Of a stretch of DNA of 34,099 nt, positions 1-34,099 are shown one piece after another. The notes under the pieces are model-generated. The model saw only the letters and a program-made list of their open reading frames with translations. It was not told where the DNA came from and made no database searches. Positions within the stretch are counted from its first letter, which is position 1; the number at the start of each line of letters is the position of its first letter. The translations under genes were made by a program, and so were the position numbers. Source of the stretch: Nitrososphaerales archaeon (GTDB lineage: Archaea; Thermoproteota; Nitrososphaeria; Nitrososphaerales; Gagatemarchaeaceae); contig JASHPA010000071.1 in assembly GCA_030038365.1 (NCBI GenBank), positions 1 to 34,099 on the forward strand, written 5' to 3'.

Positions 1-916
1 GTATCTCCACCATCCGCGACTTGAATATCTCCACGTACTGCTCCCTCACCGTGTACTCCGCCACCTGGACGCACTCCGCCACCTCCCTCTGCGAGAAGAC
101 TTTCCTCCTCTGCTCGATGCCCGAGAGGGCGACCTCGGCCGCGTAGACCGCCGTCGCGGCGACGGCGCGCGGGTTGTGCCCTCCCCTCGAGGGTCCATCG
201 ATTTGCTCCAGCGCTGCCTTGGCAGCCTCGTGCAACCTGTTGGTGTAACCCGCGGGCATCCCGCCGCTCTTTATCAGCGCCCTCGGGAGGCGCGCCAGGA
301 CCGCTCCGAGGTACTCCTCCGCCTTCCTCGGCCTCGTCCTCACCGGAGAGTCTATCGAGATTTGGATGATGATGGACGCCTTCACACGGTAGCCAAGGTT
401 CCTGTGAGCATCCATCACGTCCCTGACGCCCGCGCTCGTCACGCCGAGCCTCTTGCAGGCGTTGATTATCGAGAACGCGGAGACCGACGCGATCGTCACC
501 TCGCCCCTCTGCCTCCTGATGTCCATCACCTCGCGCGCTATGTTAACCGACTCCGCCACGACGCTCCTTGGAAGAGCAAGCTTCTCGCAGACGCGCTCCA
601 CGAGCTTGGCGCAGTTGTAGAGCGCAGTCCCATCCTTGTAAGCGAAGTCCGAGATGGTCTTCAGATACTTGAACGTCGAGGTGGATTTGGCGAACCCGGA
701 AGAGAAACGCTCCTCGAACCCGTAATCCACCGGCCCCAGGTAACTCCCGAGGGAGTGGTTCGTATAGTCGATCGCCTGCGGCGTCCTGCTCTCCGCCGTC
801 TCGATGACCTCCTTGGACGCCACCATGCCGCAAGAGGAGCAGACGAGCTCCTCACCGACGTCGACCATCCTTCCCGGGCACTGAGCGCATCCGTCCTCGC
901 GTGAAGATGTGAGCAT
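1..916 (-). CDS. tfb: Transcription initiation factor B (TFB), partial; C-terminus runs off the window edge
   Basis: Hand translation of the minus strand from ATG at 916..914 gives MLTSSREDGCAQCPGRMVDVGEELVCSSCGMVASKEVIETAESRTPQAIDYTNHSLGSYLG..., i.e. an N-terminal zinc ribbon (CxxC...CxxC) followed by cyclin-fold-like repeats (..VMDIRRQRGEVTIASVSAFSIINACKRLGV..). Confidence 0.85.
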   Translation of the reverse strand, partial: MLTSSREDGCAQCPGRMVDVGEELVCSSCGMVASKEVIETAESRTPQAIDYTNHSLGSYLGPVDYGFEERFSSGFAKSTSTFKYLKTISDFAYKDGTALYNCAKLVERVCEKLALPRSVVAESVNIAREVMDIRRQRGEVTIASVSAFSIINACKRLGVTSAGVRDVMDAHRNLGYRVKASIIIQISIDSPVRTRPRKAEEYLGAVLARLPRALIKSGGMPAGYTNRLHEAAKAALEQIDGPSRGGHNPRAVAATAVYAAEVALSGIEQRRKVFSQREVAECVQVAEYTVREQYVEIFKSRMVEI

Positions 917-1088
917 GGTCGGACTGCGCTATGGCACCGCTAATCCCCTGGTCCCGACACCACCGGTGCATTCACGGACACCGGGAAGGGCCGGCCGCCG
1001 TCCCGACGGCGTGGAGGGGGAAGGGCTGGCTGAAACTGTCCCGAACCGTTAAAAATCTCGCAGAAGGGGGAACCCAGAGGACGCGGGC

Positions 1089-2039
1089 TTGAAACTCGAG
1101 AAGGTCGTCGACATGCGCCTCAGGCCGTCGACGCAGGTGGTCAGGCTGGTCGATGAGATGCACGCCGCCGGAGGTTTCATGGCCAAGGACCTCGCCGAGG
1201 TGGCCCGCATATACTCAGACATGCTCTCCGACGCGTCGTGCACCAGGTTCCTCTCCTTCCCTGCGGCACCCATGGCCACCGGCCTGCGGGGGGTTGTTGT
1301 CGACATGGTGAAGGAAGGGATGGTCGACGTCATCATCACCACCTGCGGCACTCTCGACCACGACCTGGCTCGCTCCTGGGGAGCCTACTACCAGGGGAGC
1401 TTCAATCTCGACGACGCGAAGGTACAGAGAATGGGCTATCACAGGCTCGGCAATATCCTCGTCCCGCTCGACGACTATGGGCCGACCATAGAGAGAAAGC
1501 TTCAGCCATGGCTGGACCGTCTCTACGCAGAGGGGAAGACTAGCCTCAGCACGGAGGAGCTCTCCTCCGAGCTCGGTAAGCTGGTCAACAACAAGTGCAG
1601 TCTGCTCTACTGGGCTAGAGAGAAGAAGGTCCCGATATTCGTGCCTGGTCCCATGGACGGCGCCGTCGGCTCCCAAATCTGGCTCTTCGCCAACAAGCGT
1701 TCTGACTTTCGGGTCGACATCATCAAGGACGAAAAGCGCCTTTCCGACATTGTCTTTGAGTCGAAGAAGACGGGTGCCCTCGTGATAGGCGGCGGCATAA
1801 GCAAGCATCACACCATCTGGTGGAACATGTTCAAGGGCGGGCTCGACTACGCTGCCTATGTGACCACGGCGGTGGAGTACGACGGTTCACTCAGCGGCGC
1901 GCAGGTGAGGGAGGCGATCTCATGGGGTAAGGTGAAGGAGAAGGCGAAACAGACCACCCTCTACTCCGAGGCAACGATAGCTCTGCCTCTCATAGCAACC
2001 TACGCGTTCACCAGGAAGGGACAGAGGCAGGCAGTCTAG
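1089..2039 (+). CDS. dys: Deoxyhypusine synthase
   Basis: ORF 316 aa with DHS motifs: TRFLSFPAAPMATGLRGVVVDMV, IITTCGTLDHDLARSWGAYYQGSF, VPGPMDGAVGSQIW, GGGISKHHTIWWNMFKGGLDYAAYVTTAVEYDGSLSGAQVREAISWGKV. TTG start. Confidence 0.95.
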   Translation: MKLEKVVDMRLRPSTQVVRLVDEMHAAGGFMAKDLAEVARIYSDMLSDASCTRFLSFPAAPMATGLRGVVVDMVKEGMVDVIITTCGTLDHDLARSWGAYYQGSFNLDDAKVQRMGYHRLGNILVPLDDYGPTIERKLQPWLDRLYAEGKTSLSTEELSSELGKLVNNKCSLLYWAREKKVPIFVPGPMDGAVGSQIWLFANKRSDFRVDIIKDEKRLSDIVFESKKTGALVIGGGISKHHTIWWNMFKGGLDYAAYVTTAVEYDGSLSGAQVREAISWGKVKEKAKQTTLYSEATIALPLIATYAFTRKGQRQAV

Positions 2040-2108
2040 TCAGATATCGCGCCCTTTAGCTTATAACTGCCTCCCAAATCCCCCGAGGGGCAAGGTAGAC
2101 TAACCGCG

Positions 2109-4265
2109 TTGGGTATTGACTATGGTCTGATCGCGGCCGGCGTTTCTGCGGTCGCACTTCTCTACGCCCTCGTCCTCTTCTTCGTCGTAAGGAGCAAGGA
2201 CCCGGGTACCCCGAAGATGACCGACATCGCCACGGCGGTCAGGGTCGGCGCGAACGCCTTCCTGAGAAGGGAGTACACCGTCATCGCGCCGGTAGCCGTG
2301 ATCATCGCCATCCTGATTTACGTCGGTATCGACATACCGCTCAAGACCGGAGGGGTGACCGCGGTGGGCTTCCTCGTCGGGTCGGCCCTCTCGGCGATGG
2401 CAGGCTACATCGGCATGGCAGCTACGGTAAGGACCAGCTCAAGGACCGCGCAGGCAGCAAGAAAGGGGCTGGGCCCCGCCCTGACAATGGCCTTCAGGGG
2501 CGGCGGCGTCATGGGCATGGCGGTGGTAGGCTTCGGCCTGCTGGGCGTTTCACTCTTCTACATCGCATACCAATCTGTGATAGTCTCGACCCCGGCCGTC
2601 ATCGCCGGGCTCGGTTTCGGCGCCTCGCTGATAGCGATGTTCATGAGGGTCTCCGGTGGAATCTACACAAAGGCAGCCGACGTGGGCGCGGACCTGGTCG
2701 GCAAGACCGAGGCAGGTATCCCGGAGGACGACCCGCGCAACCCGGCCGTAATCGCTGACAACGTCGGAGACAACGTCGGAGACTGCGCTGGTATGGGCGC
2801 CGACGTCTACGAGTCTTTCGTCGTCACATCGATAGCCGCTCTCATCCTGGCGGCTCTCATCACCTCGAAGGCCTCGACCTTCGGCTCGCTCGCTTCGCTG
2901 ATCTCGTCGAACCAGCTGCTTGTCTTCCCGCTGATGCTCGGTGCCGCCGGTATCGTCGGCTCGATCCTTGGCGGTCTCTACATCCGCAGCTCGATAAAGA
3001 AGAACCCGATGGGCGCCCTGAACATAGCCCTCATAATCTCGGCCGTGATAGCCATCACCATAGACGCTGCGATAACCACCAGCATCTTCGGCTCCAGCGA
3101 CCTCGGATACGGGTTCCTTGCCAGCGCCATCGTGGGCGTGATAGTCGTGGTGGTCATCGAGCAGGTCGCCGACTACTTCACCTCCTATGAGCACAAGCCG
3201 GTCCAGGACGTGTCTGCGGCAAGCCAGACCGGACCCGCCACCAATTTCCTGGCTGGTTTCTCCACCGGGCTCCAGAGCACGGCACCCTCCGCCCTCGTAC
3301 TGGTCCTGGCGATAGGCATCTCCTACTTCATCGGATACTACGCCTCGGGTCAGAACCTGCTCTTCGGGGTCTACAGCACTGCCGTGGCGACCATGGCGGA
3401 GCTCTCCCTAACAGGGGTCATCATGTCGATCGACTCCTTCGGGCCCATCACGGACAATGCCAACGGCATAGTCGAGATGGCGGGCCTCGAGGCCGGCGTC
3501 AGGGAAGTCACGGACGAACTCGATGCCGTCGGCAACACCACCAAGGCGACGACCAAGGCCTTCGCCGTGACGTCCGCCGCGCTTGCGGCCGTCGCGATAT
3601 TCTTCGCCTTCCAGAGCGAGGTAAACAACCAGATAGTGGGCAACCTGAGCCTGATGTCGAAGTATGGCCTCACCAGCGGCGAGAGCCTGACCTTCGCCCT
3701 CTCGGACCCGAGGGTCATCATCGGTCTCTTCATCGGCAGCCTACTGCCGTTCTACTTCTCCAGCTTCCTGATACAGGCCGTCGGAAGGGCGGCGATCAAG
3801 ATGGTCAACGAGGTGAGGCGTCAGTTCAGGGAGATTCCCGGGATCATGGAGGGGACGGCGAAGCCCGACTACGCCAAGTGCGTGGACATCAGCACGACCG
3901 CGGCCCTGAGGGAGTTGGCCAAGCCAGCCCTCCTGGCGATCGTGACCCCTCTCGTCGTCGGCTTCATCCTTGGCCCGGTAGCTCTTGGCGGCCTCCTGAT
4001 AGGCAGCGTGGTGACAGGCGTCTTCCTCGCGTTCATGATGACGAACGGAGGTGCTGCCTGGGACAACGCTAAGAAGTACATCGAGATGGGCAACTTCGGA
4101 GGCAAGAAGACCCCCGCGCACGCGGCGGCCGTGATGGGTGACACCGTAGGCGACCCGTTCAAGGACACCGCAGGTCCAGCCATCAACTCGCTGATCAAGG
4201 TGCTGAACACGATCTCGATCGTGTTCGTTTCGGCGATAGTCCTGCTTGCTCTCTTCGTCCACTAG
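2109..4265 (+). CDS. hppA: Membrane-bound H+-translocating pyrophosphatase (K+-independent signature)
   Basis: 718 aa, multi-TM, DVGADLVGKTEAGIPEDDPRNPAVIADNVGDNVGDCAGMGADVYES and GGAAWDNAKKYIE...GDTVGDPFKDTAGPAINSLIK motifs; GNTTKA signature. Confidence 0.95.
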   Translation: MGIDYGLIAAGVSAVALLYALVLFFVVRSKDPGTPKMTDIATAVRVGANAFLRREYTVIAPVAVIIAILIYVGIDIPLKTGGVTAVGFLVGSALSAMAGYIGMAATVRTSSRTAQAARKGLGPALTMAFRGGGVMGMAVVGFGLLGVSLFYIAYQSVIVSTPAVIAGLGFGASLIAMFMRVSGGIYTKAADVGADLVGKTEAGIPEDDPRNPAVIADNVGDNVGDCAGMGADVYESFVVTSIAALILAALITSKASTFGSLASLISSNQLLVFPLMLGAAGIVGSILGGLYIRSSIKKNPMGALNIALIISAVIAITIDAAITTSIFGSSDLGYGFLASAIVGVIVVVVIEQVADYFTSYEHKPVQDVSAASQTGPATNFLAGFSTGLQSTAPSALVLVLAIGISYFIGYYASGQNLLFGVYSTAVATMAELSLTGVIMSIDSFGPITDNANGIVEMAGLEAGVREVTDELDAVGNTTKATTKAFAVTSAALAAVAIFFAFQSEVNNQIVGNLSLMSKYGLTSGESLTFALSDPRVIIGLFIGSLLPFYFSSFLIQAVGRAAIKMVNEVRRQFREIPGIMEGTAKPDYAKCVDISTTAALRELAKPALLAIVTPLVVGFILGPVALGGLLIGSVVTGVFLAFMMTNGGAAWDNAKKYIEMGNFGGKKTPAHAAAVMGDTVGDPFKDTAGPAINSLIKVLNTISIVFVSAIVLLALFVH

Positions 4266-4405
4266 GACACGATTCGGACCTCGGTCACGCCGCAGGAAGG
4301 ACACCTGAGGGTAATCTTGGGCTGATTACCCTCGCGTTTCATTGTCGTCCCGCAGCACGGGCAGACGACCTCTTCCTGAGACAGCAGGCCGACACCAGAT
4401 GGAAG
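4262..4405 (-). CDS. Putative small zinc-ribbon reading frame downstream of ridA (start codon unclear)
   Basis: Minus-strand frame after the RidA TAG: LPSGVGLLSQEEVVCPCCGTTMKREGNQPKITLRCPSCGVTEVRIVS*. CPCC...CPSC looks like a zinc ribbon. No ATG/GTG/TTG precedes the first CxxC. Confidence 0.45.
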   Translation of the reverse strand, partial: LPSGVGLLSQEEVVCPCCGTTMKREGNQPKITLRCPSCGVTEVRIVS

Positions 4406-4783
4406 CTAGCCCTGGACTGCGATTGCATCGACTTCGATGAGGAAATCCTCGCGGGTGAAGCCGACCACGACGGTGCTGCGCACCGGCTTGTGGTTGGGGA
4501 AATAGGTCGAGTAGACCTGGTTCATCTCCTTGCCGTGGTTCATGTCTTTCAGGTAGACCGTGACTTTTACCGTCTTCTCCAGGCTGCTGCCGCTCGCCTG
4601 CAGGATGGCCTTCATGTTATCGAGCGCCTGCTTTGCCTGTTCCACTATCCCCCCGCCCACCAGCTGTCCGCTCTTCGGGTCGACGCCGACTGAGCCGCAT
4701 ACGAAAACGAACCCGTTCGCGATGATGCCCTGGGAATAGGGCCCGAGCGGCTTGGGCGCGTCGGGGGTTTCTATGACTTTCAT
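4406..4783 (-). CDS. ridA: RidA/YjgF/Rid family protein
   Basis: MKVIETPDAPKPLGPYSQGIIANGFVFVCGSVGVDPKSGQLVGGGIVEQAKQALDNMKAILQASGSSLEKTVKVTVYLKDMNHGKEMNQVYSTYFPNHKPVRSTVVVGFTREDFLIEVDAIAVQG; ATG at 4783..4781. Confidence 0.93.
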   Translation of the reverse strand: MKVIETPDAPKPLGPYSQGIIANGFVFVCGSVGVDPKSGQLVGGGIVEQAKQALDNMKAILQASGSSLEKTVKVTVYLKDMNHGKEMNQVYSTYFPNHKPVRSTVVVGFTREDFLIEVDAIAVQG

Positions 4784-4870
4784 GAGGGCGCCACTGGTCA
4801 CGGAGGCTATTATCTTTACGGCGTCTGCATCACAACCCTTAAGATTGAACGGAAGGCCGTCGGCTGGGAA

Positions 4871-5956
4871 TTGATCAAGCTCCCGCGCAAGGTCATCATA
4901 GCGATGGCGGTGGCACTGGTGATACTCGTGGGGGCCAACTTCTATCTTGACTACAGCACGGTGAGCAGTACCGGGCCATGGGTCTCGACGACCGCCTATC
5001 CCCTGCAGACCGGAGGAGTTGCCGGGGTGCTGGGACAGTCGTGCGTGGCTTCGTCGGGCACCGTCTATTGCATCGGGGGTGAGGACGCCAACAGCGCGCC
5101 CCATGACTCCGTCTACTACGCGCCCATCTCGTCCTCCGGCATAGGCAACTGGACGCTCGACCAATACTCCTACCCGAAGAACGTCATGTTCACCTCCTGC
5201 CTCGCGAGCTCCGGATACGTGTACTGTGTAGGAGGGACGGATGAGGCCACAGGGAACGACACGACATCGACATACTTCGCCCCCGTCCTTAGCGATGGCC
5301 TAGGGAACTGGACGGCCACATCGCCGTATCCGATAGCCGTGGACAGCGAGTCGTGCGTCCCTGCCTCTGGATACGTCTTCTGCATGGGTGGGGAGAACGA
5401 GACCTCCGGGCTCAGTTCCTCCGCTACGGATACCGCTTCCGTCTGGTACGCGACGCTCTCCTCGTCTGGTATCGGGACGTGGTCACGGACCACGGCGTAC
5501 CCATCGGGGACCTTTTTCCCTGACTGCGTAGGATTGGGAGGATACATCTATTGCGTCGGGGGCGAAGACCTGTCGAGCGACGTTCTCTCCTCCGCATACT
5601 TCGCGTCGGTGTCTCCGGAGGGTCTGGGGCCGTGGACGGCCACCAGCTCCTACCCGATACAGGACACGGCCCAGTCATGCTCCGTGGCTGGGACAGTCAT
5701 CTACTGTGTCGGAGGCCTCACCACGGGCGGGAACCCCGCCAACGAGGTCTACTATGCTGGGCTCACGCCCTCGGGCATAGGTGGCTGGCAAACGGGCGGA
5801 AGCTACCCTCAGTCACTCTCCACCAGCTGTGTGTCCTCCTCCACCTACGTCTACTGCGTGGGGGGATACGTCCCCGGCTCAGGACCCGTTGCTGACTGCT
5901 ATTTCGTGCCCGTGGAATCCAGCTCTATCTCGAGTTCCACTTCAGGTTCAGGCTGA
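4871..5956 (+). CDS. Exported/membrane-anchored kelch-like beta-propeller protein
   Basis: 361 aa; N-terminal hydrophobic segment (KVIIAMAVALVILVGANFYL), then six repeats carrying SC...(V/I)(Y/F)C(V/I/M)GG; Ser-rich C-terminus. TTG start. Confidence 0.75.
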   Translation: MIKLPRKVIIAMAVALVILVGANFYLDYSTVSSTGPWVSTTAYPLQTGGVAGVLGQSCVASSGTVYCIGGEDANSAPHDSVYYAPISSSGIGNWTLDQYSYPKNVMFTSCLASSGYVYCVGGTDEATGNDTTSTYFAPVLSDGLGNWTATSPYPIAVDSESCVPASGYVFCMGGENETSGLSSSATDTASVWYATLSSSGIGTWSRTTAYPSGTFFPDCVGLGGYIYCVGGEDLSSDVLSSAYFASVSPEGLGPWTATSSYPIQDTAQSCSVAGTVIYCVGGLTTGGNPANEVYYAGLTPSGIGGWQTGGSYPQSLSTSCVSSSTYVYCVGGYVPGSGPVADCYFVPVESSSISSSTSGSG

Positions 5957-6823
5957 AGCCTCGGAGCCTGTCTCGAACTTCAGTTCGGATATGATTTTCC
6001 GCAGCTCCTCCGATGCTTTTTCCCTTTCTTCGGCCAGTTGCATCTTCGCCTCCCGCAGCGCATCGAGCTCCTTGGCCTTCTTCTCGAGAGCTTCCATCCT
6101 TGTCCGCAGGTCTGCGTAGATGCCTCCGGGCGCGTCCTTCGTTCCCTCTATCGACCTGCGCACAGCCTGGAGTTTAGCGGCCTCCTCCTCGAGCATCTTG
6201 AGCCCTGCCTCCAAATCCCTCACCTTCATCTCGACATATTCAGTAGACGGGCCGGACCTGCCCACGAGCTTAGAGAAGAACGAGACCCTGCTCCTCTCCT
6301 CTTGGAGCTTCTGGAGATTCCTCTTCTCTTCGCCCAGCTCCAGGCTCTTGCCGGTCCTCTCCCCGCCTATAGCGCTCAGCCGCGAAGAAATCCTCTCGGT
6401 CTCCTCCTTCAGCTTGGCGTTGATCTCCTCTTCTTCCTTCCTTAGCGCGTCTAGGTCTCTCTCGATCTGGGAGACGTCTCCCACGCTGGCGAACTCTGAC
6501 TCGACCTCCCTCCTCTTGGCTCTGAACGCTTCAGTCAGCGAGCCATCTCCGGCCTTCTCTTCGAAGTCATCGAGCAGCACCTTTAGACCCTTGGTCCAGC
6601 TCTTCAGATTGTAACCGCCGGCCTCACTAGAGAGCTTCTGGTGGCCCAGGTGCTCCAGCGAGTCGAGAACCCTCTTCCTCATCTCTTCTTTCGTCGCCTC
6701 CTCGGCGACGACGGCCGAGTGCTTCCTTGGCCCGTGCAACTCACTCTTTGCCCTTCTGACCTTTTTCTTGGGCACGCTCCTGCCGCCTGAACGGGAGGTC
6801 CGCGAGCGGTTGCTTACACTCAA
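5948..6823 (-). CDS. Conserved-looking coiled-coil protein of unknown function
   Basis: 291 aa; basic N-terminus (KKKVRRAKSELHGPRKHS) followed by long Glu/Lys-rich heptad-type segments; TTG start with a TATA-like element (minus strand GCTTAAATC) about 35 nt upstream. 3' end overlaps the convergent propeller gene by 9 nt. Confidence 0.7.
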   Translation of the reverse strand: MSVSNRSRTSRSGGRSVPKKKVRRAKSELHGPRKHSAVVAEEATKEEMRKRVLDSLEHLGHQKLSSEAGGYNLKSWTKGLKVLLDDFEEKAGDGSLTEAFRAKRREVESEFASVGDVSQIERDLDALRKEEEEINAKLKEETERISSRLSAIGGERTGKSLELGEEKRNLQKLQEERSRVSFFSKLVGRSGPSTEYVEMKVRDLEAGLKMLEEEAAKLQAVRRSIEGTKDAPGGIYADLRTRMEALEKKAKELDALREAKMQLAEEREKASEELRKIISELKFETGSEASA

Positions 6824-7044
6824 GATAGCGCTACGTTGGGTTCTGACACACTCGATTTAAGCATCTATCATCCCGCCATACCTCGAGGGACAATCATCGA
6901 TGTCCGCTTCTCGAAGAAATCAATAGAATGCGTTGGTGCCTTGGCCGTGCCGGCGACGGCATCACAATCTTCGCGCTGGCCCTAGCTTCGACGAGCGCGT
7001 CCTCGGTCTCGCTTAGTTCTGCGGTGCTCGAACTCCCGAAGGAG

Positions 7045-7322
7045 CCTTACTACGTCAAATGGAGGTGCAGATCTAATCGATGCAGTAATGGAGCATCTGG
7101 ACGCACTTGGAGTCCATGCGACGGGTCCCCATTTTGACTAAAGGCGATAAGGTCATCATCAAGGGAATGGTGCCGCATAGAAACCTCGACCAGTACTACA
7201 TCCATGTCGCGACGGATTCGTTCGCCGATCTTAGAGAAAGGGTTGGATTCTCTATCGGAAGAAAATCCGAACGGCTTCTATCGGCAACAGAAGCCGGTAC
7301 AAAGAGCCAAGTCCCGGAATAG
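7045..7322 (+). pseudogene. Possible decayed LAGLIDADG-type homing endonuclease remnant
   Basis: Two frames joined by an apparent frameshift near 7130: GGADLIDAVMEHLDALGVHATGPHF and ILTKGDKVIIKGMVPHRNLDQYYIHVATDSFADLRERVGFSIGRKSERLLS, reminiscent of the C-terminal half of LAGLIDADG domains. Confidence 0.35.
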
Positions 7323-7348
7323 CCGCATTCGGGTTCTAAAGTGGGACG

Positions 7349-7420
7349 AGGCGGGAGAGGGAGTTGAACCCTCTTGAATGCGCTCTGCAGGCGCACGCGT
7401 AGCCGGTCCGCCATCCCGCC
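7349..7420 (-). tRNA. tRNA-Cys (anticodon GCA)
   Basis: Reverse complement GGCGGGATGGCGGACCGGCTACGCGTGCGCCTGCAGAGCGCATTCAAGAGGGTTCAACTCCCTCTCCCGCCT folds as a cloverleaf: acceptor GGCGGGA/TCCCGCC, anticodon stem TGCGC/GCGCA with loop CTGCAGA, T-arm GAGGG-TTCAACT-CCCTC, discriminator U73. No encoded CCA. Confidence 0.95.
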
Positions 7421-7464
7421 GCGATAGCGCCATCTTTCGCGAGCCTAAATATGCCTTAGCGGCC

Positions 7465-7626
7465 ATGAGCCGCATGGCCGGACTTCTCACCGATGAACAG
7501 CTCGTCCGCGAACTTCGCGTGCTCTACGCGAACAGGCCGCTTCAGTTCAGCAAGCTCATCCAGAAATACTACAAGGGCGAGCGCGCGAAACAGATCATCG
7601 ACACGCTGAAGACTTGGCCTGCTTGA
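7465..7626 (+). CDS. Small hypothetical protein
   Basis: MSRMAGLLTDEQLVRELRVLYANRPLQFSKLIQKYYKGERAKQIIDTLKTWPA; balanced composition; alternative ATG at 7474. Confidence 0.45.
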   Translation: MSRMAGLLTDEQLVRELRVLYANRPLQFSKLIQKYYKGERAKQIIDTLKTWPA

Positions 7627-7663
7627 ACCAGCAGCAAAGTCACTTCGTAGCAATCGCAAACAA

Positions 7664-7674
7664 TCTTTATATCG
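7664..7674 (+). promoter_or_regulatory. TATA box (box A) for the oxidase operon
   Basis: CTTTATATCG centred about 33 nt upstream of the coxB ATG (7702), consistent with a leaderless archaeal transcript. Confidence 0.55.
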
Positions 7675-7701
7675 AATATTCGCGGCGGCTCGTGTGCTCT
7701 A

Positions 7702-8739
7702 ATGTTAGCGCTCGTGCAGTACGTAGAAGCTCCGACGACGCTGATTTGGTGGACGCTTCTGAAGTACTATCTGTTCCTCGGGTTTGCAGCGGGAACCATC
7801 GTCACCGTATGGATGCTCTATAACATTACCAGGTACAGGGAAAGGAAAAACGTCAAGGAGGCTCCAAACTACCATCACGAGGAGGAGAGCGGCTGGGGCA
7901 ACTGGAAGTCTGTGGTCCTGACTCTCATGGTCACAGGTTCAGTGCTTGCGTTCGTCGAGTACGAGACTTTCGCCTCTACTGGTCTCATCGTGCCTCCGAA
8001 CACAACCGGAGACCCAGTCTACATCAACGTGACAGGACAGCAGTTCATCTGGACGTTCACGTACCCTAATGGGGCGGTGTCAGGTGGGCCAAACGGTAGT
8101 CTCGTCGTCCCCGTCAATACCATTGTGATACTTAACATAACCTCTATCGACGTCGATCATTCGTTCTCTATAGATTCTCTGAACGTTGCCAAAGACGCAC
8201 TGCCGGGTGTGCACAACTTCCTGTGGTTCAATGCGACGCAGGTGGGTTTCTTCAAGGACGACATACGCTGCAAGGAGCTCTGCGGCGTCGGACATTGGGA
8301 CATGATAGACAATCTGAACGTGACCACCATGGCTGGCTACGAGCAGTTCTTGGCCGCCAACGGTCCGAGTACCAACACTGGGACTGCATCGACCAGCGTA
8401 AGCACGGCTCCGAATACGGTCACTGTTATCATGCCCCAGGGCGTCGGGAGTGATCAGAGCCTGAACTTCCAGCCCTCTTCGATCCATGTTACGATTGGAG
8501 TCAATAACACGATCACCTTCAAGGACCAGGACAACACTGCTCCCCACAATGTGTGGTTTACGAGCGTCCCCTCGGGAGCTGCCAACCCCAACTCCGCTGC
8601 CGGACAGACGTCCTTCTACCAGCTTACCAATGGTGACAGCGTCACCTACACATTGACGACGCCCGGCACATATGACTTTGAATGCCAGTTCCACAGCACC
8701 TGGATGCAAGGTACGATAACCGTAACGGGAAGCGGGTGA
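7702..8739 (+). CDS. coxB: Heme-copper oxidase subunit II (CuA) with fused C-terminal blue-copper (cupredoxin) domain
   Basis: Two N-terminal TMs; CuA motif CKELCGVGHWDM and upstream His in DVDHSFSI; then a second cupredoxin domain with type-1 Cu ligands in NTAPHNVWF...YDFECQFHSTWMQGTITV. Confidence 0.9.
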   Translation: MLALVQYVEAPTTLIWWTLLKYYLFLGFAAGTIVTVWMLYNITRYRERKNVKEAPNYHHEEESGWGNWKSVVLTLMVTGSVLAFVEYETFASTGLIVPPNTTGDPVYINVTGQQFIWTFTYPNGAVSGGPNGSLVVPVNTIVILNITSIDVDHSFSIDSLNVAKDALPGVHNFLWFNATQVGFFKDDIRCKELCGVGHWDMIDNLNVTTMAGYEQFLAANGPSTNTGTASTSVSTAPNTVTVIMPQGVGSDQSLNFQPSSIHVTIGVNNTITFKDQDNTAPHNVWFTSVPSGAANPNSAAGQTSFYQLTNGDSVTYTLTTPGTYDFECQFHSTWMQGTITVTGSG

Positions 8740-8745
8740 TAACAA

Positions 8746-11121
8746 GTGGACCCTTGGCTTAAGCGCTGGCTCTTCTCGACGAATCACAAGGACATAGGCA
8801 TACTCTACTTCTGTAGCGCCCTCTACTTCGGGTTCATAGGCGCACTTCTTGCCGTCTTCATGAGGGTGCAGCTCTCAGTCCCCCTGAACGACTTCCTAGG
8901 TGCCAGCGCGTACGACCAGGCGGTCACCCTCCATGGCCTGATCATGATTCTCTGGTTCCTCTCACCGCTTGCGATTGCCTTCATGAACTACATCATGCCT
9001 CTGCAGATAGGCGCGAAAGATATGGCCATGCCAAGGCTCAATGCCTTCGGTTACTGGCTCTTCGTCTTCGGCGGAATCACCGCGACGCTTGGCTTCTTCC
9101 TGCCAGGAGGCAACGCTCAGGGAGGCTGGACGACCTATGTCCCTCTCTCCACCACCTACACTCCAGGACCTGGACCAACACTCGCCTTCCTCGGACTGAT
9201 CATGCTGGTCGTCTCCATAACCATCGGCAGCGTCAATATCCTGCTCACGATCGCGTACATGCGCGCACCGGGCATCACCTGGAGGAAGGTGCCCATGTTC
9301 ACCTGGTTCGTCCTCTTCACGATACTGCAGATGCTCTTTTCGTTCCCCTCTCTGCTCGGAGGTCTTCTAATGCTTGTCTCGGACAGAGTCCTAGGCACCG
9401 TCATCTTCTCTCTGCCGGTCTCGCAGGGGGTTGCCGCAGGAGGAGCAATACTCTGGGACGACATATTCTGGTTCTTCGGCCACCCTGAGGTCTACGTCGT
9501 GCTCTTGCCTGGTTTCGGCATGATCACGGAGATACTCCCGGTCTTCTCCGGGCGCCCGCTCGCCGAGAGAAACATCATCCTTGCCGTGACCGGTGCGGTT
9601 GTCGTGCCGCTCAGCTACCTCGTGTGGGAGCACCACATGTTCATCACCGGAGTGAGTCTCACAGAGGATGAGGCGTTTAGCGTCGCTACGCTGCTCATCT
9701 CTCTGCCTTTCGACGTCATCATACTTGCGTTCGTCAAATCCCTAGGAAGAGCGACCATCAAGCTCTCGGTGCCGATGCTATTCGCGATAGGCTCGATCAT
9801 CCTCTTCATCATAGGAGGGATCACTGGTGTCTTCCTCTCGTCATTCGTCCTGGACGTTGTGTTCAGAGGCACATACTTCGTCGTAGCGCACTTCCATTAC
9901 GTGATGGTCGGTGCCGCGATCTTCGCGCTCTTCGGAGGGATCTACTACTATCTGCCAAAGATGACGGGCAGGATGTGGAACGAACCGGTGGCTATGGCCC
10001 ACTTCATCATCTCGTTCATCGGGTTCAACATTCTCTACTTCCCGATGTTCTTCCTGTATGAGATGCCTAGGCGCATCTACACCTATCAGTCTATTCCTCT
10101 CTGGAACGAGATGAACTTCATTGCCACGATAGGTGCCTACATCTTTGCAGGAGCGCAGGTACTGCTCGTCATTAACCTGGTCTACACAGTCAGGAGCGGA
10201 AAGATCTCGCCACCCAACCCGTGGGGCGCGACGGGGCTCGAATGGACTCCGAACATTATGGGTGCCTCCAGCGCGCCCTCGTTGCCAGCGACAGGAGGGC
10301 ACGATGACACGTCGCACGGAGAGCATGGGGGAGGTTATGGCGGCCACGAGGAGCACTACAGCGAGCGGCCCATCCAGCTCGCCGGCGGCCTGATGGTCAC
10401 GCTGTTTGGACTTAGTCTGCTAACGACCTTCCAGCGCTCATCCGTGCTGATAATGCTGGCTGGTTTCGTCCTGATAGCCTATGCACTGATACAGTGGGGC
10501 GCGGACGACACCAAGGACAGGTTCAAGTTCGACGAGGGCGTCACCGAGAAGTGGCCGTTCGTGAATATCCCGAAGCTTCGGCTAGGGATGTGGGTGTTCA
10601 TCTCTTCGGACATCATCGTCTTCGGCGCTATCCTGGCATCTGACATCTACCTTAGGGTCAACTCGCCGGTGGCGTGGCCACTCCCAGGAACGATCCACGA
10701 CATAACTCTCGGGCTGGTTGCCACGATAATTCTGCTGACGAGCGGCCTGACAGCGGTCCTGGCGCTGGAGTCGGCGAAAGAGGGCAAGACCAGGTCTCTG
10801 ATTAACTACCTCTGGGCGACCTTCGCGCTGGGTGCCGCGTTCATCCTCTTGCACGTCTACGAGTGGTATGGATACTTCACGAAAGCCAACCCGTTCGTCC
10901 CGTGGGGTGGCACGCTTCCGGAGAGCACCTATTTCTTCACGGTAGGGCTCCACGCCGCGCACGTCTCGACAGGCTTGGGGGTCATGATATACCTCATCAA
11001 CAAGGCGAGGAAGGGAGGGTTCTCCAAGGGCAACATCACCGGAGTCGAGAACTTTGCGATCTACTGGGCTTTCGTCGACCTGGTCTGGGTGTTCGTCTTC
11101 CCGCTCTTCTATCTCATATAG
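8746..11121 (+). CDS. coxA: Heme-copper oxidase subunit I/III fusion
   Basis: 791 aa; subunit I motifs (WLFSTNHKDIGILYF, WFFGHPEVYVVLLPGFGMI, HHMFITG, GTYFVVAHFHYVM), then a His/Gly-rich linker and a subunit III module (LGMWVFISSDIIVFGAIL...STYFFTVGLHAAHVSTGLGVMIYLI...YWAFVDLVWVFVFPLFYLI). GTG start. Confidence 0.93.
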   Translation: MDPWLKRWLFSTNHKDIGILYFCSALYFGFIGALLAVFMRVQLSVPLNDFLGASAYDQAVTLHGLIMILWFLSPLAIAFMNYIMPLQIGAKDMAMPRLNAFGYWLFVFGGITATLGFFLPGGNAQGGWTTYVPLSTTYTPGPGPTLAFLGLIMLVVSITIGSVNILLTIAYMRAPGITWRKVPMFTWFVLFTILQMLFSFPSLLGGLLMLVSDRVLGTVIFSLPVSQGVAAGGAILWDDIFWFFGHPEVYVVLLPGFGMITEILPVFSGRPLAERNIILAVTGAVVVPLSYLVWEHHMFITGVSLTEDEAFSVATLLISLPFDVIILAFVKSLGRATIKLSVPMLFAIGSIILFIIGGITGVFLSSFVLDVVFRGTYFVVAHFHYVMVGAAIFALFGGIYYYLPKMTGRMWNEPVAMAHFIISFIGFNILYFPMFFLYEMPRRIYTYQSIPLWNEMNFIATIGAYIFAGAQVLLVINLVYTVRSGKISPPNPWGATGLEWTPNIMGASSAPSLPATGGHDDTSHGEHGGGYGGHEEHYSERPIQLAGGLMVTLFGLSLLTTFQRSSVLIMLAGFVLIAYALIQWGADDTKDRFKFDEGVTEKWPFVNIPKLRLGMWVFISSDIIVFGAILASDIYLRVNSPVAWPLPGTIHDITLGLVATIILLTSGLTAVLALESAKEGKTRSLINYLWATFALGAAFILLHVYEWYGYFTKANPFVPWGGTLPESTYFFTVGLHAAHVSTGLGVMIYLINKARKGGFSKGNITGVENFAIYWAFVDLVWVFVFPLFYLI

Positions 11122-11129
11122 GTGTGACG

Positions 11130-11396
11130 ATGAAACTAGTTACTACCGTGGGCGTCTGGCTGTACATGGTGGCCGCGGCCGTGCTAGAGGTCTTCGTCTC
11201 GAAGGCGGACCCAGGCAACATCAACGCAGACATCGTGATCGGGCTCGTAGCGTCGGCGAGCGCCGTGATTACCGCCCTCTTCTCAATGAACATCCGCTCG
11301 GAGACGACTGCAGTCAAGTATCTCTTCCTGATACCGGTCCTCCTTGTCGCCGTTCTGATCATCACACTCGTCCTGTCGTTCCCGGTGATATCCTAG
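11130..11396 (+). CDS. Small three-TM protein, candidate oxidase subunit IV-like
   Basis: MKLVTTVGVWLYMVAAAVLEVFVSKADPGNINADIVIGLVASASAVITALFSMNIRSETTAVKYLFLIPVLLVAVLIITLVLSFPVIS; lies directly after the I/III gene. Confidence 0.6.
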   Translation: MKLVTTVGVWLYMVAAAVLEVFVSKADPGNINADIVIGLVASASAVITALFSMNIRSETTAVKYLFLIPVLLVAVLIITLVLSFPVIS

Positions 11397-11397
11397 A

Positions 11398-11904
11398 ATG
11401 AAATTGTCGGAAGAACACGGACACGACCCCAAGATGGGCGGCGGCGCCAAGGCCGCGGTTGGTATCGTGGTGATCGTCGCGATAGTTATCCCGATACTGC
11501 TCGGTTATGTGCTTGTGCATGGCAGCCTTCTCCCGGTGAGCCAAAACACCGGAACGGGCACCGCGACAGGCACCGGGACGTCTTCGACCCCGACCGTAAT
11601 CATGCCGCAGGGCGTCGGGAACGACCAGAGCCTGAACTTCCAGCCATCCACGATTCGTCTCGTGATCGGTACCAACAACACGATCGAGTTTATGGACGAG
11701 GATAACACCGCACCTCACAACGTATGGTTCACCAGCATCCCGTCGGGCGCGACCAATCCCAACACAGCCGCGTCGCAGGCCTCGTTCTACCAGCTGCACC
11801 AGGGCGACAGCGTGACATACACGCTGACCGTCCCAGGCACCTATGACTTTGAATGCCAGTTCCACAGCACCTGGATGCAGGGCACCATAACCGTGACTAG
11901 CTAA
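11398..11904 (+). CDS. Membrane-anchored cupredoxin (plastocyanin-like)
   Basis: 168 aa with N-terminal TM; NTAPHNVWF...YDFECQFHSTWMQGTITV carries the His-Cys-His-Met ligand set; nearly the same as the C-terminal domain of the subunit II gene. Confidence 0.88.
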   Translation: MKLSEEHGHDPKMGGGAKAAVGIVVIVAIVIPILLGYVLVHGSLLPVSQNTGTGTATGTGTSSTPTVIMPQGVGNDQSLNFQPSTIRLVIGTNNTIEFMDEDNTAPHNVWFTSIPSGATNPNTAASQASFYQLHQGDSVTYTLTVPGTYDFECQFHSTWMQGTITVTS

Positions 11905-11939
11905 GCGAACAGCGTAAATCCAACGCAAAGTCAGCGAGA

Positions 11940-12437
11940 GTGTTGAGGAGAACGGCAAGCCGGCGTTTTATGCCCCTGCTCTTCGTCAGGGCGGCTGACG
12001 GGACGGTCAAACCCAAAAAAAGGAGCAGGACGTTGTCGATCTCCAGCATCATCATCCTCGCCCTGGCTGCAGTTGCGGCGGTGGCTTACTACGTAGGCAC
12101 CCCACCCACGCCTCCGTCGGTGGAGGCGACCCAATACCCGTGCGCCGCTGGAGACCCCCAGATTGTCATCCCGCAAGCCGTTGGTACGGCGTTCCTAGTT
12201 CCGAAGTTGACGGTCGTCGTCGGTGTCAACAACACCGTCGGCTGGGACGACCAGGACACCACATACACGCACGTCGTATCCTCCGAGTCGGTGCCTCCAG
12301 GCAGCGACTACTGGGACTTTAACATGACGGCCGGCCAAAGCGACTGCGTGAAACTTACCGTCCCGGGCAGCTATGGCTACGAGATCGGCTTCTCTCCCAT
12401 CACCTACTTCGGACAGATCACCGTCAAGGCGTCGTAG
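11940..12437 (+). CDS. Membrane-anchored cupredoxin-fold protein lacking most type-1 Cu ligands
   Basis: QIVIPQAVGTAFLVPKLTVVVGVNNTVGWDDQDTTYTHVVSSESVPPGS...VPGSYGYEIGFSPITYFGQITV aligns with the two upstream cupredoxins but the Cys/His/Met region is changed. Confidence 0.75.
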   Translation: MLRRTASRRFMPLLFVRAADGTVKPKKRSRTLSISSIIILALAAVAAVAYYVGTPPTPPSVEATQYPCAAGDPQIVIPQAVGTAFLVPKLTVVVGVNNTVGWDDQDTTYTHVVSSESVPPGSDYWDFNMTAGQSDCVKLTVPGSYGYEIGFSPITYFGQITVKAS

Positions 12438-12530
12438 GAAGTCGCGATAATTCTGATTATTCGTTTCTCGCCGAATTTGCCCAATCAGCGCGCTATCCCA
12501 CCCGTCAGCCCTTGGAATGCGTTCCGAATC

Positions 12531-12562
12531 TCCCTCCTTCTTGGATGCGTCTGAAGGAGGGA
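12531..12562. repeat. Perfect 10-bp inverted repeat / hairpin in an intergenic region
   Basis: TCCCTCCTTC - TTGGATGCGTCT - GAAGGAGGGA. Confidence 0.85.
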
Positions 12563-12701
12563 ACGGCGGTTTCGTCGATAAAGGCGTGAATCAGAGACAA
12601 CGGGTCGAGCCTCCGAAGCGCGACTAGCCCGCGTGATTTTTCAGAGTTTGAAAAGGTCTCCGTTTTTCCCAAAAGCCCAGATTTTTCCCCTTTCACCGAG
12701 A

Positions 12702-12711
12702 GCTTATATAT
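12702..12711 (+). promoter_or_regulatory. TATA box for the DUF5679-like gene
   Basis: GCTTATATAT about 40 nt upstream of GTG at 12747. Confidence 0.5.
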
Positions 12712-12746
12712 CAATAATTACCTGTACTCAGCGAGGAAAAAAAGCG

Positions 12747-12896
12747 GTGGTCACCGGCTACTGCGTCTACGAGAAGAAGAAGAACAGGGAGATCAAGAAT
12801 CCAAAGCAGATCAAGCTCAAGAACGGCCGAGCTGCGATCAAGGGCACGTGCGGTTCTTGCGGAAAGCCAATATTCAGAATTGGTAAGCTGAAGTAA
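12747..12896 (+). CDS. DUF5679-like small zinc-ribbon protein
   Basis: MVTGYCVYEKKKNREIKNPKQIKLKNGRAAIKGTCGSCGKPIFRIGKLK; CGSCG ribbon and the REIKNP...LKNGR..IKGTC pattern typical of this family. Confidence 0.7.
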   Translation: MVTGYCVYEKKKNREIKNPKQIKLKNGRAAIKGTCGSCGKPIFRIGKLK

Positions 12897-12970
12897 TAAC
12901 GCTCTCCCTTCCTTCCTTTTTTAGGCCAAGGAAGAACTTATGACATAAACAGGAGCAGGTCTGCTCGGGA

Positions 12971-14365
12971 TTGCTCCGCCTCTACAACAGTCTCGGCAGA
13001 ACCGTCGAGGAATTCAGACCAATCAAAGAGGGCGAAGTCCACATGTACACATGCGGGCCGACCGTGTGGAACTACGCGCACGTCGGAAACTTCCGCACCT
13101 TCACCTTTGAAGATGTCCTGCGCCGGTATCTGATCTACAAGGGTTACAAAGTCACGCAGGTCAAGAACCTTACTGACGTCGAGGACCGCATCATCAGGGG
13201 CATGAAGGAGACGGGTAAGAGTCTCAGGGATCTGACCGACTTCTACAGCGAGGCGTTCATGCGAGACATGGAAGCGCTCAACTTCAGCAAGGCAGAGTTC
13301 TATCCGCGGGCGACGCAGAACATCCCTGAAATGCTCGCGATGATAGACTCGCTCCTGCGCTCCGGCCGGGCGTACAGGGCAGAAGACGGTTCCATCTACT
13401 ACTCTATCAAGACCTTCCCGAGGTACGGCGAGCTCTCGGGCGTGAAGCCCGATGAGCTGAGGGAGGGAGCGCGCGTCGCGGCGGACCACTACGAGAAGAT
13501 GGGCGCGCATGACTTTGCGCTCTGGAAGGCCTGGGACCCGGACGATGGCGAGGTCTACTGGGAGACGGAGCTGGGCAAGGGGAGGCCAGGGTGGCACATC
13601 GAATGCTCTGCGATGTCCATCAAGTACCTCGGCCCGAGCTTCGACATACACACGGGCGGGAAGGACCTGAAGTTCCCGCACCACGAGAACGAGATCGCCC
13701 AGTCGGAGGCGGTGACCGGCAAGACCTTCGCGCGCTACTGGCTTCACGCCGAATTCCTCAACGTCGAGGGCGAGAAGATGGCCAAGTCGGCAGGTAACTT
13801 CGTGACGCTGAGAGAGCTCCTCGACAGGGGCTTCAACCCGAGGGCGATCCGCCTCTTTCTCATGGGTGCGCACTACCGGGAGGAACTCAACCTTACCGAC
13901 GAGTCCCTGGAGCAGGCGAAGAGGAATATCGACAGGATGGATGAGCTCGTCGATCGGCTGAAGCTCGTGAAAGGCGAGACGGACGACGAAGGCTCGGAGC
14001 TGATTACACGATTCCTAACCGAGTTTGAAGAAGCGATGGACGAAGACCTTAACGTCCCGCGGGCCCTTGCGTCCTACTACAGTTTCCAGAGGGCCATCAA
14101 CACAGCCATCGACGAGGGCGCCCTCTCGTCTTCGGGCGCCCGGGAGGCCGAAGCGGCGCTGAAGAAGGTGGACTCGGTGTTCGGGGTGATGAAGTTCGAG
14201 CAGGACTCGCTCGCCCCGGAACTGGCGGCACTCATCAAAGCGAGAGAAGAGGCCAGGGCCAGAGGCGACTATAGGAAAGCCGACGAGATAAGGGCGGAGT
14301 TGCGTACGAAGGGGATAGCTGTCCAGGACACCACTTCGGGTACGCAGTGGAAGCGAATTAGGTAA
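12971..14365 (+). CDS. cysS: Cysteinyl-tRNA synthetase
   Basis: [53 protein letters not shown] start. Confidence 0.96.
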
Positions 14366-14437
14366 AGAACCGCTTAACCATCGCTCAACTAGGATGAATC
14401 CAGCTGCATTAGTTCTGCAGAAGGGAGTGATTCCCCG

Positions 14438-16753
14438 ATGCAGCAGGAGGTCTGCCTAGCCGAATCCAAGGAACTCTCAGCATCGCAGCTGAAGCGAGCG
14501 GTCATCCTCTCCAGGGGCTCTGCGCGGCTCAAAGTCGAACCTGACGGTTCAGTCTCGAGTCTCTACACGTCCAGCGTGCGCCGCCTGGTCTTCGGCAGGG
14601 AGCAGCTGGGGGTCTTCAGGGTGCAGGCAGGATTTCTGATACCCCAGCGACCGAAGGACACGCGCGTAAGGATCTCGCCAGGGGCGGTGGAGTTTTGGCC
14701 GGCAGAGACACACGAATCGACTCAGTCGGTCTCACTTCTGGGTACGGCGTCGACGGGCTACTCCCGTTCCGTCGTCCTTTCCAATAGGGCCGACGCGCCC
14801 ACCCGTTTGAGGATAGTCTCACTCCATGACCCTACGACCATGAACTTCAGGAGGGAGAGGGACGCGCCCGGCGAGATAGGGGTCAACGCGTTCAACAGGG
14901 GCGACCACGTCGTCATGGACGATGTCGGTGACACCACAGGCGTCCGGGTCATCGGCTTCTCTCCGAGGCCCTCGGCGATCTTCATGACAAAGGACAGGCA
15001 GAGAGCGCTGGACCTCATGGGTTCCAGGGAGCTTCTCGACAGCGTCGCCGGCATGTCCGGTGCCATAATGATACTGACCCAGTGGGAAGTGGACTTGCCC
15101 CCGGGTGGCCGTGCGGAACTCCGGACCACCTCACTCTATCATCCTTCTTCGCTCGAGGCGGCATTGGCCGACCTGGGCGCTGCAACGCGCAGCGGAGGCG
15201 AGCCGACCGCCCCTTCGCCAGGCCCTGTCTTCAGGTGCTCCTCTCCGTCCTATAACTTCGCCTTTGGGTGGGCGAGGGCGGCGATGGAGGCAATCGAGGG
15301 TGAGGAAGACAGGCTCGACCGCCTCGGCGTGGGTTTCGCCCTGCAGATCCTCCGGCCCTCTTTCTACGAGAAGGAGTTCGATTCGGAGAAGTTGCTTCAG
15401 GGTAAGGACGGACTGATCCTTCATCAGCAATCCGGGAGAGGAGGACCGCTCGAGACCTCCCTTTTCGTGATATCAGCCTGCAGGTACCTCATGGTGAAGG
15501 GCGACAAGAAACTCGCGAAGAAGTGGTATCCGTCGCTTCGCAAGGCCTGCAAGGGCCTCGCAGCTCTGTCCAAGTCCGGCCTCATCCAGTCGGGGCACGC
15601 TTTCCCCGAAGGCTGGAGGAGGCGCCTGGCCTCAGGCTTTCCCACGGGGACGCTCAGCGAAGTGAACCTCGTGGCTACGCGAGCTCTGACCGACATGGCA
15701 CAGGTCGCTTACATGATCGGAAAGGGAAACGACTCTGCCGATTTTCGGGAAAGTAGCGTGAGGATGACCACGGCGCTGAACTCCTCGCTCAGGGACGCCG
15801 AGAGCGGCAACCTTGCGCTCAACCTCGACGCGAGCGGGAGGCTGCACAAGGAACTCACCGCGGATCAGGCAGTGGCGCTCTCATACAACCTGCTGGACCA
15901 CAACCTCGCCTCGTCGATGGTGCACAGACTGCTGGAGGCCGACTTCGAGACGGGCTACGGGCCGCGGACCGTACCCAGTACCAACGCGCTGTATTACAGT
16001 CCAACCTACGGCGAGGGGCAGCTCGGTGGCTACTGGACCAGAGCTGCGCTGTCGCACGCGCTCCTCGCTTTCCGCTCAGGCTACCCGAGCATCGGGGGTC
16101 TGCAGCTTGAGAAGGTCGCCAGGCTGATCTCCACCGACGCCGAGAAGCTGGGAGGGGTCCCGGGGGAGTTTCCCTACTGGGTCGACGGGGACAAGAAGGC
16201 GATAGGCGGCAGCGGTTCCGACCCGGTGGCAGCCTCCCGTTTCCTCGAGGCCCTACTGGTGGGAGAGCTAGGTCTCGGCGGAGCGGGCAAGGACCTGAAG
16301 ATCGCGCCTCCCTCAGGATCGAAGCTCCAGTGGCTGATGATCCACGATGCTGACCTCGGGGGCCGCGGCTCATTCTTCCTGGGAAGGGCCCCGAAGTGGT
16401 CCTTCTCGGCGTCCACCTTCGACTCGGTCGACGCGGGCGAGGCCAGGAAGTTCGCGCAGACCGAGAGACTCGACGCGCCGCCGCCCTTCGAGGGACTTGT
16501 CTTCTGGGATGACTCTTCTATGCTCATCTGCCTTGGGAACGGAGGCAGTAACGATGCGGTCGCGAAGCTCTCCATCCCGGTGAAGGCGAAGACGCTGTCG
16601 CGCTCCCTCTACGTCGACTTGGATGAACTGAACCCCGAGACCACGGCCTGGCGCCGCCTCGAGAGGGTCAGGCTGCTGGACCATCTGAACGTTCGCGCCG
16701 AACTGAAGGCTGGGGCCTGGAAATGGTTCCGAATCGCGCAGATAACGTCATAA
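14438..16753 (+). CDS. Six-hairpin-glycosidase-like / glycogen-debranching-like protein
   Basis: 771 aa: N-terminal beta-rich half and C-terminal helical repeats (SACRYLMVKGDKKLAKKWYPSLRKACKGLAAL..., YYSPTYGEGQLGGYWTRAALSHALLAF) resembling an (alpha/alpha)6 toroid; assigned by architecture only. Confidence 0.5.
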   Translation: MQQEVCLAESKELSASQLKRAVILSRGSARLKVEPDGSVSSLYTSSVRRLVFGREQLGVFRVQAGFLIPQRPKDTRVRISPGAVEFWPAETHESTQSVSLLGTASTGYSRSVVLSNRADAPTRLRIVSLHDPTTMNFRRERDAPGEIGVNAFNRGDHVVMDDVGDTTGVRVIGFSPRPSAIFMTKDRQRALDLMGSRELLDSVAGMSGAIMILTQWEVDLPPGGRAELRTTSLYHPSSLEAALADLGAATRSGGEPTAPSPGPVFRCSSPSYNFAFGWARAAMEAIEGEEDRLDRLGVGFALQILRPSFYEKEFDSEKLLQGKDGLILHQQSGRGGPLETSLFVISACRYLMVKGDKKLAKKWYPSLRKACKGLAALSKSGLIQSGHAFPEGWRRRLASGFPTGTLSEVNLVATRALTDMAQVAYMIGKGNDSADFRESSVRMTTALNSSLRDAESGNLALNLDASGRLHKELTADQAVALSYNLLDHNLASSMVHRLLEADFETGYGPRTVPSTNALYYSPTYGEGQLGGYWTRAALSHALLAFRSGYPSIGGLQLEKVARLISTDAEKLGGVPGEFPYWVDGDKKAIGGSGSDPVAASRFLEALLVGELGLGGAGKDLKIAPPSGSKLQWLMIHDADLGGRGSFFLGRAPKWSFSASTFDSVDAGEARKFAQTERLDAPPPFEGLVFWDDSSMLICLGNGGSNDAVAKLSIPVKAKTLSRSLYVDLDELNPETTAWRRLERVRLLDHLNVRAELKAGAWKWFRIAQITS

Positions 16754-16787
16754 ACCAATCGCGCCAGACCCAGCGAGCAGGGCTGGC

Positions 16788-17771
16788 TTGGGTCACGCGA
16801 AGATTTCCCTGCAAAACGGGATAAACATCGAGTATGGTGGCGCCACCTACTCGCTAGACCCGCGAGGGGCCGTCCGTTCCGACTACACTTTCATCTCCCA
16901 CGCCCACATGGACCACGTCCAGAACCCCGGACCTGGCACCCGCGTCCTCGCCTCAAAGGAGACCCGCATGCTGGCGAAAGCCCGCGGGTTCGAGCTCGGC
17001 AGGACCACGGAGTCCGCTGAGGGGGTGAAGCTTCTCGACTCGGGGCACATCCTGGGGGCAAGGGCGATCTGCATCGCGGATGAGCTCTTCTACACGGGTG
17101 ACGCAGCAGGGAGAGACCGTGCGTTCATGGGAAGGTGCAGGACGAAGAAGGCCCGGGTCCTCGTGACAGAGTCGACCTTCGGGAAGAGCAACTACGTCTT
17201 CCCTCCCATCGAGCAGGTCGCGAAGCAGGTCAATTCGACCATCGGGATGCTCTTCGACAAGGGCAAGCCCGTAGTGCTGATGGGCTACGCGCTGGGCAAG
17301 TCGCAGATACTCTCCCATCTTTTCTCGTGCTGGTCTCCCCTCTTCCTACACGAGCAGGTCGCGCGGATGAACGACATCTACATAGAGTGCGGGATATCGC
17401 TGAAGGCTGGCAACAAAGTCGGGACCGACCTCTCAGGGCTCCCGCGGGGACCGTGGGTGATGGTCTCCCCGATGATGAGCTCGCGCGGAGCGGTGGCAAA
17501 GAGATTGAGGAAAGACTTCGGAGCTGCCTTCATCGCCTTCAGCGGCTGGGCCGCTGACCCCGGCTACGCGTATTCGCTCGGGGCGGACTACGCGTTCGCG
17601 GTGAGCGATCACTGCGACTACAAGGAGCTGATGGCCCTCGTGCGCGAGGTCTCTCCTGAGACGGTCTACACGACGCACGGATTCACGCAGGAGTTCGCCG
17701 CGGACCTCCGCGACCAGGGCTTCGATGCCAAGCCGCTGGCGGGATACCAGACGTTTCTCTCGGAGTACTAA
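16788..17771 (+). CDS. Metallo-beta-lactamase-fold exonuclease (mRNA 3'-end processing / SNM1-like family)
   Basis: SHAHMDHVQNPGPGTRV (HxHxDH), LLDSGHILGARAICIADELFYTGDAAGRDRAF, ESTFGKSNYVFP, SDHCDYKELMALV, VYTTHGF; TTG start. Confidence 0.85.
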   Translation: MGHAKISLQNGINIEYGGATYSLDPRGAVRSDYTFISHAHMDHVQNPGPGTRVLASKETRMLAKARGFELGRTTESAEGVKLLDSGHILGARAICIADELFYTGDAAGRDRAFMGRCRTKKARVLVTESTFGKSNYVFPPIEQVAKQVNSTIGMLFDKGKPVVLMGYALGKSQILSHLFSCWSPLFLHEQVARMNDIYIECGISLKAGNKVGTDLSGLPRGPWVMVSPMMSSRGAVAKRLRKDFGAAFIAFSGWAADPGYAYSLGADYAFAVSDHCDYKELMALVREVSPETVYTTHGFTQEFAADLRDQGFDAKPLAGYQTFLSEY

Positions 17772-18160
17772 GACTCCGGCGCGGGCCTGGCATCGGACTT
17801 GAATTCTTTCAGGTACGCGACCAGGGACACAAAGTTCGGGTTGTTGTCGACCTTCCTGAGAGGGACCCTGACCTCCTGGTTCGCGATGTTCACGGTGAAA
17901 TGCGTCTGGAAGGCGAGCCTCGTGAAAGAGACGGCAAAGTAGTGGATCTTCCCCTCAAGAGCCTCCCTGACCACGTCGTCCGTGTCGGGGAACCTCCAGA
18001 TCGAGAATGCGATCCCGTCTATCCAGTTGACCGTCGGGATCACCGTCAGCTGCTGGGAGATGTTCTGCCGCATGACCTCTTCGAAGAAGGTCTTGTTGTC
18101 GTACTCGAGGACCTGGTGAACCACGATCTCCTCGAAGGGTTCATACGATATCTTTGGCAT
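17768..18160 (-). CDS. Hypothetical protein
   Basis: 130 aa MPKISYEPFEEIVVHQVLEYDNKTFFEEVMRQNISQQ...; TATA-like TTTAAC on the minus strand near 18195, about 35 nt upstream; 3' end overlaps the MBL gene stop. Confidence 0.7.
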   Translation of the reverse strand: MPKISYEPFEEIVVHQVLEYDNKTFFEEVMRQNISQQLTVIPTVNWIDGIAFSIWRFPDTDDVVREALEGKIHYFAVSFTRLAFQTHFTVNIANQEVRVPLRKVDNNPNFVSLVAYLKEFKSDARPAPES

Positions 18161-18253
18161 CGTCGCTGCTCGTGCATACCCTCTTTCGCCCTCGTTAAAT
18201 ATGGCACGGTGCTGCCGCCTGCTGATGTCCCGCCCGGATAACCGGCTCGTGCG

Positions 18254-18496
18254 GTGTTTGGTTTGAGGTTCGACTTAGGACAGTTCATCACGAAAGGCAT
18301 CAAATTCGCCATCGTCGGAGCGATCGGAACGGGGCTAAACCTCGGTATCCTGTATTCCCTTACCACGTACACTCACCTTTACTACCTTCTATCAGAGCTG
18401 ATTGCAATTATCATAGTCTTCGTCTTCAACTTCGTGGGTAACATCCTCGTCGGGAACATCAGGATAGACGCCGAGCCGAAGAAAGACGCCACCTGA
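18254..18496 (+). CDS. Short GtrA-like membrane protein
   Basis: KFAIVGAIGTGLNLGILYSLTTYTHLYYLLSELIAIIIVFVFNFVGNILV matches the N-terminal half of GtrA-like proteins; only about 80 aa. Confidence 0.6.
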   Translation: MFGLRFDLGQFITKGIKFAIVGAIGTGLNLGILYSLTTYTHLYYLLSELIAIIIVFVFNFVGNILVGNIRIDAEPKKDAT

Positions 18497-18509
18497 ACCC
18501 GCTCCTAAC

Positions 18510-18520
18510 CTTTTTAAAAC
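18510..18520 (+). promoter_or_regulatory. TATA box for ileS
   Basis: CTTTTTAAAAC centred about 35 nt upstream of the GTG start at 18550. Confidence 0.5.
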
Positions 18521-18549
18521 AAGGAATTTCCCTCCGGCGTGGGCCTTGA

Positions 18550-21500
18550 GTGGTTACAAAATCGAGCAGCGCTGATTCTCCCAGGACGGAGTCGCCCCTC
18601 TCCTCTAGTTATGACTGGAAGGCCGCCGAATCAAGAGCACGACGCTTCTACTCCGAGATAGAATTCCACAAGGTGGTCCGGGAAGCCCTCGCGAAGAGTC
18701 CCCTGGTGGGTTACGTCGAGGGCCCTCCTACCCTTAACGGATATCCGCACATCGGTCACGTTCGCGGCAGGATAATGAAGGACCTCTGGTACCGCTATGG
18801 CACGCTCTCGAAGATGAACATAGTCTTCAGGGCGGGCTGGGACAGTCAGGGTCTCCCGGTCGAGCTCCAGGCGGAGAAGGAGCTGGGACTCTCCGGTAAC
18901 AAGTGGGAAGACCTGAAGGCGATAGGAGAGGAGAAGATGGTCGAGGCCTGCAAGAGGCTCATCGCAAAGTACCTGGCCGCATGGGAGGAGTCGAACGACC
19001 TCATGGGGCTGATGCTCGACCGCGAGGGCGCCTACATGACCTACCGGGACCCTTACATCGAGAGGGAGTGGAGATTTCTCGAGCGCGCGTGGGCCGACGG
19101 CATCCTCGGCGAGGGCTTCAAGGTGGTGCCCTACTGTCCGAGCTGCATGACCTCGCTAAGCCACGCGGAGGCCGTTCTCGGCTACGAGATGCTCGAGGAC
19201 CCGAGCCTGTACTACAAAGTAAAGACGTCCGATGGCGCGTACCTTGTCATCTGGACGACTATGCCCTTCACGGTCGTGACAGACGAGCTCGTGGGGGTCA
19301 AGCCGGACGCCGATTACGCCTACGTGCGTATGGGCGACGAGGTCTGGGTCGTGGGCAGGGAGAGAAAGGAAGCCCTGGCGAAGGAGCTCAATCTCGAGTT
19401 CGGGGACACGATCAAGGTGGTCAAGGGCGCGGACCTCGAGGGACTCACGTACGAGCATCCGCTTCTGCACATGATACCTGGTCTCGAGAGGCTCTCCAGG
19501 GAGGGCAAGATACACAAGGTGGTGGCCGAAGACTTTGTCGACACCGCCACGGGCACGGGGCTCGTCCATCTCGCTCCGGGCAACGGAGAAGAGGACTTCC
19601 AGGTGGCCATGAAGAGGAAGATCCCGATCTTCGCCCCGATCGACGACCGCGTACGGTTCACTGAGGAGGCGGGCCGGTTCTCCGGTATGTTCGTGAGGGA
19701 CTCGGACAAGATAGTCACCAACTTTCTGGAGGAGAGCGGGAACCTCGTCAGCGACGGAAGGCTGGAGCACGAGTACCCCACCTGCTGGAGGTCGGGACAT
19801 CCGCTCGTGTGGGTCGCCAGACGCGAGTACTTCTACTGGATAGACCGCATCAAGGAGAACCTGGTCGCCGCCGCGGAGAAGGTGGAGTACTACTTCGACC
19901 AGCCCCGCAACAGGTTCATCGAGTTCATCAGGGCGTCCCCGCCGTGGTGCATCTCCAGGGAGAGGATCTGGGGGACGCCGCTCCCGATATGGGTGTGCAC
20001 CAAGTGCAAGGAGAAAGTCCCCGCGTTCTCGCGTAAGAGCATCGTGGAGCAGGCAGTGTCGCTGCCCGACGGGCCGGACTTCGAGCTGCACAGGCCGTGG
20101 ATAGACAGGATATTGCTGAAGTGTCCGAAGTGCGGCTCGGAGGCACGCAGGGAACCCTTCGTCCTAGACACCTGGCACAACAGCGGGTCAGCGCCGCTCT
20201 CGTCGTTCACGGACGAGGAGAGGAAGCAGCTTGTCCCGGTCGAGCATCTGACCGAGGGCATAGACCAGACCAGAGGCTGGGCCTATACGCTCCTTGTGCT
20301 CAATGTCATCTACGAGAGGGCTCCGGTCTCTCCGTACCGCTCCTTCCTCTTCCTCGGTCATGTTCTCGACGAGAAGGGTCGGAAGATGAGCAAGAGCCTG
20401 GGGAACGTCGTGGACGCGCTGGGTATGCTCAATAATGACTCGGTCGACCTGCTCCGCTACTACCTGATGTGGAAGAGCTCACCCGTCGACACGCTCAGCC
20501 TCGACCTCAAGGAGATGAAAGCGAGACCCTACCAGGTCCTGAACACCATCTACCACCTGCACGTCTATCTGAAACAGAACGGTCAGCAGGACGGTTTCGA
20601 CCCGCGCGTCAACACCGTCGCTTGGGCTCAGGAGAAGAACCTCCTGACGACCGTCGACCGCTGGCTGATCGCGAACATCGACCAGGGCTCCCGCGAGACG
20701 CTCGCTGCCTACGCCGACTGCCGCTACAACGATGCCTCAAAGCTGGTGGAGAAGCTCGCGGTCGAGGTCCTTTCCCAGACATACGTCAGGATGGTCAGGA
20801 ACGAGCTGTGGAGCGACGACCCCGCGAGCAAGGACAGGCGCTTGGCCATCTATGCCATGCTGACGTACTCCCTCCAGACGATCGACCTGCTGCTCCATCC
20901 CGTCGCCCCCTTCGTGACCGAGTACCTCTACCAGGAGGTCTTCCTGGAGGGGGAGTGGAAGCGCCCGCTCGTAATAATGGACTTTCCCAAGGTCGCCATC
21001 CCCCAGACCGCCGAGCACGACCGGAAGCTGGTCGATCTCGCCCTCGAGGCAGAAAGTGCATGCAATGCGGCGAGGATGAAGGCGAAGCTGAAGAGGAGGT
21101 GGCCCCTGAGGGAGCTCATGCTGAAGGCTCCTCCGGACGCCACCCCGCTCGCCACCGAGGCCAAGGAACTGATAGCGTTGCTTTGCAACGTGAAACGGGT
21201 ATCCGTTGCGAGCTCGGTCGCCGACCTGCCGATAACCTTCGAGCTGACCCCGAACCGCTCGAGGGTAGGCGCCCTCTACAAGGAGAAGTCCGGCGCGGTC
21301 TCGCGCGCTCTCAGGCCCATTCAAGGCGACGCGGCCTGGGAGATACACCAGGGCGCCAGGCCCCCGAAGGTCACCGTGGATGGTCAAGAACTGGGGGTCC
21401 CTTCGGAAATCTACGACCTCAACATCAAGGGGACCGGCGACTGGGAGGCGGTGGCCAAGGGGCGTGTCCTGGTCGCGGTGGAGAAGGTCAGAGACGACAA

Positions 21501-21768
21501 GCTCATCGCCGAAGGCCTCATGAGGGACGTAGCCCGCAGGTTGCAGGCGCTGCGCAAGGCCAGGGGATACTCCCCCACCGACATCCTCACGAGAGCTCGG
21601 GTCGCAGGCCTTGACGAGGAGATGACCTCGCTCCTAAGGCCGCTCGAGAAGGAGCTGGCTTACCTCGTGCGGGTCAAAGACGTACAGATACTGTCTGAGA
21701 AGACCGAAGACGGCGAGTGGGAAGAGGATGAGCTGGACGGCCGCCCGATATACATCGACGTGACCTGA
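18550..21768 (+). CDS. ileS: Isoleucyl-tRNA synthetase
   Basis: 1072 aa: YVEGPPTLNGYPHIGHVRGRIMKDLWYRY, GWDSQGLPVELQAEKELG, WCISRERIWGTPLPIW, GRKMSKSLGNVVD; GTG start. Confidence 0.96.
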   Translation: MVTKSSSADSPRTESPLSSSYDWKAAESRARRFYSEIEFHKVVREALAKSPLVGYVEGPPTLNGYPHIGHVRGRIMKDLWYRYGTLSKMNIVFRAGWDSQGLPVELQAEKELGLSGNKWEDLKAIGEEKMVEACKRLIAKYLAAWEESNDLMGLMLDREGAYMTYRDPYIEREWRFLERAWADGILGEGFKVVPYCPSCMTSLSHAEAVLGYEMLEDPSLYYKVKTSDGAYLVIWTTMPFTVVTDELVGVKPDADYAYVRMGDEVWVVGRERKEALAKELNLEFGDTIKVVKGADLEGLTYEHPLLHMIPGLERLSREGKIHKVVAEDFVDTATGTGLVHLAPGNGEEDFQVAMKRKIPIFAPIDDRVRFTEEAGRFSGMFVRDSDKIVTNFLEESGNLVSDGRLEHEYPTCWRSGHPLVWVARREYFYWIDRIKENLVAAAEKVEYYFDQPRNRFIEFIRASPPWCISRERIWGTPLPIWVCTKCKEKVPAFSRKSIVEQAVSLPDGPDFELHRPWIDRILLKCPKCGSEARREPFVLDTWHNSGSAPLSSFTDEERKQLVPVEHLTEGIDQTRGWAYTLLVLNVIYERAPVSPYRSFLFLGHVLDEKGRKMSKSLGNVVDALGMLNNDSVDLLRYYLMWKSSPVDTLSLDLKEMKARPYQVLNTIYHLHVYLKQNGQQDGFDPRVNTVAWAQEKNLLTTVDRWLIANIDQGSRETLAAYADCRYNDASKLVEKLAVEVLSQTYVRMVRNELWSDDPASKDRRLAIYAMLTYSLQTIDLLLHPVAPFVTEYLYQEVFLEGEWKRPLVIMDFPKVAIPQTAEHDRKLVDLALEAESACNAARMKAKLKRRWPLRELMLKAPPDATPLATEAKELIALLCNVKRVSVASSVADLPITFELTPNRSRVGALYKEKSGAVSRALRPIQGDAAWEIHQGARPPKVTVDGQELGVPSEIYDLNIKGTGDWEAVAKGRVLVAVEKVRDDKLIAEGLMRDVARRLQALRKARGYSPTDILTRARVAGLDEEMTSLLRPLEKELAYLVRVKDVQILSEKTEDGEWEEDELDGRPIYIDVT

Positions 21769-21771
21769 GGG

Positions 21772-22470
21772 TCACTGACCGATGAACAGCCGTTCGGCGA
21801 GCGACCTGGGGAGCCCCGCCTCAATGATCTTCTTCGCGCTGGTCTCGATGTCGTAATCCTTTCTGCGGTGCTCGACCGTAGCCCTCCCATCGCTGACTGT
21901 GAGCACGGCGTAGGAGGCCCTGGGATCGCCGTCGCGCGGCTGCCCGACGGAACCCGGGTTGAAAACAATGCCCTCTCTATCGACGGCGGAGAAGGGGAGA
22001 TGCGTATGCCCCAGCGCGATGACCTTCACGCCTAGCTTCCTGAGATAGTGGTCGAACATGTCGGAGTGCGTCACCGGGTACACATACTCGCCGAGGTTGT
22101 CGTCGGGGCTCCCATGTGTCATGTACAAGGGCACCCCTGCCAGCTCGAGCTTCCTTTCCCTGGGCAGCCCCTGAAGGAATTGTCTGTTCTCGTCTGTCAG
22201 CTGCTTGGAGTTCCACATGACCGCGACGGCAGCTCTTGCGTTGAAAGTCGCCGGACTCGCGGACAGCGCGGCGCGGTCATGGTTCCCGATTATCATGGTG
22301 GCCCGTCTCCGCACCAGGAGTTCGATGACCTCGTTGGGCGAGGCCCCGTACCCCACCGTGTCGCCCAGGCAGAATATGCTCAACCCTCCGATATCGTCCA
22401 GGACGACGCTAAGTGCTTCGAGGTTGGAGTGGACGTCTGAGATGAACGCGAACTCCTCCTTCTGTGCCAA
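21772..22470 (-). CDS. Calcineurin-like metallophosphoesterase (YfcE/MJ0936-type)
   Basis: FAFISDVHSNLEALSVVLDDIG, CLGDTVGYGASPNEVIELL, IIGNHDRAAL, YMTHGSP, ALGHTHLPF, VFNPGSVGQPRDGDPRASYAVL. Confidence 0.9.
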   Translation of the reverse strand: MAQKEEFAFISDVHSNLEALSVVLDDIGGLSIFCLGDTVGYGASPNEVIELLVRRRATMIIGNHDRAALSASPATFNARAAVAVMWNSKQLTDENRQFLQGLPRERKLELAGVPLYMTHGSPDDNLGEYVYPVTHSDMFDHYLRKLGVKVIALGHTHLPFSAVDREGIVFNPGSVGQPRDGDPRASYAVLTVSDGRATVEHRRKDYDIETSAKKIIEAGLPRSLAERLFIGQ

Positions 22471-22835
22471 CTCTCGCTCGCTGACTTTCTCTCTTTGTTA
22501 ACTCTTCTGGGGTTCCCTTCCGGCCGTCCCCTTCGCTGAGCGGGGACCACAGCATGTCGGGCGCGCCTGCGAGCAGGGCTTCGGCGAAGCTGCTTCCATG
22601 GTCCCGGTAGAGATAGCACGCAGCGAGGAAGCAAATGAGACTGAAGGGGACGACCGTCGGTGCTGCACCCCTCCCATGGCGATACTCTCGCGGCCCGGCG
22701 CCTTCTCGGGCCCGTGGTCGGGAGCAAGTCTGGCTCGGGAGCCTGCCTCCATATGATGTCTTTCATCCCTGCCCGACCCTCCGCGGGCCCTGGACGCAGA
22801 AGACTTAGATTGCGCCGGAGGGGGAACATGCAATC

Positions 22836-23207
22836 ATGCGCGCTGCGCTCAGACAAGCGTGTCTGGTGGCTATAGCGTTCGCTTTCGCCGTCGCGCTGGT
22901 CTTCCTCTTCGGGACGGTGAGGACCTACGTCGGCATAGCGAGTTACGCCTGGGGCTGGCCGCTTTCATGGCACTGGACGGCGGACATGATGACGGGAGGC
23001 GTGTCCCTTTTCGGATATTTCTTGGGCGGCGTGAACCCAGCCAGGTTCTTCGACGATCTGCTGTTCTGGATGGCGGTCAGCCTGTCCGCCGTGGAGCTGG
23101 TGTACAGATTCTGCTTCCTGAGGGTGATCTACGCTCTCAGGGGACGTGACTCAGGGCGCGACACCATGACGGGAACCGGGAAGAAAGCCCGTCTCACGGG
23201 CGGGTAG
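22836..23207 (+). CDS. Hypothetical membrane protein
   Basis: 123 aa with predicted TMs (CLVAIAFAFAVALVFLFGTV; LFWMAVSLSAVELVYRFCFL). Confidence 0.55.
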   Translation: MRAALRQACLVAIAFAFAVALVFLFGTVRTYVGIASYAWGWPLSWHWTADMMTGGVSLFGYFLGGVNPARFFDDLLFWMAVSLSAVELVYRFCFLRVIYALRGRDSGRDTMTGTGKKARLTGG

Positions 23208-23256
23208 CACCGAAGCAGGGTTTATTACGTATCGAGGGCCGCCAATTCCAAGCAAA

Positions 23257-23457
23257 ATGGGCAGAAAGACAATCCTCCTGGGGTTTGCCCTCTTCGGGTA
23301 TGTTCTGGGCTTCCTGGCGTGGCTGCTCGGAGGCTCGTTCGCCGACCTCGCGGCCGCCTTCGGCGCCAATCAGGATATTGCCGACGCCGTGCTCGCGGGA
23401 ATCGCCGGCGGATTCCTGATGGTGATCGCGGTACTCGTCTGGGCCGCCGTCGACTAG
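23257..23457 (+). CDS. Small hypothetical two-TM membrane protein
   Basis: 66 aa MGRKTILLGFALFGYVLGFLAWLLGGSFADLAAAFGANQDIADAVLAGIAGGFLMVIAVLVWAAVD. Confidence 0.55.
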   Translation: MGRKTILLGFALFGYVLGFLAWLLGGSFADLAAAFGANQDIADAVLAGIAGGFLMVIAVLVWAAVD

Positions 23458-24713
23458 CTGCTTGCGGCGAACTTCCTCTGGATTATGCGGTTTCTTGCCT
23501 CGGGGAAGGGCATGTCGTGCAGCAGCTCGTTCTTGATGCCCGCGTTCTTCAGCAGACCGGCCAGGGCAAAGTACCATGCCGATGTCGGCGTGCCTTCCTG
23601 GTAACCGGGCAGCTCGAGCCTGAATATGCGGGTGAGGGGGTCGTACTCTGCGGTCGTGTCCTCTCCCAGCTCCTCCTGCATCAGCGCTACGATCAGGTTC
23701 ACCGACGACTCGAAGCTCTCCTGCTTGATCTTCGGGTCGACCTTCTCCCAGATTACGCTGAGGAACTGTTGCCCTATCTCCTCTATCTGCCGGTCGTCCT
23801 TCACCGCCTTGGAGACCGCCTCGACGAAGAGCTTGCTCATCCTCTGGCTATCCACGAGGAACTGAAGGTTGTCGGTATTGGAGGCGGCGGCGAGAGTCCT
23901 GCTCCCGGTAGAGCTGCGCCAGAACTCGGAGAAGAGGTCGTCACCGACCACCCCCTTGAGTTCGCTGAGGGTGAACTGGAAGCCCCGGCCCGTCTGGCTG
24001 TTCACTATGATGACCTCTGTGCTGTCTATGATGAACGCGCTGCGCCCCTGCATGTGCTTTCCGTAGCGTATCTTCATCCTCGACGAGGCGAACGGGAAGG
24101 TCGGTAGCGCGGGAGGGACCGATGAGATCACTCTTACCTCGACGTCCTGCCGGCACGCTGTCTCCAGCTCCTCTGTGCATTCCTGTATCAGGTGGAACCC
24201 CCAGCCATCCACGATACACTTCAGGCTGTGCTGAGAGCCCAGAATCCCCTCCTTGAGCTTGATGAGGACGCTCTGGGACCCGAGCGAGAGATACCTCTCC
24301 TCTATCGAGTCCTGGGGCATGATGTTCCTCTCCCTCACCTTCTTCAGGGAGGTCATCACCCTCCTCAGGGACTTTATGCTGCGCTCCCTCTCGCTCAGCG
24401 CGTTCTGGAAGACCTCGGGAGGAAGCGCCTCGAACCTTACTGGCTTTCCCTCGAGCTCCCTCAGGACTCCCTTCCTCACGAGTTGCTGCGAAACCTGGTA
24501 GACCTTGGTCCGTGGGACTGCCGCTGCGTACTGCAGCTGGTTCACCGTGCTGGGACCGTTCGAGAGCAGCGCAACGTACACCTTCGCCTCGTAGTCGGTC
24601 AGGCCGAAACCCTGCAGACCGGACGCAAGGTCGCGTGGTTCATTCGCGAACCTCATCGAAAATGAGCTCCCTCCTGTCGTTCCCGAAGCCACCTTGTCCA
24701 AGATGCGCAGCAA
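23454..24713 (-). CDS. TrmB-family-like transcriptional regulator with large C-terminal domain
   Basis: GLTDYEAKVYVALLSNGPSTVNQLQYAAAVPRTKVYQVSQQLVRKGVLRELEGKPVRFEALPPEVF is a classic TrmB winged-helix; an alternative start is ATG at 24656. Confidence 0.8.
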   Translation of the reverse strand: MLRILDKVASGTTGGSSFSMRFANEPRDLASGLQGFGLTDYEAKVYVALLSNGPSTVNQLQYAAAVPRTKVYQVSQQLVRKGVLRELEGKPVRFEALPPEVFQNALSERERSIKSLRRVMTSLKKVRERNIMPQDSIEERYLSLGSQSVLIKLKEGILGSQHSLKCIVDGWGFHLIQECTEELETACRQDVEVRVISSVPPALPTFPFASSRMKIRYGKHMQGRSAFIIDSTEVIIVNSQTGRGFQFTLSELKGVVGDDLFSEFWRSSTGSRTLAAASNTDNLQFLVDSQRMSKLFVEAVSKAVKDDRQIEEIGQQFLSVIWEKVDPKIKQESFESSVNLIVALMQEELGEDTTAEYDPLTRIFRLELPGYQEGTPTSAWYFALAGLLKNAGIKNELLHDMPFPEARNRIIQRKFAASS

Positions 24714-24764
24714 TCACGATAAGGCAGGGGGTCATCTTTGGTGAACCTTCGCGTCAAGATTCGT

Positions 24765-24810
24765 TGTCACCGAGACCCCTGTCACCGCAGTGACAGCCAT
24801 CCCGGTGACG
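24765..24810. promoter_or_regulatory. Candidate operator cluster (four TGTCACCG-type half-sites) in the TrmB-like/cdvB divergent region
   Basis: TGTCACCG at 24765 and 24780; inverted GTGACA at 24790-24795; CGGTGACG at 24803; includes the perfect inverted repeat TGTCAC-CGCA-GTGACA. Confidence 0.45.
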
Positions 24811-24847
24811 CCGGCGATTTATCCACATCTTCTCGATATCGAGGCCC

Positions 24848-25492
24848 ATGAGCACTTTTTCCAGCAAGTGGGAGAAAACTAACTCACAGGGACTCACGAC
24901 GCGCGTTCGTGACTCCGTCCGGAACCCGGGTCCACTGAAGCCGAGGTTGGACCTAGCCATCAGACAGATCCAAGTCCAGGTCGCAAAGCTCGACGCGACA
25001 ACCGCCAAGCTGAGAGAGAGGGATGCATCGATCTTCAACAAGGTCGTCTCGTCTATCCAGAAGCACGACTCACAGCATGCTTCTGTCTATGCGAACGAGC
25101 TCGCTGAAGTCAGGAAGATGAACAGAATGGTCACACAGGCCAAGCTGGCTCTCGAGCAGATCACCCTCAGACTCAACACCATCACGGAGCTAGGAGACAT
25201 CGTAGTGACCCTGACCCCTGCAATGTCCGTCATTCGCAGCGTAAGACAGGGACTCGTCAGCGTGCTCCCGGAGGCAGAAGGAGAGATCGGAGAGATATCT
25301 GGCCTGCTCAGCAGCATCCTCGTGGATGCGGGCACGGTGGGCGGATACTCGCTGAACTTCGAGGCTGCCAACGAGGACGCGGAGAAGGTCCTTGCCGAAG
25401 CGGCGGCGGTGGCAGAGCAGAGGATGAAGGAGAAGTTCCCAGAGATTCCCTCTGGACTTCCCTCGATGGAAGGCTCCCAAGAGACATCTTAG
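24848..25492 (+). CDS. cdvB: ESCRT-III/Snf7-family protein (short CdvB paralog)
   Basis: LDLAIRQIQVQVAKLDATTAKLRERDASIFNKVVSSIQKHDSQHASVYANELAEVRKMNRMVTQAKLALEQITLRLNTI...; C-terminal KFPEIPSGLPS resembles a MIM2-type motif. Confidence 0.88.
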   Translation: MSTFSSKWEKTNSQGLTTRVRDSVRNPGPLKPRLDLAIRQIQVQVAKLDATTAKLRERDASIFNKVVSSIQKHDSQHASVYANELAEVRKMNRMVTQAKLALEQITLRLNTITELGDIVVTLTPAMSVIRSVRQGLVSVLPEAEGEIGEISGLLSSILVDAGTVGGYSLNFEAANEDAEKVLAEAAAVAEQRMKEKFPEIPSGLPSMEGSQETS

Positions 25493-25711
25493 GAAGAAAC
25501 AAGAGCGGGGTTCAACCCGTGGGGCGAACGAGTCTCACGGTGACAACCCCCTCTACTACTCTTTTTTCGGAAACGAACGTCGCGGTGCGAAACTGGTTGG
25601 ATTCCTCTCGCAAGGTATTGTCAAAGTTCGTCAACTGTTCAGTTATTTGTTGCTATTTGTTGACCAAGATGGTGATTACCATTTTTCCGTTCAGGCAGCC
25701 GTCAGTGGTTA

Positions 25712-26581
25712 GTGGAGATTATCGTGGGCATGCTTAGCTCGCTGAAGCTCAGCGGAGGCAAGAACGACGGCGAGTACAAGGAGAAGGTCGGAGTCGCGCT
25801 CAAGGAACTGGAGTTCCATAGACGCGAGCTCGAGAACACGAAGATAAGGCTCGGCGAAAGGAGGAAGAGCCTGTTCGACTCGATGACCAGAGCCCTTCAG
25901 GAGAAGAACAGGCCCAAGGCTAGCATCTTCGCCGCCGAACACGCCGAGGTCAAGAAGACCATGAAGGCCGTCGAAGCGAGCGAGCTCGCCCTCATCCAGA
26001 TAACTCTGAGGCTTCAGAGCATAATGGAGGTAGCAGACGCAATGGCGCACATGACCTCGGCGTCCAGGACGCTTCAGGCCGTGAGCCAGACGATGGAGGG
26101 CTTCGTCCCTGCGCTCGGCGCTACCTCCGAGAGCATCAACAACACGCTGGCTGAGACCATGTCGAAGCTGGGCCAGATTTCGCCCACCATCCAGGTGGAC
26201 ATCAAGAACGAGAACGCGGAGGAGCTCGTGGCGCAGGCTAGGATGTTCGCCGACGAGCAGGCGCAGAAGCTTAAGCGGAGCATGGAGGTCATGCCTAGCG
26301 CGCTCGACGAGGATATCAGTCAGGTCGACGACAGGGTACCGATTCTGGCGACCGGCGACGACTATGAAGAGGAGAGCCCCGTCCTGGGAACGATATTCTC
26401 CAGCCGGGTCGACCCGCATGTCGAGACACAGGTCCTCAAGTATGCGAAGGACCACAACGGGGTGATAGACGTCTCAGAGACGTCGAACAGCCTGGGCATC
26501 CCGATGGACGAGGTCGAGCTGTCGATGCTACACCTCGTAGCCCAGGAGAAGGTCAAGTCGGGGAGTGAATCATCACGATGA
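25712..26581 (+). CDS. cdvB: ESCRT-III/Snf7-family protein with C-terminal winged-helix-like extension (CdvB)
   Basis: ASIFAAEHAEVKKTMKAVEASELALIQITLRLQSIMEVADAMAHM aligns to the upstream paralog; C-term VDPHVETQVLKYAKDHNGVIDVSETSNSLGIPMDEVELSMLHLVAQEKV looks like a winged helix. Alternative starts GTG 25724, ATG 25730. Confidence 0.9.
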   Translation: MEIIVGMLSSLKLSGGKNDGEYKEKVGVALKELEFHRRELENTKIRLGERRKSLFDSMTRALQEKNRPKASIFAAEHAEVKKTMKAVEASELALIQITLRLQSIMEVADAMAHMTSASRTLQAVSQTMEGFVPALGATSESINNTLAETMSKLGQISPTIQVDIKNENAEELVAQARMFADEQAQKLKRSMEVMPSALDEDISQVDDRVPILATGDDYEEESPVLGTIFSSRVDPHVETQVLKYAKDHNGVIDVSETSNSLGIPMDEVELSMLHLVAQEKVKSGSESSR

Positions 26582-27837
26582 GCGTAGTAGCTGCTAGAGA
26601 GCTCGAAGAAGATGCCAGGAAGTACGCGGGCGAGGCGATACGTCTCGATTCGCAGGGGGCGCACGGCATGGCCATACAGATGTACCAGAAGGCCATATCG
26701 ACGCTGATCAAGCTGGTCCACCTCTACCCCGACTATAAGCTCAACAGGCACTACATGGAGCGCGCCGGGCTCTACCAGGAAAGGGTCAAGGCGATCCAGC
26801 AGGCCCACGGGCTGGTTCCTCGCGATATGCAAAACGATGAATCCTCCTTCGCCCCGGTAGCCATCGCCGGCGGTAATGGTAATGGTAACGGTAATGGTAA
26901 CGGGAACGGCAACGCGGCGGTCGACAGCGGCGCGAAGGGGCCTCAGATGGTCCAGCAGCTAAAGTCGACCTTCAACGAGCTCGTGGTCAAGGAGAAGCCC
27001 AACGTAAAGTGGGACGACGTCATAGGGCTGGAGGACGCGAAGCGCGCCATAAGGGAGTCGATAGTCTTCCCGTTCGAGAGGCCCGACCTCTTCCCGCTAG
27101 GCTGGCCCCGGGGCATGCTCCTGTATGGCCCTCCGGGATGCGGCAAGACTATCCTCGCAGCCGCTACCGCAGCCGAGATCAATGGTTACTTCATCTCGAT
27201 AGACGCCGCCTCGATCATGTCCAAGTGGCTCGGCGAGGCGGAAAAGAACGTCTCGAAGCTCTTCAACGAGGCGCGGAAGCTGCTCGAGAAGGGTGACCCG
27301 GTCATAATCTTCATCGACGAGCTCGACTCGCTGCTGGGCTCCCGCTCCAACGAGGTGGGAGGCGAGATACGCGTCAGAAACCAGTTCCTCAAGGAGATGG
27401 ACGGGATCCAGGACAAGGGCAAGCACTCGCACCTGTACACCATCGGGGCGACCAACAAGCCGTGGGCGCTCGACTGGCCCTTCCTTCGCAGGTTTGAGAA
27501 ACGTATCTACGTACCGCTACCAAACTTTGAGGGCCGAATATCCATGTTCAAGACCTACACGGCCCCCATCAACGTCGACCCAACGATAAGCCTCGAGGAT
27601 CTCTCGAGGATTTCTGAGGGCTACTCGGGTTCCGACATCAGAGACATCTGTCAGGGCGGCCAGCTTAGGGTCGTCAGGGAGCTATTCGAGAGCGGCCGCG
27701 CCCTCGACAAGACAGCGCAGCCGAGGCCCATAGTCATGACCGATTTCAAAGAGATAATGAAAGCGAGGAAGCCGAGCGTCTCCCCCGAGATGCTGAGGGC
27801 GTACGCCAACTGGACCGAGCAGTTCAAGGCGCTCTAG
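26578..27837 (+). CDS. cdvC: Vps4-like AAA ATPase (CdvC) with N-terminal MIT domain
   Basis: MIT-like ARELEEDARKYAGEAIRLDSQGAHGMAIQMYQKAISTLIKLVHLYPDYK; Walker A LLYGPPGCGKTILAAATA; Walker B PVIIFIDELDSLLG; ATGA overlap with the upstream cdvB. Confidence 0.95.
   Translation: MSVVAARELEEDARKYAGEAIRLDSQGAHGMAIQMYQKAISTLIKLVHLYPDYKLNRHYMERAGLYQERVKAIQQAHGLVPRDMQNDESSFAPVAIAGGNGNGNGNGNGNGNAAVDSGAKGPQMVQQLKSTFNELVVKEKPNVKWDDVIGLEDAKRAIRESIVFPFERPDLFPLGWPRGMLLYGPPGCGKTILAAATAAEINGYFISIDAASIMSKWLGEAEKNVSKLFNEARKLLEKGDPVIIFIDELDSLLGSRSNEVGGEIRVRNQFLKEMDGIQDKGKHSHLYTIGATNKPWALDWPFLRRFEKRIYVPLPNFEGRISMFKTYTAPINVDPTISLEDLSRISEGYSGSDIRDICQGGQLRVVRELFESGRALDKTAQPRPIVMTDFKEIMKARKPSVSPEMLRAYANWTEQFKAL
26872..26913 (+). 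repeat. Seven-unit GGTAAT/GGTAAC hexanucleotide tandem repeat inside cdvC
   Basis: GGTAAT GGTAAT GGTAAC GGTAAT GGTAAC GGGAAC GGCAAC, encoding (GN)7 between the MIT and AAA domains. Confidence 0.9.
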
Positions 27838-27875
27838 CTTCGACATTCCCCGACAGGCGCCGGCAGCAGGCAAAG

Positions 27876-27894
27876 GCGGCACGCGCGGTGCCGC
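27876..27894. repeat. GC-rich hairpin downstream of cdvC
   Basis: GCGGCAC-GCGCG-GTGCCGC, 7-bp perfect arms. Confidence 0.75.
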
Positions 27895-28000
27895 GCCGGT
27901 CCTCGAATTCCCGAAAGATACCGGGCCGTCCCCAAGGATTCTCTAACAACTCTTGGGAATCGTTAAAAAGTAACTTCGAACCGATAGATAGCGACGGCAT

Positions 28001-29251
28001 TTGCCTCATCGCGTAGTTAACGCAAGAACTCTGGCTGTTTCGCTCGTACTCGGGCTGATGGTTCTGGGCCCCCTCCTCGTTCCCGTGGCTCAGGCGGCTC
28101 CGACGGCAACCAAGATCGTAACACTTTCTTCCGAGCCATATGGCGTAGTCTTCGATTCCGGGGTCGGGAAATACTTCGCGACGGACTATGGGAACGATCT
28201 AGTCCAGGTAGTCAGCGCGACCGGCAGCGTGGGGCCTAACATACACGTCGGAACTCAACCGACCGACCTCGCGTATGACTCTTCGAGCAGTTCGATCTAT
28301 GTTTCGGTGAGTGGGTCGAACCAGGTGTCTGTGATATCTGACTCTACTGACGCCATCACCGCCAACGTCACCGGGATCACCGATCCACGCGGCCTGGTCT
28401 ACGATTCCGCGCAGAATGAGGTTTTCGTGGCGGATTCGCAAGGTAGCGGAGGAGTCGCGGTGATTGACGCGGGTACCAACGCCGTGACGGCGAACATTGG
28501 CCTCAGCGGAGATGGGACTGGCATCGCGTATGATTCCGCCAAAGGGGAGATTTTCGTCTCAACGGGAACCGGATCCGTTACCGTAATCAACGCCGCGACG
28601 AACGCCATAGTGACGACGGTAGCAGTCGGATCGACCCCGAGGGGCATAACTTACGATCCTTCGAACGGAGACCTTTACGTCTCGAACTCAGGTACGAACA
28701 CGGTCTCGGTCATCTCAGACTCGAGCAACAGCGTGACGGACACGATAACCGTGGGAAGCGGCCCATTCTACTCGGCGTACATCACGGGAGAGATCATAGT
28801 CGCGAACTCCGGCTCGGGAAGCATATCGACGATATCGGACAGCAGCAACACCGTCACCTCGACCGTGAGCGCTGGCTCGGGTGCCATGGAAGTTGCTTAC
28901 GACCCAACGACAGGTTCCATCCTGGTGACCTGTTACGGTACCGACAGCGCTGTGCTGTTCTCGGTGGGTTCCGTCTCCACGGGCACGCCGACATCGTCGA
29001 CCACCCAGGCTACCACTTCGACCACGACAAGCTCCTCTCCGACAACGACCACCTCTACCACGACGTCAGAAACGACTTCAACGACGACCACCTCCGCGCC
29101 GACGACGACCACAACGACCTCTTCCAGCAGTTCGAGCAGCTCTATCGCGATCCCGTGGAGCGTAGGACTGGTATTGGCGGCCAATGCGGTCCTGCTTGCC
29201 CTGGTCGGGGCCTTCGCAATCCCGAGCAGAAAGAAAGCACTAAGAGTCTGA
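28001..29251 (+). CDS. Secreted, C-terminally anchored YncE/NHL-like beta-propeller with Thr/Ser stalk
   Basis: Signal peptide (LAVSLVLGLMVLGPLLVPVAQAAP), repeats of the form VAVGSTPRGITYDPSNGDLYVSNSGTNTVSVISDSSN, low-complexity T/S region, C-terminal TM plus RKK. TTG start. Confidence 0.82.
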   Translation: MPHRVVNARTLAVSLVLGLMVLGPLLVPVAQAAPTATKIVTLSSEPYGVVFDSGVGKYFATDYGNDLVQVVSATGSVGPNIHVGTQPTDLAYDSSSSSIYVSVSGSNQVSVISDSTDAITANVTGITDPRGLVYDSAQNEVFVADSQGSGGVAVIDAGTNAVTANIGLSGDGTGIAYDSAKGEIFVSTGTGSVTVINAATNAIVTTVAVGSTPRGITYDPSNGDLYVSNSGTNTVSVISDSSNSVTDTITVGSGPFYSAYITGEIIVANSGSGSISTISDSSNTVTSTVSAGSGAMEVAYDPTTGSILVTCYGTDSAVLFSVGSVSTGTPTSSTTQATTSTTTSSSPTTTTSTTTSETTSTTTTSAPTTTTTTSSSSSSSSIAIPWSVGLVLAANAVLLALVGAFAIPSRKKALRV

Positions 29252-29354
29252 CGGGCATCAGCGGGACCGCCGGGCCTAGGCGCCTGCCACCTTCGCAGCA
29301 AAGCCTTTCGGCTCTTCAAGCTTCATAAAGCCGCCGACGGCAGCGGGCGACGCC

Positions 29355-30668
29355 TTGGATGATATCCCCTCGATGGCCGCGCTGAAGGGGATGGTAGGTC
29401 AGAAGGCCACCGTCTCCGGTTGGGTGCATGACGTACGCCTCCTTGGAGGCATAAACTTCGTCCTCCTGCGCAACAGGGACGGGATCGTACAGGTTACGGT
29501 GCCGAGAAAGGCCGTGAGCCCCGAGCTCATGAACACGGTCTCGGCCCTCCATCCCGAGGATGTTATCACAGTCACCGGGACGGTAAAAGATGCAAAGCAG
29601 GCTCGAAATGGCTTCGAGGTGATCCCGGATGCGCTCGTCGTCCTCTCTCCTTCCGCCACTCCCCTCCCACTCGATCCGCGAGGCGTGACCGATGCGAACC
29701 TCGAGACGCGCTTCCAGTGGCGCACGCTTGACCTGAGGAGACCCGAAAGCACTGCCGTCTTCAAGGTCGAGGACGTGCTCGTCGCCGGAATGGAGAGCTA
29801 CCTCCGCGGGCAGGGCTTCATCAGGGTCTTCACGCCGAGCATCCTGGGTGGCATATCCGAAGGTGGCTCGGAGGTCTTCAAGATAGACTTCTACGGACGC
29901 CCCGCGTTCCTTCGCCAGGACCCTCAGCTGCACAGGCAACTCGCGATAGCGGGCGGTCTTGCGCGTGTCTACGACCTGGGAGCCAACTGGAGGGCAGAGC
30001 TTTCTCACACACCCCGGCATATGAGCGAACACAGGACGATTGCCCCGGAGATGTCGTTCATCACTGACGAGACCGACACCATTCGTGTCGAGGAGCAGAT
30101 GATTGCAAGCGGGGTGAAACGCCTTGTCGATGAATGCCAGGCGGAGCTCGACCTGCTGCAAATCCGGCTCGAAGTGCCCAAGACCCCCTTCCCTGTCATC
30201 ACCTTCCCGGAGGTCTACGGAACGCTAGAGAAGCTCGGGCACAAGCTACCGGAGGACCAGGATCTCGACAGGGAGTCGGAGAAGCTGCTGACCGACTACG
30301 TGAAATCTGAGTTCGGCTCGGACTTTTTCTTCGTCAACCACTTCCCTTCGAAGATAAAGCCGTTCTATGTCATGCGCATCGACGGCGACCAGCGCTATGC
30401 GAGGTCGGTTGACCTGCTGTACAAGGGGCTGGAACTCTCTTCGGGGGGACAGCGGGAGAACCGTCATGAGAGGTTGATCCAGCAAATCAGAGAGAAGGGA
30501 ATGGACGAGGAAGGACTGAAGTGGTTCACAGAACCGTTCCGCTACGGTGTCCCTCCGCACGGCGGGTTCTCGTTGGGAATCGAGAGATTGACCGCAACGC
30601 TTCTCAACCTTCCAAGCGTCAAGGAAGCGGCGCTCTTTCCGAGGGACCCCGAGCGCCTGCAACCGTGA
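29355..30668 (+). CDS. aspS: Aspartyl-tRNA synthetase (class II, archaeal type)
   Basis: KATVSGWVHDVRLLGGINFVLLRNRDGIVQVTV (OB fold), GGISEGGSEVFKIDFYGRPAFLRQDPQLHRQL, WRAELSHTPRHMSEHRTIAPEMSFI, PHGGFSLGIERLTATLLNLPSVKEAALFPRDPERL. Confidence 0.93.
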   Translation: MDDIPSMAALKGMVGQKATVSGWVHDVRLLGGINFVLLRNRDGIVQVTVPRKAVSPELMNTVSALHPEDVITVTGTVKDAKQARNGFEVIPDALVVLSPSATPLPLDPRGVTDANLETRFQWRTLDLRRPESTAVFKVEDVLVAGMESYLRGQGFIRVFTPSILGGISEGGSEVFKIDFYGRPAFLRQDPQLHRQLAIAGGLARVYDLGANWRAELSHTPRHMSEHRTIAPEMSFITDETDTIRVEEQMIASGVKRLVDECQAELDLLQIRLEVPKTPFPVITFPEVYGTLEKLGHKLPEDQDLDRESEKLLTDYVKSEFGSDFFFVNHFPSKIKPFYVMRIDGDQRYARSVDLLYKGLELSSGGQRENRHERLIQQIREKGMDEEGLKWFTEPFRYGVPPHGGFSLGIERLTATLLNLPSVKEAALFPRDPERLQP

Positions 30669-30961
30669 CTTTTGGGGTTGGAGAACCCGGACCACGGTCC
30701 CGGGGCTTCCGGCCTGCGCGAGTTTCAACGGTTATCACGTATAGCATCCACTGCCGCATGCGGTCTTCGAGGGAGAGGTCCGAAGGCTCGAAAACTCGAC
30801 GGCAGCCATGATACCCAAACAGATGCTCGAGGAGGTGACGCGAATCCGCTCAGCGGGATTTCGGGCTGTTGGATTACGTGACTCCCGACTGCGCGCCCCG
30901 TGGGCGAGACCGCCCAGACACTTGACGGGGTTTCCCAGGACGCCGGCTGTATCGTGATATT

Positions 30962-31492
30962 CTAGAGCCTCAGCGTCGCTTCGCGCTCGAACTCGACCAT
31001 CAGCTCGATGCCCTTTACCTGCTTCACGATCTTCTTGAGGATTTCGATCTCGCCGGAGAGGCGCTCTACCCTTCTGCCCGGAATGATGGCCTTGGTGACC
31101 TTGCTCCCGTCCGGCAGCCAGACGGTGTTGACGGTCAGCAACCTGATCGGATAAAACAGGTCCTCAAGGAATCTCCTGTCGGAGTTCGACGAGCCGATTA
31201 CCCAGACCTTCCCCTTGAGCTGCTCCTCGAGCTTCTGCTTGATCTCCGGTTTCGAACGGACTATCGCTGCGTCCGCCTGCTCGACCTCCAGGACATAGTT
31301 ACCGTCGACCTGAAAGCTGCGAAGAAGCGTCATCTTGTTGACGTCCGGTATCTTCTCGGCTAGCTTGACGAGCGCTTTTGAGACCTGTATGTCCGCATCA
31401 GTTATCTGACCTGCCGTCAGCTTAGCCTGACACTTGGCACACAGGATGCCCGTCTTTGCGTCGAATGCGCAAATAGGAATCCTTAGCGGCAA
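30962..31492 (-). CDS. KH-domain, NusA-like RNA-binding protein with Cys cluster
   Basis: IPICAFDAKTGILCAKCQAKLTAGQITDADIQVSKALVKLAEK...KGKVWVIGSSNSDRRFLEDLFYPIRLLTVNTVWLPDGSKVTKAIIPGR. TTG at 31492 preferred over the ORF-track start 31522, because a TATA box overlaps the latter. Confidence 0.65.
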   Translation of the reverse strand: MPLRIPICAFDAKTGILCAKCQAKLTAGQITDADIQVSKALVKLAEKIPDVNKMTLLRSFQVDGNYVLEVEQADAAIVRSKPEIKQKLEEQLKGKVWVIGSSNSDRRFLEDLFYPIRLLTVNTVWLPDGSKVTKAIIPGRRVERLSGEIEILKKIVKQVKGIELMVEFEREATLRL

Positions 31493-31533
31493 GATATCAG
31501 AAAAGCCACTTCTCTGAAGCAATATAAAAATTG

Positions 31534-31571
31534 CGGCTTGAAAGCCGATTTTCAGGATACACCCTGAAAAT
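31534..31571. repeat. Two back-to-back inverted repeats between alba and the KH/NusA-like gene
   Basis: CGGCTT-GA-AAGCCG (31534-31547) directly abutting ATTTTCAGG-ATACAC-CCTGAAAAT (31548-31571). Confidence 0.85.
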
Positions 31572-31581
31572 AAGCGTCGTT

Positions 31582-31866
31582 TTACTTCGAAAGGTGGATT
31601 TCCATCGAGCTTACGTTGCTCATGGCGCCCGACTCGATGTTCTTCACCTGTTCCGTCGCGATGTCGACCCGTTTCACGGTGACCCCTGGGACGAACCGCT
31701 TGGTGATTATCTGAGCCGCGTCAACGGCCTTTGAGATTGCGCGCCCACGCGCCTTGAGGGTGATGTCGCCCGTCCCGTTCTGGAACAGCGTCAGGCAGGC
31801 GAGTACGTAGCTCATGGTCGGCTTCTTCCCGACAAAGATTGTGTGGTTCTCTCGTTCTGTGCTCAT
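31582..31866 (-). CDS. alba: DNA/RNA-binding protein Alba
   Basis: NHTIFVGKKPTMSYVLACLTLFQNGTGDITLKARGRAISKAVDAAQIITKRFVPGVTVKRVDIATEQV. Confidence 0.96.
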   Translation of the reverse strand: MSTERENHTIFVGKKPTMSYVLACLTLFQNGTGDITLKARGRAISKAVDAAQIITKRFVPGVTVKRVDIATEQVKNIESGAMSNVSSMEIHLSK

Positions 31867-31966
31867 TTTCTTCGGGCGAAAGGCCTCACGATGTTATTTA
31901 TGTTTGATGGATGATGTCTTCGAAGCCCCGCTAACTTTATTGAACGCACCTCGGGGCGTCCGAATC

Positions 31967-33064
31967 ATGCGACTGCTCGAGTACGAGGGAAAACAGCTGT
32001 TCAAGACGTACGGGATCCCCGTACCCGCTTCGCAGATCGCGCGTTTTCCCTCTGAGGTGACGAACGCCGTGAAGGCGGTGGGCCTTCCGGCCGCGATCAA
32101 GGCCCAGGTGCTGGCAGGAGGCAGAGGAAAAGCGGGAGGCGTGGCGGTGGTGAACTCGGAAGCCGATGCCGTCAGGGACGCATCTAGGATAATGGACCTG
32201 AGAATAGGCGGAGAGAAACCCGGCGCGCTGCTCGTCGAGCGCGCTTCTCCTCACTCCGGCGAGATGTACCTCTCCGTGAGCCTCGACAGGAGTCGAAGAA
32301 GCTTCGTGGTGATAGCGACCAGGGCAGGAGGGGTGGAAGTGGAATCGGCGGAAGGCGAGGTTATAGAGCCCGTACCTATCTCTGGCCTGAGCCAGGCGGC
32401 GGCCGAATCGGTGGCGTCCCGCCTCGAGCTCTCAGGGAAGACGAGGTCAGACTTCGTCAGCATCGCCCTGAGCCTGGAGCGGCTGTGCAGGGAGGAGGAA
32501 TGCGAGCTGGCGGAGATCAACCCGCTCGCGATACTTCCGGACGGCTCCCTCCTTGCGCTCGACTCCAAGGTCATCCTGGACGATAATGCGCTCTTCAGAC
32601 ATCCCGATTTCCTCCAGCTGCCGCCCGAGGACCCGCTCGAACGAGAGGCCACTAAGGAAGGATTCGCTTTCGTGAGGCTCGATGGCAGCATCGCGGTCAT
32701 CGGCAACGGCGCCGGCCTGGTGCTCTCCACTCTGGACCTCGTAGCCGACGCAGGCGGCAAGCCGGCGTGCTTCCTGGACTTGGGAGGCGGTTCGCAGCAG
32801 TCGAGAGTCGAGGCTGCCCTCCGTCTCGTTAAGAAGCTCCCGAACGCAGAGCGGATACTGGTCAACATATTCGGAGGAATAACCCGCACCACCGACGTCG
32901 CAGCCGGGCTCAAGAACATCGTCGCCGAGAGCCCCACCCAGCCTGTCTACGCTCGGATAAGCGGGGCAGAGGAGGACAAGGCCAGGCAGCTGCTCGCTGG
33001 CACCTCTGTCAAACTCTACCCAACGGCGCCGGAAGCGGTGAACGCAGCGGTGAGTGCGGCGTGA
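31967..33064 (+). CDS. sucC: Succinyl-CoA synthetase subunit beta (ADP/GDP-forming family)
   Basis: MRLLEYEGKQLFKTYGIPVPASQIA...AIKAQVLAGGRGKAGGV...LAEINPLAILPDGSLLALDSKVILDDNA...NIFGGITRTTDVAAGL. Confidence 0.94.
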   Translation: MRLLEYEGKQLFKTYGIPVPASQIARFPSEVTNAVKAVGLPAAIKAQVLAGGRGKAGGVAVVNSEADAVRDASRIMDLRIGGEKPGALLVERASPHSGEMYLSVSLDRSRRSFVVIATRAGGVEVESAEGEVIEPVPISGLSQAAAESVASRLELSGKTRSDFVSIALSLERLCREEECELAEINPLAILPDGSLLALDSKVILDDNALFRHPDFLQLPPEDPLEREATKEGFAFVRLDGSIAVIGNGAGLVLSTLDLVADAGGKPACFLDLGGGSQQSRVEAALRLVKKLPNAERILVNIFGGITRTTDVAAGLKNIVAESPTQPVYARISGAEEDKARQLLAGTSVKLYPTAPEAVNAAVSAA

Positions 33065-33936
33065 TACTCCCGGAACAGGGTGAACCTGTCATCGTCCAGG
33101 GGATTACTGGGAGATTCGGAAGCCTCCACACGAGGTTAATGCTCGACTACGGGACCAACGTCGCGGCTGGAGTCACGCCGGGGAAGTTCGGCGAATGGGT
33201 CGAGAACGTCCCAGTCTTCGATTCTGTCCCCCAGGCCGTCCAGAAGAGCGGAGCCAAATGCTCCATCATCTTCGTCCCTGCAGAACACTTCTATTCGGCC
33301 GTGGAAGAGGCAATCTCGGCGGGCATAAAGCTGATAGTCGCGATTACCGAACACGTCCCGATAAGAGATGAACTGAAGACGGTAGACCTGGCCAACTCGA
33401 AGGGCGTGACGGTCATCGGCCCCAACACCCCTGGGCTCATCATCCCTGCTCGCAAGGTCAAGATGGGTATAATGCCGGTGCCCTCCTTCACTCCGGGCCG
33501 GATCGCGCTCTTCTCACGCAGCGGGACGCTCATGTACGAGATCGCCAACGAGCTGTCGCTCGCAGGCTTCGGTCAGTCGCTCGCTCTGGGGATTGGCGGG
33601 GACCCCATCAATGGGACCACGATGATCGACTGGTTCGACTGGGTCCGCGGGCGGGGCGACATCGACGCGGTCGTCGCCGTCGGCGAGATAGGAGGCGACT
33701 CCGAGGAGCGCCTCGCCCACTACATCTCTGATACCAGATTCCCGAAACCCGTCTTCGCCTACATAGCGGGGAGGGCTGCTCCCAAGGAGAAGAAGATGGG
33801 ACACGCAGGTGCCATAATCTATGGAAACTTGGGCACGGCCGGGTCGAAAATCTCCGCCTTCAGGGATGCGGGGGTGCAGGTTGCGATGACGCCGGCGGAG
33901 ATTCCCGGACTCGTTTCGGAGAAGCTGAGGCGTTAG
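33061..33936 (+). CDS. sucD: Succinyl-CoA synthetase subunit alpha
   Basis: IVQGITGRFGSLHTRLMLDYGTNVAAGVTPGKFG, GPNTPGLIIP, KKMGHAGAII (phospho-His region); GTGA overlap with sucC. Confidence 0.95.
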   Translation: MILPEQGEPVIVQGITGRFGSLHTRLMLDYGTNVAAGVTPGKFGEWVENVPVFDSVPQAVQKSGAKCSIIFVPAEHFYSAVEEAISAGIKLIVAITEHVPIRDELKTVDLANSKGVTVIGPNTPGLIIPARKVKMGIMPVPSFTPGRIALFSRSGTLMYEIANELSLAGFGQSLALGIGGDPINGTTMIDWFDWVRGRGDIDAVVAVGEIGGDSEERLAHYISDTRFPKPVFAYIAGRAAPKEKKMGHAGAIIYGNLGTAGSKISAFRDAGVQVAMTPAEIPGLVSEKLRR

Positions 33937-34007
33937 ACCCTAAGATTTACGGAAAATTGGTTTGAACAGGTAATAAGCGGTCGGGAGCGGATAATGCGCC
34001 GAGCCAA

Positions 34008-34099
34008 GTGTCCTACTTCAAGTCGATCAGGACGCCCGTGTGCTACATCACGGGCGAGATAAGGCTCGAGTATGCTCCTCCGCACGGTTTCAACCTCGA
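34008..34099 (+). CDS. Partial CDS of unknown function, truncated by the window edge
   Basis: GTG start followed by VSYFKSIRTPVCYITGEIRLEYAPPHGFNL, open to the end of the window. Confidence 0.35.
   Translation, partial: MSYFKSIRTPVCYITGEIRLEYAPPHGFNL

Follow-up and report, generated by a model that had tools for sequence, protein, structure and literature searches.

How electrons are fed into complex IV in archaea without cytochrome c has largely been inferred, especially for the abundant soil ammonia oxidisers. The locus analysed here raises the question of whether such an oxidase can carry its own electron donor. It lies on a 34,099-nt stretch of DNA (hereafter the window) from an uncultured soil archaeon of the Gagatemarchaeaceae (Thaumarchaeota I.1c), in which a gene for oxidase subunit II continues past its CuA domain into a type-1 (T1) cupredoxin domain. 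Our preferred reading, to which we give a probability of roughly 0.68, is that the tethered T1 domain acts as a permanently attached electron donor to CuA, a copper counterpart of the caa3 arrangement, and that this module and a separate cupredoxin encoded nearby are kept alike. An oxidase carrying its own copper donor names that donor and fixes its stoichiometry, and a fused CoxB makes T1 Cu to CuA transfer measurable inside one polypeptide.

Subunit II and its tethered copper domain

The fused coxB gene occupies 7702..8739 of the forward strand, with its ATG at 7702 and its stop codon at 8737-8739, and encodes a protein of 345 aa. An earlier note on this DNA had described a 345-aa protein whose CuA motif precedes a Thr/Ser linker and then a T1 cupredoxin domain with all its ligands, and the exact coordinates, Pfam matches and ligands confirmed this description. 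Two transmembrane helices (residues ~11-48 and ~68-92; 7732..7977), predicted from hydrophobicity and a low-confidence AlphaFold2 model, precede a COX2 (CuA) domain at residues 133-201 (8098..8304; PF00116, E 1.2e-12, 48.2 bits against a curated cut-off of 22). The ligands of the CuA motif CKELCGVGHWDM (8269-8304) are invariant in the orthologues, and the ligand set is complete (H153, C190, E192, C194, H198 and M201). The protein scored 121.4 bits with the TIGR02866 CoxB model, under the cut-off of 147.7. It nonetheless has the features expected of CoxB, namely a COX2 domain with CuA ligands, two N-terminal helices (in the low-confidence model) and a neighbouring subunit I gene. We rejected assignment to a quinol oxidase subunit II (CyoA/QoxA) because the CuA ligands are intact and the QOXA and CyoA scores fell far under their cut-offs.

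A Thr/Ser-rich linker (residues ~218-238; 8353..8415), evident in the translation and differing in sequence among the aligned fused orthologues, leads into the tethered T1 cupredoxin domain (8416..8730; ligands H282, C328, H331 and M335). Both Cupredoxin_1 (PF13473, E 2.4e-12, residues 236-341) and Copper-bind (PF00127, E 4.9e-12) matched the domain over their curated cut-offs, and phmmer alignments placed its His, Cys, His and Met in register with the plastocyanin ligands of 1b3i and 7pcy. The domain thus combines a cupredoxin fold with the T1 ligands in their proper order, and the four fused orthologues of the genus share all 10 CuA and T1 ligand residues without exception. An isolated model of the domain was of modest confidence (pLDDT 68); a Foldseek search with this model gave a best E of 2e-3 and no match at E 0.001, and its first PDB matches include auracyanin, plastocyanin, amicyanin and a Nitrosopumilus cupredoxin. 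Neither the tethered domain nor the separate anchored cupredoxin described below had a Pfam match to SoxE (sulfocyanin) at E 0.1. A whole-chain AlphaFold2 model built from ten aligned sequences (pLDDT 50, pTM 0.30) was too poor for a Cu-Cu distance.

Several smaller features of the gene were recorded. At residue 115 (8044-8046), where cytochrome c oxidases have their electron-entry Trp, the window protein and two fused relatives have Phe and the fourth has Trp. Loss of this Trp was rejected as a mark of the fusion because one fused relative and the Nitrososphaeraceae fusions (see below) have Trp and some unfused proteins have Phe or Tyr. A possible archaeal TATA box read from the sequence (TTTATAT, 7666..7672, forward strand) lies 36 nt upstream of the ATG, and if it serves as one a near-leaderless coxB mRNA is possible. 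An Rfam scan of the window returned zero matches.

The oxidase operon and its distribution in the family

The operon is read from the forward strand in the order coxB-cupredoxin, coxAC, coxD, anchored cupredoxin and a ligand-less cupredoxin-like protein. coxAC (8746..11121; GTG start, 791 aa) begins 7 bases past the coxB stop and encodes fused subunits I and III (PF00115, E 2.4e-122; PF00510, E 1e-18), and coxD (11130..11396) encodes an 88-aa subunit IV (PF03626 COX4_pro, E 2.7e-7, over cut-off). A separate membrane-anchored T1 cupredoxin of 168 aa, identified from its reading frame and Pfam matches, follows at 11398..11904. Behind its N-terminal anchor, this protein shares 83% identity with the tethered domain across about 101 residues, and at the DNA level the two cupredoxin domains form a 300-nt direct repeat (11593..11892, 77% identical to 8422-8721). 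The last gene (11940..12437) encodes a cupredoxin-like protein that lacks the T1 Cys, His and Met ligands, as judged from the locus and the domain tree; such a protein ends the operon in all four genomes with a fused CoxB (L038, L039 and L040 in addition to the window), and these proteins form their own clade (97/97) in the cupredoxin tree. It keeps two cysteines, which might form a disulfide.

Other loci in the host and its relatives are of note. The host has a second coxB-coxAC operon with an unfused CoxB (L041, contig C97) whose core is 54% identical to that of the fused protein. Anchored proteins with two cupredoxin domains each, located elsewhere in the host and in G006, are 72-79% (L050, 7701-8681) and 66-74% (L051, 6383-7327) identical to the tethered domain and are possible further partners in copying. 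Upstream of the window operon lies a gene for a membrane-anchored Kelch-repeat protein (4871-5956), and a similar gene is found upstream of coxB in G006 (L038). In that genome, coxAC, coxD and the free cupredoxin are absent between the coxB-cupredoxin and the ligand-less cupredoxin (L038, 4459-5982), and a CoxA was not found elsewhere in the assembly; recombination between the two copies of the cupredoxin repeat, with loss of these genes, or assembly collapse would account for this gap.

We searched 46 genomes of the Gagatemarchaeaceae with a profile of the fused protein. Both domains matched only in four members of the host's genus, namely the host itself (G000), G001, G002 and G006, which places the fusion in 4 of the 7 CoxB-bearing genomes of that genus; the same search detected no fusion in other genera of the family and found no CoxB in G003. 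Unfused CoxB proteins are encoded by G004, G005, G007 and members of other genera. The in-frame fusions in the three other genus genomes, which show that the gene is neither a chance reading frame nor an assembly chimera, correspond to the named records FK2.bin78, Ca. Gagatemarchaeum stordalenia and AcS1-27. When named genomes were queried with the single protein no match was obtained, but a query with the fused alignment did match, and the relatives that it retrieved, Ca. Gagatemarchaeum stordalenia among them, belong to Thaumarchaeota group I.1c. Among plasmid records, 236 had a CoxB match, 0 of these covered 80% of the query, and no fusion of this kind was seen among them. Taken together, the fusion searches covered one archaeal phylum, which was sampled, and the plasmid records.

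At the loci that we read, a separate cupredoxin gene, encoding one, two or three copper domains, lies downstream in most unfused operons of the family. Because a cupredoxin adjoins the oxidase in unfused relatives too, the copper donor and the oxidase appear to have been associated before any fusion. The separate cupredoxin is still present in the operon with a fused CoxB in G000, G001 and G002. Cytochrome b was found in all seven genus genomes G000-G006 and PF00034 cytochrome c in none of them, a lack that is provisional because the genomes are incomplete metagenome assemblies. In the genus, PF00034 matched once, close to the end of a contig in G007 (L131, contig 113, 23-265); this match is possibly contamination or a real exception. 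A crude motif scan of G000, G001 and G006 revealed no cupredoxin adjoining cytochrome b (complex III).

Origin of the fusions and likeness of the two cupredoxins

Trees of the two parts of the fused protein gave different histories. The four fused genes of the genus formed one clade in the CoxB-core tree with moderate support (73/82), which requires one change, and the cores of G000 and G006 were sisters (100/99). In the cupredoxin-domain tree, the fused domain paired with the free domain of its own operon in G001 (98/92), in G002 (98/96) and in the window (85/81), and the fused domains of G000 and G006 fell in different subgroups despite their sister cores. A tree constrained to keep the four fused domains together was 124 log units worse (p-AU 5e-56), and a topology holding the G000 and G006 domains together was also rejected (p 0.011). 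Because the cores form one clade and the domains pair with their own-genome partners, the likeness of the tethered and anchored domains would imply concerted evolution or repeated copying. A single fusion, then repeated copying between the two genes, seems to explain this pattern best.

A search of the phylum identified a CuA-T1 fusion outside the Gagatemarchaeaceae, in G337, which belongs to a family (f8) that we took from its content to be the Nitrososphaeraceae, a group of ammonia-oxidising archaea. When the operons of this family were read, CoxB was fused in 19 of 24 and unfused in 5. The Nitrososphaeraceae CoxB is a shorter form that starts with a single membrane helix; Pfam found both domains in the four fusions examined, and the T1 ligands were matched in 17 of the 19, the remaining two being unscored by the pattern used. 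In a tree rooted with outgroups, the fused CoxB proteins formed one group (89/93), consistent with one gain, and this fusion arose independently of that in the Gagatemarchaeaceae. The earlier note had proposed a search for this architecture among archaeal CoxB proteins; the architecture is present as described, but it is not confined to this gene, as it occurs in three further genomes of the genus and in the Nitrososphaeraceae.

Monophyly of the tethered domains is likewise rejected in the Nitrososphaeraceae (p-AU 3.5e-5), where many of them group, with strong support, with the anchored partner from the same genome. Identity within a genome reaches 98% in G499 and 92-95% in G519, G475, G511 and G503. 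In a permutation test with one genome per genus, the mean identity of own pairs was 80% versus 59% with shuffled partners, and 2 of 20,000 permutations reached 80%. Homogenisation does not extend to every genus, as the tethered and anchored copies of genus g14 have diverged (55-70% identical). Each of the five unfused operons encodes an anchored protein with two T1 domains, whereas in 14 of the 17 fused operons with a readable partner this protein carries a single T1 domain; as the genomes are related, the count is no formal test. The exceptions are G519 and G475, with two T1 domains, and G517, with a longer protein and one motif.

New in these data are an independent CuA-T1 fusion that is widespread in the Nitrososphaeraceae; the finding, common to both lineages, that the CoxB cores are monophyletic and the tethered domains are not, with several of the latter pairing with their own anchored cupredoxin (at up to 98% identity); and the difference in the number of T1 domains on the Nitrososphaeraceae anchored protein with the fusion state of CoxB. 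The likeness of tethered and anchored domains within genomes presents concerted evolution in unusually clean form, acting across two different genes of a single respiratory complex. In each of the two lineages, fused members and their close unfused relatives provide natural pairs for testing the benefit of tethering.

The pairing of fused domains with the free domain of their own genome would also be expected if there had been several fusions, each to a local cupredoxin gene, rather than one with later homogenisation, and the support for the fused CoxB clade of the genus is just 73/82. We regard repeated fusion as the less probable course, though one that deserves some weight, because the CoxB cores require one change per lineage, and because G000 and G006 have sister cores with domains from different subgroups, which an old shared fusion followed by replacement explains directly. 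It is scarcely credible that the fusion is an assembly artefact produced between two similar cupredoxin copies. These copies do constitute a 300-nt direct repeat, and the stretch between them is missing in G006, but in-frame fusions occur in four separate genus assemblies and at 19 Nitrososphaeraceae loci, several of them on single-contig genomes, and although collapsing the repeat could remove coxAC, it could not give rise to a fused copy.

Proposed electron route and known systems

We propose that the product of the gene is subunit II of an A1-type heme-copper oxidase, with a plastocyanin-like T1 domain attached to the CuA domain by a flexible linker. Electrons leaving complex III (cytochrome b) would pass to a blue copper site, either on the free or anchored cupredoxin and then on the tethered domain, or on the tethered domain directly. 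From the tethered T1 site they would move to CuA and on to the hemes of CoxAC, with either the anchored cupredoxin or complex III recharging the tethered domain. The two cupredoxins may be interchangeable modules kept alike by gene conversion or repeated copying, and their sameness within genomes would fit a shared docking site and potential. We infer copper occupancy of both sites, the order of electron flow and selection for sameness.

The covalently tethered donor suggested by the earlier note remains the best reading, given that PF00034 was not found in G000-G006, that the ligand sets are conserved and that a related free donor is present; the separate donor has, however, not been replaced. 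With this separate donor still encoded in the operon, we give equal weight to a purely internal relay and to a two-step relay or common use of one docking site, and the tethered domain may be supplementary and not the donor itself.

The strongest alternative takes up this last point: the anchored or free cupredoxin would still be the main and true donor, docking on CuA, and the tethered domain would be redundant or regulatory (for example, an electron buffer) with little role in turnover. The free donor is indeed kept in the operons of G000, G001 and G002, and several members of the genus, as well as the second oxidase of the host (L041), are without a tethered domain. We nevertheless consider this alternative unlikely, because the T1 ligands do not vary among the four orthologues of the genus and were matched in 17 of 19 Nitrososphaeraceae fusions, and because the Nitrososphaeraceae anchored protein has one T1 domain fewer in most genomes with a fused CoxB, which fits replacement and not redundancy. 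The domain could instead load copper into CuA or sense copper without carrying electrons. Dedicated proteins are generally needed for copper delivery to CuA, and this domain adjoins CuA in the chain, but its His, Cys, His and Met are the electron-transfer T1 set and align with those of plastocyanin, Pfam gave no Sco-type or PCuAC-type match, and the anchored protein nearly identical to the domain is an ordinary blue copper protein; we therefore think a copper-loading or sensing role very improbable.

Beyond the tethered donor itself, we tentatively suggest a more general and rather less assured idea, in which some thaumarchaeal complex IV enzymes might run on interchangeable T1 modules, one bound to CuA and one anchored in the membrane, that have repeatedly been made alike by recombination. 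Separate and tethered donors of the same oxidase would have been swapped twice independently, and the number of copper domains in an operon would tend to be conserved.

The earlier note would have yielded to evidence that this architecture had already been characterised, and we found no published description of a CuA-T1 subunit II in the text of open-access papers. The caa3 oxidases of Thermus and Bacillus have a subunit II with a C-terminal cytochrome c donor domain after CuA. Subunit II of the window operon also carries a putative donor domain C-terminal to CuA, and its CoxB core has a PDB match in 2yev_B, a subunit II of 337 aa. The two differ in that the donor domain here is a T1 cupredoxin, and the 345 aa include no CxxCH heme motif.

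Complex IV of the Gagatemarchaeaceae has been described as encoded by coxAC, coxB and coxD and as belonging to the A1 subfamily with D and K channels (PMC10640624). This is the same family and the same set of genes as in the window operon, and the main text of that paper has no mention of plastocyanin, cupredoxin or blue copper. Passages of a survey of archaeal gene fusions report NirK-plastocyanin fusions in Halobacteria and Thaumarchaeota, along with split forms, and a fusion of subunits I and III; its complex IV passages contain no CoxB-cupredoxin fusion (PMC11237513). The NirK proteins described there resemble the fused CoxB as a recurrent archaeal fusion of a copper enzyme with a plastocyanin-like domain, although the enzyme is a different one.

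Blue copper proteins are established donors to archaeal oxidases, with halocyanin and sulfocyanin as the known cases, and in the SoxM supercomplex of Sulfolobus sulfocyanin mediates between a bc1-like complex and the terminal oxidase (PMC3062577). Sulfocyanin differs from the tethered domain in being a separate protein of another cupredoxin family, and no window protein scanned with Pfam matches SoxE. In haloarchaeal ba3 oxidases, halocyanin is fused to subunit IIa (CbaD) (PMC3128077), and these enzymes thus share with the fused CoxB a blue copper donor covalently joined to an oxidase subunit. Their oxidase is of the B type and carries halocyanin on its small transmembrane subunit IIa, whereas the putative donor described here lies C-terminal to CuA within one open reading frame.
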